Origin: Candidatus Mediterraneibacter pullistercoris
Lineage (GTDB): Bacteria > Bacillota > Clostridia > Lachnospirales > Lachnospiraceae
Reading direction: 5' to 3'
Assembly: GCA_019116885.1 (NCBI GenBank)
Contig: DXAU01000018.1
Location: forward strand, 1 to 64,000
Length of the DNA: 64,000 nt
In this document: one piece after another, positions 1-64,000 of the stretch
How the letters are laid out: every line of letters begins with the position of its first letter
How positions within the stretch are numbered: position 1 is the first letter of the stretch
Translations under genes and position numbers: made by a program
The notes under the pieces: generated by a model
What the model was told of the DNA's origin: nothing
The model's database searches: none
The model's input: the letters and a program-made list of their open reading frames with translations, nothing else

Positions 1-1
1 G

Positions 2-475
2 GAGCAGGTCATCACCTACACAGACGTGGTTGGAACCCTGATGTCATCTGTGACAGAGATCATCGATATTATCAGCTATGTACTGATTGCGTTTGTTGCG
101 ATCTCACTTGTTGTCTCATCCATTATGATTGGAGTTATAACATATATCAGTGTGCTTGAAAGGAAAAAGGAGATCGGAATATTGCGTGCGATCGGCGCCT
201 CAAAAGGGAATATTTCCCAGGTGTTCAATGCAGAAACATTTATCATCGGATTCTGCGCAGGCGCTTTGGGAATTTTGATCACGCTTGTGCTTCTGATACC
301 AGCCAATGCCCTGATACATTATCTGGCAGGAACAAACGATGTCAGCGCGTTTCTTCCTGCAGTTCCAGCAGTAATTCTGATTCTGCTGAGTGTATTCCTG
401 ACTCTGATCGGCGGCCTCATACCGTCCAGGAAAGCGGCGAAGAGTGATCCGGTGACTGCGCTGCGCACCGAGTAG
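2..475 (+). CDS. ABC transporter permease, FtsX/MacB type (C-terminal part, cut by window start)
   Basis: The reading frame is open from base 2, so this is the last ~157 residues of a longer protein. It has the C-terminal block of FtsX-like permeases: a membrane segment (IIDIISYVLIAFVAISLVV), the loop motif ERKKEIGILRAIGAS that contacts the ATPase, then two more membrane segments and the closing IPSRKAAKSDPVTALR box typical of MacB/FtsX proteins. Such permeases work with a LolD/MacB-type ATPase in peptide, lipoprotein or antibiotic export, or in cell-wall signalling. The partner ATPase is presumably upstream, outside the window. The GTG at 26 is internal and not the start. The substrate cannot be told from this fragment. 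Confidence 0.9.
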   Translation, partial: EQVITYTDVVGTLMSSVTEIIDIISYVLIAFVAISLVVSSIMIGVITYISVLERKKEIGILRAIGASKGNISQVFNAETFIIGFCAGALGILITLVLLIPANALIHYLAGTNDVSAFLPAVPAVILILLSVFLTLIGGLIPSRKAAKSDPVTALRTE

Positions 476-539
476 ACGCAGCCAAAGACATGATTATAAG
501 AATGAGCTGGAAGAATAAACAAAATTTTTAGAATTTGCG

Positions 540-758
540 CTACAGAGGCTGATCATCATTACTTGGAACATAATGACAGATCTCTTGTACGTCACAGTTT
601 AAAATTCGGCAGAGATCATTAATTGTTGTTGTATTAACGGGTTTGTTTTTCCTCAATTTGTCTATCGTTGAACTGGAGATATGATGACGGTTAATCAAAG
701 TATATGTGGATTCTGTTGATTGCTTTAATGTTTTCCAGAACGGACTATAGTCAATCAT
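540..758 (-). CDS. Small XRE-family HTH transcriptional regulator
   Basis: This 72-residue protein is almost entirely one Cro/C1-type helix-turn-helix domain (YozG-like). Residues ~25-60 carry the recognition part, ISSSTIDKLRKNKPVNTTTI, and the usual ending LCRILNCDVQEICHYVP. The start is supported by AGGAGG seven bases before ATG. It is a DNA-binding regulator with no effector domain, so it most likely works as a small repressor. It stands alone between a permease and a GGDEF gene. The palindrome GACTATAGTC lies in its promoter region and again inside its first codons, which suggests it controls itself. The target genes are unknown. Confidence 0.85.
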   Translation of the reverse strand: MIDYSPFWKTLKQSTESTYTLINRHHISSSTIDKLRKNKPVNTTTINDLCRILNCDVQEICHYVPSNDDQPL

Positions 759-814
759 GCCTTACCTCCTGTCTTTTTACAGAATAGTATGTAGTTGTTT
801 TATTGACTATAGTC
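743..814. promoter_or_regulatory. Paired palindromic operator candidates for the XRE gene
   Basis: The 10-bp perfect palindrome GACTATAGTC occurs at 743-752 (codons 3-5 of the XRE gene) and at 805-814 (promoter region). Each copy sits in a 13-base block, ATTGACTATAGTC, and the blocks are in inverted orientation (802-814 on plus, 743-755 on minus). The centres are 62 bp apart, about six helical turns. A degenerate copy, AACTATAATT, lies at 823-832. Binding by the adjacent regulator is an inference. Confidence 0.5.
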
Positions 815-1030
815 GTTAAAATAACTATAATTAAAATGTACTACAAAGGACGAAATATGCTGCTCTGCACCAGAAAGCGAAGAAGAAAAATATCAGTAAA
901 CCGGCGGCAGGCCGCAGATGGGAAACTGTTGAACATAATAGGCAATACATTTATAATATAATAAATGGTAATCACATTCGGAGCAGGGGAATGAAGATAT
1001 CTGTTGATATCCGCAGAAGGGAGAGGAAAG

Positions 1031-2398
1031 ATGGAAAAAAGGGTACTGGCAGAGGATGCGGCAGGAGGTTTCATATATCCCGTGCTTAACGCTTTTTTTG
1101 AGGCATATCTGTCTGAGAGAAATGTGGAGAAAACACTTTCGTTTGTTGCAGATGATATATATAGTCTGGGAACGGGAGACGGCGAAGCCGCAGTAAATAA
1201 AGAACAGTTTGAGAGGCTCCTAAGGATGGAGAAAGAGGTGATTCCGGAATCAATTCAGTTCAGGATACTGGACTATCATGAGAAACAGACAGGATCGGAT
1301 GTGTGGCAATGCTTCAGCAGGATGGAGACAGCGGTTTCCCGGGAATTTGAAGAACCGATTTTTTATAAGACACGGCTGACTGCAAGCTTCAGGAAAGTAA
1401 ACGGAAGATATTTAGCTGAGTCGCTTCACATGTCAGAGGCGAGCAGTTCCCATGAAAGTGGGGAATTCTTCCCTCTACGCTTTATGTCTGAACAGGCGGA
1501 GAAACTCAATAGATTTGCCCAGAAAGAGCTTTTGGATATTCTGTGCGGCATAATGCCGGGAGGAATTATCGGCGGTTATATGGAAGAAGGATTTCCGCTC
1601 TATGTAGTGAATGACACTTTACTGGACATGATGGGATACACATATGAGGAGTTTGTGGAGAGGATAGACGGTATGATGCTCAATTCTATCCACAAGGAAG
1701 ATGTGGACAGAGTGCGGAAACAGGTACTGAAAAGGATGGAAGAGGGACGGGAATATGCCATCGAGTACCGTGTTATGAAGAAAGACGAAAGTTATTTCTG
1801 GGTATACGACATAGGAAGAAAGGTTGTGGCGGATGACGGGCGTATTGCGGTTATAAGCGTCCTGATTGATGTTTCCAATGATGTGCAGAATAGGATGAAA
1901 CTTAAAGAAGAATCTGCAACGGACTTCCTTACCGGAGTATATAACAGAAAAGGCGGGGAGGCTCTTATCAGCCAGAAGATGCAGACTACGATGCCGTATG
2001 TATTCTTTATGATGGATCTGGATAATTTTAAGAGGGTCAATGACCTTTACGGACATGGCGAGGGCGATAACATGCTCCGCTATGTTGCCCAGATGCTCAA
2101 AAATTCATTTTGGGAGAGAGATGTTGTTCTCCGGGTAGGCGGAGATGAGTTTGCAGTGCTTGCATATCCGTGTACTGACGTATACGCGATCAAGAAAAAG
2201 GTGGAGGAGATTATCCGGAAGTGCTGTGAAGAAGCGGATAAAAGATATCCGGACAGCCGGTCATCCATATCGATCGGCGGTATCTACAGCCGGGCTTCAA
2301 GATCCTTTCAGGAGCTGTATAAACTGGCGGACAGCGTTTTGTACGAAGTGAAACAGTTAAATAAGGGACAATGCATCATACGGGAGATAGATCTGTGA
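1031..2398 (+). CDS. NTF2-like / PAS / GGDEF diguanylate cyclase
   Basis: A 455-residue soluble signalling protein with three parts. Residues ~5-140 look like a SnoaL/NTF2-type fold (FFEAYLSERNVEKTLSFVADD), residues ~155-285 are a PAS domain (LYVVNDTLLDMMGYTYEEF; YFWVYDIGRKV), and residues ~290-450 are a GGDEF domain with an intact RVGGDEF motif, so it should make cyclic di-GMP from GTP. The product-inhibition site (RxxD, five residues before GGDEF) reads WERD, so feedback inhibition is probably lost. I prefer ATG 1031 (GGGAGAGGAAAG just upstream) over the TTG at 1004. There is no membrane segment, so the sensed signal is probably cytoplasmic. No EAL partner is in the window. Confidence 0.88.
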   Translation: MEKRVLAEDAAGGFIYPVLNAFFEAYLSERNVEKTLSFVADDIYSLGTGDGEAAVNKEQFERLLRMEKEVIPESIQFRILDYHEKQTGSDVWQCFSRMETAVSREFEEPIFYKTRLTASFRKVNGRYLAESLHMSEASSSHESGEFFPLRFMSEQAEKLNRFAQKELLDILCGIMPGGIIGGYMEEGFPLYVVNDTLLDMMGYTYEEFVERIDGMMLNSIHKEDVDRVRKQVLKRMEEGREYAIEYRVMKKDESYFWVYDIGRKVVADDGRIAVISVLIDVSNDVQNRMKLKEESATDFLTGVYNRKGGEALISQKMQTTMPYVFFMMDLDNFKRVNDLYGHGEGDNMLRYVAQMLKNSFWERDVVLRVGGDEFAVLAYPCTDVYAIKKKVEEIIRKCCEEADKRYPDSRSSISIGGIYSRASRSFQELYKLADSVLYEVKQLNKGQCIIREIDL

Positions 2399-2413
2399 TC
2401 TATCTCCCGTATG
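2377..2413. repeat. 17-bp perfect inverted repeat spanning the GGDEF stop codon
   Basis: Arms 2377-2393 and 2397-2413 (CATACGGGAGATAGATC and its exact complement) enclose a 3-base loop. The TGA stop (2396-2398) lies in the loop and second arm. No T-run follows on either strand, so this is not a standard Rho-independent terminator. It may stabilise the mRNA 3' end or stop transcription weakly. Confidence 0.6.
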
Positions 2414-2457
2414 GCATGTTCCGGCATACAGAGTCTATATCTGTCCGCTGATATGAG

Positions 2458-2530
2458 TGGAAACAACGGGGCTCGAACCCATGACCTCCCGCTAGTCAGG
2501 CGAGCGCTCTCCCAGCTGAGCTATGTTTCC
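2458..2530 (-). tRNA. tRNA-Val (anticodon GAC)
   Basis: Read on the minus strand, this folds as a full cloverleaf: acceptor GGAAACA/TGTTTCC, D-arm GCTC-AGCTGGGA-GAGC, anticodon stem CTCGC/GCGGG with loop CTGACTA (anticodon GAC), T-arm ATGGG-TTCGAGC-CCCGT, and discriminator A at 2458. CCA is not encoded. It lies 14 bases downstream of ssrA and is probably cotranscribed with it. Confidence 0.95.
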
Positions 2531-2544
2531 ATCTTTGAATTGAG

Positions 2545-2886
2545 TGGAGCTGGCGGGAATCGAACCCGCGTCCAAAAACCCATCCCATGTACTTCTACTA
2601 TCATAGTCCGTTCTTTCAGATTCCCTCTGCTGCACGGAAGCGGACATCCTTGCAGGTTCGGTAGCTTCATGATACGCCTGCCGGCTCAAAGCTTTGCCGG
2701 CATCGTTTCCCACATGTTTGATACCGGATTCCAGATGTGTGGGTGCATCAGGAGCGGTATGCAGCAATTAGGCTGCAGCTAATTCGTAATTATCGTTAGC
2801 GTTTAATTTTAAGTGTGCGATTTGACGCATCAGCCTGCGGATAGCTTCTCCATCTTCAGGATCCCTGTCGAAACCAGTACAACCCC
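2545..2886 (-). ncRNA. ssrA: tmRNA (transfer-messenger RNA)
   Basis: The tRNA-like ends match: 5' GGGGTTG pairs with 3' CAGCTCC, followed by discriminator A. The T-arm GCGGGTTCGATTCCCGC is near the 3' end, and the 5' end carries the typical GTACTGGTTTCGACAGGG. The reading frame for the proteolysis tag lies at 2768-2800 on the minus strand and encodes ANDNYELAAA followed by TAA, which fits clostridial tags. The RNA rescues stalled ribosomes together with SmpB (not in the window). Length is 342 bases, normal for one-piece tmRNA. CCA is not encoded. Confidence 0.95.
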
Positions 2887-2937
2887 TGGTTTTAAATTAT
2901 GCGGCCTGCTTTGGCTGCATAGTAACGCCTACGTACT

Positions 2938-2966
2938 ATAATAGTGCCAGACGGATGAAAAGTCAA
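2938..2966 (-). promoter_or_regulatory. Sigma-A promoter for ssrA and tRNA-Val
   Basis: On the minus strand, TTGACT (2961-2966), a 17-base spacer and TATTAT (2938-2943) precede the mature 5' end of tmRNA by about 50 bases. This leaves a short leader for RNase P to remove. Confidence 0.8.
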
Positions 2967-3135
2967 TTAAAAAAGTTAAGAAAATTTAACATTTCAAAAT
3001 ATGCACATGTATAGATTTTTGGAGAGAATGTGTGATAATATGTAACGTATAGCCAGACATGCAGTTTCCGGCAAATGCCAGACAGGAGTCCGGAAGTGCT
3101 GCTACGTCAAAACGCAACAGAAAAGAGGAAATCAT

Positions 3136-3972
3136 ATGCCTACAACATACGCACATTATAAATTTGGAAAAGAGGTCATAAGCGCTCTTCCGCGTCCGCT
3201 CCAGAGCGCTGTTGAGAATAACAGAGAGCTTTTTGATGTCGGACTGCATGGCCCGGATCTTCTTTTTTATTATAAAGCACTGATGAAAAATCCCGTGAAC
3301 TCCCAGGGATATGCACTGCATGACAAGATGTCCGATGAGTTCTTCCGGCATGCTGCTGAAGTGATAGAGAAATCAGAAGACCCTGCGGCGGCAAGAGCGT
3401 ATATCTATGGATTTATCTGCCATTTCGCGCTTGACAGTGAGTGCCACCCTTACATTGAGAAAATGATCCAGACGAGCGGGATCAGCCATTCTCAGATCGA
3501 GATGGAGTTTGACCGTCTTCTTTTAAAGGAAGATTACATTAATCCGGTACGTTACCTGGCTACCGGACATATACATCCGAACCAGAAAAACGCTGCTGTG
3601 ATAGCGCCGTTTTTCGATGATCTGACGCCGGAACTAGTGGAGAAGTCGATGAAGTCGATGATATTCTGCCACAAGCTGCTTCTGGCGCCGGGACAGGCAA
3701 AGAGGAACCTGATCTTTGGCTGTATGAAACTGGCAGGGCATTATAAGGAGAAGCACGGCATGGTCATGAGTCTGGAGCCGGATCCGGCATGCAGGGAATA
3801 CTGCCAGATCTTAAAACGCCTCTATGCCGGAGCAGTGCCGCTTGCGGCCGGACTTATTATCCAGTACCAGAAAGTGATGTTCGAGGGGAAAGAGCTGCCA
3901 GAGCGCTTCCACCGCACGTTTGGCGCAGGTGATAAGTGGCAGGATCTGTGTCTCCAGACGTATGACAGATAA
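3136..3972 (+). CDS. Zinc-dependent phospholipase C-like protein
   Basis: A 278-residue protein of the Zn_dep_PLPC family (PF00882 type). It has the N-terminal TTYAHYKFG histidine, the GLHGPDLLFYY motif at ~35-48, and the metal-ligand histidines in YGFICHFALDSECHPYIEKM (~95-115) and SHSQIEMEFD. Classical members hydrolyse phosphatidylcholine, but cytoplasmic clostridial members such as this one lack a signal peptide and their substrate is unknown. AGAGGAAATC precedes the ATG. It is followed at 38 bases by an UMF1-type transporter in the same direction, so the two may be cotranscribed. Confidence 0.8.
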   Translation: MPTTYAHYKFGKEVISALPRPLQSAVENNRELFDVGLHGPDLLFYYKALMKNPVNSQGYALHDKMSDEFFRHAAEVIEKSEDPAAARAYIYGFICHFALDSECHPYIEKMIQTSGISHSQIEMEFDRLLLKEDYINPVRYLATGHIHPNQKNAAVIAPFFDDLTPELVEKSMKSMIFCHKLLLAPGQAKRNLIFGCMKLAGHYKEKHGMVMSLEPDPACREYCQILKRLYAGAVPLAAGLIIQYQKVMFEGKELPERFHRTFGAGDKWQDLCLQTYDR

Positions 3973-4010
3973 GGATATAAAAGAGAAATGAGAGCTGAGA
4001 GGAGAAAGGT

Positions 4011-5261
4011 ATGAAATTTAAATTGACCTCACTGGAAAAGAAATGGGTGCTCTATGACGTCGGAAATTCAGCGTTTACTCTGCTGGTTTCCACAATTTTT
4101 CCCATCTATTTCAATTCACTTGCGGAGAGCGCCGGGATCTCCGATGTTGATTATCTGGCGTACTGGGGGTATGCGACTTCGGTCTGCACGCTGATTGTGG
4201 CCGTTCTGGGGCCTACGCTTGGCGCTGTTGCAGATACGAAGAACTTTAAGAAGATCATATTTACGGCCGCTATGAGTGTGGGAGTGTTCGGATGCATCGT
4301 GCTGGGCTTCCTCTCTTCGTGGATATGGTTTCTCGGAGTTTTCGTCCTGGCAAAGACAGGGTATTCTGCGAGTCTGATCTTCTACGACGCCATGCTTACT
4401 GACGTTACGGAGCCTGAGAGGATGGACTCGGTTTCCTCACATGGATATGCATGGGGGTATATCGGAAGCTGCATACCGTTTCTTGCCTGTCTGGGTCTGT
4501 ATATGGGGTCCGGAGTCCTGGGGCTTGGAACACAGACAGCGCTGCTTATTGGGTTTATCATCACAGCAGTATGGTGGTTCTGTTCTTCTGTACCGCTTCT
4601 GCTGTCATACAGGCAGAAATATTATTCAGAAGATAACGGGCACATCATCAGGGACAGTTTTAAAAGACTTGGACGTACATTTCTGGAACTGGCAAAAGAG
4701 AAACATATTCTGATCTTTCTTCTGGCGTTCTTCTTTTATATCGACGGAGTTTACACAGTGATTGATATGGCGACGGCATACGGGCAGGCACTGGGACTTG
4801 ATACAAATGCGCTTCTCCTTGCCCTGCTTGTCACACAGATCGTCGCGTTTCCCTGTGTGCTTATTTTCAGCAGGATTGTTAAACGGATCAGGCCAGAGAC
4901 TATCATCACAGTGTGCATCGCGGCATATTTCTTCATTGCAGTATATGCGTACTGGCTGGATAGTGAGTTTGATTTCTGGCTCCTGGCTGTAATGGTGGGG
5001 ATGTTCCAAGGGACGATACAGGCTCTATCCAGATCTTACTTTGCGAAGATCATACCCGCAGAGAAGTCGGGAGAGTTTTTCGGCATATACGATATCTGCG
5101 GAAAAGGCGCTTCTGTCATTGGGACAGCGCTTGTGTCATTTCTAAGCCAGCTCACGGGCAGTATTAACATCGGAGTCAGCGCTCTGTCTGTTATGTTCTT
5201 GATTGGGCTGATCCTGTTTCGGTTTTCAGCAAAGTTGAATATAGATAGTAAAAAAGTATGA
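4011..5261 (+). CDS. UMF1-family MFS transporter (Atg22-like)
   Basis: A 416-residue polytopic membrane protein with about 12 hydrophobic segments. The start KKWVLYDVGNSAFTLLVSTIFP is the hallmark of the UMF1/Atg22-like branch of the major facilitator superfamily. Conserved loops include GPTLGAVADTKNFKK (residues ~64-78) and GTIQALSRSYFAKIIPAEKSGEFFGIYDICGKG (~330-360). Yeast Atg22 is linked to vacuolar amino-acid efflux; bacterial members have no firm substrate. AGAGGAGAAAGGT gives a strong ribosome site. It probably follows the upstream PLC-like gene in one transcript. Confidence 0.85.
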   Translation: MKFKLTSLEKKWVLYDVGNSAFTLLVSTIFPIYFNSLAESAGISDVDYLAYWGYATSVCTLIVAVLGPTLGAVADTKNFKKIIFTAAMSVGVFGCIVLGFLSSWIWFLGVFVLAKTGYSASLIFYDAMLTDVTEPERMDSVSSHGYAWGYIGSCIPFLACLGLYMGSGVLGLGTQTALLIGFIITAVWWFCSSVPLLLSYRQKYYSEDNGHIIRDSFKRLGRTFLELAKEKHILIFLLAFFFYIDGVYTVIDMATAYGQALGLDTNALLLALLVTQIVAFPCVLIFSRIVKRIRPETIITVCIAAYFFIAVYAYWLDSEFDFWLLAVMVGMFQGTIQALSRSYFAKIIPAEKSGEFFGIYDICGKGASVIGTALVSFLSQLTGSINIGVSALSVMFLIGLILFRFSAKLNIDSKKV

Positions 5262-5308
5262 AATTAATCTGAAATTATCAAGAAATTTCTCAAAATCCAC
5301 ATCAATCA

Positions 5309-5317
5309 TGCTATAAT
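5309..5317 (+). promoter_or_regulatory. Extended -10 promoter for the ABC pair
   Basis: TGCTATAAT is a perfect extended -10 element (TGn-TATAAT), 137 bases before the ATPase start. No good -35 is visible, as is usual for this promoter class. The hairpin at 5338-5363 would lie in the leader. Confidence 0.55.
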
Positions 5318-5337
5318 TTAATAAAAGACAGATATAG

Positions 5338-5363
5338 AGCGGATACAGATTGTCGTATCCGCT
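5338..5363 (+). terminator. Leader hairpin or weak terminator before the ABC pair
   Basis: AGCGGATAC (5338-5346) and GTATCCGCT (5355-5363) form a 9-bp stem followed by TTGTCT. It lies 77 bases after the UMF1 gene and just after the extended -10 element. It could end the upstream transcript or attenuate the downstream one. Confidence 0.5.
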
Positions 5364-5453
5364 TTGTCTACACCGGGAAGACAAGTGCAGCTCTCTGAAA
5401 CCAGAAGGTTCAGGCGGGTTGTGCCAGAGAATGGTCATAAGGGAGCGGTACAT

Positions 5454-6158
5454 ATGAAAGAGTTTGTCAGGCTTCAGGATATCACGAAAGTATATAAAAT
5501 GGGCGAGATAGAGATCCGAGCGGCAGATGAGATCAATTTTTCAGTGGATAAAGGGGAACTTGTTGTTATCGTGGGACCAAGCGGGGCCGGAAAGACGACT
5601 GTCCTTAACATCCTTGGGGGTATGGACACGGCGACGGATGGAAAACTCATTGTGGATGGGGACGACGTGACTTCGTATAATTCCAGGCAGCTTACAGAGT
5701 ACCGGCGTGAGGATATCGGGTTTGTCTTTCAGTTCTATAATCTGGTTCCGAATCTGACAGCGCTTGAGAACGTGGAGCTGGCGCTTCAGATATGCCGGGA
5801 TCCTCTGGATGCGAAAGAAGTGCTCGAAGAAGTCGGACTCGGGGACAGGCTGAACAATTTTCCCGCCCAGCTCTCAGGAGGAGAGCAGCAGAGAGTATCT
5901 ATCGCCAGAGCGCTGGCGAAGAATCCGAAGCTCCTGCTCTGTGACGAGCCTACGGGCGCGCTTGATTATAATACGGGAAAGGCGATTTTGAAACTGCTTC
6001 AGAACATGTGCAGAGAGAGGGGCATGACTGTTATTGTGATCACGCATAACCAGGCGCTCGCGCCGATGGCGGACCGTCTGATACATATTAAGAACGGCAG
6101 AGTCTCCAGTATGGAGATAAACGAGAACCCCATATCGATTGATGAAATAGAATGGTAG
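5454..6158 (+). CDS. ABC transporter ATP-binding protein (LolD/MacB type)
   Basis: A 234-residue ATPase. Walker A is [11 protein letters not shown] (~38-48), the signature is [15 protein letters not shown] (~140-154) and Walker B is [12 protein letters not shown]. The Q-loop ([22 protein letters not shown]) is that of the MacB/LolD/FtsE group. It energises the large FtsX-type permease that follows 9 bases later. I chose ATG 5454 (AAGGGAGCGGTACAT upstream) rather than the GTG at 5364, because the extra 30 residues do not look like this family. Likely roles are export or mechanotransmission (peptide resistance, envelope maintenance); the cargo is unknown. Confidence 0.9.
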
Positions 6159-6167
6159 GTAGGACTG

Positions 6168-9100
6168 ATGAAGAAGAAAGCGCTGTGGAAAGACTTTTTT
6201 ATGGAAATACGGAGGAGTCTCGGGCGCTTTCTGTCCATTTTTTTCATCGTGGCGATCGGATGCGCTTTCTTTTCCGGAATCCGGTCTTCAGAACCGGATA
6301 TGCGCTATTCGGGGGACGCCTACTTTGATGACAGGGATCTGATGGATCTTGAGGTTATCAGTACAATGGGGCTTACGGATGATGACCTTACAGCCATAAC
6401 AGACGTGGACGGAGTGGAAAGCGCCGAGGGCGGATATTCTGTGGATGTGCTCTGTTCAGAAGGGGATAATCAGATCGCGGTTCATGTCATGTCCATGCTG
6501 TCCACTATGAACTATGTGCAGTTGGAAGATGGAAAACTCCCTGAGAATGAGAACGAATGTGCCCTGGATGTGGACTATCTGGCTGAGAGCAGTCTTAAGA
6601 TCGGAGATGAGATTACATTTTCCAGCGGCAGCGATGATGATATCACGGATACGCTTACAACAGACACGTTCACTATTGTGGGAGCGGTCAGCAGTCCGGA
6701 GTATATCTCATTCCAGAGGGGAAGCACGACGATCGGGAACGGAACTGTGTCAGCCTTTGCTGTAGTTCCCAAACAGAGCTTTTCCATGGATGTGTACACA
6801 GAGATCTGCATCCGGGTGGATGGCGCGGAGGAGCTGACGGCTTTTACAGACAAATATGATGCCCGTATCCAGGAAGTTATGGATAATGTAGAGTCGATAA
6901 AAGAAGAACGGCAGCAGGCGCGTTACGACGAGATTATGGACGAGGCGAACGGCCAGATCGATGAGGCGAAGCAGAAACTCTCGGACGCCCGGAATGAGCT
7001 GGAAGAGGGGAAAGAACAGGCGGAAACAGAACTCTCAGATGCGAGACAGGAACTTGCGGATGCCCAGGCGGAAGTGGACAGCGGCAGACAGGAACTGGAG
7101 TTTTCTCGGCAGCAGCTGGAGTCTTCTCGGCAGGAGCTGACTGACAGCCAGTCTCAGATAGACCAGAACACAGAAAAATTAAATACAAATATTGAAGCTC
7201 TCAACAAACAGATTGAACAGCTCAACCAGGTAAAGGAACAGTACAACAGCCTTGCTGCAAGCGGACAGGCAGACGACGCGACGGTGGCTGCCATTGATTC
7301 CCTGTATACAGAGATACAGAACGGGGAAGCCGCTGTTGCCAGGGCGCAGGCACAGATCGAAGCTGCCAGGGAAGAACTGGAATCCGGTCAGGCCCGGCTC
7401 AACGAAGGCTGGGAGCAGATCGCCTCAGGAGAGCAGGAGATTGCAGATGCAGAAGCACAGCTCAGTGAAGCTCAGAGCCAGATAGATGATGGCTGGGAAT
7501 CGTATTATGAAGGCGAGGCAGAAGCAGAGGCTGAGATTGCAGACGGAGAGCAGCAGATCGCAGACGCGCAGCAGGAGCTGTCGGACGCTGAGGCAGAGCT
7601 TGCGGATCTGGAGATGCCGGAATGGCATATATACGACAGGAACAATCTGCCGGATCATACCGGATATGGAGAAAACGCGGACAGGATGCGCGCTATCGGC
7701 GAAGTATTTCCTGTGATATTCTTCCTGGTAGCAGCCCTTATCAGCCTGACAACCATGACGCGCATGGTCGAGGAGCAGCGGACGCTGATCGGGACGCTTA
7801 AGGCGCTTGGTTATGAACGCCGGTCTATCGCAGGAAAATATCTGGGATATGCGCTCTTTGCTACTGTTTCAGGCACTGTTGTGGGAATCTTGTTCGGAGA
7901 GAAAGTATTTCCGTGGATTATTCTTAATGCATACGGAATCATGTATCAGCATATGAGCAATATTATGCTCCCCTATAATCTCCAGTATGGCCTGGGAGCG
8001 GCAGGCGCCGCTCTGGCGAGCACTCTGATCGCCACATTCCTCGCATGTTACAAAGAACTGAGAGAACAGGCTGCAGAACTCATGCGCCCTCCGGCACCCA
8101 AACAGGGCCAGAGAGTTCTTCTGGAGCGGGTGGGATTTTTATGGAAACGGCTGAATTTTTCCTGGAAAGCGAGTATCCGCAATCTGGTTCGGTATAAGAA
8201 ACGTCTCTTTATGACGATTTTCGGAATAGGAGGCTGTATGGCGCTTATGCTGGTGGGATTCGGACTTAAAGATTCTATCTTTGCCATCGTGGATATTCAG
8301 TATGGTGAGATACAGCTTTATGACGGGAATATTATCCTGGATGACGGAGCATCAGCGGAAGAAAAGGAGAATATTATAGCGCAGCTTGGAAAGGACAGCG
8401 CTATGGCAGGATCCACCGAGGGACTTCTCACGCAGGTTACAGCCGGAAACGGTGAAGAGTGGCATGATGTATATTTGGACGTACCAAGAGATACAGAAGA
8501 ATTTTCAGAATTTGTAGTGCTTCAGGACCGCGTGACGAACGAGAGATATACGCTGGATGATTCCGGGGCAGTTCTCACAGAAAAAATGGCAAAAGAACTT
8601 AAGGTGGAAGCCGGGGATACCGTTACAATCAGAGATGAGAACAGAGGGGACGTCAAAGTGAAGATAAGCGCTGTGTGTGAGAACTACATGGGGCATTATC
8701 TGTACATGACTCCGGAAGTTTACCAAAAAGTATACGGCAGCACACCTGATTATAACTGTATCTTTTACAAGACGGCTGACCGGATTACAGAAGAAGCAGA
8801 ACGCATAGGAGAGGAAGCGCTGGCGCTGCCGGGAGCTTTGAGCATCAGTTATACGACTGATCTCAGAGAGCAGGTGGATAATATGCTCGGTGCACTGGAT
8901 ACGGTGATTATCGTTCTCATCATATCAGCAGGCATGCTGGCTTTCGTTGTCCTCTACAACCTGAATAATATCAACATAACAGAACGGCAGAGGGAACTTG
9001 CCACGCTTAAGGTGCTCGGTTTTTATAACAATGAGATATCTATGTATGTGTATAGAGAAAATATTGTTCTGACATTTCTGGGAGCGCTTTTTGGAATTAT

Positions 9101-9296
9101 ACTTGGGAAGATCCTTCACCAGTTCATAATCGTGACCGTGGAGATCGAGTCCATAATGTTTGGGCGGAATATAGATTTGAGCAGTTTCGTGTACGGATTT
9201 CTCCTGACCTGTTTGTTCTCTCTGCTGGTGAATGGGGCTATGTATTTTAAGCTGAAGAAGATTAATATGGTAGAATCATTAAAAAGTGTGGAATAA
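6168..9296 (+). CDS. ABC transporter permease, FtsX-like, with long extracellular coiled coil
   Basis: A 1042-residue permease. One membrane segment near residues 15-40 is followed by an extracellular MacB-type periplasmic-core-like domain (~45-235). Then comes a ~240-residue region rich in Glu, Gln, Ala and Leu heptads (DARQELADAQAEVDSGRQEL and similar, ~250-490), predicted to form a long coiled coil. An FtsX block follows (~510-650, EEQRTLIGTLKALGYERRSI), then a second extracellular domain (~690-890) and the final FtsX block (ERQRELATLKVLGFYNNEIS, ~925-1040). This is the two-FtsX-domain layout common in Firmicutes. It forms the transporter with the ATPase just upstream. The coil probably reaches across the cell wall. 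Confidence 0.9.
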   Translation: MKKKALWKDFFMEIRRSLGRFLSIFFIVAIGCAFFSGIRSSEPDMRYSGDAYFDDRDLMDLEVISTMGLTDDDLTAITDVDGVESAEGGYSVDVLCSEGDNQIAVHVMSMLSTMNYVQLEDGKLPENENECALDVDYLAESSLKIGDEITFSSGSDDDITDTLTTDTFTIVGAVSSPEYISFQRGSTTIGNGTVSAFAVVPKQSFSMDVYTEICIRVDGAEELTAFTDKYDARIQEVMDNVESIKEERQQARYDEIMDEANGQIDEAKQKLSDARNELEEGKEQAETELSDARQELADAQAEVDSGRQELEFSRQQLESSRQELTDSQSQIDQNTEKLNTNIEALNKQIEQLNQVKEQYNSLAASGQADDATVAAIDSLYTEIQNGEAAVARAQAQIEAAREELESGQARLNEGWEQIASGEQEIADAEAQLSEAQSQIDDGWESYYEGEAEAEAEIADGEQQIADAQQELSDAEAELADLEMPEWHIYDRNNLPDHTGYGENADRMRAIGEVFPVIFFLVAALISLTTMTRMVEEQRTLIGTLKALGYERRSIAGKYLGYALFATVSGTVVGILFGEKVFPWIILNAYGIMYQHMSNIMLPYNLQYGLGAAGAALASTLIATFLACYKELREQAAELMRPPAPKQGQRVLLERVGFLWKRLNFSWKASIRNLVRYKKRLFMTIFGIGGCMALMLVGFGLKDSIFAIVDIQYGEIQLYDGNIILDDGASAEEKENIIAQLGKDSAMAGSTEGLLTQVTAGNGEEWHDVYLDVPRDTEEFSEFVVLQDRVTNERYTLDDSGAVLTEKMAKELKVEAGDTVTIRDENRGDVKVKISAVCENYMGHYLYMTPEVYQKVYGSTPDYNCIFYKTADRITEEAERIGEEALALPGALSISYTTDLREQVDNMLGALDTVIIVLIISAGMLAFVVLYNLNNINITERQRELATLKVLGFYNNEISMYVYRENIVLTFLGALFGIILGKILHQFIIVTVEIESIMFGRNIDLSSFVYGFLLTCLFSLLVNGAMYFKLKKINMVESLKSVE

Positions 9297-9310
9297 ATCC
9301 ACACTTTTTA
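9280..9310. terminator. Bidirectional terminator between the permease and AEC genes
   Basis: Arms 9280-9292 (TAAAAAGTGTGGA) and 9298-9310 form a perfect 13-bp stem with A/T-rich flanks on both sides, so it serves both convergent genes. It contains the stop codons of both. Confidence 0.85.
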
Positions 9311-10225
9311 AAGTATTTGTTCAGCGATGAGGACTACAACCGGCATTGTGGCCACAGAAAGAACAGTCGAGAGAGCGAATATTTCGGCGGCGTAGGTATA
9401 ATTCTGCCGGTATCTGATCGCCATCATGGTTCCGGTCGTCGCCGTGGGACACGCCGCCGCGATCAGTATGGTCATGGACACTTCCTGAGGAAGACGGAGG
9501 ACCAGTAATAAAGGGATGGTACACAACGGGAAAAGAACAAGTTTTACAGTTGATACATAATACAGTCTTAAGTTTCTGCACATTTTCAAAATGTCTGCCT
9601 GAGCAACGGAAAATCCTGCCACCATCATTGCGAGCGGCGTATTCATGTCTGCTATGTAATCCATGGAATCCAGCAGTACAGAGGGGATTTCGATGCGCAG
9701 AAAAAAGAGCGCAATCGCGGCCAGAGTCGCGATAAACATGGGAGAGAGAAGCCCGTGAACCAGGTTTTTCAGCGAGCACTTCTTCTCCATGAGTATGACG
9801 CCGTGAGTCCAGGTGAACAGATTGAACATTGTCATATACGCCGAGAGATAAAAGACTCCGGTGTCGCCGAGCACGCTTCCTATAAGCGGTATGCCGATAA
9901 ACCCACAGTTAGAGTACATGGCGCTGAATCTTTCGATACTGTAGTCTGCCCCGCTTCCTGACCGGATAAAGACGGTTGATACGACGATGCCGAGAACATG
10001 AGTGAGCGCTGCGGCCAGGAATGACAGGAGGAGTCCCTGCACAAGTCCAGGATCATATTCAGTCTGGTACACGGTGATGATGAGAACTGGATTAACAATC
10101 ATGAGAAGAAGATTTGAGATACTCTTGTTTCCTTCCTGGTTTACAAGTCCAATACGATAGCATAAAAATGCAAGCAGCAGAATAAAGAACATCTTTACGA
10201 GCTGCTCGAAAATGAGGATAAACAT
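9308..10225 (-). CDS. AEC-family transporter
   Basis: A 305-residue protein with about ten membrane segments in the auxin-efflux-carrier (PF03547) arrangement: five segments, a central loop and five more. Diagnostic pieces are SNLLLMIVNPVLIITVYQ (~36-53), YSNCGFIGIPLIGSVLG (~103-119), MNTPLAMMVAGFSVAQ (~190-205) and AAACPTATTGTMMAIRY near the end. Bacterial members move malate, malonate or other organic acids. GGAG lies 11 bases before the ATG. The upstream neighbour in the same direction is pduL, 60 bases away, so they may share a transcript; a short-chain acid substrate would fit but is a guess. Confidence 0.85.
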   Translation of the reverse strand: MFILIFEQLVKMFFILLLAFLCYRIGLVNQEGNKSISNLLLMIVNPVLIITVYQTEYDPGLVQGLLLSFLAAALTHVLGIVVSTVFIRSGSGADYSIERFSAMYSNCGFIGIPLIGSVLGDTGVFYLSAYMTMFNLFTWTHGVILMEKKCSLKNLVHGLLSPMFIATLAAIALFFLRIEIPSVLLDSMDYIADMNTPLAMMVAGFSVAQADILKMCRNLRLYYVSTVKLVLFPLCTIPLLLVLRLPQEVSMTILIAAACPTATTGTMMAIRYRQNYTYAAEIFALSTVLSVATMPVVVLIAEQIL

Positions 10226-10285
10226 GTCTTATTAACTCCGTTTTCTTTCTTATTATGAATCAGTCTGACGACATATGGGGAAATA

Positions 10286-10927
10286 TTACCGGTCTATGCC
10301 TGCCTGAAGCTCCTCCGCCCATGTCTGGAGACTGTAAGTGTGACCGTTGAATAGTTTCAGAATCACTCCTGTGGGATTGTCTTCATTGGCGAACGCGTTC
10401 GCCTCGTCCGTATCCACATGCATGGCGAGGGTATATGAAGGGCTGACGCGCACCACAACATCGGAGAATATCAGCGACCGTTCATAGCTTGTCGTGATGA
10501 CGAACACGATATCGTTATCCTTTACATGTGCGCGGAGCGCATCTACAGGATTCATATGGATATGGCGTTTTGCAACGATGACGCCGCGCCTGAGCTCTAT
10601 CGTTCCTTTCGGCCCTGCGAGAGTGCATCCCGGCGTGCCGTCAAGATCCCCGGACTGGCGGATAACGCTCTTTATGCCAAGTCTCCGGGTGTCAGTCACA
10701 GAAATCTCTACCTGGGTCTCCTCGCGGCACGGCCCCAGGATGACGACCTTCTCGAATCTGCCCTTGGGACCAATGATGGAGAGACGCTCCTTGCACGCAT
10801 ACTGTCCGGGCTGGCTTAGTTCCTTGGAAAATGTGGGTTTTGCGCCTTTGCCAAACAGTTTCTCAAAATCATTCTGAGTGATATGGATATGCCGGGCGGA
10901 GGTCTCGATCGGTATCTTCAAACTCAT
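10286..10927 (-). CDS. pduL: Phosphate propanoyltransferase (PduL)
   Basis: A 213-residue protein with two PTAC (PF06130) repeats. The zinc-binding signatures are visible: SARHIHITQNDFEKLFG in repeat 1 and VAKRHIHMNPVDA in repeat 2, plus MHVDTDEANA near the end. PduL exchanges acyl-CoA and acyl phosphate (propanoyl or acetyl), replacing Pta. No N-terminal encapsulation helix is present (it starts MSLKIPIETSARHIHI), and no shell or diol-dehydratase genes are nearby, so this is probably the cytosolic housekeeping form, working with an acetate kinase elsewhere. ATG 10927 is preferred over the GTG four codons upstream, which sits on the AAAGGAG ribosome site. Confidence 0.92.
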   Translation of the reverse strand: MSLKIPIETSARHIHITQNDFEKLFGKGAKPTFSKELSQPGQYACKERLSIIGPKGRFEKVVILGPCREETQVEISVTDTRRLGIKSVIRQSGDLDGTPGCTLAGPKGTIELRRGVIVAKRHIHMNPVDALRAHVKDNDIVFVITTSYERSLIFSDVVVRVSPSYTLAMHVDTDEANAFANEDNPTGVILKLFNGHTYSLQTWAEELQAGIDR

Positions 10928-10955
10928 AGTTCCCTTCACTCCTTTACCTTATTAA

Positions 10956-10984
10956 ATATTAGCAGAACAAAGCTGTGTTTTCAA
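10956..10984 (-). promoter_or_regulatory. Sigma-A promoter for pduL
   Basis: On the minus strand, TTGAAA (10979-10984), a 17-base spacer and TAATAT (10956-10961), with TGC directly before the -10. It lies about 30 bases upstream of the start codon. Confidence 0.65.
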
Positions 10985-11062
10985 TAATAGGTTTTAGAAG
11001 CAGAAGTGTAAAAGAACAGTAAATTATAAGTAAAACTAATATTAGGAATATGTAAAATGCCG

Positions 11063-11092
11063 TTGACACATAATAAAGCGGCATGGTAAGTT
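11063..11092 (+). promoter_or_regulatory. Candidate promoter for the Na/Pi cotransporter
   Basis: TTGACA (11063-11068) is followed after 18 bases by TAAGTT (11087-11092), a poor -10. It lies 46 bases upstream of the start codon in a region with no other gene on this strand. Confidence 0.4.
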
Positions 11093-11137
11093 TAAGCTAG
11101 TGTGCAAATACACATTTTTTGCAAAGGAGAAAAAGGA

Positions 11138-12769
11138 ATGGGAATCACAGATATACTTTCCCTGTTTGGCGGTCTCGCTTTATTTCTGTACGGAATGCAG
11201 ATGATGAGTTCAGGACTTGAGGCGGCGGCAGGAAATAAGATGAAGGCGATCCTGGAGAAGCTGACCTCCAACCGTATAAAGGGCGTTCTGGTCGGTGCGG
11301 GGATCACGGCGGTTATCCAGTCGTCGTCTGCTACGACGGTCATGGTTGTGGGATTTGTAAATTCAGGTCTTATGACATTACGGCAGGCGGTATGGATCAT
11401 TATGGGCGCCAATATCGGAACGACCATTACAGGCCAGCTTATCGCCCTTGATATTGGGGCTATAGCTCCGCTTTTCGCGATTGTGGGAGTCGGGGCGATT
11501 ATGTTCTCTAAGAGCGAAAAAGTACATCACATCAGCGGTATCATTGCAGGTTTGGGTATTCTCTTCATGGGAATGGATATGATGGGAGCGGCTATGGAAC
11601 CGCTTCAGGAATCCGAGGCATTTATAAATCTGATGACACAGTTCAGCAACCCGCTGCTTGGCATCCTCGTGGGAGCTGTCTTCACAGCAGTTATCCAGTC
11701 ATCCTCGGCATCGGTGGGAATTCTGCAGGCTCTTGCGGCAACAGGAATGATCCCTCTGTCAAGCGCGGTCTATGTGCTGTTCGGACAGAACATCGGAACA
11801 TGTATTACAGCGGTACTTGCATCCATCGGAACAAAAGTGAATGCGAGGCGTACGACGGTCATACACCTGATGTTCAACATTATCGGTACGACGATCTTTA
11901 CGATTATCTGTATGGTCACACCGTACGTATCCCTGGTGGAATCCATTACCCCGGGAGATCCGGTGGCACAGATTGCAAATGCGCATACCATATTCAATAT
12001 CGTGACAACTCTGATATTGCTGCCGTTCGGAAGTTATATGGCAAAAGCGGCAGAAAAGATACTGCCGGACAGCAAAAAAGAGGACGACGAAGAACTCCGG
12101 CTCAAATATATCAGACCTTTTGATTCTTCTTATGCGGTCGGCAACAGCGCTATCGCCGTCACACAGGTAAAAGAAGAAGTTGACAGGATGCTCGACATGG
12201 TATCAAAGAATATTTCAGATGCCTTTAATACCCTCATCAAGTATGATGATAAGTCGAGAAAGAAAGTCGAAGAGAGGGAAGAGTATATCGACTATCTGAA
12301 CAAAGGAATCTCGGAATACATCGTCTCCCTGATGTCAGGCGAGATGAACGCTGCTGATTCCCGCAAGATCAACAGCTACTATGCAATCATAAGTAACCTT
12401 GAGCGCATCGGAGACCATGCAACCAATATTGCAGAATATGCAGATGATATGAAGAAGTGGGAGCTGAAGTTCTCTGATAATGTGCTTGGAGAACTTGAGG
12501 AAATGAAGAAGCAGTGCCTGTCTTTTCTTGATAATATCCGGGATGTCGATCCGAAAGACGCAGAGAAAGTGCTTGCCCAGGCTGTCGTTTTGGAACAGCA
12601 GACAGATGATATGAGGGACAAGTATTTCAAGAAGCAGATGCAGCGGCTCAAGAAAGGAAAATGCAAGCCTCAGAGCGGCATCGTGTTCTCTGAAGTCCTG
12701 ACAGATTTTGAAAGGATGGGGGATCATGCGCTCAATATCGCAGAGCAGTACAGCGAGATGGAACAATAA
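11138..12769 (+). CDS. Na+/phosphate cotransporter family protein with PhoU-like tail
   Basis: A 543-residue protein. Two Na/Pi cotransporter repeats (PF02690) each carry the QSSSA motif: GAGITAVIQSSSATTVMVVGF (~53-73) and GAVFTAVIQSSSASVGILQAL (~183-203). The C-terminal ~200 residues form a PhoU-like four-helix region with two copies of the metal motif (LERIGDHATNIAEYAD and FERMGDHALNIAEQYS). It belongs to the NptA/YjbB group, where both phosphate uptake and export have been proposed. GGAGAAAAAGGA precedes ATG 11138. It lies upstream of spoVT in the same direction, 96 bases away, separated by the hairpin described there. Confidence 0.92.
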   Translation: MGITDILSLFGGLALFLYGMQMMSSGLEAAAGNKMKAILEKLTSNRIKGVLVGAGITAVIQSSSATTVMVVGFVNSGLMTLRQAVWIIMGANIGTTITGQLIALDIGAIAPLFAIVGVGAIMFSKSEKVHHISGIIAGLGILFMGMDMMGAAMEPLQESEAFINLMTQFSNPLLGILVGAVFTAVIQSSSASVGILQALAATGMIPLSSAVYVLFGQNIGTCITAVLASIGTKVNARRTTVIHLMFNIIGTTIFTIICMVTPYVSLVESITPGDPVAQIANAHTIFNIVTTLILLPFGSYMAKAAEKILPDSKKEDDEELRLKYIRPFDSSYAVGNSAIAVTQVKEEVDRMLDMVSKNISDAFNTLIKYDDKSRKKVEEREEYIDYLNKGISEYIVSLMSGEMNAADSRKINSYYAIISNLERIGDHATNIAEYADDMKKWELKFSDNVLGELEEMKKQCLSFLDNIRDVDPKDAEKVLAQAVVLEQQTDDMRDKYFKKQMQRLKKGKCKPQSGIVFSEVLTDFERMGDHALNIAEQYSEMEQ

Positions 12770-12777
12770 GAGCAGAT

Positions 12778-12806
12778 GAATAAATTCCTCTGTTTTACAG
12801 ATACTA
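12778..12806 (+). promoter_or_regulatory. Sigma-G-like promoter for spoVT
   Basis: GAATA (12778-12782), a 17-base spacer and GATACTA (12800-12806) resemble the forespore sigma-G pattern (GHATR, then CATnHTA) with one mismatch in the -10. spoVT is sigma-G dependent in Bacillus. The same layout appears at spoVAC and spoVAD. The predicted transcript would start near 12813. Confidence 0.5.
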
Positions 12807-12861
12807 CATTTACTGACAGAAAAAGTGTCTTCATGCAGTTATTTGTAAAACGGAGGAATTT
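12782..12861 (+). promoter_or_regulatory. Long inverted repeat covering the spoVT ribosome site; possible terminator
   Basis: Arm 12782-12803 pairs with arm 12840-12861 over 22 bp with only two G-U pairs, around a 36-base loop. The second arm contains the GGAGG ribosome site of spoVT (12852-12856), and TTTTT (12859-12863) ends the stem, so an RNA carrying both arms could either terminate or have its ribosome site blocked. The sigma-G-like promoter overlaps the first arm, so RNA starting there would lack that arm. Confidence 0.65.
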
Positions 12862-12865
12862 TTAT

Positions 12866-13408
12866 ATGAAAGCGACAGGAATAGTAAGACGGATCGATGA
12901 CCTGGGGCGCGTCGTCATCCCAAAAGAGATAAGAAGGACGCTCCGAATCCGCGAGGGAGATCCTCTGGAGATCTTTACGGACCGGGAGGGAGAGATCATA
13001 CTCAAGAAGTATTCTCCCATCGGGGAGCTTGGAACTTTAGCGAAGCTGTACGCGGAGAGCCTCTCACAGACTTTGGGGTGCACGGTGTGCATTACCGATA
13101 CAGACCAGGTAGTGGCCGCATCCGGGAGCGGCAGGAAAGATCTGCAGGATCAGTTTATCGGGAGAGAGCTGGACAGGCTGTTAAAAGACAGGGAGCAGAT
13201 CCTGGCTGGAAGCGAAGATCCCTCCTATGTCAAAGTCATCCCTGATATGAAAGATTTCCATGACGAAGCGATATGCCCGATCATAAGCGAAGGGGATGTA
13301 ATAGGATCTGTAGTGCTCCTGAACAAAGACCAGAAGAAAAAATTCGGCGAGGTTGAGAAGAGAGTAGCAGGAAGCGCTGCGGACTTTCTCGGAAGACAGA
13401 TGAGCTGA
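12866..13408 (+). CDS. spoVT: Stage V sporulation protein T (AbrB-type regulator)
   Basis: A 180-residue regulator. Residues 1-50 are an AbrB/MazE swapped-hairpin DNA-binding domain (MKATGIVRRIDDLGRVVIPK), followed by a GAF-like domain (~55-178, LYAESLSQTLGCTVCITD; EGDVIGSVVLLN). This is the SpoVT layout and length; AbrB itself lacks the GAF part. SpoVT acts late in the forespore, tuning sigma-G-dependent genes and germination. ATG 12866 is preferred because the fold starts there and GGAGG lies nine bases before it; the in-frame ATG at 12776 would add 30 unrelated residues and sits on the hairpin. Confidence 0.95.
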   Translation: MKATGIVRRIDDLGRVVIPKEIRRTLRIREGDPLEIFTDREGEIILKKYSPIGELGTLAKLYAESLSQTLGCTVCITDTDQVVAASGSGRKDLQDQFIGRELDRLLKDREQILAGSEDPSYVKVIPDMKDFHDEAICPIISEGDVIGSVVLLNKDQKKKFGEVEKRVAGSAADFLGRQMS

Positions 13409-13418
13409 AGTCATAAAT

Positions 13419-13479
13419 GTTTCCGTATGCGCATATGATATACCAGTAGGACAAAGACTGGCATATCATATGCGGAAAC
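13419..13479. repeat. Long imperfect hairpin between spoVT and the TIGR04086 gene
   Basis: Arm 13419-13447 pairs with arm 13457-13479: 6 bp, a 6-base bulge (GTATGC, 13425-13430), then 17 bp with one mismatch, around a 9-base loop. There is no T-run; GGGGGAAG, the ribosome site of the next gene, follows at once. It might be a processing or stability element. Confidence 0.6.
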
Positions 13480-13490
13480 GGGGGAAGATG

Positions 13491-13877
13491 ATGGAGAAAA
13501 AGGCAGGCGGCGGACAGGACATCAGACAGAGAGCGGCGGATATGCTCAAAGCACTTCTGTGTGCCTATATCGTGACAGGGATATTGCTCCTTGTCCTGAC
13601 CCTGCTGCTCTACAAAGCAGGATTGAGCGAGGAGAATGTTAATGCAGGGATCATTCTCATCTATATGATATCGACATTTTCAGGCGGATTTGTGATGGGA
13701 AAGCTCTCAGGACACAGAAAGTTTCTATGGGGACTTCTCGCAGGAGTGATCTATTTCCTGCTGCTTCTGCTGATATCAGCGGGAATCTATCACTCCTTGC
13801 AGTCAGATGTGCCGCAGCTTATCACCACTTTCCTGCTTTGTGCGGGCGGAGGCATGCTTGGCGGCATGGTATCGTAA
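13491..13877 (+). CDS. TIGR04086-type small membrane protein
   Basis: A 128-residue protein with four predicted membrane segments: LLCAYIVTGILLLVLTLLLY, AGIILIYMISTFSGGFVMG, FLWGLLAGVIYFLLLLLISA and LITTFLLCAGGGMLGGMV. Size, spacing and the GGFVMGKLSGHRKFLWGLLAG loop match the TIGR04086 family, found in clostridia next to the SCIFF peptide genes, as here. No function is known. The start is ATG 13491 or the ATG just before it (13488); GGGGGAAG lies directly upstream. Confidence 0.8.
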   Translation: MEKKAGGGQDIRQRAADMLKALLCAYIVTGILLLVLTLLLYKAGLSEENVNAGIILIYMISTFSGGFVMGKLSGHRKFLWGLLAGVIYFLLLLLISAGIYHSLQSDVPQLITTFLLCAGGGMLGGMVS

Positions 13878-13885
13878 AAAAATAC

Positions 13886-13914
13886 TTTAAAAAGCTCTTA
13901 TCCTGTGCTATAAT
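13886..13914 (+). promoter_or_regulatory. Promoter for scfA (extended -10)
   Basis: TTTAAA (13886-13891), a 17-base spacer and TATAAT (13909-13914), with TGC directly before the -10. It gives a leader of about 35 bases to the SCIFF peptide start. Confidence 0.7.
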
Positions 13915-13955
13915 GTTACGAGCATAAGATAGCAGAAAGGGTAGGAGGAGCGAAT

Positions 13956-14099
13956 ATGGAACACATTAAAACATTAAATACACAGACTTTAAATCATACA
14001 GTGAAAAAAGGCGGATGCGGAGAGTGCCAGACATCCTGTCAGTCTGCCTGTAAGACGTCTTGTACAGTAGGAAACCAGACCTGCGAGAACAGAAAGTAA
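13956..14099 (+). CDS. scfA: SCIFF ranthipeptide precursor (six cysteines in forty-five residues)
   Basis: A 47-residue peptide. The leader MEHIKTLNTQTLNHTVKKGG is followed by a core with six cysteines at positions 21, 24, 28, 32, 36 and 43, and five Thr/Ser residues lie between them. This is the SCIFF pattern that is nearly universal in Clostridia. The cognate radical SAM enzyme forms thioether links from Cys to the non-alpha carbon of acceptor Thr residues. AGGAGG lies seven bases before the ATG and a clear promoter precedes it. The maturase gene follows 132 bases later. No dedicated protease or exporter gene is adjacent. The role is unsettled; quorum-type signalling has been proposed in some clostridia. 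Confidence 0.95.
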   Translation: MEHIKTLNTQTLNHTVKKGGCGECQTSCQSACKTSCTVGNQTCENRK

Positions 14100-14129
14100 A
14101 CAGTTGCAGCAACAAAAGAACAACGGGGG

Positions 14130-14159
14130 AAGGCAGCGGTCTTAAAAAGCCGCTGCCTT
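14130..14159 (+). terminator. Attenuator-like hairpin between scfA and scfB
   Basis: AAGGCAGCGG (14130-14139) and CCGCTGCCTT (14150-14159) form a 10-bp stem with a 10-base loop. Only a short T-stretch follows. It lies 30 bases after the peptide gene and probably keeps precursor mRNA more abundant than maturase mRNA. Confidence 0.6.
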
Positions 14160-14231
14160 ATGCGTGTTGCCTGCTCTGGACAGGCGGCGGGCGGACTCCG
14201 TATTGTAAGAAAATGAAAGAGAGGTATTCTT

Positions 14232-15629
14232 GTGATACATCTGTATCAGAACAATGGATATAATATTGTCCTTGATGTGAACAGCGGTGCAGTCCATGTG
14301 GTAGATCAGGCAGCATACGATGTGATTGGCGCGCTCGAGAGACAGAACAGCGCCCATACTCCGGAGACGCTCAGAGCGCCGGAGACTGCCGCATATGTGA
14401 AGGCAGCAGCCGGGGGCCGCTGCAGTGAAGAAGATATTGCGGATATTCTCAGTGCAGTGATAACTCTGACAGAGGAGGGAAGGCTGTTCACCCAGGATAT
14501 ATATGAAGATTATATAGATGAAGTAAAACAGAGAAAGACAGTCGTAAAAGCGCTGTGCCTCCACATCGCCCACGATTGTAACCTCGCATGCAGATACTGC
14601 TTTGCAGAAGAGGGGGAATACCACGGAAGACGTGCGCTCATGTCTCTGGAAGTGGGAAAGAAAGCGCTCGATTTTCTGATCGAGAATTCCGGGAAACGCC
14701 GGAACCTGGAAGTGGATTTTTTCGGCGGGGAGCCTCTGATGAACTGGCAGGTCGTAAAAGATCTGGTGGCTTACGGGAGAGAGCAGGAGAAGATTCATGA
14801 CAAACATTTCCGTTTTACCCTTACGACGAACGGAGTTCTCCTCAACGATGAGGTGCAGGAGTTTGTTAACCGTGAGATGGACAATGTCGTCTTAAGCCTT
14901 GACGGAAGAAAAGAGGTCAATGATAAGATGCGTCCGTTCCGAAACGGAAAAGGGAGCTACGATCTGATTGTTCCGAAGTTCCAGAAGCTGGCAGAGAGCA
15001 GAAACCAGCAGAAATATTACATACGCGGGACATTTACGCGGAACAACCTGGACTTTGCGGATGATGTGATGCACTTTGCAGAACTGGGCTTTGAGCAGAT
15101 ATCGATCGAACCGGTGGTAGGAGATGACACAGATCCCTACGCCATCCGAAAGGAAGATCTGCCTGTGATTTTTAAAGAGTATGACAGACTGGCGAAGATC
15201 ATGGTGGACCGGGAACGGGAAGGGAGAGGCTTTACGTTCTTCCATTTTATGATCGATCTGGAAGGCGGTCCCTGCGTTTCCAAGCGTCTGTCAGGGTGCG
15301 GCTCGGGAACGGAATATCTCGCTGTGACCCCATGGGGGGACCTGTATCCATGCCATCAGTTTGTGGGGCAGGAGGAATTTCTCATGGGAAATGTGGATGA
15401 GGGCATCACAAGACCTGAGATTGCAGATGAGTTCCGTGGGTGCAGTGTCTACTCAAAGGCGGACTGCAAAAAGTGTTTTGCCAGATTTTACTGCAGCGGC
15501 GGCTGTATGGCAAATTCATATAAATTCCATCATACGATCAATGACACATACGAGGTAAGCTGTGAGATGGAGAGGAAGAGAGTGGAGTGTGCGATTATGA
15601 TAAAAGCCGCTCAGGCTGACAGTGTATGA
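14232..15629 (+). CDS. scfB: SCIFF maturase, radical SAM/SPASM thioether synthase
   Basis: A 465-residue enzyme. The N-terminal ~95 residues (VIHLYQNNGYNIVLDVNSGA start) contain a leader-binding RRE-like domain. The radical SAM domain begins at HIAHDCNLACRYCFAEEG (~111-128), where CxxxCxxC binds the 4Fe-4S cluster that cleaves S-adenosylmethionine; FFGGEPLMNW follows. The C-terminal SPASM region holds further clusters: CGSGTEYLAVTPWGDLYPC (~356-374) and DCKKCFARFYCSGGC (~415-429). It installs thioether bridges in the SCIFF peptide. The start is GTG 14232, with GAGAGG upstream. Neighbours scfA before and secDF after match the usual clostridial order. Confidence 0.95.
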   Translation: MIHLYQNNGYNIVLDVNSGAVHVVDQAAYDVIGALERQNSAHTPETLRAPETAAYVKAAAGGRCSEEDIADILSAVITLTEEGRLFTQDIYEDYIDEVKQRKTVVKALCLHIAHDCNLACRYCFAEEGEYHGRRALMSLEVGKKALDFLIENSGKRRNLEVDFFGGEPLMNWQVVKDLVAYGREQEKIHDKHFRFTLTTNGVLLNDEVQEFVNREMDNVVLSLDGRKEVNDKMRPFRNGKGSYDLIVPKFQKLAESRNQQKYYIRGTFTRNNLDFADDVMHFAELGFEQISIEPVVGDDTDPYAIRKEDLPVIFKEYDRLAKIMVDREREGRGFTFFHFMIDLEGGPCVSKRLSGCGSGTEYLAVTPWGDLYPCHQFVGQEEFLMGNVDEGITRPEIADEFRGCSVYSKADCKKCFARFYCSGGCMANSYKFHHTINDTYEVSCEMERKRVECAIMIKAAQADSV

Positions 15630-15684
15630 GCTGATCAAAACCAGATCAGGGAAGAAGACACGCGGAAGAAAGGAATATAGAGTC

Positions 15685-18069
15685 ATGAAAAAGAGCAGAG
15701 GCATCATAAGCCTTATCGCAATAGCTGCTGTCATAATATTTCTGGGAGTGACGACTGTCTACGGGCTGAACTCCAAGGGCATGGGAGCGGCAAGGAATAT
15801 CAATCTCGGCCTTGATCTTGAGGGCGGTGTGAGCATTACCTATGAAGCTGTGGGAGAGACGCCCTCTCAGGAGGACATGGACGATACAGTCTACAAACTC
15901 CAGAGACGTGTGGAGGAGTACAGCACCGAAGCGCAGGCATACCAGGTGGGTGACAACAGGGTTGGAATAGAGATCCCCGGAGTACAGGATGCCAATCAGA
16001 TCCTCAGTGAGCTTGGCCAGCCCGGTTCGCTGTATTTCATCAGACATCTGGACAGCGACGGGAATGAGAACTATTCCCTCAACGAGGAAGGGACAGGCTA
16101 TGAGCTTAATAAGACCATCGAGGAACTGCAGGAAGACGGCTCCATTGTGCTTACAGGCACAGAGGTGGAAAATGCAGCGGCCGGCGCTATGTCAGACTCC
16201 GCTACAGGCGGAACAGAATACGGGGTGGAGCTGAACCTCACCGATGAGGGCACAGAAGCTTTCGCTGCTGCGACAGAGGAGGCGGTTGCCAACAACAACG
16301 ACACGATCGCAATCTATTATGACGGCGATCTTATCAGCGTTCCGAGAGTGGATGAGGCGATAGAGAACGGCCAGGCATCCATTCAGGGAAATATGTCATA
16401 TGAAGAAGCAGACAATATCGCATCCACGATTCGTATCGGCGGTCTTAATGTGGAGTTAAAAGAGATCAGTTCTGAGGTCGTGGGAGCGCAGCTTGGTCAG
16501 GAAGCAGTCAGCACCAGCCTGCTGGCAGGCGTGATCGGACTTATCATCGTGTGCCTTTTTATGTGTTTTGTATACCGGCTCCCGGGCTTTGCATCAAGCC
16601 TTGCGCTGCTGATTTACACAGGATTGATTCTGGTTCTGTTAAATGCATTTGATATTACGCTGACGCTGCCCGGTATCGCGGGTATCATTCTTGGCATCGG
16701 TATGGCGGTGGATGCGAACGTCATTATATTCGCCCGTGTAAAGGAAGAACTGACAGACGGAAAGAGTGTGCATGCGGCGTTGAAAGCAGGATTTCACAAG
16801 GCTATGTCAGCGATCATAGATGGAAATGTTACAACACTTATCGCAGCCGGCGTACTGTGGCTGAGAGGAAGCGGAACGGTAAGAGGATTCGCGCAGACGC
16901 TGGCGCTTGGCATCATAGTATCCATGTTCACGGCCCTTGTCATTACACGGCTGATTATCTACTCTTTCTATGCCATAGGAATACGAAATGAGAAATTGTA
17001 TGCGAAGAAGCTGAAGAAGCGCGCGCCGATCGACTTTCTCGGAAAACGGAGAGTGTTCTTTATCATTTCGATCATTATGTGCCTGAGCGGATTCGCCGGC
17101 ATGGGTATGAATCATGCCCGGGGGATCGGGGCGATGAACTACAGCCTTGATTTTGTGGGCGGCACCGCTACGAACGTCACATTTGACCAGGAGTATACTC
17201 TGGATGAGATCGACAGCCAGATGATCCCAGATCTTGAGGACATCACAGGAGACTTCAATATCCAGGTTCAGACAGTGCAGGACAGTACACAGGTCGTATT
17301 TAAGACACAGACTCTTGATCTTTCAGAGAGAGAAGAGTTTGCACAGTACATGGCAGACAACTATGGCGTCAGCGCTGCCAATATTACCACAGAGAATATC
17401 AGTTCTACCGTTAGTTCGGAGATGCGCGCAGATGCGGTTATTGCAGTTATCATTGCTACGGTCTGTATGCTGATCTACATCTGGTTCCGGTTTAAGGATA
17501 TCAGGTTTGCGACAAGTTCGGTCCTCGCGCTTGTACACGACGTGCTCGTCGTGCTGTCATTCTATGTGATCGCCAGAGTGTCTGTGGGCAATACATTTAT
17601 CGCGTGCATGCTGACCATTGTGGGATACTCTATCAATGCGACCATCGTCATCTTTGACCGTATCCGCGAGGAACTTAAAGAAGGAAGAAATGAAGATCTC
17701 AAAGGTCTGGTCAACAAATGCATCACGCAGACGCTGACAAGAAGTATTTATACGAACCTTACGACATTTATTATGGTTGTGGTGCTCTACGTGCTGGGAG
17801 TAAGCTCCATCAAAGAATTTGCATCGCCGCTTATGGTGGGTATTGCATGCGGAACCTATACATCCGTCTGCATTACAGGGGCTCTCTGGTATGTTATGAA
17901 AGTACGAGCCGACAGGACTGCTGTAATGGCCGGTACTTCCGGAGCAGTAAAGAGTGTTCAGAGCACTAAGGAGGCTGTGCCTGATCCAGCGGATCAGACG
18001 GCCGGCGCTGGCAACCAGAAGAAATCCGGTAAAAGATCAAAAACAAGAAAAAAGAAAAAGCAGCATTGA
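15685..18069 (+). CDS. secDF: Fused protein translocase subunit SecDF
   Basis: A 794-residue membrane protein with SecD (~1-450) and SecF (~455-745) joined in one chain, each with six membrane segments. SecD shows LGLDLEGGVSITYE (first extracytoplasmic domain) and GIGMAVDANVIIFARVKEEL in segment 4; SecF shows YSLDFVGGTATNVTF and GYSINATIVIFDRIREEL. It uses proton-motive force to pull secreted proteins out of the SecYEG channel. The last ~45 residues are a basic linker ending KSGKRSKTRKKKKQH. ATG 15685 is preferred because the TTG-like upstream extension overlaps the end of scfB and lacks a ribosome site. A strong terminator follows. Confidence 0.95.
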   Translation: MKKSRGIISLIAIAAVIIFLGVTTVYGLNSKGMGAARNINLGLDLEGGVSITYEAVGETPSQEDMDDTVYKLQRRVEEYSTEAQAYQVGDNRVGIEIPGVQDANQILSELGQPGSLYFIRHLDSDGNENYSLNEEGTGYELNKTIEELQEDGSIVLTGTEVENAAAGAMSDSATGGTEYGVELNLTDEGTEAFAAATEEAVANNNDTIAIYYDGDLISVPRVDEAIENGQASIQGNMSYEEADNIASTIRIGGLNVELKEISSEVVGAQLGQEAVSTSLLAGVIGLIIVCLFMCFVYRLPGFASSLALLIYTGLILVLLNAFDITLTLPGIAGIILGIGMAVDANVIIFARVKEELTDGKSVHAALKAGFHKAMSAIIDGNVTTLIAAGVLWLRGSGTVRGFAQTLALGIIVSMFTALVITRLIIYSFYAIGIRNEKLYAKKLKKRAPIDFLGKRRVFFIISIIMCLSGFAGMGMNHARGIGAMNYSLDFVGGTATNVTFDQEYTLDEIDSQMIPDLEDITGDFNIQVQTVQDSTQVVFKTQTLDLSEREEFAQYMADNYGVSAANITTENISSTVSSEMRADAVIAVIIATVCMLIYIWFRFKDIRFATSSVLALVHDVLVVLSFYVIARVSVGNTFIACMLTIVGYSINATIVIFDRIREELKEGRNEDLKGLVNKCITQTLTRSIYTNLTTFIMVVVLYVLGVSSIKEFASPLMVGIACGTYTSVCITGALWYVMKVRADRTAVMAGTSGAVKSVQSTKEAVPDPADQTAGAGNQKKSGKRSKTRKKKKQH

Positions 18070-18070
18070 C

Positions 18071-18115
18071 AAAACACAGCGTTCCGGCCGGATGTTGCCG
18101 GGACGCTGTGTTTTT
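18071..18115 (+). terminator. Rho-independent terminator after secDF
   Basis: Arm 18071-18088 (AAAACACAGCGTTCCGGC) pairs with 18097-18114, one G-U pair, 8-base loop, ending in TTTTT. It is the clear end of the scfAB-secDF region. Confidence 0.9.
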
Positions 18116-18198
18116 ATGAGTGATGAGCCAAAATCCGGGCCTGACGGAATCCCTGGCGGCCGGAAAGGGCAGAAAAACTCTGCCGGGACATAAACATG

Positions 18199-18227
18199 TT
18201 GCAAATCGAGAACGTGGATTTTATAAT
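18199..18227 (+). promoter_or_regulatory. Sigma-A promoter for the SpaA-repeat gene
   Basis: TTGCAA (18199-18204), a 17-base spacer and TATAAT (18222-18227). The predicted start near 18234 rules out all start codons before that point and makes ATG 18240 too close to the 5' end. Confidence 0.7.
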
Positions 18228-18335
18228 ATGAGGAGTATTATGCGCTCGGATGATGCGTTGTCCGCTGATTCAGTGGAAAGCAGAGAGAGACGATCATGCA
18301 TGAATGAAAATGCAGGGAAGATAGGAGTGTTGGGG

Positions 18336-20084
18336 ATGATATTTGGAAAGAGAAGAAAAAAGAAGAAAGAGGCGGAGAGCATTGTGTTATTCAGGCAGAT
18401 CATCCGGACGGATGGGAGTGGCGGGATGCCTGAGAAAGGAGCACAATTTCAGATCTACAGGAAAGATGCGGGAAGCTATGAGATGGCACAGCCATCGGAT
18501 CGTGATACTGTCGTCTGCGACGAAGAGGGGTGCGCGAGATCCAGATCTCTTTCAGAAGGAATTTATGTTGTGCATCAGGTAAAGGGCCGCGAAGACGTAC
18601 AGTGGACAAAGGATATCGAAGTAGAACTCGGTCATACGGGAAAGACACATATGATTCCCGTGTACAGCGCCATGCAGGAGTATTTTGTCAAAGCAGTCAG
18701 AAAGGATGCTGAGACGGGATGCGTAATACCGCTTTCAGACGGGGCTTTCCGGATAACAGACGCGGAAGATACGCCTTATACTGCGGCTGTCACCTATCCT
18801 GAACCAGAGCGGCTTGCCTCGTTTACTCCCAATGAGAAAGGTTACTTTATCACTCCGGGACGTCTGCAGTATGGCGTATACAGGATAAGCGAAGAAAAAG
18901 CACCTTATGGCTATGCGAAGAATACAGGAGAAGAGTCCTTTGACGTAGCGGAGAAAAATACTGTCATACAGAATGGAATCACTCTGGTAGAAGTGGAGAT
19001 GAAGAACAAACCCCAGAAAGGGAGACTCCATCTGAAAAAGCAAGGACCGCTGTCAGGCGGGATACATAGGGAAAAGAACAAAACCGCAGACCGCATTGGG
19101 GTCTCTGCCGGGACGGGATATGTATATAGACCCTATTTTAAAGAGGCAAGCGGCGCCGGCGCGGCTTATGACATCATAGCGGCTGAGGATATCGTGACGC
19201 CGGACGGAACACTGCGGATGCGAAAGGGAGATACGGCAGAGACAATCGTCACATCAGAAGACGGCAGCGCTCTGAGCAGTGAACTCTATCTGGGTAGATA
19301 TGAGGTGAGAGAGAAGAAAGCGCCTTTCGGATTGGTGCTCTGTGAGAAACCGGAAATTTTTGAACTGACTTACGATGAAAGCGGCTGTGAGATCACACAG
19401 ACAGAACTTGAATTTGGTGGAGAAAGGCAGAAATGCTTCATCCACGTGAAGAAAATATTGAACGAAGACTCTATATTCGGAGTGGGCAGTAACGGAGAAA
19501 TAAAAGATTTCTCATTCGGACTCTTCGCAGCGTCGGACATCGCCATGCCGGACGGTTCTGTCATACCGGAGGATGGACTTGTCGAAGCGGCGTTCTGCGG
19601 GGCGGACGGAGAGATATGCTTTGGCGGGGATCTCCCCTTTGGAAAATACTATGTGAAAGAATTGAGGGCGAACAGCCGCTACAGACGTTCCAACGTTATA
19701 TATCCGGTGGAGTTCACTTATCAGGATCAGGAGAGCGGAAGCGTCCATTTGTATATAAATGACGGAGCGCCTCTCGTGAGTGAGATGATACGGGGTTCGC
19801 TCCATGGAATTGCAGCAGACCATCATAACTGTCCTGCTGCAGGGGCGCAGATCGGTCTGTTCAGGGTGGAGACAGAAGAGTTTACCGGGGAGAACAGCAT
19901 CCTGATATCAGAGGCGGATCAGAACGGCGCCTTCTCATTCAGTGAGATTCCCTGTGGGGATTATATCATAAGAGAGACAGGGGTTCCTCAGGGATATATC
20001 ATAAACGAGGCGGTTCATTACATCTCTCTGACCTTTGACCGCCAGCGCATTGATCTGAAGATTATAAGCCGTAGAGAAGGATGA
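18336..20084 (+). CDS. SpaA/Cna_B-type repeat protein without export or sortase signal
   Basis: A 582-residue protein made of about five prealbumin-like SpaA modules (~15-105, 115-228, 230-355, 358-475, 480-582). Modules end with the usual turn before the last strand: GVYRISEEKAPYGY, GRYEVREKKAPFGL, GKYYVKELRANSRY and GDYIIRETGVPQGY; the Glu in these strands is the residue that normally catalyses Lys-Asn isopeptide bonds. The start MIFGKRRKKKKEAESIVLFRQ is basic and not a signal peptide, and the end has neither LPxTG nor a membrane anchor. ATG 18336 has AGGAG eight bases upstream; the in-frame ATGs at 18300 and 18240 do not add a hydrophobic stretch. It stands alone. Function unknown. Confidence 0.8.
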   Translation: MIFGKRRKKKKEAESIVLFRQIIRTDGSGGMPEKGAQFQIYRKDAGSYEMAQPSDRDTVVCDEEGCARSRSLSEGIYVVHQVKGREDVQWTKDIEVELGHTGKTHMIPVYSAMQEYFVKAVRKDAETGCVIPLSDGAFRITDAEDTPYTAAVTYPEPERLASFTPNEKGYFITPGRLQYGVYRISEEKAPYGYAKNTGEESFDVAEKNTVIQNGITLVEVEMKNKPQKGRLHLKKQGPLSGGIHREKNKTADRIGVSAGTGYVYRPYFKEASGAGAAYDIIAAEDIVTPDGTLRMRKGDTAETIVTSEDGSALSSELYLGRYEVREKKAPFGLVLCEKPEIFELTYDESGCEITQTELEFGGERQKCFIHVKKILNEDSIFGVGSNGEIKDFSFGLFAASDIAMPDGSVIPEDGLVEAAFCGADGEICFGGDLPFGKYYVKELRANSRYRRSNVIYPVEFTYQDQESGSVHLYINDGAPLVSEMIRGSLHGIAADHHNCPAAGAQIGLFRVETEEFTGENSILISEADQNGAFSFSEIPCGDYIIRETGVPQGYIINEAVHYISLTFDRQRIDLKIISRREG

Positions 20085-20211
20085 GGATCCGGGGAAATGG
20101 GGTAATCTTTTGCAGAGACAGAAAAATGAATGATAAGAACCATTATATTTCATTAATAAAATGAATAAGTGGAAAAATTCGCTGTTTTTTCGATGAAAAT
20201 GCAAGAAATCA

Positions 20212-20240
20212 TTGACGGACTGTCATAAATCAGCTACAAT
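20212..20240 (+). promoter_or_regulatory. Sigma-A promoter for the aminotransferase gene
   Basis: TTGACG (20212-20217), a 17-base spacer and TACAAT (20235-20240), giving a leader of about 40 bases. Confidence 0.8.
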
Positions 20241-20286
20241 AACATTCAGTGATAAAAAATCAGAGAAAGAGTGGAGGAGTCCTGCT

Positions 20287-21573
20287 ATGACTGCGTACAA
20301 AGATTTAAGCAGAGAAGAGCTATTGGAACTGAAAAGTGGGCTGGAAGCCCGTTATGAAGAGGTAAAGGCTAAGGGCCTTAAACTTGACATGTCCCGCGGC
20401 AAGCCGTCCGTGGAACAGCTCAATCTGTCCATGGGAATGATGGATGTATTGCACAGCGGTGTTGACCTGACATGTGCCGACGGTGTCGACTGCAGAAATT
20501 ATGGCGGCCTGGACGGTATTGCAGAAGCAAAGCAGCTTCTTGCTGATATGATGGAAGTGCCGAGAGACAACGTGATTATCTTCGGGAATTCAAGTTTGAA
20601 CGTGATGTACGATACAGTCGCACGCGCTATGACGCATGGCGTGCTTGGCAGCACTCCGTGGTGCAAACTCGACAAGGTGAAATTTTTATGTCCGGTGCCG
20701 GGATACGACAGACATTTCCTCATTACGGAACACTTCGGCATCGAGATGATAAACATTCCTATGACTCCGACAGGGCCGGATATGGATCTGGTAGAGAAAT
20801 ATGTAAATGAAGATCCTGCCGTCAAGGGAATCTGGTGTGTGCCGAAGTATTCCAACCCACAGGGCATTACATATTCTGATGAGACGGTATACCGTTTCGC
20901 TAATCTGAATCCGGCGGCTGAGGACTTCCGTATTTACTGGGATAACGCATACTGTGTGCATCACCTGTATGAGGATAAGCAGGACTACCTGATCGAGATT
21001 CTGTCTGAGTGTAAGAAGGCAGGACGCCAGGACATGGTATATAAGTTTTCTTCCACATCCAAGATCAGCTTCCCGGGCTCCGGCATCGCGGCTCTGGCTG
21101 CATCTGAGGCGAATTTAAATGAGATCCGCAGCATGATGACGATCCAGACGATCGGACACGATAAAGTAAACCAGCTTCGCCATGTGCGCTTCTTTGGAGA
21201 TGTACACGGCATCGTACAGCACATGAAGAAGCATGCAGATATTATGCGTCCCAAATTTGAAGCAGTCATCGACGTGCTTGAGCGGGAACTGGGCGGCCTG
21301 GAGATCGGTTCCTGGATTAAGCCTCTGGGCGGATACTTTATTTCCTTTGATTCGATGGAAGGCTGTGCAAAAGAGATTGTAGCAAAAGCGAAAGAAGCGG
21401 GACTGGTCATGACGGGAGCGGGCGCTACCTATCCGTATGGCAAAGATCCGCATGACAGCAATATCCGTATTGCGCCGTCCTATCCGACACCGGAAGAACT
21501 CTCAGTAGCGGCAGATATCTTCGTGCTGAGTGTGAAGCTTGTCAGCATTGATAAACTTCTGTCCCAGATGTAG
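20287..21573 (+). CDS. Aspartate aminotransferase, class Ic-like (PLP)
   Basis: A 428-residue PLP-dependent enzyme of the PF12897-type aminotransferase family. Recognisable parts are KGLKLDMSRGKPSVEQLNLS near the N-terminus, the NYGGLDGIAEAKQLLADMM loop, CVPKYSNPQGITYSDE (~190-205), the YWDNAYCVHHLYED strand with the PLP-contacting Asp and Tyr, and the Schiff-base Lys in FSSTSKISFPGSGIAAL (~255-272). It probably exchanges amino groups between aspartate and 2-oxoglutarate. GGAGGAGT lies before ATG 20287; the upstream TTG at 20212 is the -35 box of the promoter and not a start. A strong terminator follows. Confidence 0.88.
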   Translation: MTAYKDLSREELLELKSGLEARYEEVKAKGLKLDMSRGKPSVEQLNLSMGMMDVLHSGVDLTCADGVDCRNYGGLDGIAEAKQLLADMMEVPRDNVIIFGNSSLNVMYDTVARAMTHGVLGSTPWCKLDKVKFLCPVPGYDRHFLITEHFGIEMINIPMTPTGPDMDLVEKYVNEDPAVKGIWCVPKYSNPQGITYSDETVYRFANLNPAAEDFRIYWDNAYCVHHLYEDKQDYLIEILSECKKAGRQDMVYKFSSTSKISFPGSGIAALAASEANLNEIRSMMTIQTIGHDKVNQLRHVRFFGDVHGIVQHMKKHADIMRPKFEAVIDVLERELGGLEIGSWIKPLGGYFISFDSMEGCAKEIVAKAKEAGLVMTGAGATYPYGKDPHDSNIRIAPSYPTPEELSVAADIFVLSVKLVSIDKLLSQM

Positions 21574-21593
21574 GCTGTATGGCTTTCTGAAAT

Positions 21594-21647
21594 AAAAATT
21601 GCGTTGGGAAACTCGTATTGTTTCGAGAATCCCAACGCAATTTTTTT
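21594..21647. terminator. Bidirectional terminator between the aminotransferase and yeiH-like genes
   Basis: Arms 21594-21609 and 21630-21645 form a 16-bp perfect stem (outer A5/T7 flanks), with an inner CTCG/CGAG pair. It serves the two convergent genes. Confidence 0.9.
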
Positions 21648-21677
21648 CTGTATCTTTTGGATTTTGGGATGTTCTGA

Positions 21678-22685
21678 TTACCATATCCCAAGCACATGCT
21701 GCATGGCAAGGCTCACCGCTGATATTCCGAGCCAGCAGCAGAACCCTGTGAAGATAGGCTTTCCGCCTGTCTTTATCAGTTTTACGATATTCGTGTTCAG
21801 CCCGATAGCGGCCATGGCCATAACAATGAGGAATTTACTCAGTTCCTTGAGCGGTGCCGTCACATCAGAGGGCAGCTGGAACACTGTGGTTACGACAGAT
21901 GCCAGTACGAAAAACAGCACAAAGAACGGAAAGGACTTTTTCAGGCTGAAAGAAGAGCTCTCAGTCTGTTTCTCTTTTCTGCTGCGCCAGATGGCAAGAA
22001 TAAGAGTGATCGGGATGATTGCGAGTGTCCTTGTCATTTTTACGATGGCCGCAGATTCAAGCGTGTTGCTGCTATGGATGCCGTCCCAGGCAGTCGCGGC
22101 CGCGGTGACGGAAGAGGTATCATTGATAGCCGTGCCCGCGAAAAGGCCGAAGCCCTCGTTGCTTAGTCCGAGCATTGATCCAAGGGTAGGGAAGATGAGA
22201 GCTGCCAGCACATTGAACAGAAATATGACAGAGATCGACTGCGCGACTTCTTCGTCGGATGCGTTGATAACCGGAGCTGTAGCGGCAATAGCGCTCCCAC
22301 CGCAGATCGAGGACCCTACTCCTACGAGGATTGCGTTGTTTGTATGGAGTTTCAGCGCCTTATACAGGATGAAAGCGATTATAAGGGAAGCTGCGATCGT
22401 GGAGAGGATGATCGGAAGAGACTGTTTTCCCTTTGCAAGTATTTCGGTCAGATTCATACCAAACCCAAGAAATACAACCGCTGCCTGAAGAACTTTCTTT
22501 GAAGTATAGTTGATGCCTGCTGTAAAAGGTTCTTTTTTCGTGAGAACGAGCGTAATGACCATCCCGATGAGGATGGCGAAGACCGGTCCTCCGATGACAG
22601 GGACTGCCTGCCCGAGGAACCACGAAGGGACGGCGATGGCAAGACAGAGAAGCAGTCCGGCTGCATTTTTTTTGAAGAAGTTCAT
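21678..22685 (-). CDS. YeiH-family putative sulfate/sulfite exporter
   Basis: A 335-residue protein with about ten membrane segments (PF03601). Diagnostic stretches are [19 protein letters not shown] (~30-48), [18 protein letters not shown] (~69-86), [19 protein letters not shown] (~121-139) and [22 protein letters not shown] (~175-196). The family exports sulfite-like anions in some bacteria, and E. coli yeiH lies next to the LysR gene yeiE, the same divergent arrangement seen here. AAAGGAG lies eight bases before the ATG. The substrate in this organism is not proven. Confidence 0.85.
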
Positions 22686-22816
22686 AGTAGTAATCTCCTT
22701 TTTTCTGATGAATATTTACCGGATAAAGGCGGAATCAGGACCGTATTTTTCCAGCATCTGGTTTTCTTATAGATAATATCATAAAAAAATAATAAAATAA
22801 AATTATTATTATTTAT

Positions 22817-22843
22817 TTTATCATAAAAATATGTTATGATAAA
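22817..22843. promoter_or_regulatory. Inverted repeat in the yeiH/lysR divergent promoter region
   Basis: TTTATCATAA (22817-22826) and TTATGATAAA (22834-22843) are a perfect 10-bp inverted repeat around 7 bases, in very A/T-rich DNA between the divergent genes. This is the expected shape and place for a LysR-type binding site. Confidence 0.5.
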
Positions 22844-22870
22844 TGACAGGGAGTAGTTCTGTATAAATAA

Positions 22871-22900
22871 GGGCGGAGTTTCTTCTGAGAATCTCCGCCC
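22871..22900 (+). terminator. Terminator-like hairpin in the lysR leader
   Basis: GGGCGGAG (22871-22878) and CTCCGCCC (22893-22900), followed by GCGTTTCTTTT. It lies between the probable promoter region and the lysR start at 22959, so it may attenuate lysR. Confidence 0.5.
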
Positions 22901-22958
22901 GCGTTTCTTTTACGCAGTGCGGATGTATCATGCAGCCAATGACAAGGGGAGTGAGGTC

Positions 22959-23834
22959 ATGCTTGATTTCAGAATGGAGACATTTCTGACCGTATGTCAA
23001 TTTATGAATTTCACAAGAGCTTCAGAAAAACTTAATATCACGCAGCCCGCGGTATCCCAGCATATCCGTTTTCTGGAGAAGCATTATAATACGAAGCTTT
23101 TCAGATATGAGGGAAAGAAACTCAAACTCACCGGAGCGGGAGAGATACTGCGTAATGCCTCTCTTACGATGATGCATGATGAGCTTTCCATGCAGTCCGA
23201 GATGCAGAAGACGGAAGAGGCAGAAGAAATCTGCTTTGGGGCGACGAGGACTGTCGGAGATGTGCTCATGGGAAAGATACTTGGGAAATATGTGGGCCGG
23301 TATCCGGATGCCCGGATCCGTATGATTGTGGGCAACACCCAGGAACTGCTGAGGAATCTCGATGAAGGCAGGATAGATTTTGCACTTGTAGAGGGATTCT
23401 TTCAGAAAAGCGAATATGACCATCAGAAATATTCAGATGAGGAATACATTGCGGTGTGCGGATCGTGCGCTCCGGCTTTGGAGAACTCCAGATATCTTGA
23501 GGATCTCTTTCGTGAACGTCTTCTCCTCCGGGAATCGGGATCAGGCACCAGGGAAGTGCTTGAACGCTGTCTGGACGCACAGAATCTGAGCATCCACGAT
23601 TTTGACAGGATCATGGAAGTGGGAAGCCTGCAGACGATCAAAGAGCTGACAAAAGCCGGATGCGGCATTACATTTTTATATGAGACTGCAGTAAGAGAGG
23701 AACTAAGAGAGGGGACTCTGAAAAAGATTCCGCTGAAAGACTTTCACCTCTCCCATGAATTTAACTTTATCTGGAGAAAGGGAAGCATCTATGCTGACCG
23801 CTACAGGGAGATATTCCGCCGGTTTCTGGCATAG
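22959..23834 (+). CDS. LysR-family transcriptional regulator
   Basis: A 291-residue regulator. The winged HTH is at residues 1-62 (MNFTRASEKLNITQPAVSQHIRFLEKHYNTKLF) and the substrate-binding co-inducer domain follows (~85-290; CFGATRTVGDVLMGKIL, FALVEGFFQ, LLLRESGSGTREVLERCL). It is divergent from the yeiH-like exporter and most likely controls it, as YeiE/CysL-type regulators do for sulfur-related genes. ATG 22959 is chosen because the HTH starts at its normal distance and GGGGAG is seven bases upstream; the ATG at 22917 lies in the leader. Confidence 0.9.
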   Translation: MLDFRMETFLTVCQFMNFTRASEKLNITQPAVSQHIRFLEKHYNTKLFRYEGKKLKLTGAGEILRNASLTMMHDELSMQSEMQKTEEAEEICFGATRTVGDVLMGKILGKYVGRYPDARIRMIVGNTQELLRNLDEGRIDFALVEGFFQKSEYDHQKYSDEEYIAVCGSCAPALENSRYLEDLFRERLLLRESGSGTREVLERCLDAQNLSIHDFDRIMEVGSLQTIKELTKAGCGITFLYETAVREELREGTLKKIPLKDFHLSHEFNFIWRKGSIYADRYREIFRRFLA

Positions 23835-23854
23835 CGGTCATATGGGACCGGGCA

Positions 23855-23905
23855 AAAAGAGATCCCTTACATGTGAGAACATATCACATGCGGGGGATCT
23901 CTTTT
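23855..23905. terminator. Bidirectional terminator between lysR and the DUF1667 gene
   Basis: AAAAGAGATCCC (23855-23866) pairs with 23894-23905, and an inner ATGTGA/TCACAT stem adds to it. Both outer ends are A- or T-rich. The stop codon of the DUF1667 gene lies in the loop. Confidence 0.85.
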
Positions 23906-24321
23906 GTGGCCACGATATCCACTCCGGTACCGGCAGCATCAGTCAGAATGACATCGCCGATGTGTACAGGTGCACTGACGCAGATATCTTTCAGACACCG
24001 GATACAGTCGAAGATTTTATCTTTTGGGATATCAGTTTTTGTCTTGACAGGAACCATGGGGCTGCTGCCGCCGGATACTCTTACTGTGGTAGTGACGGTG
24101 CGCGCAGGAGCTGTCATCTCCCGGCGGGCATAATCTTCACCCCTTTTGCATGTATTTCCGGTGATCGATTTGATATCTTTTCCGGACAGGTCCACTGTGA
24201 TCCGGCAGCCAAGAGGACAGCGTATGCATATCAGTGTCTGTGAGACATGTCCGGTCCGGGAGGCCGTTTCGTTTGAGAACCGCACATGATTTCCGGGGCT
24301 GTTGTCAGTTGTGTTTTCCAT
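23884..24321 (-). CDS. DUF1667 protein, small subunit of anaerobic G3P dehydrogenase system
   Basis: A 145-residue protein with the DUF1667 (PF07892) cysteine pattern: CIRCPLGCRI (~34-43), TCKRGEDYARRE (~61-72) and FDCIRCLKDI (~108-117). In clostridia it follows the GlpA- and GlpB-like flavoproteins and is thought to carry metal or Fe-S and help electron transfer. The chosen ATG (24321) has AGGAGG six bases upstream and overlaps the end of the preceding gene by 17 bases. It is last in the glp operon and ends inside the terminator hairpin. The exact biochemical role is not established. Confidence 0.85.
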   Translation of the reverse strand: MENTTDNSPGNHVRFSNETASRTGHVSQTLICIRCPLGCRITVDLSGKDIKSITGNTCKRGEDYARREMTAPARTVTTTVRVSGGSSPMVPVKTKTDIPKDKIFDCIRCLKDICVSAPVHIGDVILTDAAGTGVDIVATKEIPRM

Positions 24322-25687
24322 CAGAGACCTCCTTGTCTGCTCTTTCAATTCTTAAGATGATCCTTTGTGCATCAGGGTGTCCGGCCAGATCTTTTTTGAA
24401 CAGCTTTATCTCTTCCATCTCACCCGGCGTCATAATAAGTTTTGTCTTGCGCCGTATCCTTTTGTCATCAAGATACATATTTACAGAACAGCCCCGGTAG
24501 ATGGCGTCAACACGGAAACGGAAAGTCAGTTCATCAGGCATCCGCGAAGGACGTATGAGAGCAGGAACTGTGTAGCGTACTCCGTCTGAAGGGCAGACTG
24601 TAAGAGGGAGATCAGCTGTCTCTTTGGGGGACTGGCTTTGCGTGTTATCCTTACTGTCAGGGCAGGACATACCCGGAGATCTGTCTCCTGCTCTCCGGAC
24701 ATAGAGGGCTGCCCGGATTCCCGCTGCGGCCGCTTCTTCTGAGACATAATCCACGAGATCATGCACATGGAGGACATTGCCGCAGGCAAATACTCCTTCC
24801 TGGCTTGTCTCCAGACTTTCGTTTACGACCGGACCACGCGTGACCGGATCGAGGCGTATTCCCATTTTATCAGACAGCTCATTCTCAGGAATGAGCCCGA
24901 CAGAGAGCAGCAGTGTATCGCAGGAGTAATATTCTTCTGTCCCGGGTACAGGTTTGCCGCGTTCGTCCACCCGGGCGATGGTGACTCCTTCGAGACGTTT
25001 CTTCCCTCTGATATCAATGACCGTATGGCTGAGCTTCAGAGGAATGTTGTAATCGTCCAGGCACTGTACAATGTTTCGCTTCAGTCCGCCGGAATAAGGC
25101 ATAAGTTCAGCGACAACTTTTACTTTTGCGCCCTCAAGGGTCATCCTGCGGGCCATAATAAGACCGATATCACCGGAACCAAGGATCACGACCTCGCGTC
25201 CGGGAAGACGGCCGTCTATATTCACAAGCCGTTGGGCGGTGCCGGCTGAGAAGATGCCGGACGGGCGGAAACCGGGGATGTTGAGAGCTCCGCGGGGGCG
25301 TTCTCTGCATCCCATTGCCAGGATGACAGCTTTCGCATCGATCACGAACATGCCGTCTGTATGGTTTACGGCAGTGACTTTTTTTACAGAGCAGGCAGAC
25401 TCTGCATCTCTGTCCGGACGGATCTCCACGACCATGGTGTCCAGCTTATATTCTATCTTAAGTTCGTGTATGCGACTGACAAAACGGGCGGCATATTCCG
25501 GACCTGTCAGCTCTTCCTTAAAAGTGTGCAGGCCAAAACCGTTGTGGATACACTGGTTCAATATCCCTCCAAGTTCCTTGTCCCGTTCCAGGATGAGGAT
25601 GCTTTCAATTCCCTGTTCTCTTGCTCCGGCTGCGGCCGCAAGACCGGCGGGGCCGCCTCCGATGATAACGATATCGTAAGAACTCAT
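24305..25687 (-). CDS. NAD(FAD)-dependent oxidoreductase, GlpB-like subunit
   Basis: A 460-residue flavoprotein of the pyridine-nucleotide disulfide oxidoreductase fold. The FAD motif is VIIGGGPAGLAAAAGAREQG (~6-25), the NAD motif is VVILGSGDIGLIMARRM (~166-182), and the second FAD contact is TSQEGVFACGNVLHVHDLVD (~293-312). The last ~120 residues are a C-terminal extension typical of this operon. It probably receives electrons from glycerol-3-phosphate oxidation by the GlpA-like protein. Its ATG overlaps the stop of that gene (ATGA), so translation is coupled. Confidence 0.88.
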   Translation of the reverse strand: MSSYDIVIIGGGPAGLAAAAGAREQGIESILILERDKELGGILNQCIHNGFGLHTFKEELTGPEYAARFVSRIHELKIEYKLDTMVVEIRPDRDAESACSVKKVTAVNHTDGMFVIDAKAVILAMGCRERPRGALNIPGFRPSGIFSAGTAQRLVNIDGRLPGREVVILGSGDIGLIMARRMTLEGAKVKVVAELMPYSGGLKRNIVQCLDDYNIPLKLSHTVIDIRGKKRLEGVTIARVDERGKPVPGTEEYYSCDTLLLSVGLIPENELSDKMGIRLDPVTRGPVVNESLETSQEGVFACGNVLHVHDLVDYVSEEAAAAGIRAALYVRRAGDRSPGMSCPDSKDNTQSQSPKETADLPLTVCPSDGVRYTVPALIRPSRMPDELTFRFRVDAIYRGCSVNMYLDDKRIRRKTKLIMTPGEMEEIKLFKKDLAGHPDAQRIILRIERADKEVSDGKHN

Positions 25688-27137
25688 GATTCTGTATCTC
25701 CCTTAAACGAATCTTTTACTGTGCCTCGGATGATATGTGATGTCCCGCCGGATTTTGTTATCTCAGATACAGGACAGTCCAGTTCCCGCGCCAGGATCTC
25801 CATCACCCTGGGCATACAGAATCCGGACTGGCAGCGTCCCATTCCGGCTCTCACCCGGCGTTTGACCCCATCCAGCGATCTGGCGCCGAGAGGACGCTGG
25901 ATGGCATCGATGATCTCACCTTCTGATATCATCTCGCAGCGGCAGATGATATTTCCGTAGGAAGGCTCTTTCCGGATCAGTTCGCTGCGCTCCCGGGGGC
26001 CAAGAGATGCGGGAGAGAAGAACCCTTTTCTCTCTGCGATAAAATCTGTTCTGCGCGCAGGGGAGAGCTTCTTACAGACCAGGTCAGATATCATTTCTCC
26101 GATGGCAGGAGAACTCGTAAGACCGGGAGATTCGATCCCGGCGCAGTCGATGAAGCCCTCTGCATCTTCCGGTTCGCCAATGATAAATTCATGTCCGTCT
26201 TCATGGGCTCTCAGGCCGGCAAAAGAAGTGATGACCTTATCCGCAGGGATATCCCTGACATTTAGACGGGCTTTCTTCATTACTTTAGAGAGTCCTTCTG
26301 CAGTCGTGTCTGTGCCGTCTTTGTCGGAAATATCAGCAGCTGTCGGGCCGATGAGGAGGTTCCCGTGGACAGTGGGAGTGACAAGGACACCTTTGCCGAA
26401 TTTGCCAGGCAGAGTGAATATTGTGTGAGTCACATGTCCGCCGGCGGAGCGGTCGAGGAGGCAGTACTCGCCCTTTCGGGGCGTGATGCGCAGTTTCCGT
26501 CTGCTCACCATATTGTGGATCCAGTCAGCATAAACGCCCGCTGCATTGACCACGATCCTGGCCTGATATTCTCCGTTGTCTGTAGAAATCTGCCAGCCGC
26601 CGCTGATCTTTTGAATCCCGGAGACCCGGGTGTTAAAACGAAATTCCACACCATTTGCCGCTGCATTTTCAGCAAGACCAATATTGAGTCCGAAAGGACA
26701 TACAATCCCGGCAGACGGAGCATAGAGAGCTGCGGCTGCGTCATCACTGATATTAGGCTCCATGGCGGCAAGTTCTGACCGGGAAAGGATGCGCAGACCC
26801 TTCACTCCGTTTGTCTCTCCTCTTGTTTTCAGTTCCTCCAGGCGGGGAATATCCCGAATATCCCGGCATACAACAAGGGAACCGGTCCTCCGGAACGGGA
26901 AGTCCAGTTCTTCGGAGAGTTTCCCCATCAGCTCGCTGCCGCGTACATTCAGTTTTGCCATGAGTGTTCCGGGCGGTGCGTCGAAGCCCGCATGGACGAT
27001 CCCGCTGTTGGCTTTGGAAGTGCCGCAGCAGACGTCTTCTTCCCGCTCGAGCACGCAGATTTTCAGATGCCAGCGGGACAGTTCTCTTGCCGCAGCAGCC
27101 CCGGACACGCCGGCCCCGATTATGATAACATCATACA

Positions 27138-27138
<1 letters not shown>
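25684..27138 (-). CDS. glpA: Anaerobic glycerol-3-phosphate dehydrogenase, GlpA/GlpO type
   Basis: A 484-residue FAD enzyme oxidising glycerol-3-phosphate to dihydroxyacetone phosphate. The FAD-binding start is YDVIIIGAGVSGAAAARELS, with GTSKANSGIVHAGFDAPPGT (~39-58) close behind as in DAO-family dehydrogenases. The C-terminal part is a BFD-like [2Fe-2S] domain with four cysteines: IICRCEM (~393-399) and MGRCQSGFCMPRVM (~427-440). Its ATG overlaps the glpK stop by one base (TAATG). Together with glpK and the two genes after it, it forms a complete route from glycerol to dihydroxyacetone phosphate. Confidence 0.92.
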
Positions 27139-28679
<1,541 letters not shown>

Positions 28680-29147
28680 TCATTTACATACGTCGATCCA
28701 TTCTTCTGCCTTTGAACACTGTTCCAGCTCTTCGCAGGTCATTTCCACAGCGGAGTTTCCGCTTCCTGCGGCAGGAAATACAGTCTCGAATCTTTTCAGA
28801 GAAACATCCAGATATACAGTGGCGCTGTCCGGGTTTGCGAACGGGCATACTCCGCCGATGGCATATCCGGTCAGAGGCTCCACATCTTCCGGGGCGAGCA
28901 TCTTAGCCTTCATACCGAAGAACTGTTTGAATTTGCCGTTGTCGATCTTCCGGTCTCCGGCAGTCACGATGAGGATGACAGCATCTTTCTCTTTTGTGTA
29001 GAAAGAAAGCGTCTTGGCGATACGCTCCGGTTCTGTGCCGACTGCCTGGGCTGCCAGCTCTACAGTGGCGCTGGATACTGGAAATTCCAGAATTTTTTTG
29101 TCGATGCCATTTTCTTTAAAATAGTTTCTTACGATTTCTACAGACAT
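28680..29147 (-). CDS. YbaK/EbsC-family aminoacyl-tRNA deacylase
   Basis: A 155-residue protein of the YbaK/ProX editing fold. Motifs are FPVSSATVELAAQAVG (~21-36), KTLSFYTKEKDAVILIVTAGDRKIDN (~43-68) with the catalytic-type lysine region, and GYAIGGVCPFANP (~93-105). Members remove wrongly attached Cys or Ala from tRNA-Pro. It lies between an AraC regulator (18-base gap) and glpK (27-base gap) on the same strand, which is an unusual place for an editing enzyme; read-through operon membership is the simplest reason. Confidence 0.9.
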   Translation of the reverse strand: MSVEIVRNYFKENGIDKKILEFPVSSATVELAAQAVGTEPERIAKTLSFYTKEKDAVILIVTAGDRKIDNGKFKQFFGMKAKMLAPEDVEPLTGYAIGGVCPFANPDSATVYLDVSLKRFETVFPAAGSGNSAVEMTCEELEQCSKAEEWIDVCK

Positions 29148-29165
29148 AATTACAACTTCCTTTGC

Positions 29166-30125
29166 TTAGTATTCCTGTTTATTATAACAGGTGGAGGGCG
29201 GTTTGAGTATTGAATTCTGTTCCGGCAGGAAAGGAAGCGAAGGAGCTTCCTGTATAAATTTCTTAGGCGTCATGCCATACTTTTTCTTAAATTCCCGGTA
29301 GAAATAAGACAAATTGGAGAACCCGCATGACATCGAGACGTCCAGCACAGACTGTCCGCCCTGTGCTAAACGCGAGGCGGCTTTTTCCAGTCTCAGATTC
29401 TTGATATATTCAAGACAGGATATTCCGGTGTATTTTTTGAAAAATCTCATGAAATGGTATTCGCTGAAAAAGCACAGTTTTGAGAGCTGTGGGACAGACA
29501 GCTCTTCCGGGTAATGTTCCCCAATGTATTCAAGGACGAGCTTTAACTTTGCTGTGTGTTCATCTTCAAGCTGGGGACGCGTGTTTTCCACCTCCCGATA
29601 CGGAAGAAGAGCAGAAATTGCGCAGAGCAGGAGCGCTTTCAGTATCATTTCATACCCCTGCGGCATTTCTTCATAGACCTTGTCGGCCTGGGAAAACAGC
29701 TCTGCCATCTGCGGATATGTGGGGTGGTCCTTTTTGATGATACAGGGCAGAAGGAGTGTGTGACGCCTGATCGGTGTCAGATAGCGGAGCGTACAGATGT
29801 CGGTGGAACTTGTACCCAGAAAATCCATGTGAAAAACATATGTCCGGGAACACATTTTTTCGCCCGGCCTGACATTAATGGAATGAAGCTCTGCCGGTGG
29901 AATGAACAGAATATCTCCTTCACAGGCGTCATGGGTATCCAGATGGATATGATAAGAGCAGGAGCCTTCTGTAATCAGTGTAAGCTCTGCCTCATCATGC
30001 CAGTGTGCATTGACTGCGGGATAGAGATCCGACAGCGTTGTGATATATCTTTTCAGCGGAAACATGCGTTCTCCGTGCTGGGCCTGCTCTTTATTTTCCG
30101 GTGAAAGATCCGTTGTGGGGTTCAT
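29166..30125 (-). CDS. AraC-family regulator with N-terminal cupin
   Basis: A 319-residue protein. The N-terminal cupin (~25-140) contains NAHWHDEAELTLITEGSCSY and GDILFIPPAELHSINV; the C-terminal double HTH (~200-300) contains LSVPQLSKLCFFSEYHFMRF and VLDVSMSCGFSNLSYFYREF. It is a sugar- or metabolite-responsive activator or repressor. ATG 30125 has AAAGGAG six bases upstream. It is divergent from the GH13 alpha-glucosidase gene (159-bp gap) and also heads the ybaK-glp run, so both could be targets. Confidence 0.9.
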   Translation of the reverse strand: MNPTTDLSPENKEQAQHGERMFPLKRYITTLSDLYPAVNAHWHDEAELTLITEGSCSYHIHLDTHDACEGDILFIPPAELHSINVRPGEKMCSRTYVFHMDFLGTSSTDICTLRYLTPIRRHTLLLPCIIKKDHPTYPQMAELFSQADKVYEEMPQGYEMILKALLLCAISALLPYREVENTRPQLEDEHTAKLKLVLEYIGEHYPEELSVPQLSKLCFFSEYHFMRFFKKYTGISCLEYIKNLRLEKAASRLAQGGQSVLDVSMSCGFSNLSYFYREFKKKYGMTPKKFIQEAPSLPFLPEQNSILKPPSTCYNKQEY

Positions 30126-30283
30126 AAGATCTCCTTTCTTTCCGGCTGATGCCAGAAGCACACGGTCTGCCTTGTACCGAGACAAAACAGCAGGATTGTG
30201 TTATTAATTCAAATGATTGTGCAAGAATTTTTAGTTCTATATGCCTATAATAACAGCATCATACAAAAAACGCAAGGAGTGCA

Positions 30284-32008
30284 ATGCATATGAAGAAAAA
30301 ATGGTGGCATGACAAAATAGCTTATCAGATCTATCCTAAAAGTTTTCTGGATACGAACGGCGACGGGATCGGAGACCTTCGGGGAATCATCTCAAAACTT
30401 GACTATCTGAAAGAACTGGGAATTGACATCATCTGGCTGTCGCCCATCTATCAGTCTCCCTTTGTGGATCAGGGATATGATATATCGGATTATTATAAGA
30501 TTGCCAGGGAGTTCGGTACGATGGAAGAATTCGATGAACTTCTGGAAGAGACGAAAAAGCGGGGGATGTATGTCCTGATGGATCTGGTGGTGAACCACTG
30601 CTCTGACAGGCACGAATGGTTCCAGAAAGCATTGGCAGATCCATATGGAAAATACGCAGAATATTTTCATTTTGTAAAAGGAAAAGACGGGAAAGAACCG
30701 AGTAATTACCGCTCTTACTTTGGCGGAAGCGCCTGGGAGCCGGTGCCTGGAACTGATCTGTATTATCTCCACATGTTTGCCAAAGAGCAGCCGGATCTGA
30801 ACTGGGAAAATCCTGAGCTCAGAGAAGAGATCTATAAGATGATAAACTGGTGGCTCGACAAAGGGCTGGCAGGCTTTCGCATCGACGCAATCATCAATAT
30901 CAAAAAGGATCTGGATTTCCCATCATTTGAGCCGGACGGACCGGACGGCCTTGTATCCTGCGTGAAGATGGTTGAAGAAGTCGAAGGCGTCGGGGAATAT
31001 TTTGAAGATATAAAACGCAGCACGTTTGAAAAATATGACGCGTTTACAGTGGCAGAAGTATTTAATATGAAAGAGGACGAACTCTCAGAATTTATCGGAG
31101 ACAACGGACATTTTTCTACAATGTTTGATTTCAGCGCCCATACGCTGCTGCAGGGCGAAAAGGGCTGGTACAATGCCAGAAAGCTGTCTTTTAAAGAATG
31201 GCGCGACACGATATTTGACGCTCAGAAAAAAGCACAGGGCAAAGGATTCCTGTCAAATATCATAGAGAATCACGATGAACCAAGAGGAGCGAGCCGTTTT
31301 CTCCCGGAACATGCCCAAAATGAAGCTGGGAAAAAGATGCTTGCGACAACGTCGCTTCTTCTGCGTGGAATTCCCTTTATCTATCAGGGACAGGAGATCG
31401 GCATGACCAACTGCCGGAGAAATGATATCTCTGAATACGACGATATCAGTACGAAGGATCAGTATCAAGAAGCCCTGAGAGCAGGCTGCAGCACGATACA
31501 GGCTCTGGAGATCTGTTATGAGAACAGCAGAGATAATGGCAGGACTCCTATGCAGTGGGACGGCGGAAAAGGAGCCGGGTTCACCGAATCGGCCCCCTGG
31601 CTTGCCCTCAATCCAAACTATACGGAGATCAATGTGGCAGAACAGGAGAGCAGGCCGGACTCTGTGCTCTCCTACTATAAAGCACTCACCGCTCTTAAGA
31701 AATCTGATGAATATAAAGAGACATTTACATACGGGGAATTCGTCCCGGCGTATGAAGATAAGGATGGAATCTTTGCATATCACAGAATATGGGAAGACGG
31801 GACAGACAGACGCAGACAGGACATCCTTGTGGCGGCAAACTATGGAACAGAACCCTGCACGCTGGAACTGGGAGCTCCGGATTCAGAGAGAACCGGAATA
31901 AAAGCGCTCTTGTCCAACACAGGCAGGGAGAAAGAAAGAGAAGAGCAGGCAGCGAGCACAGGATGTATTACTCTTGAGAGCTGCGAAGCTGTCGTGCTGT
32001 GCATCTGA
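30284..32008 (+). CDS. Alpha-glucosidase, GH13 (oligo-1,6-glucosidase/trehalose-6-P hydrolase group)
   Basis: A 574-residue cytoplasmic GH13 enzyme. The barrel motifs are DLVVNHCSD (~103-111), the catalytic nucleophile Asp in GFRIDAIINI (~198-207), the acid Glu in FTVAEVFNM (~253-261), and IENHDEPR (~326-333). The start KKWWHDKIAYQIYPKSFLDTNG is typical of oligo-1,6-glucosidases and relatives. It releases glucose from isomaltose-like or alpha-1,4 oligosaccharides; the exact linkage is not clear. No signal peptide. The start is ATG 30284 or ATG 30290 (AAGGAG upstream). It forms a pair with the MFS gene that follows 43 bases later. Confidence 0.92.
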   Translation: MHMKKKWWHDKIAYQIYPKSFLDTNGDGIGDLRGIISKLDYLKELGIDIIWLSPIYQSPFVDQGYDISDYYKIAREFGTMEEFDELLEETKKRGMYVLMDLVVNHCSDRHEWFQKALADPYGKYAEYFHFVKGKDGKEPSNYRSYFGGSAWEPVPGTDLYYLHMFAKEQPDLNWENPELREEIYKMINWWLDKGLAGFRIDAIINIKKDLDFPSFEPDGPDGLVSCVKMVEEVEGVGEYFEDIKRSTFEKYDAFTVAEVFNMKEDELSEFIGDNGHFSTMFDFSAHTLLQGEKGWYNARKLSFKEWRDTIFDAQKKAQGKGFLSNIIENHDEPRGASRFLPEHAQNEAGKKMLATTSLLLRGIPFIYQGQEIGMTNCRRNDISEYDDISTKDQYQEALRAGCSTIQALEICYENSRDNGRTPMQWDGGKGAGFTESAPWLALNPNYTEINVAEQESRPDSVLSYYKALTALKKSDEYKETFTYGEFVPAYEDKDGIFAYHRIWEDGTDRRRQDILVAANYGTEPCTLELGAPDSERTGIKALLSNTGREKEREEQAASTGCITLESCEAVVLCI

Positions 32009-32051
32009 CTGGATCGCAGAATGACGTTTATATACAGGAGAAAGATTTGAC

Positions 32052-33212
32052 ATGACACATTTACTGCTTTTGATTATCTATCTGGCATTTATCAGTCTCG
32101 GCCTGCCGGACGCCCTTCTGGGCTCCGCATGGCCGACCATGTATACAGAGTTTCATGTGCCGGTCTCCTGCGCTGGTATTGTTTCTATGATCATTGCGCT
32201 TGGAACGATCATATCCAGTCTGCAGAGCGACCGTCTGACGCGAAAGCTCGGAACAGGAAAAGTTACGGCCATCAGTGTAGCGGTGACTGCCGCCGCACTG
32301 CTCGGCTTCTCCTTTACACATTCTTTCTGGATGCTGTGTCTGTGGGCTGTTCCTTATGGACTGGGAGCCGGAAGTGTGGATGCATCGCTCAACAATTATG
32401 TTGCACTCCATTACAAGAGCCAGCATATGAGCTGGCTCCACTGCATGTGGGGAGTGGGCGCTGCTATCGGCCCTTATATCATGGGATACGCTCTTGCAGG
32501 GGAAAAAGGCTGGAATTCAGGATATCTTTACATCTCAGTGCTCCAGATGCTACTGACAGGGATACTGATCCTCAGCCTTCCGTTGTGGAAGGGAAAGGGG
32601 AACAGGGCAGAAGAAGCCGTCCGGAACAAGGCTCTTACACTTCCTGAGATCCTGCGCATCTGCGGAGCGAAAGAAGTTATGCTCTGTTTTTTCTGCTACT
32701 GTGCGATTGAACAGACTGCCGGTCTGTGGGCGAGCAGTTATCTGACCCTGTATAAGAATGTTCCGGCCGGGACAGCCGCCCGCTTTGCAGGCATGTTTTT
32801 TATTGGCATCACAGTTGGGCGTGCCATCAATGGTTTTATCGCTATGAAACTGAGCGACACGCAGATGATACGCCTGGGGCAGGGAATCATAGCGGCGGGA
32901 GTCATTGTCATGATTCTGCCGGGACCGCAGGAAGTCACTCTTGCAGGTCTGATCCTCATAGGACTTGGGTGCGCGCCGGTCTATCCGTGTATTATACATT
33001 CCACACCGGCGCGTTTTGGAGCGGAGCGTTCCCAGGCTGTTATCGGTGTGCAGATGGCAAGTGCATATGTAGGGACATGTCTTATGCCGCCGGTATTTGG
33101 AATGATTGCAGAACATGTCAGCGTTGCATTGTTCCCTCTTTACATCTTTGCACTTCTGGTACTTATGATCATCATGCATGAACTGCTTATCAGGCGGACT
33201 TCCCATGAATAA
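32052..33212 (+). CDS. MFS transporter, probably sugar or metabolite
   Basis: A 386-residue major facilitator protein with 12 predicted membrane segments. The start LLLLIIYLAFISLGLPDALLGSAWP and the loop SDRLTRKLGTGKVTAIS (~58-74) are MFS features, as is GLGAGSVDASLNNYVALHY (~102-120). No central loop enzyme domain is present. It lies directly after the GH13 alpha-glucosidase, so an oligosaccharide or glucoside substrate is likely, but this is inferred from position only. AGGAGAAAG precedes the ATG. Confidence 0.85.
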   Translation: MTHLLLLIIYLAFISLGLPDALLGSAWPTMYTEFHVPVSCAGIVSMIIALGTIISSLQSDRLTRKLGTGKVTAISVAVTAAALLGFSFTHSFWMLCLWAVPYGLGAGSVDASLNNYVALHYKSQHMSWLHCMWGVGAAIGPYIMGYALAGEKGWNSGYLYISVLQMLLTGILILSLPLWKGKGNRAEEAVRNKALTLPEILRICGAKEVMLCFFCYCAIEQTAGLWASSYLTLYKNVPAGTAARFAGMFFIGITVGRAINGFIAMKLSDTQMIRLGQGIIAAGVIVMILPGPQEVTLAGLILIGLGCAPVYPCIIHSTPARFGAERSQAVIGVQMASAYVGTCLMPPVFGMIAEHVSVALFPLYIFALLVLMIIMHELLIRRTSHE

Positions 33213-33263
33213 TGCGGCCGCGGCTTACCAGTCTTATCAGCCCGGATGTGATTCCGGACTTTC

Positions 33264-34277
33264 TTACAGCAGACTGATGCCGTGCGCGCGCGCTTCCTGC
33301 ATGACGCTGTCCGGCCACAGAGAAGATTGTACCTCTCCGATGTGAGCCTTGCGCAGATAGTACATGCAGATACGTGACTGGCCGATGCCGCCTCCTACAG
33401 TGTAAGGAAGTTCTCTGTTCAGCAGAGACTTCTGAAATGGAAGTTCTGCACGCTCTTCGCAGCCGGCAGTTCTTAACTGGCTCTTCAGTGAGTCCTCGTC
33501 TACACGGATTCCCATGGAGGAGAGTTCCAGTCCCATGTCAAGAACGGGATAGTAGACGATAATATCTCCGTTTAATTCCCAGTCGTCATAGTCAGGAGCG
33601 CGGCCGTCGTGCTTTTCGCCTGAAGCAAGCACTTTGCCGATCTGGGAGATGAACACGGCTCCTTTTGCCTTTGCAATACGGGTTTCCCTTTCCTTGGGAG
33701 TGCACTCGGGGAACATGTCTTCAAGTTCCTGGGATGTGATAAAGAAGATATCGTCTGGCAGGAGAGGCTCAATGTAATTGTATCTTCTCGATATATAATC
33801 TTCTGTGTCTTTCAGAGCACTATACACTTTACGGACTGTGTATTCCAGGGTTTCCATATTACGTTCTTCTTTGGAGATGATCTTCTCCCAGTCCCACTGA
33901 TCCACATAGAGGGAATGGATATTGTCTGTGTCCTCGTCACGGCGGATGGCGCTCATATCTGTGTATAGCCCTTCTCCGGAGTGGAAACCGTAGTTTTTCA
34001 GGGCATAACGTTTCCATTTTGCAAGAGAGTGTACGATTTCGGCTTCGGCGTCATCTTGTTCCTTTATTCCGAAAGATACAGGACGCTCAACTCCGTTCAG
34101 GTTGTCGTTCATCCCTGTCTCCGGGCGGACAAACAGAGGCGCGGAGACACGTGTAAGGTGGAGGGATTTGGCGAGCGCCCGTTCAAAATGATCTTTGACT
34201 TCCTTGATGGCGACTTCTGTCTCACGGATCGTGAGGGGAGACGAGTAGCCTTCCGGTATTTTTAATTTTTCCATCAT
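33264..34277 (-). CDS. asnA: Aspartate-ammonia ligase (asparagine synthetase A)
   Basis: A 337-residue class II aminoacyl-tRNA-synthetase-like enzyme that makes asparagine from aspartate, ammonia and ATP. Motifs are LTRVSAPLFVRPETGMNDNLNG (~42-63), SLYVDQWDWEKI (~121-132), SGEKHDGRAPDYDDWELNGDI (~213-233) and YTVGGGIGQSRICMYYL (~291-307). The start has AAAGGAG six bases upstream. It stands alone with its own promoter; no T-box leader is visible in front of it, although asparagine genes in Firmicutes often have one. Confidence 0.96.
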   Translation of the reverse strand: MMEKLKIPEGYSSPLTIRETEVAIKEVKDHFERALAKSLHLTRVSAPLFVRPETGMNDNLNGVERPVSFGIKEQDDAEAEIVHSLAKWKRYALKNYGFHSGEGLYTDMSAIRRDEDTDNIHSLYVDQWDWEKIISKEERNMETLEYTVRKVYSALKDTEDYISRRYNYIEPLLPDDIFFITSQELEDMFPECTPKERETRIAKAKGAVFISQIGKVLASGEKHDGRAPDYDDWELNGDIIVYYPVLDMGLELSSMGIRVDEDSLKSQLRTAGCEERAELPFQKSLLNRELPYTVGGGIGQSRICMYYLRKAHIGEVQSSLWPDSVMQEARAHGISLL

Positions 34278-34318
34278 TAAGACTCCTTTATATTCATTGA
34301 ATTTGACAGTTCCATTTT

Positions 34319-34347
34319 ATTTTAATGACAGCAGGTATAGAAGTCAA
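34319..34347 (-). promoter_or_regulatory. Sigma-A promoter for asnA
   Basis: On the minus strand, TTGACT (34342-34347), a 17-base spacer and TAAAAT (34319-34324), about 40 bases from the start codon. Confidence 0.7.
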
Positions 34348-34409
34348 CTGTAAAGGAAGATAAATTAACAGATAATTATAAAGAAATGCAATAAAATTCT
34401 AAAAAAAGA

Positions 34410-34438
34410 TTGACATATAGATAATAAAGAGTTATTAT
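34410..34438 (+). promoter_or_regulatory. Strong sigma-A promoter for the candidate ncRNA
   Basis: TTGACA (34410-34415), a 17-base spacer and TATTAT (34433-34438). Transcription would start near 34445. No open reading frame of note lies between this and the terminator at 34707-34753. Confidence 0.75.
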
Positions 34439-34444
34439 AATATC

Positions 34445-34753
34445 AAGAAATAAAACTTATTGAAAGTTTTGTAAAACCGGTTGAATTCGTTACCGGGAAA
34501 TGGGTGATCAGATATAGAGAAAGATCATAATGACGAGAAAGTTATGAGAGAAGTAAAATCTATATCAGAAGGAAGGTCATCGAGGAACCCGGGTTCAACA
34601 GGAATCTAAGTAAAGGAGGTACGGACCACCGGGAACATAAGCTGATCTATCAATCAGAAAGATAGAAAAAGAAAGAGGTAAAAACAAATGATAGAAATAT
34701 CAGTATGAAAGTGGATGTTGATCAAATCAATTGGTTGGCATCCACTTTCTTTG
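34445..34753 (+). ncRNA. Candidate structured non-coding RNA (~310 nt), unknown class
   Basis: The stretch has its own strong promoter and terminator, no plausible protein, and several compatible stems: CCGGT/ACCGG (34477-34481/34492-34496), TGATC/GATCA (34505-34509/34523-34527), the 8-bp GATATAGA/TCTATATC (34511-34518/34559-34566, partly alternative to the previous one), GGAGGT-ACGG-ACCACC (34615-34630, one A-A mismatch) and CTGAT/ATCAG (34642-34646/34653-34657). The 12-base palindrome GAACCCGGGTTC (34585-34596) lies between them. The AAAGGAGG here could mimic a ribosome site, but no ORF follows. I do not recognise the class; the raiA-type clostridial RNA would be worth comparing. The 3' boundary is inferred from the terminator. 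Confidence 0.6.
34707..34753 (+). terminator. Terminator of the candidate ncRNA
   Basis: GAAAGTGGATG (34707-34717) and CATCCACTTTC (34739-34749) form a perfect 11-bp stem with a 21-base loop, followed by TTTG. Confidence 0.7.
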
Positions 34754-34774
34754 TGTAAACAGCAAGACTGTATC

Positions 34775-34803
34775 TTGTCAGGAAATGCGAACACTGATAG
34801 AAT
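34775..34803 (+). promoter_or_regulatory. Promoter for the WYL regulator
   Basis: TTGTCA (34775-34780), a 17-base spacer and TAGAAT (34798-34803), with TGA directly before the -10. It starts a separate transcript after the ncRNA terminator. Confidence 0.65.
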
Positions 34804-34868
34804 AAACGGGAGAACTGATATCGGATACGGACAGATGCAGGATGCGTATATACAAGGCGGGAAGACGG

Positions 34869-35864
34869 ATGGCAAAGAGCAGCAACCAGAAAGCAAAAAT
34901 ATTATATCTGATGGAATTGTTCCTGGAACAGACAGACGAGGAGCATCCGCTCTCGCGCAGATGCCTGGAAGAGAAACTTTCTGACATTGGCATCCGTGCA
35001 GAGCGAAAGACTCTGTATAACGATATAGAAACGCTCAAGAGCTTTGGGCTTGATATTGCTTACCGGAAAGAACAGCCGGAGGGATATTATCTCGCACAGA
35101 GGGAGTTTGAACTCCCGGAGCTGAAGCTGCTCGTGGATGCGGTACAGTCTTCGCGATTTATCACGCAGAAGAAATCAGACAGCCTGATCCGCAAGATTGC
35201 GAAGCTTGCCAGCAGATATGAGGCCCGAAGCCTTCAGCGCCAGGTGGTAGTGGCGGACCGTATTAAGGCGATGAACGAGAGTATCTACTATAATGTGGAC
35301 AAACTGCACGCCGCTATTGGCAGAGATGAGCAGATTGTGTTCCGATATTTTGAGTGGACAGTCTCGAAAGAGATTCGTCTGAAAAAAGACGGTGAGAGAT
35401 ACTGCGTGAGTCCGTGGGCCCTGACCTGGGACAATGAGAATTATTATCTGATCGGATATGATATGGAGGCGGGAATTATCAAACATTTCCGCGTGGACAA
35501 GATGCTGCATATTGAGCTGGAAGGGCAGAAGAGGGCCGGAAGAGAGGAGTTCTCTAGATTCGATCTGGCACAGTATACGAAGAGGACTTTCAGCATGTTC
35601 GGCGGAAATGAAGAGACAGTGCGTCTTCGGTTCCATAACAGATTTGTGGGAGTTGTGATTGACCGCTTTGGGAAAGACGTTTCTCTGCGTCCGGATGGGG
35701 AGACGCATTTTACAGCCCGTGTCCAGGTCGCGGTCAGCGAACAGTTCTTTGGCTGGATGACTGGTCTGGGGAGAGACGCGCAGATCCTTTCGCCGCAGTC
35801 TGTAGTCGATGAATACAGGAGACTGCTGGGGGATCTGGAAGACATGTATAAAGACGCAGAATAA
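34869..35864 (+). CDS. WYL-domain transcriptional regulator
   Basis: A 331-residue regulator with an N-terminal winged HTH (~1-75; MELFLEQTDEEHPLSRRCLE, AERKTLYNDIETLKSFGLDI) and a WYL domain (~130-235; VFRYFEWTVSKEIRLKKDGE and YCVSPWALTWDNENYYLIGY) followed by a WCX-type C-terminal extension. WYL domains bind nucleic acid or nucleotide ligands. I prefer ATG 34869, where the family normally begins (MAKSSNQKAKILYLMEL), over the ATG at 34842; neither has a strong ribosome site. Targets are unknown; the adjacent ncRNA is in the same direction but on a separate transcript. Confidence 0.85.
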   Translation: MAKSSNQKAKILYLMELFLEQTDEEHPLSRRCLEEKLSDIGIRAERKTLYNDIETLKSFGLDIAYRKEQPEGYYLAQREFELPELKLLVDAVQSSRFITQKKSDSLIRKIAKLASRYEARSLQRQVVVADRIKAMNESIYYNVDKLHAAIGRDEQIVFRYFEWTVSKEIRLKKDGERYCVSPWALTWDNENYYLIGYDMEAGIIKHFRVDKMLHIELEGQKRAGREEFSRFDLAQYTKRTFSMFGGNEETVRLRFHNRFVGVVIDRFGKDVSLRPDGETHFTARVQVAVSEQFFGWMTGLGRDAQILSPQSVVDEYRRLLGDLEDMYKDAE

Positions 35865-35892
35865 GGAGAAAGATAAGGGGTACAGGTGGAGT

Positions 35893-36699
35893 ATGATGAA
35901 TGGAAATGATATTTTTAATGCAGTACGCAGTTTTGATTTGAAGAATACAGTCAGGGAAATCGGACAGGAAGGCCACATCCTGACACAGACGGAGATCACC
36001 GCCCTGACGGTGACCGCAGCGCTGGGGCTTTTACTGTGTCTGTTCGGCTTTAAGATCATCCGTTTCTGGGCGGCTCTGGCAGGTCTTGTGCTGGGAACCG
36101 CAGTGGGAGCGGGAACGGCGGCGCTCGCTGGCGGTGATGACAGCGTCATATGGATCGCAGGGCTTGTCTGTGGAATCTTGTTGGCGGTGCTTGGGGCTGT
36201 ACTTTACCGGGCGGGGATTTTTCTGGCAGTGTTTACGGCAGTGAGCAGCTTCTGTGCTGCCGTCATCAATCCGCAGGACTGGATATTTGCCGTGATCTGT
36301 CTGGCGGCGGGCATCGCAGCAGCGATCCTGGCAGTCCGCTTTGCGGCTGTACTGACGATATTTGTGACCGCAGTATACGGGGCGGCGGCAGCCGGAACCG
36401 CGGTCTATTATTTACTGCCTGTTGAAGGCAGGCTGATCCATATCGCCCTGTGCATTGTGACCGGAATCATCGGGCTGCTGGTACAGCTGCTGCTGGAATC
36501 AAAGCGCCAGAAGAAAAAGAGCCTTAAGAAAGCGGAAGAGATCCGTGGAGAGAGATCGACTGCCAACGAAGTAGAGCGCGCCCGCGCTATGATGGAAGAA
36601 CTTGAGAGTATGCCGGAAAGCCGGACAGCAGAGGAAGACACGGCGGAAGAGACGAAAGGAACAGAGACAGAGGATCAAGAGCCATCAGATGAAAAATAA
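35893..36699 (+). CDS. Hypothetical membrane protein (DUF4203/TMEM198-like)
   Basis: A 268-residue protein with a short soluble start, then seven or eight hydrophobic segments rich in Gly and Ala (ITALTVTAALGLLLCLFGF, FWAALAGLVLGTAVGAG, IAGLVCGILLAVLGAVLY, and others), and a charged, acidic C-terminal tail of ~60 residues (KRQKKKSLKKAEEIRGERS, then many Glu). The layout resembles the DUF4203/TMEM198 family. Function unknown. The start is at ATG 35893 or the next codon; AGGTGGAG lies just upstream. It follows the WYL regulator by 28 bases and is probably cotranscribed. Confidence 0.75.
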   Translation: MMNGNDIFNAVRSFDLKNTVREIGQEGHILTQTEITALTVTAALGLLLCLFGFKIIRFWAALAGLVLGTAVGAGTAALAGGDDSVIWIAGLVCGILLAVLGAVLYRAGIFLAVFTAVSSFCAAVINPQDWIFAVICLAAGIAAAILAVRFAAVLTIFVTAVYGAAAAGTAVYYLLPVEGRLIHIALCIVTGIIGLLVQLLLESKRQKKKSLKKAEEIRGERSTANEVERARAMMEELESMPESRTAEEDTAEETKGTETEDQEPSDEK

Positions 36700-36802
36700 G
36701 ATGAAAAACAGAAAGTAAAGTCCGTTTTATGACACACATGATCTGATAGGATATATCTGTAGCAAGTTACAGGAGAATCTTTAAGAGAAAGGTGTGTTTT
36801 AC

Positions 36803-36982
36803 ATGTATATCAGAAAATCAGTTTTAAGTGCGTTCACAGCGCTTGCAGGGGTAGTGGTCCTGTCCGTACTTGCCGTTTTATTCTGCTTTGCACAGACAGA
36901 GGTGCCGACGATCGTGTATGCGGCGGCATGGTTCGGCTGTCTTGGCGCGATGCTTGCTTTAGTTACAAAGATTTACCGCTAA
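36803..36982 (+). CDS. Small hypothetical membrane protein (59 aa)
   Basis: Two hydrophobic segments (VLSAFTALAGVVVLSVLAVLF and VYAAAWFGCLGAMLALV) with a short basic end (TKIYR). ATG 36803 is favoured over GTG 36794; AGAAAGG lies upstream. It may be a real small gene between the membrane protein and the PHP gene, with no recognised family. Confidence 0.5.
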   Translation: MYIRKSVLSAFTALAGVVVLSVLAVLFCFAQTEVPTIVYAAAWFGCLGAMLALVTKIYR

Positions 36983-37005
36983 AGTGAAAAGTCCGTGTCT
37001 CCATG

Positions 37006-37035
37006 TTGTCATTAAGTGCCCGGATGATGTATAAT
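37006..37035 (+). promoter_or_regulatory. Promoter for the PHP gene
   Basis: TTGTCA (37006-37011), an 18-base spacer and TATAAT (37030-37035), leaving a leader of ~60 bases. Confidence 0.6.
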
Positions 37036-37102
37036 TAATTCAGAAATAAGAAATATTATCAGGTAAGCATAATGAGAAACAACAGGAAAAGGGGGCTTTT
37101 GC

Positions 37103-37918
37103 ATGAAGATTGATATGCACTGCCACGTAAAAGAAGGTTCGATTGACAGTAAAGTGAGTCTGGACGAGTATATAACGATACTTAAAAACCACGGATTTCA
37201 GGGTATGGTGATCACGGATCATGATACTTATAACGGATACCGGTACTGGAAAGAGCATATAAGAGGAAAGAAGCATACGGATTTTGTAGTGCTCAAGGGA
37301 ATAGAGTACGACACGCGTGATGCCGGACACATTATCGTTATCATGCCCGAGGGCGTGAAGATGAGGCTTCTGGAAATGCGGGGAATGCCGCTTGCGCTGC
37401 TGATCGACCTGGTGCACAGAAACGGCGGAGTGTTAGGACCTGCTCATCCATGCGGAGAAAAATATATGAGTTTTACCAACGCAAGGCGGTACTATCAGTC
37501 CCCGGAGATTATAAAGAGGTTTGATTTCATTGAGACATTCAATAGCTGCGAATCAGAGGAGTCCAATGCCGGTGCGGAAAAGCTGGCGAAAAAGTACGGA
37601 AAAGTCACCACCGGCGGAAGCGATTCCCATAAGCCGGACTGTGTGGGACGCGGATATACAATCCTGCCGGAACCGGTGACATGTGAGACGGAACTCATCT
37701 CCCTGATTCACAAGAAGACTGCGCTCAAAGCAGGAGGCACGCTCTACGAGAAGACAACGAAAGAGAAAATTGGGAAGATCAACAAGCTGCTCGTCTATTC
37801 TTTTTGGGTATATAACAAGAGCGGAGAACTCATGAAACGCCGCGGACGTAATAAAAAAATGGAAGAAGAGCATCCGTTTGATCCCATAGATCCTGTTGAA
37901 CTGTATTATCATTCATAA
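37103..37918 (+). CDS. PHP-domain phosphoesterase
   Basis: A 271-residue protein of the polymerase-and-histidinol-phosphatase (PHP) metal-dependent fold. The metal ligands are visible as IDMHCHVKEG (~3-12), GMVITDHDTYNGY (~35-47), KGIEYDTRDAGHIIV (~68-82), GPAHPCGEKY (~113-122), FIETFNSCESEESN (~141-154) and TGGSDSHKPDCVGRGYT (~171-187). It may hydrolyse a 3',5'- or nucleoside-phosphate; the substrate is not assignable. The start has AAAAGGGGG upstream. The C-terminal ~60 residues are basic and charged. It is convergent with the minus-strand pair beyond. Confidence 0.85.
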   Translation: MKIDMHCHVKEGSIDSKVSLDEYITILKNHGFQGMVITDHDTYNGYRYWKEHIRGKKHTDFVVLKGIEYDTRDAGHIIVIMPEGVKMRLLEMRGMPLALLIDLVHRNGGVLGPAHPCGEKYMSFTNARRYYQSPEIIKRFDFIETFNSCESEESNAGAEKLAKKYGKVTTGGSDSHKPDCVGRGYTILPEPVTCETELISLIHKKTALKAGGTLYEKTTKEKIGKINKLLVYSFWVYNKSGELMKRRGRNKKMEEEHPFDPIDPVELYYHS

Positions 37919-37962
37919 GATCGATGGCGCCCATACGGCGCGGATGCCGTAAAGAAAAGTAA

Positions 37963-38006
37963 AAAAGCTGCCTGTCAGTTATTTGCGTAACTGATAGACA
38001 GCTTTT
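37963..38006. terminator. Bidirectional terminator between the PHP gene and the pqqD-like pair
   Basis: AAAAGCTG... (37963-37981) pairs with 37988-38006 across a 6-base loop, with one mismatch and one G-U pair, A-rich before and TTTT after. The minus-strand gene's stop codon lies in it. Confidence 0.8.
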
Positions 38007-38326
38007 CCGCTTTCCTGTGTCTCGGAGATCATTTTCTGCTTTATCATATATGGCAGGATCGAGCCAAGGAATTTCCCGGGATCGGTCACTGCGATCTGTT
38101 CTCTGCCGAACGGCTGCTTTGCGGTCAGGTCTTTTATGAATGGTTCCAGTTCCAGAGCTGTCATGGCGCCGTTCTTCTTCAGCGCTTTCTTCACCCTGGA
38201 AATGCCTTTTGCGCTGAGCATGTTGGAGAGATCCTGCTGCTGGCGCATCGAGCGCCACATGCCCCACCCGTAGATGATCATGGTGGCAAGGGCGAAAAGG
38301 AGCACGTATGGAATGTATTTGAGCAT
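37979..38326 (-). CDS. Hypothetical protein, one membrane segment plus small helical domain
   Basis: A 115-residue protein. Residues 4-24 (YIPYVLLFALATMIIYGWGMW) form a membrane segment with the rest in the cytoplasm. That part (LSAKGISRVKKALKKNGAMTALELEPFIKDL and LGSILPYMIKQKMISETQ) has the helix pattern of a small winged-helix or similar domain and ends VYQLRK. I do not recognise the family. Its ATG overlaps the stop of the PqqD-like gene by one base (TAATG), so the two are translationally coupled and probably act together. Confidence 0.75.
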   Translation of the reverse strand: MLKYIPYVLLFALATMIIYGWGMWRSMRQQQDLSNMLSAKGISRVKKALKKNGAMTALELEPFIKDLTAKQPFGREQIAVTDPGKFLGSILPYMIKQKMISETQESGKAVYQLRK

Positions 38327-38679
38327 TATTTTCTTTCCTCTCCTTTCCAGAATATAAGATGATTGTCATGCAGAATCTCAAGGAATTTTATAAGCCTTGC
38401 GAGCGGCTTTTCCATTTTTGGAAATTTGCCGTCAAGTTCCTCTGAGAGCTGATGTACGTCTTTCATATCGTCGATGGCGAGCCACACGAAACTTCCGTAG
38501 CCATCCAGCCTGATATCACTTACGCGCGGACGGTGAAAAAATTTCTGCGCGATCCTGTGATAGAAGCCTTTCCACTCGATGAAGACAGTGACTCTGCCGT
38601 TTTCATCTGTTTCGTATTCTACCTCCGGGTTTTTTACAGGAATATAGTCCAGATAGTTTTTATCGTTCTTTTTCTTCAT
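38326..38679 (-). CDS. PqqD-like (RRE-type) peptide-binding protein
   Basis: A 117-residue protein similar to PqqD-family peptide chaperones (PF05402), the RiPP recognition element that presents precursor peptides to radical SAM enzymes. The core is VSDIRLDGYGSFVWLAIDDM (~52-71) followed by KDVHQLSEELDGKFPKMEKP (~72-91) and the closing helix LARLIKFLEILHDNHLIFW. No radical SAM or precursor gene adjoins it. It is coupled to a single-membrane-segment protein. Whether it serves the SCIFF system 23 kb away or another unlinked peptide is unknown. Confidence 0.75.
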   Translation of the reverse strand: MKKKNDKNYLDYIPVKNPEVEYETDENGRVTVFIEWKGFYHRIAQKFFHRPRVSDIRLDGYGSFVWLAIDDMKDVHQLSEELDGKFPKMEKPLARLIKFLEILHDNHLIFWKGEERK

Positions 38680-38794
38680 AATTACAGAGATTCCTCTCTT
38701 CTGTGAAATCTGTCAGCCATTATGGTCCCTGCCGCCGGATACAGGCGTGGCAGGAAAACCTTGCTGCTGAACCATAACATAACACAGAAAGAAA

Positions 38795-38815
38795 CAGCCT
38801 GCAAGAGGCAGGCTG
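38795..38815 (-). terminator. Terminator after the OPT transporter gene
   Basis: On the minus strand, CAGCCTGC and GCAGGCTG form an 8-bp stem with a 5-base loop, followed by TTTCTTT. It lies 20 bases past the stop codon. Confidence 0.75.
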
Positions 38816-38834
38816 CATCTTTTGTGGTGATATC

Positions 38835-40733
38835 TTATTTTTTCTCTTTCTTCATGCAGCGTGTGTAGAGGAAGAACAGGAGAAGGATAAAGATGACAAG
38901 GCTGGCCCACTGCGGCAGGCTGAACTTGAGCTGGATTACTTGATCCACACCTGCAACAGCCAGGATAGCCAGGACGATGCCCATGATACCCTCGCCGGCG
39001 ATCAGACCGGATGTAAAGAGGACGCCTTTGTCTGCGCGTTCTTTCTTCTCCTCGTCTGTACCCTTAACCTTGTCCACGATAAAGCGGACAATACCGCCTG
39101 CCATGATACCTGCACTCAGGCTGAACGGCAGGTACATGCCGACTGCAAAAGGCATAACCGGTATTTTGAGGATCTCGATAACAACAGCTACAAAAACTCC
39201 GATGAGTATCAGAGCCCACGGAAGATTTGCATCCATGATACCTTCGACGAGCATCTTCATCATGGTTGCCTGTGCCGCAGGGATCTGTTCACTTCCGTAA
39301 CCCCATGCCTCATTCAGCAGATAGAGAACGCCGCCGATCGCTGCTGCCGCTACGACAACACCGATCATCTCACCGAGCTGCTGCTTCTTCGGCGTAGCGC
39401 CTACGATGAAACCAGTCTTAAGATCCTGTGACGTATCTCCTGCTATTGCTGCAACGATACAGATGATGCCGCCGATAGCGATGGCGCCGACCATGCCGGT
39501 CGTTCCGTCTGTCCCTGTCGCTTTCAGGAGAAGTGTTGCGATGATGAGCGTTGCAATGGCCATACCGGATACCGGGTTGTTGGAAGAACCGATCAGACCT
39601 ACCATACGTGAGGATACGGATGCAAAGAAGAATCCGAAGATCACGATGATGAGAGCGCCAACCGGGTTGACCGGGAATGTCGGAACAAGCCAGATCAGGA
39701 TCACGATAGCGATGATCAGTACAAGCAGTACCGGCATCGGAAGATCCTGCTGCGTACGCAGAGAGTTATCTGTGTGTTTTTTGCTCATGCTTGACATAGC
39801 CTGCTTGAATGTACGCACAATCAGCGGGAATGTCTTGATGAGGCTGATCAGTCCGCCGGCTGCAACGGCTCCGGCGCCGATGTATTTGATATAGTTGTTC
39901 CACAGATCAGATATGCCGCTTGGCTGGGCGAGCATTTCATTGATCGGCATGGTTCCGGGATAGATCGTGGCCTCCCCGCCGAACAGTGCGATCGCAGGCA
40001 TAAGGACGAACCAGCTTAAAGTGCCGCCGGCCAGCATGTAGCTTGAGATCTTAGGACCGCAGATAAAGCCGACGCCGGCAAGCGACGGAAGCACCTGGAT
40101 GCCGATCTGTGATCCTGCATAGCCTTTGAAAGCATATCCGATCTCGCTCGGGAACAGTTTCAGTCCGTCTGCGATCAGTTTGTAAAAAGCGGCAATACCA
40201 AGTCCTGTGAAGACTGTGCCGGCTTTTGATCCGCCTTCTTCACCTGCGAGCAGGACCTCTGCACATGCAGTTCCTTCAGGGAACGGCAGCGTTCCGTGCT
40301 CCTCCACGATGAGAGCCTGACGAAGCGGCACCATAAAGCAGACGCCAAGGATACCGCCGAACAGTGCGATGAGGAAGATCATCATAATGCTTGGGAATTC
40401 GATTTTTCCCTCCTCAGCCCAGAGAAAGAGTGCGGGCAGGGTGAAGATCGCTCCTGCGGCAAGTGATTCGCCGGCAGAACCGATTGTCTGTACAAGGTTG
40501 TTCTCAAGAATGGAGTCCCTGCGGAGGATCACACGGATGATTCCCATGGAAATGACCGCCGCGGGAATAGATGCGGAGATGGTCATACCAACGAGAAGAC
40601 CCAGGTAAGCGTTCGCTGCGCCGAATACAACTGCAAGGATAATACCGATGAGAACAGAAGTTACCGTAAATTCCGGGACGATTTTGTCCGCAGGAATATA
40701 CGGTTTGAACTCATTTTTGTTGTCCATGTTCAT
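38835..40733 (-). CDS. OPT-family oligopeptide transporter
   Basis: A 632-residue protein with about 14-16 membrane segments (PF03169). Typical parts are AANAYLGLLVGMTISASIPAAVIS (~40-63), GEHGTLPFPEGTACAEVLLAGE-like text at ~145-165 (VEEHGTLPFPEGTACAEVL), and SSNNPVSGMAIATLIIATLLL (~395-415). Bacterial relatives take up small peptides or metal-peptide complexes. The start MNMDNKNEFKPYIP has AAAGGA upstream of both ATGs. An extended -10 promoter precedes it. No ligand-binding or peptidase gene is attached. Confidence 0.92.
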   Translation of the reverse strand: MNMDNKNEFKPYIPADKIVPEFTVTSVLIGIILAVVFGAANAYLGLLVGMTISASIPAAVISMGIIRVILRRDSILENNLVQTIGSAGESLAAGAIFTLPALFLWAEEGKIEFPSIMMIFLIALFGGILGVCFMVPLRQALIVEEHGTLPFPEGTACAEVLLAGEEGGSKAGTVFTGLGIAAFYKLIADGLKLFPSEIGYAFKGYAGSQIGIQVLPSLAGVGFICGPKISSYMLAGGTLSWFVLMPAIALFGGEATIYPGTMPINEMLAQPSGISDLWNNYIKYIGAGAVAAGGLISLIKTFPLIVRTFKQAMSSMSKKHTDNSLRTQQDLPMPVLLVLIIAIVILIWLVPTFPVNPVGALIIVIFGFFFASVSSRMVGLIGSSNNPVSGMAIATLIIATLLLKATGTDGTTGMVGAIAIGGIICIVAAIAGDTSQDLKTGFIVGATPKKQQLGEMIGVVVAAAAIGGVLYLLNEAWGYGSEQIPAAQATMMKMLVEGIMDANLPWALILIGVFVAVVIEILKIPVMPFAVGMYLPFSLSAGIMAGGIVRFIVDKVKGTDEEKKERADKGVLFTSGLIAGEGIMGIVLAILAVAGVDQVIQLKFSLPQWASLVIFILLLFFLYTRCMKKEKK

Positions 40734-40778
40734 TCATTCCTTTCTGTATTTTAACGACTTCTTAACGCAGTCTTGACT

Positions 40779-40787
40779 ATTATATCA
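40779..40787 (-). promoter_or_regulatory. Extended -10 promoter for the OPT gene
   Basis: On the minus strand, TGATATAAT is a perfect TGn-TATAAT element about 46 bases before the start codon; the -35 is weak. Confidence 0.5.
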
Positions 40788-40950
40788 CTTGACCATGCTA
40801 AAGGGAAGAAGAAAATTTGGATTTTGTCGAAAAGGTTCTGAATGGAAAAATGCAGCAATATATAAGCGGCTATAATGATAATAGCATGGAATTCATTAGT
40901 GCCAATTTCTGAAAAGTATGTTACACTTTTAGGCATGGGAGGAATCTGTT

Positions 40951-41769
40951 TTGGAAGCATATACGAGTTTTGCGGCGGTGTATGATACTTTTATGGATAA
41001 CGTACCCTATAAGGAGTGGGGGAAACATATATACCGCACACTGTGTGAATATGGCTTGAAAGATGGAATCATACTGGATCTTGGCTGCGGAACGGGAACG
41101 ATGACGGAGATATTGGCAGGATACGGTTTCGATATGATTGGTGTGGACAGTTCGGGAGAGATGCTGGAGCTGGCCGTGGAAAAGCGTATCAGATCCGGAC
41201 ATGATATTCTGTATCTCCAGCAGGACATGAGAGAGTTGGAGCTGTACGGCACGGTCCGGGCAGTGGTGAGTGTTTGTGATTCGGTGAACTATATTACAGA
41301 TCAGGAAGACCTGGAATTAGTATTCCGGCTTGTCAATAATTATCTCGATCCGGGCGGCATATTTCTCTTTGACTTTAATACGGATTATAAATACCGGAAA
41401 GTCATGGGAGACTGCACGATAGCTGAAGACCGCGGCGAGTGCAGTTTTATATGGGATAATTATTATTATGAAGAAGAGCAGATCAATGAGTATGATCTTA
41501 CGCTGTTCATCCGGGAACAGAGCAGCCGTGATGATGGCTGCCTGGGTGAGACAGAGATGTTATATCGGAAATACAAGGAGACACATTACCAGAGAGGTTA
41601 TACCCTGGAAGAGATAAAAAGAATCCTTATAAGCGCAGGCCTCATATTTGAGGCGGCGTATGATGCGGATACTAAAGGAAATCCACAGGATACGAGTGGG
41701 AGAATCTGTGTGATCGCAAGGGAGTCCGGCAAGGGAAAAGACAGCAGAATGTTTAAGGAGGAAAAATGA
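40951..41769 (+). CDS. Class I SAM-dependent methyltransferase
   Basis: A 272-residue methyltransferase. The SAM-binding motif I is IILDLGCGTGTMTEI (~42-56), the acidic motif II loop is GVDSSGEMLELA (~67-78), and the post-motif region is VVSVCDSVNYIT (~101-112) with GGIFLFDFNTDYKY (~130-143). The target is unknown. TTG 40951 is the start, with GGGAGG nine bases upstream; a TATAAT at 40871-40876 may be its -10. Its TGA overlaps the ATG of hslO (ATGA), so it starts the hslO-nadE-molybdopterin run. Confidence 0.88.
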   Translation: MEAYTSFAAVYDTFMDNVPYKEWGKHIYRTLCEYGLKDGIILDLGCGTGTMTEILAGYGFDMIGVDSSGEMLELAVEKRIRSGHDILYLQQDMRELELYGTVRAVVSVCDSVNYITDQEDLELVFRLVNNYLDPGGIFLFDFNTDYKYRKVMGDCTIAEDRGECSFIWDNYYYEEEQINEYDLTLFIREQSSRDDGCLGETEMLYRKYKETHYQRGYTLEEIKRILISAGLIFEAAYDADTKGNPQDTSGRICVIARESGKGKDSRMFKEEK

Positions 41770-42647
41770 AAGACTATATTGTAAGAGCTTCTGCGGCTGA
41801 CGCACAGATTCGTGCATTTGCCGCAGTTACAACAGAACTGACAGAAGAGGCAAGGCGGCGTCACGAAACAAGCCCGGTGGCCACGGCAGCGCTCGGCAGG
41901 CTGCTGACCGGGGGAGCGCTCATGGGAAGCATGATGAAGAACCCGACAGACATGCTGACGATCCAGATCAAGTGTTCAGGGCCGATCCAGGGTCTGACTG
42001 TAACGGCAGACAGCCAGGGGAACGTAAAGGGATATGTATTTGATCCTCAGGTGATGCTGCCGCCCAAGAACCGCAAGCTGGATGTGGGCGGAGCTCTGGG
42101 GCAGGGCGTGCTGACCGTCATCAAAGACATGGGGCTCAAAGAGCCATATTCCGGACAGACGATTTTACAGACTGGCGAGATTGCAGAAGATCTGACGTAT
42201 TATTTCGCCACGTCGGAGCAGGTCCCGTCTTCTGTGGGACTGGGCGTTCTTATGGAGCATGACAATACAGTGCGCTGCGCGGGAGGGTTTATTGTACAGG
42301 TAATGCCATTTATTGAAGATAAGGTGCTGGACAGGCTGGAGCAGAATATCCAGAACCTCCGGCCTGTGACCACTATGCTGGATAACGGGCATACACCCGA
42401 AGAGATGCTCTCTCATGTGCTGGACGGGCTTGACCTGGAGATCACGGACACGATGCCTGTGAAATTTTACTGTAACTGTTCTAAGGAGAGAATCGAGAAA
42501 GCGATCATCAGTGTCGGAAAGAAAGAGATACAGTCGATGATTGACGATGGAAAGGATATTGAGGTGAAATGTCATTTCTGCAATACGGCATATCACTATA
42601 CGGTGGACGAACTGAAAGAATTGCTCAAAAAAGCAAAACGGGCATAA
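41766..42647 (+). CDS. hslO: Redox-regulated chaperone Hsp33
   Basis: A 293-residue Hsp33. The N-terminal domain shows TTELTEEARRRHETSPVATAALGRLL (~20-45) and IKCSGPIQGLTVTADSQGNVKGYV (~68-91); the zinc-binding redox switch is complete: YCNCSKERIEKAI (~236-248) and VKCHFCNTAYHYT (~269-281), giving CxC and CxxC. On oxidation the cysteines form disulfides, zinc leaves and the protein becomes a holdase. It overlaps the upstream methyltransferase by four bases. Confidence 0.96.
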   Translation: MKDYIVRASAADAQIRAFAAVTTELTEEARRRHETSPVATAALGRLLTGGALMGSMMKNPTDMLTIQIKCSGPIQGLTVTADSQGNVKGYVFDPQVMLPPKNRKLDVGGALGQGVLTVIKDMGLKEPYSGQTILQTGEIAEDLTYYFATSEQVPSSVGLGVLMEHDNTVRCAGGFIVQVMPFIEDKVLDRLEQNIQNLRPVTTMLDNGHTPEEMLSHVLDGLDLEITDTMPVKFYCNCSKERIEKAIISVGKKEIQSMIDDGKDIEVKCHFCNTAYHYTVDELKELLKKAKRA

Positions 42648-42680
42648 CTCCGTCCCCAATTGAAAGGAAAGGCGTATAAA

Positions 42681-44594
42681 ATGAAACACGGATTTGTAAA
42701 AGTTGCCGCAGCCACGCCGGATATCCGGGTGGCAGATGCAGAGTTCAACACAGAGAAAATATGTGAAGCGATCAGCGAAGCCTGCAGACAGAAAGCGAAG
42801 ATCATCGTGTTTCCGGAATTATGTGTGACCGGATATACATGCGGAGATCTGTTTACTCAGGATGTTCTTTTAAAAGCGGCGAAAGATGCTCTGATAAAGA
42901 TTGCAGATCACACAAAGGACAAGGATATCCTGGCATTTGCCGGTGCGCCTCTGTCTGTCGGCGGCAAGCTGTACAATGTGGCGGCGGCAATGAATCAGGG
43001 AAAGATCATCGGGCTTACGACAAAGACATTTCTTCCAAATTACGCAGAATTCTATGAGATGCGGCAGTTTACACCGGGCCCGGATACAGCGGGATATATT
43101 CAGTTTAACGGGCAGAAAGTGCCTTTTGGCCCGCAGCTTTTGTTTAAAGCGGACCAGATGGAAGACCTGGTCGTATCTGCGGAGATCTGCGAGGATGTAT
43201 GGTCTCCGGTTCCGCCGAGCATCGGAGCGGCTATTGAGGGGGCGACTGTGATCGTGAACTGTTCTGCCAGCGACGAAACGATCGGGAAAGATACTTACCG
43301 CAGAGAACTGATCGCCGGGCAGTCAGCGCGCCTGATCGCAGGATATATCTATGCGAACGCGGGAGAGGGGGAATCCACTACCGATGTGGTCTTTGGCGGA
43401 CACAATATCATCGCGGAAAACGGCGCAGTTTTAAAGCAGGCAGACCGGTATCACAATGAGATCATTTATTCAGAACTGGATATTCAGAGGATTGTAAACG
43501 AGAGACGGAAGAATACGACGTTTCAGGCAGCAGCTGTTCAGACGCTCATCCAGATTCCCTTTCATATCAGCAGAGAAGAGACAGCGCTTACAAGAAGATT
43601 CCCGAAGAATCCATTCGTGCCATCAGATGAAAACGTGAGAGCGCAGAGATGCGAGGAGATTCTGACGATCCAGGCGATGGGACTCAAGAAGCGTCTGGCA
43701 CATACAAATTCCAGGACTGCTGTAGTGGGTATTTCAGGTGGTCTGGATTCTACACTTGCGCTTCTTGTGACAGCACGGGCGTTTGACATGCTCGGGCGTG
43801 ATAAGAAAGACATCATCGCGGTGACGATGCCCTGTTTTGGAACAACGGACCGGACATATAATAATGCATGTGAGATGACGAGAAAGACGGGAGCCACACT
43901 AAAAGAGGTGCCGATCGCAGATGCGGTGAATGTCCATTTCCGGGATATCGGACAGGACCCGGAAAACCATGATGTGACTTATGAAAATTCCCAGGCAAGG
44001 GAGCGGACACAGGTACTCATGGATATTGCTAACCGGTCGGGGGGGATGGTCATTGGTACGGGCGATATGTCAGAGCTGGCGCTCGGCTGGGCAACCTATA
44101 ACGGCGACCACATGTCTATGTACGGAGTCAATGCGTCTGTGCCAAAGACGCTGGTCCGCCATCTTGTCAGATATGCGGCGGATGAGACGTCTGACGGGGA
44201 ACTGCGCAGGGTTCTTTATGATGTCCTCGATACGCCGGTGAGCCCGGAACTGCTTCCGCCAAAGGACGGAGACATTGCACAGAAGACAGAAGATCTTGTA
44301 GGGCCTTATGAACTGCATGATTTCTTCTTATATTATATGATCCGTTTCGGATATGAGCCGGCGAAAGTTTTCAGGCTGGCAGAGCTGGTGTTTAACGGAG
44401 ATTATGACAGGGAGACGATTCTGAAATGGCTGAAGACGTTCTGCAGGAGATTTTTCTCTCAGCAGTTCAAGCGCTCCTGCCTGCCGGACGGACCGAAGAT
44501 CGGTACGGTAGCGCTCTCTCCGCGGGGAGACTGGCGTATGCCGAGCGACGCGTGCGCGGCAGTATGGATGAAAGAACTGGATGAATTAGAATAG
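42681..44594 (+). CDS. nadE: Glutamine-dependent NAD+ synthetase
   Basis: A 637-residue two-domain enzyme. The N-terminal nitrilase-type glutaminase (~1-290) has the Glu in IVFPELCVTGYTCGDL, the Lys in KTFLPNYAEFYE and the nucleophile Cys in VSAEICEDVWSPVPPS. The C-terminal synthetase (~300-637) has the ATP P-loop VVGISGGLDSTLALLV and GTGDMSELALGWATYNGDH. It converts deamido-NAD to NAD+ with glutamine as nitrogen source. AAAGGAAAGG precedes ATG 42681; the TTG at 42660 is an alternative start. Confidence 0.97.
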   Translation: MKHGFVKVAAATPDIRVADAEFNTEKICEAISEACRQKAKIIVFPELCVTGYTCGDLFTQDVLLKAAKDALIKIADHTKDKDILAFAGAPLSVGGKLYNVAAAMNQGKIIGLTTKTFLPNYAEFYEMRQFTPGPDTAGYIQFNGQKVPFGPQLLFKADQMEDLVVSAEICEDVWSPVPPSIGAAIEGATVIVNCSASDETIGKDTYRRELIAGQSARLIAGYIYANAGEGESTTDVVFGGHNIIAENGAVLKQADRYHNEIIYSELDIQRIVNERRKNTTFQAAAVQTLIQIPFHISREETALTRRFPKNPFVPSDENVRAQRCEEILTIQAMGLKKRLAHTNSRTAVVGISGGLDSTLALLVTARAFDMLGRDKKDIIAVTMPCFGTTDRTYNNACEMTRKTGATLKEVPIADAVNVHFRDIGQDPENHDVTYENSQARERTQVLMDIANRSGGMVIGTGDMSELALGWATYNGDHMSMYGVNASVPKTLVRHLVRYAADETSDGELRRVLYDVLDTPVSPELLPPKDGDIAQKTEDLVGPYELHDFFLYYMIRFGYEPAKVFRLAELVFNGDYDRETILKWLKTFCRRFFSQQFKRSCLPDGPKIGTVALSPRGDWRMPSDACAAVWMKELDELE

Positions 44595-44612
44595 AAACAG
44601 GAGGGGAAGAAC

Positions 44613-45680
44613 ATGAAACTTATCAGGACAGAGGATGCAGTCGGCAGCGTACTCTGCCATGACATTACGCAGATCATCCCAGGCGTGGTGAAAGATGCAG
44701 TATTCCGAAAAGGACATGTGGTGACAGAAGAAGATATCCCGGTCCTGCTCTCTGTCGGGAAAGAGCATCTGTATGTATGGGAGAAGCAGGAAGGTATGCT
44801 CCATGAGAATGAAGCGGCCGAAGTGCTCCGCCAGGTGTGCCAGGGTGAATATATGAAAGCGTCAGAGGTAAAAGAGGGTAAGATCGAACTGACGGCGGAA
44901 AAGGACGGGCTGCTGAAGATCGACCGAAAGAAGCTCAATGCAGTCAATGCCATGGGACAGATTGTCCTTGCCTCCAGACATGGGGATTTCCCGGTGAATA
45001 AGGGCGACAAGATCGTAGGGATGCGAGTGGTTCCTCTTGTGATAGAAGAGGAGAAAATGGAGCGTGTAAAAGAAATATGCGGTGACGAACCTGTTTTCTG
45101 CATACTTCCGTTCCGCCAGATGAAAGCAGGGATTATCGCTACAGGAAGCGAAGTCTGCCACGGGCGCATTGAAGACAAATTCACCCCTGTGGTAAAAGAC
45201 AAATTAGAAGAGTGCGGTGTGGAAGTGATGGGACATATCCTGTGTGATGACGATGCAGAGATGACCACAGGAGCTATCAATGACTGGATTGCAAAGGGTG
45301 CAGACATGGTTGTCTGTACAGGCGGCATGAGCGTGGACCCGGATGACCGTACGCCGCTTGCGATCCGCAATGCGTCAGACGAAGTGATTACTTATGGAGC
45401 TCCTGTTCTGCCCGGAGCTATGTTTATGCTGGCTTACAGGAAACGCCCGGACAGGGATGGAGCATCCGGCGGTGTGGGTGCAATCCGCGGCGGAGACATC
45501 CCGATTCTGGGACTGCCCGGATGCGTGATGTACTCGAAACGAACCATTTTTGACCTTGTGCTGCCGCGGATCGCTGCCGGTGAACATCTGAGTGCGGACG
45601 ATTTCAGCGTGCTGGGTGAGGGCGGATTGTGTCTGAACTGTAAAGTATGTACATACCCGAACTGTGGATTTGGGAAATAG
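44613..45680 (+). CDS. Molybdopterin-binding protein with Cys-rich tail
   Basis: A 355-residue protein. The MoCF-type domain (PF00994; ~170-335) has FRQMKAGIIATGSEVCHGRI, DMVVCTGGMSVDPDDRTPLA and PILGLPGCVMYSKRTIFDL, as in MoeA/MoaB proteins. The N-terminal ~165 residues are a separate domain not like MoeA's first two. The end CLNCKVCTYPNCGFGK carries four Cys that could bind metal or an Fe-S cluster. No molybdopterin biosynthesis or molybdoenzyme gene is close. It follows nadE by 18 bases. A function in cofactor insertion is likely but unproven. Confidence 0.82.
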   Translation: MKLIRTEDAVGSVLCHDITQIIPGVVKDAVFRKGHVVTEEDIPVLLSVGKEHLYVWEKQEGMLHENEAAEVLRQVCQGEYMKASEVKEGKIELTAEKDGLLKIDRKKLNAVNAMGQIVLASRHGDFPVNKGDKIVGMRVVPLVIEEEKMERVKEICGDEPVFCILPFRQMKAGIIATGSEVCHGRIEDKFTPVVKDKLEECGVEVMGHILCDDDAEMTTGAINDWIAKGADMVVCTGGMSVDPDDRTPLAIRNASDEVITYGAPVLPGAMFMLAYRKRPDRDGASGGVGAIRGGDIPILGLPGCVMYSKRTIFDLVLPRIAAGEHLSADDFSVLGEGGLCLNCKVCTYPNCGFGK

Positions 45681-45688
45681 AATTCTTG

Positions 45689-46564
45689 CTACTGTGCGCG
45701 CCATTTTCCTGGTGACATCCCATATTTCCGTTTAAAGATGCGGTTGAAATATGACAGGTTGTCAAAGCCGCTCTGCTCTGCGATTTCAAGGACGGAACTG
45801 CCCGAAGTCCTCAATAGCCGTTCTGCCATGGTCAGACGGTAATCGTTAAGATAATCGATAAATCCGGTTCCCATGTGCCGCTTGAAGAATTTCATGAAAT
45901 GGGATTTACTGTAGTAGGTAAGGGCGGCCATGTCATCGATAGTGAGGCGCTCCGCGTAGTTCTCTTCCACATATTTCAGTATGGTCTTCATTTTTTCAAG
46001 AGACTTCGTCTGTGATACAGGCGTGGTCTCTTTTTTCTGCCGGTGGGAAATGAGCAGATAGAAGAACTGGAAAAGAAGCCCCTTTACCGCGAGCTGATAT
46101 CCCTCGGTCCTTGCGTCGCAGAGCAGATCGATCCGGCGGATACATTCAGAGACGTCTTTATAGCAGGGCAGAGCTGGAGTGAGGAACGTCTCGGAAGGAA
46201 TATCCCCGTTCATGAAAGGACAGATGAAACGGACAGCACACAGATCATTGCTGCCGGAAATGAGCAGTTCAGGCTTCATGATGATGTTTTCATACTCCAT
46301 TGAATATCCATGTTCCTGCTCGATGGAGTGGAGCTGTCCGGGACGGATGAGGACGATATCTCCTGATGTGACAGAACGCTTCTCCAGATCCGCAGAGACG
46401 ATGCCCCGGCCTTTTTTAATGACGATCAGTTCCAGCTCGGCATGCCAGTGGAGCGGAACTTGGGGAAAGTCTCCCGGGATGGAGCAGAGATAGGTGTTGT
46501 AGGGGAACTGTTCGTCCGTATGCGTTTTTGTCTCGTGATAATTCTGGTATTCGTTCAGGTTCAT
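45689..46564 (-). CDS. AraC-family regulator with cupin domain
   Basis: A 291-residue regulator. The cupin part (~35-110) has VPLHWHAELELIVIKKGRG and SGDIVLIRPGQLHSIEQ; the C-terminal HTH pair (~190-290) has LTIDDMAALTYYSKSHFMKF and VLEIAEQSGFDNLSYFNRIF. It is divergent from the glycogen phosphorylase gene (249-bp gap) and probably responds to a sugar controlling that locus. It is similar in build to the AraC gene at 29166-30125, which faces the GH13 gene. It ends only 8 bases from the convergent molybdopterin gene. Confidence 0.88.
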   Translation of the reverse strand: MNLNEYQNYHETKTHTDEQFPYNTYLCSIPGDFPQVPLHWHAELELIVIKKGRGIVSADLEKRSVTSGDIVLIRPGQLHSIEQEHGYSMEYENIIMKPELLISGSNDLCAVRFICPFMNGDIPSETFLTPALPCYKDVSECIRRIDLLCDARTEGYQLAVKGLLFQFFYLLISHRQKKETTPVSQTKSLEKMKTILKYVEENYAERLTIDDMAALTYYSKSHFMKFFKRHMGTGFIDYLNDYRLTMAERLLRTSGSSVLEIAEQSGFDNLSYFNRIFKRKYGMSPGKWRAQ

Positions 46565-46813
46565 TTTTGTTCCCTTTCTGAATGGATTCTGCGCTCATCA
46601 CATCAGCCTGTCAGCCGCCGGATTCTTATGCAAGCATAAATCCGCCTTCTGACATCAGATGGCTGAACTGTTATGATAGTATTGTACAATAAAACGAAAG
46701 TATATTGCAAGAAATTCAGTGGGATTAGTACTATAATGCGAATCATAAGGTGACAGTGTAAACTGTATTTAAGATCAGACATATGGATTTTTTCTGAAAG
46801 GAGAACTACTATC

Positions 46814-49066
46814 ATGAACATTCAGGAAAAGGTAGAAGCGTACCTTGGAAAGCCGGTTGCAGAGGCTTCCAACAAAGAGATCTATGACGGGCTGCTCGCG
46901 GCCGTACAGGAGATGGCAGCAGAGAAAGAGCGCACAGACAGCAAGAAGAAACTTTACTACATTTCAGCAGAGTTCCTGATCGGAAAGCTGCTCTCCAACA
47001 ATATGATAAACTTAGGCATCTATCAGGAAGTAAAAGAGATGCTCGAGAAGAACGGTAAAGATATCTGCCAGATCGAGGAGGCCGAGCCGGAGCCGTCGCT
47101 CGGAAACGGCGGACTCGGACGTCTTGCTGCATGTTTCCTTGATTCTATTGCCACGCTCGGACTGGCAGGTGACGGAATCGGGCTGAACTACCATCTTGGT
47201 CTGTTCAAGCAGGAGTTTGAAGATCATTTACAGAAAGAAACTCCGAACCCGTGGATCGAGGAGAAGTCATGGCTTAAGAAAACGGATACAGTATATCCGG
47301 TACAGTTCAAAGGGCTTAATGTCAATGCGAGAATGTATGACATTGAGGTGACAGGCTACAATAATAAGACAAATAAACTTCATCTCTTCGATATTGACTC
47401 TGTTGATGAGTCTATCGTGGAAGACGGAATTGATTTCGATAAAAATGATATCGAGAAGAATCTGACGCTGTTCCTCTATCCGGATGACAGTGACGAACAG
47501 GGAAGGCTGCTCCGCATCTATCAGCAGTACCTTATGGTAAGTGCGGGGGCTCAGCTCATCCTTGATGAGTGCACGGCAAAAGGATGCAATCTGTATGACC
47601 TGCCGGACTACGCAGTGATCCAGATCAACGATACACATCCGACCATGGTAATTCCGGAGATGATCCGTCTGCTCGTGGAGAGAGGCATGGATATGGATGA
47701 CGCCATTGATGTTGTGTCCAGAACATGTGCATATACGAACCACACGATCCTTGCCGAGGCGCTGGAGAAATGGCCGGTTCACTATCTGAAGAAAGTTGTG
47801 CCGCAGCTTATGCCGATCATCGAGGTGCTGGATGACAAAGTAAGAAGAAAATACGAGGATGAGAGCGTTGCCATCATCGACCGCAATGATACGGTGCATA
47901 TGGCACACATCGATATCCACTACGGATTCAGTGTAAACGGCGTTGCGGCGCTTCACACAGAGATACTCAAGAATTCCGAGCTGAATAACTTCTATAAGAT
48001 TTATCCGGAGAAGTTCAACAACAAGACGAACGGGATCACATTCCGCCGCTGGCTTATCCACTGCAATCCGCGTCTGACAGCTCTGCTTGATGAGACGATC
48101 GGAGAGGGATACAAGAAGAACGCAGCAGAACTTGAGAAACTTCTGGCATACAAAGATGACGACAAAGTGCTCGACAAGCTGCTTGAGATCAAACATAAAA
48201 ACAAAGAAGACCTCTGCGCTTACCTGCACGAGACTCAGGGTTTGGAAGTGAGCCCGGATACAATTTTTGATATTCAGATAAAGCGTCTCCATGAGTACAA
48301 ACGCCAGCAGCTCAATGCACTGTACATCATTGACAAATATCTGGAGATCAAGGCTGGAAAGATCCCGGCGGCTCCGGTGACAGCGATCTTCGGCGCGAAG
48401 GCAGCTCCGGCTTACGTGATTGCAAAGGATATCATTCATCTGATCCTCTGTCTGCAGGAGATTATCAACAATGATCCTGAGGTAAACAAATATTTAAGAG
48501 TCGTCATGGTAGAGAACTACAATGTGACAAAGGCGGGAAAACTGATCCCTGCCTGCGATATCTCCGAGCAGATATCCCTTGCTTCCAAAGAGGCGAGCGG
48601 CACAGGAAACATGAAATTCATGCTCAACGGCGCTGTGACTCTCGGAACCGAGGACGGAGCAAATGTAGAGATACACGAAGCTGTGGGCGACGACAATATC
48701 TTTGTATTCGGCGCGTCCAGTGACGAAGTGATCGAACATTATGCAAAAGCTGATTATGTTTCAAAAGATTACTATGAAAATAACGAGGCAATCAAGGATG
48801 CGGTCGACTTCATCACAGGCAAGGAGATGCTCAAAGTGGGATGCGAGGAGAACCTGACACGCCTGAAAAATGAACTGATTAATAAAGACTGGTTCATGAC
48901 TCTTCTGGATTTTGACTCTTACAAAGAGACAAAAGAGAAAGCCCTCGCTGCATATGCTGACAGAAAAGCATGGGCGAAGATGATTCTGGTCAACATCGCG
49001 AAAGCAGGATTCTTCTCATCTGACCGTACGATCGAAGAGTACAACAGGGATATCTGGCATTTATAA
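46814..49066 (+). CDS. glgP: Glycogen/starch alpha-glucan phosphorylase
   Basis: A 750-residue GT35 enzyme that releases glucose-1-phosphate from alpha-1,4-glucans. Typical pieces are [20 protein letters not shown] (~42-61), [20 protein letters not shown] (~93-112), [19 protein letters not shown] (~273-291), and the PLP-lysine region [28 protein letters not shown] (~594-620). Missing segments are not seen; the length is slightly below the usual 800. A TATAAT at 46732-46737 could be the -10. It overlaps in function with malQ, which follows 10 bases later. Confidence 0.96.
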
Positions 49067-49076
49067 GGAGGAAAAA

Positions 49077-50597
49077 ATGAAAAGAGCAAGCGGAATCTTA
49101 TTACCGGTATTTTCCCTTCCGTCAAAGTACGGGATCGGGTGTTTCTCTAAGGAAGCCTATAAATTCGTGGATATGCTAAAGGAGGCGGGCCAGAGCTTCT
49201 GGCAGATACTTCCGCTTGGACCGACTGGTTACGGGGACTCCCCGTACCAGTCTTTCTCCACGTTCGCGGGAAATCCTTATTTCATTGACTTAAAGACTCT
49301 CATCAGAGAAGGACTTCTGACGAAAAAAGAGTGCAAAGCGTACGATTTCGGCGCTCAGACAGACTGCATCGACTATGAGAAAATCTACAATTCCAGATTC
49401 AAGGCGCTGAAAAAAGCGTATGACCGTTTCTGTGAAAATGGCGGCGAGAGAAGTGGGGACTATGAGACATTCGTCACAGAACAGGCTTTCTGGCTGGATG
49501 ACTACAGTCTGTATATGGCTGTGAAAGATAATCACGGCGGAGTGAGCTGGAGTGAATGGGATGCTCCGCTCAAGAACAGGGAAGAGGCAGCTCTTGACGC
49601 TGCGAGAGAAGAACTTGCAGAGGAGATCGGTTTTTACAAATTCCAGCAGTATGAATTTGACAAGCAGTGGAAGAAACTCCATGCCTATGCAAACGAGAAC
49701 GGAATTCAGATCATCGGCGATATCCCGATCTATGTGGCATTTGACAGCGCGGATACATGGGCAGCGCCGGAAATGTTCCAGTTCGATGACAATAACGAAC
49801 CGACCGGAGTGGCAGGATGTCCGCCGGACGCGTTTTCCGCTACGGGGCAGCTCTGGGGCAATCCGCTCTATGACTGGGAGTATCATAAAAAGACAGGATA
49901 TGAGTGGTGGATCAAGAGGATCGAATACTGCTTCAAACTTTATGATGTCGTGCGCATCGATCATTTCCGCGGATTTGACGAGTATTACTCGATCCCGTAC
50001 GGTGAAGATACCGCCGTGAACGGAAAATGGATGCCGGGACCGGGAATGGATCTGTTCCGCGCGATCGAGACGAAGCTTGGCAGGCCGGCGATCATTGCAG
50101 AAGATCTTGGTTTCCTTACGCCGAGCGTTCTGAAACTGCTGAAAGACAGCGGATTTCCAGGTATGAAAGTGCTCCAGTTCGCGTTCGACGCGCGGGAGTC
50201 GTCCAATTATCTGCCCCACACCTATCCGGCCAACTGTGTGGTCTACACCGGTACGCACGATAATGATACGACAAGAGGCTGGTATCATGAGGTGGGGAAA
50301 GAAGCAAGAGACTTCGCCAAAGAATATATGTGCAAAGAAAGACTTGACGAAGATTCGCTGGCAGAAGACTTTATCGCCATGGCGATGAGCAGCGTTGCGG
50401 ATCTGTGCGTGATCCCGCTGCAGGATTACTTGAATCTCGGCAGCGAAGCCCGCATCAACATCCCATCCACACTTGGCGGAAACTGGGTGTGGCGGATGAA
50501 GAAAGGGCAGTTCGACAAACAGACCGTAAAAGAGATTCAAAGAGTAACCAGGCTCTATGGACGGCAGAGGGAAGCAGATCCGCAAGAGACAGAGTGA
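49077..50597 (+). CDS. malQ: 4-alpha-glucanotransferase (amylomaltase)
   Basis: A 506-residue GH77 enzyme that moves glucan chains between maltodextrins and frees glucose. Motifs are LPVFSLPSKYGIGCFSKEAY, LPLGPTGYGDSPYQSFSTFAGN (~44-65), VRIDHFRGFDEYYSIP (~289-304) with the nucleophile Asp, AEDLGFLTP (~341-349) with the acid Glu, and YTGTHDNDTTRGWY (~391-404). AAGGAGG lies directly after glgP, 10 bases before the ATG; together they handle glycogen and maltodextrin breakdown. Confidence 0.97.
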   Translation: MKRASGILLPVFSLPSKYGIGCFSKEAYKFVDMLKEAGQSFWQILPLGPTGYGDSPYQSFSTFAGNPYFIDLKTLIREGLLTKKECKAYDFGAQTDCIDYEKIYNSRFKALKKAYDRFCENGGERSGDYETFVTEQAFWLDDYSLYMAVKDNHGGVSWSEWDAPLKNREEAALDAAREELAEEIGFYKFQQYEFDKQWKKLHAYANENGIQIIGDIPIYVAFDSADTWAAPEMFQFDDNNEPTGVAGCPPDAFSATGQLWGNPLYDWEYHKKTGYEWWIKRIEYCFKLYDVVRIDHFRGFDEYYSIPYGEDTAVNGKWMPGPGMDLFRAIETKLGRPAIIAEDLGFLTPSVLKLLKDSGFPGMKVLQFAFDARESSNYLPHTYPANCVVYTGTHDNDTTRGWYHEVGKEARDFAKEYMCKERLDEDSLAEDFIAMAMSSVADLCVIPLQDYLNLGSEARINIPSTLGGNWVWRMKKGQFDKQTVKEIQRVTRLYGRQREADPQETE

Positions 50598-50611
50598 GGG
50601 CGTGGAAGAAC

Positions 50612-51073
50612 TTACTTCACCAGAGTCCATATCCAGTATATAAGACCGAGGATCCAGCTTGTGAATATACCATAAAGTATGACCGGTCCGGCTATCGTAA
50701 ATATCTTGCAGCCAATGCCGAAGACCTGACCTTCTTTCTTATACTCCACGGCGGGAGCTGCGACTGAGTTGGCAAATCCTGTAATGGGGACGAGTGCGCC
50801 GGCGCCGCCCCATTTCGCCAGCCGGGGATAGATGCCGGTGCCGGTCAGAAGAACACTTAAGAGAACCAGTATCATTGAAGTCCAGCTCCCACATTCATCT
50901 GTGGGAAGACCCTGGATTTCACAGTAGTGGAAGATAACCTGACCCAGACAGCAGATAGTGCCTCCTAGAAGAAAGGCTTTGACCATATTCAGCCATACGT
51001 TGTGCCGAGGTGTCTTCTGCTTTACATACTGTTCATATTCTTTTTCATGTTTTAAACGCTGTATTTTATCCAT
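50612..51073 (-). CDS. spoVAC: Stage V sporulation protein AC
   Basis: A 153-residue SpoVAC protein with about four membrane segments (VKAFLLGGTICCLGQVIFHYC and SMILVLLSVLLTGTGIYPRL) and the typical motif AKWGGAGALVPITGFANSVAAPAVEYKKEG (~86-115). SpoVAC forms a channel in the forespore membrane that lets dipicolinic acid into the spore and out on germination. It lies on the minus strand, divergent from spoVAD and spoVAE, whereas these genes are normally in one co-directional row. AAAGGAG lies ten bases before the ATG. It ends 14 bases from the convergent malQ. Confidence 0.95.
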   Translation of the reverse strand: MDKIQRLKHEKEYEQYVKQKTPRHNVWLNMVKAFLLGGTICCLGQVIFHYCEIQGLPTDECGSWTSMILVLLSVLLTGTGIYPRLAKWGGAGALVPITGFANSVAAPAVEYKKEGQVFGIGCKIFTIAGPVILYGIFTSWILGLIYWIWTLVK

Positions 51074-51101
51074 ATCAGTGTCTCCTTTTGACAGTTTCTG
51101 T

Positions 51102-51130
51102 TAGTATCTTTATTTTTTCTGTAAATATAC
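51102..51130 (-). promoter_or_regulatory. Sigma-G-like promoter for spoVAC
   Basis: On the minus strand, GTATA (51126-51130), a 17-base spacer and GATACTA (51102-51108), the same -10 heptamer and spacing as upstream of spoVT. Confidence 0.5.
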
Positions 51131-51143
51131 CCCTAAGAATGAT

Positions 51144-51172
51144 ACATATTTCTGGAAGAGATGCAGATAATA
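51144..51172 (+). promoter_or_regulatory. Sigma-G-like promoter for spoVAD-spoVAE
   Basis: ACATA (51144-51148), a 17-base spacer and GATAATA (51166-51172), a slightly weaker copy of the pattern at spoVT and spoVAC, on the opposite strand to the latter. Confidence 0.4.
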
Positions 51173-51262
51173 TTTCTCAAAGCCGCAGTCAGATGCCGGA
51201 TGGAAGCCGCAGCGGCTGAAGTCTGCTCCGGCGGCATACAGCAAAGAAATGAGGATATTAGT

Positions 51263-52360
51263 ATGGAACATTTCACAGATGGACAGATCACAAGAGGAAA
51301 ACAGAGCCTGATATTCGAGAATCCGCCTTATATCGTGAGCGCCGCATCTGTTGTGGGAAGCAAGGAGGCCGAAGGCCCGCTCGGAAAACTGTTTGATATG
51401 ACCAATGAGGATGACCTTTTCGGAGCCCAGACATGGGAGGAAGCGGAAAGTACCATGCAGAAAGAAGCGTGTGTGCTTGCGCTTGGAAAGAGCCATATAA
51501 AAGCAGAAGAAATACGTTATCTGTTCGGCGGAGATCTCCTCAGACAGGGAATTGCAACGTCAATGGGGGTGGAGGCTCTGCAGATCCCGATGTTTGGTCT
51601 GTACGGAGCGTGTTCGACATCAGGTGAAGCGCTGGCCCTGGCAGGAATGAGTGCTGCGGCAGGGTATGGGAGATATATGCTGGCGGTGACATCAAGTCAT
51701 TTCGGGAGTGCGGAGAAAGAGTTTCGATTTCCGCTTGGTTATGCAAACCAGCGTCCGCTCTCGGCACACTGGACCGTGACAGGAAGCGGAGCTTTTCTTG
51801 TGCGCGCCGCAGAGGAAGAAAGTCCGGCAGAAGATCCGTATTCATCAGAACCAGCGGAGACAGATGTGGATACCTCCACACTCTCTCATGTGAGGATCAC
51901 AGGGGTAACTGTAGGAAAGATCGTGGATTACGGCCTTAAAGACTCACAGAATATGGGGGCGTGCATGGCTCCCGCCGCGATGGACACTATCGTACAGAAT
52001 TTTGAGGACATGGGCTGGAATGAGGAGGATTACGACCGTATTATTACCGGAGATCTGGGGAACGTGGGGCAGTCGATTCTGTTCGACCTTGTAAGAGGGA
52101 AAGGGTATGATATCAGAAAGAAACACCTTGACTGTGGTATGACTATATATGACCGGGAAAGACAGGATACTCACGCAGGAGGGAGCGGCTGCGGATGTGC
52201 GGCCGTCACCCTGGCGTCTTTCATCCTCCCCAAGATTGAAAAAGGTGAGTGGAAAAGGGTGCTGTTTGTTCCGACAGGAGCACTGCTCTCTACAGTGAGC
52301 TTTAATGAGGGCGCGAGCGTTCCTGGAATCGCGCATGGGATTATTCTGGAACACTTTTAG
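51263..52360 (+). CDS. spoVAD: Stage V sporulation protein AD
   Basis: A 365-residue protein of the thiolase-like fold. Recognisable parts are GKQSLIFENPPYIVSAASVVGSKEAEGPLG (~12-41), MFGLYGACSTSGEALALAGM (~110-130) and LDCGMTIYDRERQDTHAGGSGCGCAAV (~290-316). SpoVAD binds dipicolinic acid and works with SpoVAC and SpoVAE in loading it into spores. ATG 51263 is the start (GAGGATATTAGT upstream, family start at TDGQITRGKQS); the longer frame from 51161 adds residues unlike the family. Confidence 0.95.
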   Translation: MEHFTDGQITRGKQSLIFENPPYIVSAASVVGSKEAEGPLGKLFDMTNEDDLFGAQTWEEAESTMQKEACVLALGKSHIKAEEIRYLFGGDLLRQGIATSMGVEALQIPMFGLYGACSTSGEALALAGMSAAAGYGRYMLAVTSSHFGSAEKEFRFPLGYANQRPLSAHWTVTGSGAFLVRAAEEESPAEDPYSSEPAETDVDTSTLSHVRITGVTVGKIVDYGLKDSQNMGACMAPAAMDTIVQNFEDMGWNEEDYDRIITGDLGNVGQSILFDLVRGKGYDIRKKHLDCGMTIYDRERQDTHAGGSGCGCAAVTLASFILPKIEKGEWKRVLFVPTGALLSTVSFNEGASVPGIAHGIILEHF

Positions 52361-52395
52361 AACATCAGAGTATAAGGAGAAAGAGAGGACAAACA

Positions 52396-52752
52396 ATGGA
52401 ATATATTACAGCATTTACAGTTGGCGGGCTGATCTGCGCGCTTGTGCAGATACTGCTCGACCGGACGAAACTGATGCCGGGACGCATCATGGTGCTCCTC
52501 GTATGCTCGGGGGCACTGCTTGGCTTCTGCGGAATATACAAACCGTTTCAGGAGTTTGCGGGTTCGGGTGCAAGCGTTCCGCTCCTGGGATTTGGCAATC
52601 TGCTCTGGCAGGGGGTGAAAGAGGCAGTTGACGAATACGGATTTATCGGGATATTCATGGGCGGATTTAAGGCAAGTGCAGTAGGGATATCCGCGGCCCT
52701 TGTATTTGCCTACATCGCATCGTTTATCTTTGAACCGAAAATGAAGAAATAA
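52396..52752 (+). CDS. spoVAE: Stage V sporulation protein AE
   Basis: A 118-residue protein with four membrane segments (YITAFTVGGLICALVQILL, IMVLLVCSGALLGFCGIY, and others) and the SpoVAE motif EFAGSGASVPLLGFGNLLWQGVKEAV (~53-78). It acts with SpoVAC and SpoVAD in dipicolinic-acid transport into the spore. AAGGAGAAAGAGAGG lies before the ATG and the gap from spoVAD is 35 bases, so it is cotranscribed with spoVAD. Confidence 0.95.
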   Translation: MEYITAFTVGGLICALVQILLDRTKLMPGRIMVLLVCSGALLGFCGIYKPFQEFAGSGASVPLLGFGNLLWQGVKEAVDEYGFIGIFMGGFKASAVGISAALVFAYIASFIFEPKMKK

Positions 52753-52758
52753 GAAATG

Positions 52759-52804
52759 GCCTGTCAGCCAAGGGGGAGACAGTCTGCCCTGTCGGTTGAC
52801 AGGC
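52759..52804 (+). terminator. Weak terminator after spoVAE
   Basis: GCCTGTCAGCC (52759-52769) and GGTTGACAGGC (52794-52804) form an 11-bp stem with one G-U pair; only TTC follows. It lies just before the glmS leader. Confidence 0.55.
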
Positions 52805-52861
52805 TTCATCTGCAGATGATATGATAGACCACATGAAATGCAGCAAAGGAGGAGCATAAAT

Positions 52862-54700
52862 ATGTGTGGGATTGTAGGATTTGTAGGGGAGGAGCAGGCA
52901 GCCCCTATTCTTCTGAACGGACTGTCGAAACTTGAGTACAGAGGATATGATTCTGCCGGAATCGCCGTGCGCAGCGACAGGCCTGATGATATTTCAATCA
53001 TCAAGGCAAAAGGACGGCTCAAGATTCTTGCGGAGAAAACAGATAATGGAAGAAGTGTGAGCGGCACCTGCGGGATCGGACATACCCGGTGGGCAACTCA
53101 CGGAGAACCGTCTGAAAACAACGCCCATCCCCACTGTACGGACGATCGGTCGGTGGTACTTGTACATAATGGTATCATTGAGAACCATCAGGAGATTAAG
53201 GATAAACTGCTGAGATCAGGATATACATTTTATTCACAGACGGACACAGAGATAGCAGTAAAACTGGTCGACTATTACTATAAGAAGACAGGGACGCCGC
53301 TGGAGGCCATGGCCAGAGCGATGCTGCGAATCAGAGGGTCCTATGCTTTCGGAGTGATGTTCCATGACTGTCCCGGAAAATTGTACGCGGCCCGCAAGGA
53401 CAGTCCTCTCATCATTGGGAAGAGCGGTACCGGCTGTCTGATCGCCTCAGATGTTCCGGCGATACTGGATAAGACGAGAAATGTATACTATATCGGAAAT
53501 CTTGAGATAGCAGAGCTTTCCCAAGACGAGATACACTTCTATAATATCGACCGTGAAGAGATAGAAAAAGAGATGGTCGAGATCAAATGGGATGCTGAAT
53601 CTGCGGAAAAAGGCGGATACGAGCATTTCATGCTAAAGGAGATCCATGAACAGCCCAAAGCGGTTCAGGATATGATCGGCGCATATGTGAAAGACAATGC
53701 GATAGATTTTTCAGAAGTGGGGCTTACCGATGAGTCTCTCAAAGATTTGGAGAGGATATATATCGTTGCCTGTGGTTCTGCCTATCATGTCGGTATGGCG
53801 GGAAAATATGTGCTGGAGGATCTGGCGGGGATTCCCGTAGAAGTGGATCTTGCATCAGAATTTCGTTACCGTAATCCAATCATTGTGCCGAAATCTCTTA
53901 TTATCGTCGTTTCCCAGTCAGGCGAGACTGCGGACAGTCTGGCGGCTCTGCGACTCGCAGAGGAGAGGGGAGTTCCGGTGCTCGGTATTGTAAATGTGGT
54001 AGGTTCCAGCATTGCCAGGGAGAGTGACTATATCCTCTACACATATGCCGGGCCGGAGATCTCTGTGGCAACAACCAAGGCGTACAGCACACAGCTTATC
54101 GCCATGTATCTGATTGCCATCCAGGCGGCAAAGGTGAAAGGAAGGATAGACGAAGAGCGCTATGCGGGACTTCTCACTGAGATGGCGGCTCTCCCGGATA
54201 AGATCCAGAAGACACTGGATGACAAAGAGAGACTTCAGTGGTTTGCCAGCAAATATGCAAATGCAAAGGATATTTTCTTTATCGGCCGGGGACTCGACTA
54301 TGCGATCAGTCTTGAGGGGAGCCTGAAGATGAAAGAAATCAGCTATATACACTCGGAGGCTTATGCGGCAGGTGAGCTGAAACATGGACCGATCAGCCTT
54401 GTGGAAAACGGTATCCTCGTGATTGGCGTGCTGACGCAGAACCAGCTTTTTGAGAAAACGCTGAGCAATATGACAGAGGTTAAGAGCCGCGGCGCGTATC
54501 TCATGGGGCTGACGACATACGGCAACTATAATATAGAAGATACGGCAGATTTCTCAGTCTACGTTCCAAAGACAGAGCCATACTTTACGACAAGTCTGGC
54601 AATTGTGCCGCTGCAGCTCATGGGCTATTATGTGAGTGTTGCGAAAGGTCTTGATGTGGATAAACCAAGGAATCTGGCAAAATCAGTGACAGTGGAATAA
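52862..54700 (+). CDS. glmS: Glutamine-fructose-6-phosphate aminotransferase
   Basis: A 612-residue enzyme making glucosamine-6-phosphate, the first step to cell-wall amino sugars. The N-terminal glutaminase begins MCGIVGFVG (Cys2 nucleophile) and has GIGHTRWATHGEPS (~73-86) and HNGIIENH. Two SIS isomerase domains follow (CGSAYHVGMAGKYVLEDLA, VSQSGETADSLAALRLA, FFIGRGLDYAISLEGSLKMKE). It ends DKPRNLAKSVTVE as usual. AAGGAGGAGCATAAAT precedes the ATG. The leader is too short for a glmS ribozyme. Confidence 0.97.
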   Translation: MCGIVGFVGEEQAAPILLNGLSKLEYRGYDSAGIAVRSDRPDDISIIKAKGRLKILAEKTDNGRSVSGTCGIGHTRWATHGEPSENNAHPHCTDDRSVVLVHNGIIENHQEIKDKLLRSGYTFYSQTDTEIAVKLVDYYYKKTGTPLEAMARAMLRIRGSYAFGVMFHDCPGKLYAARKDSPLIIGKSGTGCLIASDVPAILDKTRNVYYIGNLEIAELSQDEIHFYNIDREEIEKEMVEIKWDAESAEKGGYEHFMLKEIHEQPKAVQDMIGAYVKDNAIDFSEVGLTDESLKDLERIYIVACGSAYHVGMAGKYVLEDLAGIPVEVDLASEFRYRNPIIVPKSLIIVVSQSGETADSLAALRLAEERGVPVLGIVNVVGSSIARESDYILYTYAGPEISVATTKAYSTQLIAMYLIAIQAAKVKGRIDEERYAGLLTEMAALPDKIQKTLDDKERLQWFASKYANAKDIFFIGRGLDYAISLEGSLKMKEISYIHSEAYAAGELKHGPISLVENGILVIGVLTQNQLFEKTLSNMTEVKSRGAYLMGLTTYGNYNIEDTADFSVYVPKTEPYFTTSLAIVPLQLMGYYVSVAKGLDVDKPRNLAKSVTVE

Positions 54701-54714
54701 GATGGGAAATGTGG

Positions 54715-54754
54715 CCCGGATTTGCGGAAAAGACCGCAAATCCGGGATTTTTTT
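54715..54754 (+). terminator. Rho-independent terminator after glmS
   Basis: CCCGGATTTGCGG (54715-54727) and its perfect complement (54734-54746), 6-base loop, then A and TTTTTTT. Confidence 0.95.
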
Positions 54755-54757
54755 GAC

Positions 54758-54812
54758 TTTACATAGATTTAACACAGACTTGATTTTACATTTTACATTG
54801 CTCTTTTATTAT
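54758..54812 (+). promoter_or_regulatory. Pho-box-like promoter of the pst operon
   Basis: Direct repeats TTTACA (54758), TTAACA (54769), TTTACA (54785) and TTTACA (54792) have the 11-base step of PhoP/PhoB boxes for the first pair, and a half-copy TTGATT fills the 54780 position. A -10 TATTAT (54807-54812) follows, with the last repeats in the -35 place. The promoter leads to pstS, 100 bases on. Control by the PhoP/PhoR pair at the end of the operon is inferred. Confidence 0.65.
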
Positions 54813-54913
54813 GAATATCGTTGACGGATGAAGTAAACACTCCGCCGGCAGCGCGAAGAAGCGCGGTACATACAATAATTGAAATTCAAGATTGAAAAAG
54901 GAGATCATGAACT

Positions 54914-55807
54914 ATGAAAATGAAAAAGTTTATAGCAGTTTTATCGGTCGTGAGCATGATGGCAGTCGCAGCTACAGGATGCGGCGGCGGAGCAGGTGAA
55001 GCGTCTGCGGCAGGGGATTCCGGTTCAGAGTGGGACGCAGCTAATGCGATCACAGTTGTATCCCGTGAGGAGGGATCTGGTACAAGAGGCGCTTTCACAG
55101 AACTGTTCGGTGTTGTAGACGAAGAAGATAATGATATGACAACACTCGATGCACAGGTTACAAACAGCACATCTGTTATGATGACAACTGTATCTGAGAA
55201 CGAATATGCGATCGGATATATCTCCCTTGGATCTCTTGACGAGTCGCTTGTAAAAGCTGTAAAGATTGATGGAGCAGAGGCTACAGCAGAGAATATCGAG
55301 AATGGTTCCTATACAGTATCCAGACCGTTCAACGTAGCCGTAAGCCCGAATCTTGACAATGCAGTTGCTGCGGATTTCATGGCGTTTATTATGAGTACAG
55401 AAGGACAGCAGGTCGTGGCTGACGAGGGGTATATCCCGGTATCTGAGGTAGAAGCTTACGCAGGCGACGCTCCGGAAGGAAGTTGTGTGGTCGGCGGTTC
55501 CTCTTCTGTATCTCCGTTGATGGAGAAGCTGATAGAGGCTTATAATACGGTAAACCCAAACGCTAAAATCGAACTTCAGACTTCGGATTCCACAACAGGA
55601 ATGACGTCGACAATCGAGGGAAGCTATGACATCGGTATGGCGTCAAGAGAACTGAAAGAAGAAGAATCTGCTGAGCTGGAAGGTACAGTGATTGCGACAG
55701 ACGGTATCGCGGTGATCGTGAACCAGAACAACCCGACAGATGATCTTTCAGCAGATCAGGTCAAGAGTATCTACCTTGGCGATGTGACAACATGGGATGG
55801 AATTTAA
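54914..55807 (+). CDS. pstS: Phosphate-binding lipoprotein PstS, halves in permuted order
   Basis: A 297-residue exported lipoprotein (signal ending AVAATGC, Cys23). It has PstS phosphate-binding motifs, but in swapped order. The block normally in the second half, ITVVSREEGSGTRGAFTELFG and ... FIMSTEGQQVVADEGYIPV, comes first (~46-175), and the normal first block, VVGGSSSVSPLMEKLIEAYN with STTGMTSTIEGSYDIGMASRELK and IATDGIAVIVNQNNPTDDLS, comes second (~193-290), ending DVTTWDGI where a normal PstS would continue. Both lobes can still form. It starts the pst operon; a hairpin separates it from pstC. Confidence 0.85.
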   Translation: MKMKKFIAVLSVVSMMAVAATGCGGGAGEASAAGDSGSEWDAANAITVVSREEGSGTRGAFTELFGVVDEEDNDMTTLDAQVTNSTSVMMTTVSENEYAIGYISLGSLDESLVKAVKIDGAEATAENIENGSYTVSRPFNVAVSPNLDNAVAADFMAFIMSTEGQQVVADEGYIPVSEVEAYAGDAPEGSCVVGGSSSVSPLMEKLIEAYNTVNPNAKIELQTSDSTTGMTSTIEGSYDIGMASRELKEEESAELEGTVIATDGIAVIVNQNNPTDDLSADQVKSIYLGDVTTWDGI

Positions 55808-55841
55808 GCAGTACGGACTTAATAGGAACTGATGGAAATTT

Positions 55842-55879
55842 ATGAGCCGGGCAGATATGAGCATGTCTTCCCGGCTCAT
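55842..55879 (+). terminator. Hairpin between pstS and pstC
   Basis: ATGAGCCGGG (55842-55851) and CCCGGCTCAT (55870-55879) form a 10-bp stem, directly followed by TAGGAGG, the pstC ribosome site. It should lower read-through, leaving more pstS than pstCAB. Confidence 0.65.
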
Positions 55880-55891
55880 TAGGAGGAAATA

Positions 55892-56785
55892 ATGAAATCA
55901 AAAGCATGGACTGAAAAATTCATGCAGGGAGTGTTTTTCATAGCGGCATGTGCATCCGTGCTGGCGGTAGCTCTTATTTGCATTTTTTTGTTTGCGAATG
56001 GAATCCCTGCAATGAGAGAAATTGGATTTATCAAGTTTATCACAGGAGAGGTCTGGCGGCCCAACAGCGAACAGTTCGGAATCCTTCCCATGATCGTAGG
56101 AAGCCTGTATGTGACTGCAGGAGCGATCATTTTCGGAGTGCCGATCGGCATCCTGACATCTGTATTTATGGCAATGTACTGTCCGAAGCGGATATACAAA
56201 CCTCTGAAAGCGGCGACAGAACTTCTTGCCGGAATCCCTTCAGTCATCTACGGATTCTTCGGGCTGGTCGTTGTGGTGCCTCTGATACGCGAGTTTGGAA
56301 CTATGCTGTATAAAGCGAGGATAGTGGATAATCCAGGTAATGGAAACAGTATCCTGACGGCTTCCATGATCCTGGGCATGATGATTCTGCCGACGATTAT
56401 CGGAACGACAGAGAGTGCTATACGTGCGGTGCCGTCCCACTATTATGAGGGATCGCTTGCCTTGGGAGCGACAAAGGAGAGGAGTATTTTCCGCGTTATC
56501 ATCCCTGCCGCAAAGTCAGGCGTTATCGCGGGGATCGTGCTGGGAATCGGCCGCGCCATCGGAGAAACCATGGCAGTTATTATGATTGTCGGGAATCAGG
56601 CGCGTCTTACGGGGAGCCTTCTGGATGGTATCCGTACTCTGACCGGAAATATCGTAATCGAGATGGGATATGCGACCGGACTTCACCGGGAGGCGCTGAT
56701 CGCTACAGGAGTCGTGCTCTTTGTATTTATCCTCATAATCAATTTCAGTGTGGCATTATTGAAGAGGGGGGCTGATCGTGAGTAA
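55892..56785 (+). CDS. pstC: Phosphate ABC transporter permease PstC
   Basis: A 297-residue permease with six membrane segments. The motifs are FIAACASVLAVALICIFLFANGIPAM, TEQFGILPMIVGSLY-like VWRPNSEQFGILPMIVGSLYVT (~50-71), the LLAGIPSVIYGFFGLVVVVPL segment (~112-132) and the ATPase-contact loop EGSLALGATKERSIFRVIIPAAKSGV (~189-214). It forms the phosphate channel with PstA. Its end overlaps the pstA start by eight bases. Confidence 0.95.
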   Translation: MKSKAWTEKFMQGVFFIAACASVLAVALICIFLFANGIPAMREIGFIKFITGEVWRPNSEQFGILPMIVGSLYVTAGAIIFGVPIGILTSVFMAMYCPKRIYKPLKAATELLAGIPSVIYGFFGLVVVVPLIREFGTMLYKARIVDNPGNGNSILTASMILGMMILPTIIGTTESAIRAVPSHYYEGSLALGATKERSIFRVIIPAAKSGVIAGIVLGIGRAIGETMAVIMIVGNQARLTGSLLDGIRTLTGNIVIEMGYATGLHREALIATGVVLFVFILIINFSVALLKRGADRE

Positions 56786-57638
56786 TAAGACAACAATCAG
56801 TGATAAACTGAAGACTTATCTGAAACATCCGGGATCATTTATTGTGATGCTGCTTGTGATGCTGGCGGCGGTGATTACATTTGCCGTGCTGATCTTCCTG
56901 ATCGCCTATATCCTTATCAACGGCTTGCCGCATATCACACCGTCGCTTTTCTCGCTTGAATACAGCTCGGAAAATGCGTCTGTAGTACCTGCATTTATCA
57001 ATACGATTGTTATGACGCTGTTATCCCTGCTGATCGCAGTTCCTTTCGGGATCTTCTCCGCTATCTTTCTCGTAGAATATGCGAAGAGGGGAAACAAGTT
57101 TATAGAAGTCATACGGCTTACGACAGAGACCCTTTCCGGTATACCTTCTATCGTGTACGGACTTTTCGGAATGTTGTTTTTCGTCAATGCTCTTGACTGG
57201 GGATTTTCCTTGCTGGCGGGTGCTTTCACCATAGCGATCATGATCCTTCCGCTGATCATGAGAACTACAGAAGAAGCATTAAAAGCAGTTCCGGATTCTT
57301 ATCGTGAAGGAAGTTTCGGGCTTGGCGCAGGAAAACTTCGTACCGTGTTCCGCATTGTTCTTCCGTCTGCGATCCCGGGCGTCCTGGCAGGCGTGATCCT
57401 CGCTATCGGGAGAATTGTCGGCGAGACGGCAGCTCTGATGTACACATCGGGAACCGTGGCTCAGATACCAGACAGTGTTATGGGTTCGGGGCGTACGCTG
57501 GCGCTTCATATGTATGTTCTTTCAAGCGAAGGACTTTATATGGATCAGGCATATGCTACGGCAGTCATCCTGCTTGTCCTTGTAGTGGGTATCAATGCAT
57601 TATCGAGTGTGATTGCAAGAAAACTTACGAAAGCATAG
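56778..57638 (+). CDS. pstA: Phosphate ABC transporter permease PstA
   Basis: A 286-residue permease starting at GTG 56778, inside the end of pstC. Six membrane segments; SGIPSIVYGLFGMLFFVNAL and the loop REGSFGLGAGKLRTVFRIVLPSAIPGVLAG (~173-202) match PstA. It forms the membrane part with PstC and uses PstB as ATPase. Confidence 0.95.
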   Translation: MSNKTTISDKLKTYLKHPGSFIVMLLVMLAAVITFAVLIFLIAYILINGLPHITPSLFSLEYSSENASVVPAFINTIVMTLLSLLIAVPFGIFSAIFLVEYAKRGNKFIEVIRLTTETLSGIPSIVYGLFGMLFFVNALDWGFSLLAGAFTIAIMILPLIMRTTEEALKAVPDSYREGSFGLGAGKLRTVFRIVLPSAIPGVLAGVILAIGRIVGETAALMYTSGTVAQIPDSVMGSGRTLALHMYVLSSEGLYMDQAYATAVILLVLVVGINALSSVIARKLTKA

Positions 57639-57662
57639 AGATAAATGTGAAAAAAGTGTGAA

Positions 57663-57699
57663 CGGGGACGTAGTCAAACCGGGTTTTACTACGTCCCCG
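57663..57699 (+). terminator. Intercistronic hairpin between pstA and pstB
   Basis: CGGGGACGTAGT (57663-57674) and ACTACGTCCCCG (57688-57699) form a perfect 12-bp stem with a 13-base loop. No T-run follows. It may adjust pstB levels relative to pstCA or mark an RNA-processing site. Confidence 0.6.
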
Positions 57700-57718
57700 A
57701 TGAAGAAAGGGATAAGAA

Positions 57719-58468
57719 ATGTCAAAGATAAGTATTAAGAATCTTGATTTACATTACGGAGATTTCAAAGCGCTCAAAGGTGTAAATCTTGAAATCGAAG
57801 CAAACAAGATCACTGCTTTTATCGGGCCGTCCGGCTGCGGTAAGTCTACTCTGCTGAAATCTATCAACCGTATGAATGACCTCGTTGAAGGATGCCGCAT
57901 TGACGGCGAGATCCTTCTGGACGGCGAGAACATTTTCAGGGGTATGGATGTAAATATGTTAAGGAAACGTGTTGGAATGGTATTCCAGAAACCGAATCCG
58001 TTTCCGATGAGCATTTATGACAATATCGCGTTTGGCCCAAGGACACACGGAATACGCTCCAAGGCTAAACTGGATGATATTGTTGAAAGATCTCTGCGCA
58101 ACGCGGCGATCTGGGATGAGTGTAAAGACCGGCTGAAGACAAGTGCGCTGGGAATGTCGGGCGGACAGCAGCAGCGGCTCTGCATTGCCAGAGCGCTTGC
58201 AGTAGAACCGGAAGTACTCCTTATGGATGAGCCTACATCTGCGCTTGACCCGATCTCTACTTCCAAGATTGAGGATCTTGCGATGGAACTGAAAAAAGAT
58301 TATACTATAGTTATGGTAACACATAACATGCAGCAGGCGGTCCGTGTGTCTGACAATACGGCTTTCTTCCTGCTTGGCGAAGTTGTGGAGTACAATGATA
58401 CGGAGAAATTGTTCTCGATACCGGCTGATAAGAGAACGGAAGATTATATCACAGGGAGGTTTGGTTAA
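57719..58468 (+). CDS. pstB: Phosphate ABC transporter ATP-binding protein PstB
   Basis: A 249-residue ATPase. Walker A is [21 protein letters not shown] (~35-55), the Q-loop is [21 protein letters not shown], the signature is [17 protein letters not shown] (~142-158) and Walker B is [15 protein letters not shown]. It powers phosphate import by PstSCA. AAAGGG lies before the ATG. Confidence 0.97.
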
Positions 58469-58471
58469 AAT

Positions 58472-59140
58472 ATGCGTAATAAGTTTGATGAACAGCTGTG
58501 TTTCCTTGACGAGCAGCTTACACATATGGGCGGACTCTGTGAGACTGCTATCGCAAAAGCAACTCAGGCGCTTAAAGATGGCAGCATCGAGCAGGCGAAG
58601 ATCATTATCAAAGAGGATGAGGAAATCGATCAGATTGAAAAAGATATTGAAAGATTGTGTTTAAAGCTGCTTCTGCAGCAGCAGCCTGTAGCCAAAGACT
58701 TGAGAAGGATTTCGGCGGCGCTTAAGATGATAACGGATATGGAGCGAATTGGAGACCAGACGTCTGATATTGCCGAAATCATCATTTCTTCCAAAGGCGT
58801 TGCGGCTACGGATGAGATTCATGTGATCGGAACGATGGCGTCAGAGGTCAGTAAGATGGTGCGGGACAGTGTGAGAGCCTACGTGAACAGAGACCTTGAA
58901 CTCGCGCAGAGCGTCATGGAGGCTGACGATGAAATTGACCAGTATTTTGAGCAGGTCCGCGATGAGATGATTGATTTTATCAAAGAAGAGAAAGGTGAGA
59001 ACGGCAAGAGGATATTCGATCTTATCATGGTAACAAAATACCTCGAGCGTATCGGGGATCATGCAACTAATATCGCCGAGTGGGTGGAGTTTTCCATCAC
59101 AGGCGTACACAAAGACAGTGCGGTTATGCACAATGTCTGA
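58472..59140 (+). CDS. phoU: Phosphate-specific transport system accessory protein PhoU
   Basis: A 222-residue protein of two three-helix repeats with the metal motifs KMITDMERIGDQTSDIAEI (~84-102) and VTKYLERIGDHATNIAEWVEF (~184-204). PhoU links the state of the Pst transporter to the PhoR kinase and dampens the Pho response when phosphate is plentiful. It follows pstB by three bases. Confidence 0.96.
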   Translation: MRNKFDEQLCFLDEQLTHMGGLCETAIAKATQALKDGSIEQAKIIIKEDEEIDQIEKDIERLCLKLLLQQQPVAKDLRRISAALKMITDMERIGDQTSDIAEIIISSKGVAATDEIHVIGTMASEVSKMVRDSVRAYVNRDLELAQSVMEADDEIDQYFEQVRDEMIDFIKEEKGENGKRIFDLIMVTKYLERIGDHATNIAEWVEFSITGVHKDSAVMHNV

Positions 59141-59193
59141 TCATTACACACGATTACCAACCAGTAAGTATAGATGAAGGAGAACTGAAAGAA

Positions 59194-59868
59194 ATGATAT
59201 ATTGCGTGGAAGACGACGACAACATCCGTGAACTTGTGATATATACATTGGAGACGACCGGGCTTAAAGCCAGAGGTTTCGCAGACGGTTCTGCTTTTAT
59301 GGAGGCTCTGGCGTTTGACACGCCGGAGCTTATTTTGCTTGATATCATGCTTCCCGGAGATGACGGTCTGGAATTGTTGAAAAAGCTGAAATCCTCGTCG
59401 AAGACAAAAGGAATCCCGGTGATCATGGTGACTGCAAAAGGTTCAGAGTATGACAAGGTTATGGGCCTGGATTCCGGAGCAGACGACTATGTGACAAAAC
59501 CTTTCGGAATGATGGAACTTGTCTCCCGCATCAAAGCAGTGCTCCGGCGCAGCGGCAGGGTGGAAGACAGGATGGATATGGAGAATTCCGGAGTTCATAT
59601 TGATGTCAAGAAACACGAAGTCACAGTGGACGGCAAGGAGATATCGCTTACCCTCAAAGAATTTGAACTTCTGGAGAAGCTGATGCGCAACCAGGGTATC
59701 GTCCTGACAAGAGATCAGCTCCTTACGGAAATATGGGGCTATGACTTCGACGGAGAGACTCGGACGGTTGATGTACACATCAGGACATTGAGGCAGAAAC
59801 TGGGAGAAAAAGGCGAGATTATCCAGACGGTGCGCGGAGTCGGATACCGTGTCGGAGGGGCTGCATGA
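59194..59868 (+). CDS. phoP: Response regulator PhoP/PhoB type
   Basis: A 224-residue OmpR-type regulator. The receiver domain has acidic residues in YCVEDDDNIREL, the phosphorylated Asp in ELILLDIMLPGDDGLELL (~45-62), the conserved Thr/Lys in MVTAKG and VTKPFGMMEL; the C-terminal winged helix ends TVDVHIRTLRQKLGEKGEIIQTVRGVGYRV. It should bind the Pho-box repeats in front of pstS. ATG 59194 is the first start that fits the fold (MIYCVEDDD); AAGGAG lies ~14 bases upstream, a little far. Confidence 0.92.
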   Translation: MIYCVEDDDNIRELVIYTLETTGLKARGFADGSAFMEALAFDTPELILLDIMLPGDDGLELLKKLKSSSKTKGIPVIMVTAKGSEYDKVMGLDSGADDYVTKPFGMMELVSRIKAVLRRSGRVEDRMDMENSGVHIDVKKHEVTVDGKEISLTLKEFELLEKLMRNQGIVLTRDQLLTEIWGYDFDGETRTVDVHIRTLRQKLGEKGEIIQTVRGVGYRVGGAA

Positions 59869-61190
59869 GAAAGAGGATACAGAGAAGTATGGTGATGGTG
59901 CTGACCGTCACCCTGCTTCTTTCTTATATTATATTAACATTGATTACGTACAATACAAATCTGTCCATGCTTGAGTCAGAAGTCAGGCAGGAGGCAGAAT
60001 ATATACGGGCTGCGGTCAATATATCCGGAGCCGAGTATCTAGAGGAGATGGACGGTGTTGACTGGACCACGCGTGTCACACAGATCGACCCCAACGGAGA
60101 CGTCCTCTATGATACAAGGAGAGACAGCAGCACGATTGAAAATCACAGCGGCAGAAAAGAGATACAGGAGGCTCTCCGGACCGGTGAGGGGGAAGATGTC
60201 CGGATGTCGGATACCGTGGGGCAGGAGATGTATTATTATGCGCTTCTGCTCGATGACGGAACAGTCCTCAGGGCATCCAAATCAATGGACGGCCTGGTCA
60301 GGACGGCGCTCGGCAATCTGCCTGTGATGGCCGGAGCAGCCGCAGTCATGCTCATCCTGGCATATTTCCTTGCCAAATGGCAGACGAAACGGCTTGTAAA
60401 ACCGATCTACGAACTGGATCTGGTGCATCCTCTTGAGAATGAGACATACGAAGAACTGACTCCATTTCTTGAGGCGATGGAACGACAGAACAAGGAAAAA
60501 GAAGCAGTGTCAAACATGCGCAAGGAGTTCTCGGCGAACGTCTCACATGAACTAAAGACTCCGCTGACATCCATTTCAGGCTATGCAGAGATCATGAAGA
60601 ACGGCATGGTTCGTGCGGAAGATATTCCCGTATTTTCTGACCGCATCTATAAAGAAGCACGGCGCCTTATCACTCTTGTTGAGGATATCATCAAGCTGTC
60701 CAAGCTGGACGAAGAATCAGTAGAACTGGAGAAAGAAGAAGTAGATCTTTATGAATTAACCAGGGAGATCTTAAGCCGCCTCGCTCCCCAGACAGCCCAG
60801 AAAAATGTCCATATGGAAATGAGTGGTGAGTCGGTGAAATATTTTGGCATCTGCCAGATCCTCGATGAGATGATCTATAATGTGTGCGAAAATGCTGTGA
60901 AATATAATAACGAGAACGGCATAGTATCTGTGTGGGTAGGCAATACTCTGGAAGGCCCGAAAGTGACTGTGTCAGATACCGGCATCGGAATCCCCCGGGA
61001 ACATCATGAGAGAATTTTTGAGCGGTTCTATAGAGTCGATAAGAGCCATTCAAAAGAGCGCGGCGGCACGGGGCTTGGCCTGTCCATAGTGAAACATGGG
61101 GCGCTTCTCCATGGGGCAAAGGTTAGTGTGGACAGCGTGCCGGGACGGGGAACGAAGATCGAGATGAATTTTCCGAAAGAAGGAGTATAG
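59865..61190 (+). CDS. phoR: Sensor histidine kinase PhoR
   Basis: A 441-residue membrane kinase. Membrane segments at ~8-30 (MVLTVTLLLSYIILTLITY) and ~150-170 (MAGAAAVMLILAYFLAKW) flank an extracytoplasmic domain. The HisKA motif is FSANVSHELKTPLTSISGYAE (~223-243, phosphorylated His), and the ATPase boxes are NAVKYNNENG, SDTGIGIPREH and RGGTGLGLSIVKHG. It senses phosphate state with PstSCAB-PhoU and phosphorylates PhoP. It overlaps phoP by four bases (ATGA). Confidence 0.94.
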   Translation: MRKRIQRSMVMVLTVTLLLSYIILTLITYNTNLSMLESEVRQEAEYIRAAVNISGAEYLEEMDGVDWTTRVTQIDPNGDVLYDTRRDSSTIENHSGRKEIQEALRTGEGEDVRMSDTVGQEMYYYALLLDDGTVLRASKSMDGLVRTALGNLPVMAGAAAVMLILAYFLAKWQTKRLVKPIYELDLVHPLENETYEELTPFLEAMERQNKEKEAVSNMRKEFSANVSHELKTPLTSISGYAEIMKNGMVRAEDIPVFSDRIYKEARRLITLVEDIIKLSKLDEESVELEKEEVDLYELTREILSRLAPQTAQKNVHMEMSGESVKYFGICQILDEMIYNVCENAVKYNNENGIVSVWVGNTLEGPKVTVSDTGIGIPREHHERIFERFYRVDKSHSKERGGTGLGLSIVKHGALLHGAKVSVDSVPGRGTKIEMNFPKEGV

Positions 61191-61245
61191 CCGGTTCTGC
61201 AGCGGGGAACGATAGTATCATAAGACGTTATGTGCGAGGTGTGAG

Positions 61246-62196
61246 ATGTGTACCTGCATCACTTATAAAAACGGTGATTTCTATTTCGGCCGTAATCTTG
61301 ATCTTGACAGTTCTTTCGGTGAGAAAGTTACTGTCACACCGAGAAATTTTCCACTGGACTTTCGCATGGGCGGACGCGATGAACGGCATTATGCGATGAT
61401 CGGCATGGCGTCGGCTGATGAAAGGTTCCCTCTGTACGCGGAAGCTGTCAATGAGAAAGGGCTGTCGATGGCAGGACTTAATTTCCCCGGATACTCTTTT
61501 TACCAGCAGCCAGACGGAGAGGGTGCGGAACCTGCTTCGTTTGAAGTGATTGCGTGGATTCTCGGGAGATACGCTTCTGTAGCGGAAGCGCAAAGATGCC
61601 TGGCTGAGATGAAGATCATCGATAGCGCCTTTTCGGAGCAGATGCCTCCGGCGCCGCTCCACTGGATGCTCGCCGACTGTGACAGATGCATTGTCCTTGA
61701 AGCGGTCAGGGGCGGTCTGAAGATCCACGAAAATCCTTTCGGAGTACTGACGAACAATCCGACTTTTGAATACCACAGAATGAACATGGACAATTATCTG
61801 AATCTAACGGCGCAGGCGCCGCAGAACCGCTTTTCGGACAGTCTGGAGCTCAAACCTTATTCCCGGGGAATGGGAGCTTTAGGTCTCCCGGGCGACGCGT
61901 CCTCGGCTTCCCGTTTTGTGAGAGCGGCTTTCCTGAAGTGGAATTCTGCAGCTCCTGAAGCAGAGGACGCCAGTGTCTCCCAGTTCTTTCATATACTGGA
62001 CAACGTGGCGATGGTACGGGGAATGGTGATGACAGAACGCGGAACCTATGACATCACGACGTATTCCTGCTGTGTGAATACAAGAACAGGGACCTATTAT
62101 TACAAGACATATGACGACAGCAGGGTGCGCTCTGTGGATATGTATAAGCTGGATCTGGAGGAGAACAGACTTCTTTTTTTCGACACGAAAGAATAA
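61246..62196 (+). CDS. bsh: Bile salt hydrolase (choloylglycine hydrolase family)
   Basis: A 316-residue Ntn-hydrolase of the choloylglycine hydrolase family (PF02275). The catalytic residues line up with the Clostridium perfringens enzyme: Cys2 (nucleophile after Met removal), Arg16, Asp19, Asn79 (AGLNFPG), Asn170 (GVLTNNPTFEYH) and Arg223 (ASRFVRAAF). It removes glycine or taurine from conjugated bile salts, a hallmark of gut anaerobes. There is no signal peptide, so it acts in the cytoplasm. GAGGTG lies just before the ATG. It follows phoR by 55 bases on the same strand; whether it belongs to that transcript is not clear. Confidence 0.9.
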   Translation: MCTCITYKNGDFYFGRNLDLDSSFGEKVTVTPRNFPLDFRMGGRDERHYAMIGMASADERFPLYAEAVNEKGLSMAGLNFPGYSFYQQPDGEGAEPASFEVIAWILGRYASVAEAQRCLAEMKIIDSAFSEQMPPAPLHWMLADCDRCIVLEAVRGGLKIHENPFGVLTNNPTFEYHRMNMDNYLNLTAQAPQNRFSDSLELKPYSRGMGALGLPGDASSASRFVRAAFLKWNSAAPEAEDASVSQFFHILDNVAMVRGMVMTERGTYDITTYSCCVNTRTGTYYYKTYDDSRVRSVDMYKLDLEENRLLFFDTKE

Positions 62197-62221
62197 AATA
62201 GAGTGTAATCGGTTTTTCTTC

Positions 62222-62250
62222 TTGACAAATGCCTTTGACGAGTTTACCAT
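62222..62250 (+). promoter_or_regulatory. Sigma-A promoter for the LivK-like gene
   Basis: TTGACA (62222-62227), a 17-base spacer and TACCAT (62245-62250), 35 bases before the start codon. Confidence 0.7.
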
Positions 62251-62284
62251 TAAATCACTAGCATTTTAACAAGGAGGAATTATT

Positions 62285-63460
62285 ATGAAAGTGTTAAAAA
62301 AAGCAGCGAGTCTTATGCTTGCATCAGCGATGGTATTTTCATTAGCTGCCTGCGGGGGCGGCGGAAGCAGCGAGGGAAATCCTGATGCGACTACGTTTAA
62401 GATCGGCGGTATCGGACCTACAACAGGAAACAATGCGATCTACGGCACGGCCGTCCAGAACGGTATCCAGCTTGCGGTTGACGAGATTAATGCAGACGGC
62501 GGTATTAACGGGTATCAGATCGAGTACCAGTTTGAGGATGATCAGTCTGATTCCGAGAAATCAGTCAACGCATACAATACGCTGAAAGACTGGGGGATGC
62601 AGATGCTCGTGGGTACAGTTACGTCTACACCATGCGTCGCTGTTGTAGAGGAGACTCATGCAGATAATATGTTCCAGTTCACACCGTCTGCAACAACTGT
62701 TGAGGCGATTCAGTATGACAATGCATTCCGCATGTGTTTTTCTGATCCGAGCCAGGGGACGGTTTCCGCAGATTATATCGCTGACAACGCCCTTGCATCA
62801 AAGATAGCGATTATTTATGATAGTTCAGACACATATTCTACAGGAATCTATCAGAGCTTTGTGTCAGAGGCAGAGGCCAGAGGGCTTGAGATTGTAGCGG
62901 CAGAGGCGTTCACAGCGGACAGCAATACAGATTTCTCTGTACAGATACAGAAAGCAAAGGATTCAGGAGCAGATCTTGTATTCCTTCCGATTTACTATCA
63001 GCAGGCTTCACTGATCCTGGCTCAGGCTGACAGAGTGGGATTTGCTCCGGAGTGGTTCGGAGTAGACGGTATGGACGGACTTCTTGATGTCGAAGGATTT
63101 GACGGGAGTCTTGCCGAAGGACTTATGTTCCTGACACCGTTCACACCGAACGCCGAGGATGAGGCTACCCAGACATTCGTTGCCAACTATGAAGCTGAGT
63201 TCGGCGATACACCGATCCAGTTCGCGGCAGATGCTTATGACTGTATGTATGTACTCAAAGAGGCTGCCGAGCAGGCAGATATCTCACCTGATATGAGTGT
63301 GTCAGATATCAGCGATGCAATGAAGAAATCTATGACAGAGATCACGATCGACGGACTTACCGGAAAGCAGATCTCATGGGGCGAGGACGGCGAACCGTCT
63401 AAAGAGCCTACAGTCGTAGTTGTAAAAGACGGAGCATATGAAGTGCTCCAGGCTGAGTAA
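62285..63460 (+). CDS. Branched-chain amino acid ABC transporter substrate-binding lipoprotein
   Basis: A 391-residue exported lipoprotein: signal KKAASLMLASAMVFSLAAC with lipobox LAAC, then a Gly/Ser-rich linker. The mature part is a type I periplasmic binding fold (PF13458): IGGIGPTTGNNAIYGTAVQNGIQLAVDEIN (~42-71), VGTVTSTPCVAVVEE, and FGVDGMDGLLDVEGFDGSLAEG (~255-276). LivK-type proteins bind leucine, isoleucine, valine or related amino acids. AAGGAGGAATTATT precedes the ATG. The permease and ATPase genes do not follow; the next gene is on the other strand beyond a terminator. Confidence 0.9.
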   Translation: MKVLKKAASLMLASAMVFSLAACGGGGSSEGNPDATTFKIGGIGPTTGNNAIYGTAVQNGIQLAVDEINADGGINGYQIEYQFEDDQSDSEKSVNAYNTLKDWGMQMLVGTVTSTPCVAVVEETHADNMFQFTPSATTVEAIQYDNAFRMCFSDPSQGTVSADYIADNALASKIAIIYDSSDTYSTGIYQSFVSEAEARGLEIVAAEAFTADSNTDFSVQIQKAKDSGADLVFLPIYYQQASLILAQADRVGFAPEWFGVDGMDGLLDVEGFDGSLAEGLMFLTPFTPNAEDEATQTFVANYEAEFGDTPIQFAADAYDCMYVLKEAAEQADISPDMSVSDISDAMKKSMTEITIDGLTGKQISWGEDGEPSKEPTVVVVKDGAYEVLQAE

Positions 63461-63480
63461 TCATAATCACAGATCATTAA

Positions 63481-63528
63481 AAAAGCATCCTTACTTATAG
63501 ATGATCGTCTATAAGTAAGGATGCTTTT
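63481..63528. terminator. Strong bidirectional terminator
   Basis: A perfect 21-bp stem (63481-63501 with 63508-63528) around a 6-base loop, with A-rich and T-rich ends, between convergent genes. Confidence 0.95.
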
Positions 63529-63540
63529 GTGTGGAGACAT

Positions 63541-64000
63541 TCAAGAGCACTGTCTTACTGCTGCCCTGAGTCTGGGCCCTGTTATCGCAGCGGCTGCGAT
63601 CTTCAGCGCATCTCCGGGCAGATAGGGAAGGACGCCTATTGCCAGAGAAGCGGTGAAAGGCTGCCCTGTCTGCCATGAGAGCCAGGCTGTGCCAAAAGCA
63701 TAGCATACGCACATGCCAAGGAACATGCCAGTAACAGCACAGGTGCGTTTCCCAGGCCAGTGTTCGGTTACATATCCCTGGATCAGGGACAGGAACAGGA
63801 ATCCGGCGAGATAACCGCCTGTAGGTCCTGCAAGCTTTCCCAGTCCGCCGCCGAAACCGGAGAAAACCGGAAGTCCTGCGGCGCCAAGAGCGAGATAGAG
63901 AAGGACGCTCAGCGTGCCGATCTTTGTTCCAAGGGTATACACAGAGATAAAAATAACCAGATTGGCAAGGGTAAGAGGTACAGGACTAAAGGGGAGAGGA
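63541..64000 (-). CDS. bioY: BioY-family biotin transporter (C-terminal part, cut by window end)
   Basis: The frame is open to the window edge, giving at least 152 residues. The text matches the BioY S-component: SPVPLTLANLVIFISVYTLGTKIGTLSVLLYLALGAAGLPVF, then FGGGLGKLAGPTGGYLAGFL and LPYLPGDALKIAAA. It is the substrate-binding membrane subunit of an ECF transporter for biotin. The GTG at 63942 is internal and not the start. The N-terminus lies outside the window. Confidence 0.92.
   Translation of the reverse strand, partial: PLPFSPVPLTLANLVIFISVYTLGTKIGTLSVLLYLALGAAGLPVFSGFGGGLGKLAGPTGGYLAGFLFLSLIQGYVTEHWPGKRTCAVTGMFLGMCVCYAFGTAWLSWQTGQPFTASLAIGVLPYLPGDALKIAAAAITGPRLRAAVRQCS

Follow-up and report, generated by a model that had tools for sequence, protein, structure and literature searches.

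A stretch of about 310 nt lying between the asnA and WYL genes of Candidatus Mediterraneibacter pullistercoris is almost certainly an independent, conserved RNA gene, and its product belongs to an RNA class that seems not to have been described before. The best reading of the data, to which we assign a probability of about 0.5, is that this is a free-standing Lachnospiraceae RNA that would act in trans by engaging ribosomes. Among gut bacteria, the Lachnospiraceae are a major family. Structured RNAs that fall outside the known classes are seldom encountered, and they have often proved important, as with 6S, tmRNA, and ModT. The present RNA combines a covarying fold with translation signals, namely a hairpin-embedded consensus Shine-Dalgarno (SD) sequence that lacks a start codon, together with a micro-ORF fused to the terminator; we did not find this combination described. 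If ribosome engagement holds true, the RNA would connect ribosome availability directly to an RNA regulator, in a way that can be tested.

In the window, the 64,000-nucleotide stretch of contig DXAU01000018.1 analyzed here, the RNA locus is flanked by asnA (PF03590) and a gene for a WYL/WCX regulator, and Pfam upheld both identities, which had been proposed in a preliminary description of this DNA. The sigma-70 promoter TTGACA-N17-TATTAT claimed in that description is present at 34410–34438 on the + strand, matches the consensus at 11 of 12 positions, and is kept in the genus alignment. Because the region contains five promoter-like sites, compared with a mean of 3.0 in shuffled sequences, this single call is convincing solely by its conservation. 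The predicted transcript of ~310 nt extends from this promoter to a terminal hairpin at 34707–34749, and the locus is single-copy in its own genome as a DNA match. The interval had also been called gene-free; no + strand ORF of at least 30 amino acids starts between 34278 and 34714, and to that extent the claim stands, but a conserved six-codon ORF occupies 34688–34708. A candidate WYL promoter, TTGTCA-N17-TAGAAT, was found at 34775–34803, in agreement with the separate promoter that had been claimed for this gene. The WYL proteins of the genus align only from residues 7–10 onward, suggesting that the true WYL start may be the ATG at 34869, not that at 34842.

Of 61 relatives searched at the DNA level, 40 had matches at E ≤ 0.01. 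The strong matches all came from the same genus, very likely Mediterraneibacter, and those in other families were short and weak. A covariance model built from 28 sequences detected the RNA, as a single copy each time, in 49 of the 58 genus genomes; of the 35 genomes with a completeness of at least 90% and a contamination of no more than 5%, 31 carried it. At 27 of 30 distinct genus loci (L002–L031, with flanks of about 1.5 kb or less), asnA adjoins the RNA and is always divergent from it; L024 and L027 are truncated by contig ends, and L007 is uncut yet lacks asnA.

The region 34440–34760 has a predicted folding energy of −81.9 kcal/mol (z = −5.86), and none of 100 shuffled sequences folded as low. 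The elements of the fold, all on the + strand, begin with the 5′ hairpin P0 (AAAACTT/AAGTTTT, 34452–34470) and the long-range helix P1 (34477–34485 with 34594–34602), in which 7 of 9 pairs showed both-sided changes in 28 sequences. P2 (CCGGG 34493–34497 with CCCGG 34588–34592) showed such changes at 5 of 5 pairs, with just 77.9% of cells paired on a sequence-only alignment; P3 (34503–34509 with 34575–34581) showed them at 4 of 7 pairs, and P4 (GATATAGA 34511–34518 with TCTATATC 34559–34566) at 2 of 8, with 99.6% of cells paired. The P5 hairpin, CAUAA-UGACGAGAAAG-UUAUG (34526–34546), carries an 11-nt loop (34531–34541) that is invariant in the genus alignment and common to other genera. Toward the 3′ end, hairpin P7 (UCUAUC/GAUAGA, 34646–34666) is weak, with 78.6% of cells paired and zero both-sided changes, and P8 (UGAUA-GNAA-UAUCA, 34689–34702), which overlaps the micro-ORF, has 99.3% of cells paired and 4 of 5 pairs that never vary. 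The terminal hairpin, an intrinsic terminator, comprises 19 pairs at 34707–34749, with both-sided changes at 5 of them and 99.1% of cells paired, and it has a weak U-tract in many relatives. The terminator previously given as 11 bp is present, but it is longer than was stated. P0 carries an inserted apical domain of 43–77 nt in 15 of the 30 genus loci (L015–L019, L021–L023, L025–L031), with a GAAA-type tetraloop, by eye, in some of the 15.

For a six-helix model drawn from the same sequences and scored on the sequence-only alignment A1 (28 sequences), 93.1% of cells were paired, 18 pairs had both-sided changes compared with a shuffled mean of 9.6, and the covariation score was 0.219 compared with 0.146 after shuffling, a value that none of 500 shuffles reached. 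The signal was lost when the helix partners were slid, and further pair types were not above shuffles in this model (36 versus 36.5). P5 and the core hairpin gain no genus covariation support, because their pairs never vary there, and the internal loops are nearly invariant in the genus alignment. These results indicate that helices P1–P4 covary across the genus loci. The central palindrome GAACCCGGGTTC that had been singled out is present at 34585–34596, but relatives carry UUGAG/CUCAA or UUGG/CCAA for the CCCGG/CCGGG pairing and do not keep it as a palindrome, and half of it is explained because its CCCGG (34588–34592) is a strand of P2. It was therefore dropped as an element, and it is no feature of the RNA class.

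The core element (34601–34651, + strand) contains the SD AAAGGAGGU at 34612–34620, a hairpin at 34615–34630, CCG in place of a start codon at 34629–34631, and an in-frame UAA at 34638–34640. This SD is the exact 9-nt complement of the 16S tail from one genus member; an exact-pattern search of 21 genus genomes recovered the tail in 1 of them, and draft genomes often lack rRNA. In order, the core consists of an SD, an 8-nt spacer, CCN at the position held by ATG in other modules, and then, usually after two codons, UAA. The two cytosines of this CCN are also base-paired to the GG within the SD, and the start-less SD is itself predicted to lie closed in its own hairpin. In the frame set by the ATG of other modules, a stop occurs within codons 2–6 in 79 of 89 representatives (exactly at codon 4 in 65), compared with 36 and 18 of 89 in the other two frames, a count that a conserved UAAG motif of the RNA, rather than a stop codon, could equally yield. 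By this frame count, the core ACC, which had been aligned with the start codon, was replaced by CCN, one base on. An intact counterpart of the core, ATG GGA AGA TAA, occurs in a second RNA of the same genome.

The loop UGACGAGAAAG occurred at 60 of 123 core loci, compared with 0 for each of three permuted motifs. Its stems showed both-sided changes at 6 of 6 pairs, with a score of 0.822 versus 0.218 in 30 sequences. A hammerhead-like reading of the loop, for which the motif was taken from general knowledge, was dropped, since a core cytosine is missing and both flanks pair together.

Beyond the genus, the full model was run against 397 family genomes, of which 83 had matches at E ≤ 0.01 and 314 had none. 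Three of the hits are clear full-length homologues at about 100 bits, neighbored by asnA (L034), by asnA and WYL (L035), and by WYL (L036); the remaining hits were weaker. Most of the weaker loci fetched share the short element AAUCUAAGNAAAGGAGGUACGGACCACC, which usually has a strong promoter upstream of it and different genes as neighbors. In other genera, a weak model hit was counted as a member only if the core motif was present. Among the fetched loci, L035, L039, L047, L055, L060, and L061 lack this motif, although score and synteny mark L035 as a full-length homologue. A 20-letter core pattern matched 27 of 299 family genomes, the present one included, and left 272 without a match, compared with 0 matches in a backwards control. 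Since most family genomes gave no hit in either search (272 of 299 and 314 of 397), the class is patchy or the searches were too strict. A short core model matched 6 of 246 genomes in a sample of the order (own genome included), all from the same family, and the own genome alone in a sample of 245 from the class; both samples also contain family members without a core match.

A scan of named genomes gave at least 119 stretches with the core element. Among the 80 matches listed by name, most are from Lachnospiraceae genera or from a “Lachnospiraceae bacterium”; the genera among the matches listed include Mediterraneibacter, Enterocloster, Blautia, Claveliimonas, Lactonifactor, Parablautia, Diplocloster, Roseburia, and Pseudobutyrivibrio, and the remainder carry looser labels, for example Clostridium, Ruminococcus, or Eubacteriales, with the lineage taken from the label alone. 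As far as sampled, the RNA class appears to be confined to Lachnospiraceae. A prophage or viral origin was set aside after a search of a viral collection with one core pattern, which gave 0 exact matches. Three modules are common to the class: the start-less SD hairpin, the loop UGACGAGAAAG, and the terminal micro-ORF.

The genome under study also carries a second member of the class (L097, contig 3, 105375–105424, − strand), with a closely similar promoter, a start-less SD module, micro-ORFs encoding MGR and MDVIS, each ending in a stop codon, and then a terminator. At another locus, L135, two core elements lie at about 4.2 and 5.0 kb, ~850 nt apart, and are apparently tandem RNA genes.

In the window, the terminal micro-ORF follows its own SD, AAAGAGGT (34672–34679, + strand), and reads ATG ATA GAA ATA TCA GTA TGA (34688–34708, + strand; MIEISV and a stop), with the stop codon abutting the terminal hairpin. 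Of 118 core elements, for which the core was the sole criterion of choice, 112 are followed within 900 nt by a terminator. At 85 of these 112 loci, an SD-like site precedes an ORF of 2–9 codons (mostly 5 or 6) whose stop lies at the terminator stem, compared with 47 of 2756 when the same test was applied to other terminators of the same contigs. The starts are ATG in 62, TTG in 20, and GTG in 3, and the stops are TGA in 35, TAA in 34, and TAG in 16. The frame is doubtful in 3 of the 85 positives (the second element of L135, L177, and L218), and L177 and L218 have a six-codon ATG ORF in another frame. The misses number 27; 15 of them carry such an ORF by eye, and seven show none or a false first terminator. 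At L129 (Enterocloster), L140, and L174, the ATG and MDEIV are kept and the stop at the terminator is lost, falling five codons further into the stem; L122 and L230 deviate more from the pattern. By eye, the stop at the same place is TAA in L034, L036, and L066, TAG in L044, and TGA in L079, a variation that fits a stop codon and not a conserved letter. The locus had been called non-coding; it is a structured RNA gene, as was claimed, but with a conserved micro-ORF at its 3′ end, and this ORF is probably translated. Supposedly non-coding RNAs may conceal conserved five-codon ORFs, which fall below the usual limit of gene finders.

Both translation signals have precedents, as described in PMC3997798 and PMC8708949, and for this reason a trans-acting RNA dependent on ribosome occupancy is favored. 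STAB-SDs, such as that in the cryIIIA leader of Bacillus, are strong SDs that stabilize mRNAs even without a start codon, according to PMC3997798. Likewise, AAAGGAGGT at 34612–34620 complements the 16S tail and is followed by CCN for a start, and it too is a strong SD of the kind that, in that account, needs no start codon. A STAB-SD, however, guards a downstream coding sequence, whereas here none lies within the unit and the SD is inside a structured RNA. For EHEC LEE4, SD occupancy at a six-codon minigene protects the mRNA (as cited in PMC8708949), and the minigenes of LEE4 and axe-txe (mg2) described there resemble the present micro-ORF, a very short conserved ORF with an SD, in being ORFs of two to six codons after an SD that act via ribosome occupancy or translation. 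Whereas LEE4 and mg2 act in cis from within the leaders of protein genes, the micro-ORF here ends at the terminator of a stand-alone RNA.

In the proposed mechanism, the consensus promoter would drive expression of the RNA, and the long arm P1–P5 would form, capped by the invariant loop. The 9-nt SD without a start codon, which could be closed by the CCACC behind it, would hold 30S subunits without initiation. The second SD would start the six-codon ORF, whose end lies at the terminator base, and initiating and terminating ribosomes would occupy the 3′ end. Such occupancy may protect or reshape the RNA, which would become a ribosome-loaded or ribosome-sensing regulator. We put the chance that ribosome engagement is central to the function of the RNA at about even. 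6S is a free-standing structured RNA aimed at a central machine. A wider and rather doubtful proposal is that an RNA found throughout the family addresses the ribosome as 6S addresses RNA polymerase: the start-less SD hairpin would hold 30S subunits, these would pass through the ORF of 5–6 codons that adjoins the terminator, and the level or shape of the RNA would report or buffer free ribosomes.

The main rival is a protein-binding scaffold with incidental SD letters. According to this explanation, the RNA would also act in trans, with the core hairpin and the UGACGAGAAAG loop binding a protein or forming a tertiary scaffold, and the micro-ORF would do no more than tune stability or termination. 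The invariant loop on covarying stems is consistent with such a scaffold, as are the internal loops, which in the genus are nearly invariant, and the core spacer is kept beyond the needs of an SD, though the rows were chosen by that very motif. The preferred frame of the core and the statistics of the micro-ORF are, however, hard to explain without ribosomes, and we regard the scaffold as unlikely but by no means implausible.

Alternatively, the RNA might be mainly a messenger for a peptide of 5–6 residues, with the upstream structure controlling its production. The micro-ORF at 85 of 112 loci is in line with this, and there is constraint at the amino-acid level: among 50 distinct five-codon ORFs, the amino-acid identity was 215 at codon 3 compared with a third-letter shuffle mean of 143 (0 of 1000 shuffles), and 370 compared with 297 at codon 4 (2 of 1000 shuffles), in statistics that ignore relatedness and for an alignment in which codon 2 is partly fixed by the search pattern. 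Codon 5 showed no amino-acid excess over third-letter shuffles in the same 50 ORFs, however, and the peptides are diverse, with 37 different ones among the 50 (MIEISV in the window; MDSIV, MDEIA, MDEIV, and MDNEM are found elsewhere). In addition, the upstream structure in the genus is better kept than a mere 5′ UTR would require. A primary role as a peptide messenger is improbable. For the favored ribosome-engaging reading, the excess at codons 3 and 4 likewise counts in favor, and its lack at codon 5 counts against.

Flanking sequence was sufficient for a test of promoters and neighbors at 76 of the 118 core elements. A consensus-like promoter lies within 600 nt upstream of the core at all 76 loci, compared with 9 of 230 control windows, and the distance from promoter to terminator has a median of 438 nt (range 145–1064). 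The downstream ORF is on the same strand at 50 of the 76 loci and on the opposite strand at 26, and in the genus WYL lies within 1.5 kb at 14 of 30 loci. The promoter at every locus and the varying neighbors indicate a free-standing, trans-type RNA gene, not a leader. Together with the covariation and the presence in 49 of 58 genus genomes, they bear out the earlier proposal of an independent RNA with its own promoter and terminator that is not simply a leader of WYL. A WYL leader was accordingly rejected, and for the class as a whole, a conserved co-oriented downstream gene, as expected of a cis-acting leader or attenuator, was not found among these loci. Attenuation in cis, in which ribosomes on the micro-ORF would block the terminal hairpin and cause read-through into the downstream gene (WYL here), would fit the stop codon that abuts the hairpin and the co-oriented WYL gene and same-strand ORFs downstream, but it is highly improbable in view of the neighbor counts above and of the candidate promoter that WYL has of its own at 34775.

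With a strict pattern for start-codon modules, 54 were found in 40 of 76 RNAs, compared with 0 and 1 in controls; the other 36 RNAs had none, which weighs against the favored ribosome-engaging reading. At L126, L226, and L234, three to five short ATG modules, each consisting of an SD, a spacer, ATG, one or two codons, and a stop, stand in tandem before the terminal one, and MRS/MRR/MRK, MDR, and MGH recur between loci. These modules, together with the repeated occurrence of GGNGGUANNGNCC within single RNAs of some genera, would suit a CsrB-like sponge for a translational repressor recognizing GAGGUAYRGWCCA start regions, but this is extremely improbable, as a 16-letter motif at ≤2 mismatches had no targets at start regions in the own genome: both hits with zero mismatches correspond to the two RNAs of the class, the one-mismatch hit lies within a dnaJ gene, and the hits at ≤2 mismatches were not above control (20 versus 30).

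An Rfam 15 scan at gathering score matched no family at the locus, including T-box, SRP, RNase P, tmRNA, OLE, ROOL, and GOLLD, and at E ≤ 10 it gave only five sub-threshold matches there, to animal microRNA or lncRNA models and a Yersinia sRNA. A gathering-score scan that covered 20 of the 28 related family loci found only a tRNA. The only 6S match (RF00013) of the genome is on contig 60, at 58 bits, and the RNA locus differs from 6S in giving none. These results agree with the preliminary description, in which no T-box, SRP, 6S, RNase P, or tmRNA signature had been recognized. The suggestion of a raiA-type RNA found no support here: the raiA model (RF03072) had no match in 34300–34950 even at E ≤ 10, and none in the whole genome, in a search in which the control genomes were silent too. 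The raiA-motif RNA (ModT) resembles the present RNA in that, according to PMC11706538, it is a highly structured Bacillota RNA that stands alone and has both a promoter and a terminator of its own. In the available part of that paper, the SD hairpin and micro-ORF found here are not named for ModT. OLE, ROOL, and GOLLD are likewise large structured bacterial RNA classes (PMC12286853), but none had a gathering-score match in the window or at the 20 related loci. The core and loop strings occurred in no open-access paper searched, and no description of the class was found among the open-access papers searched; survey supplements, including the thousands of unnamed candidates of PMC8040213, lay outside the search and could include the RNA, and a 2017 survey of 224 candidate RNAs also lay outside it.

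The Rfam matches in the window at gathering score were just those near 2.5 kb, on the − strand at 2458–2886, where a tmRNA (2542–2886) is followed by a tRNA (2458–2530). A second copy of the letters TGACGAGAAAG lies at 43876 in the window, distant from the core element.
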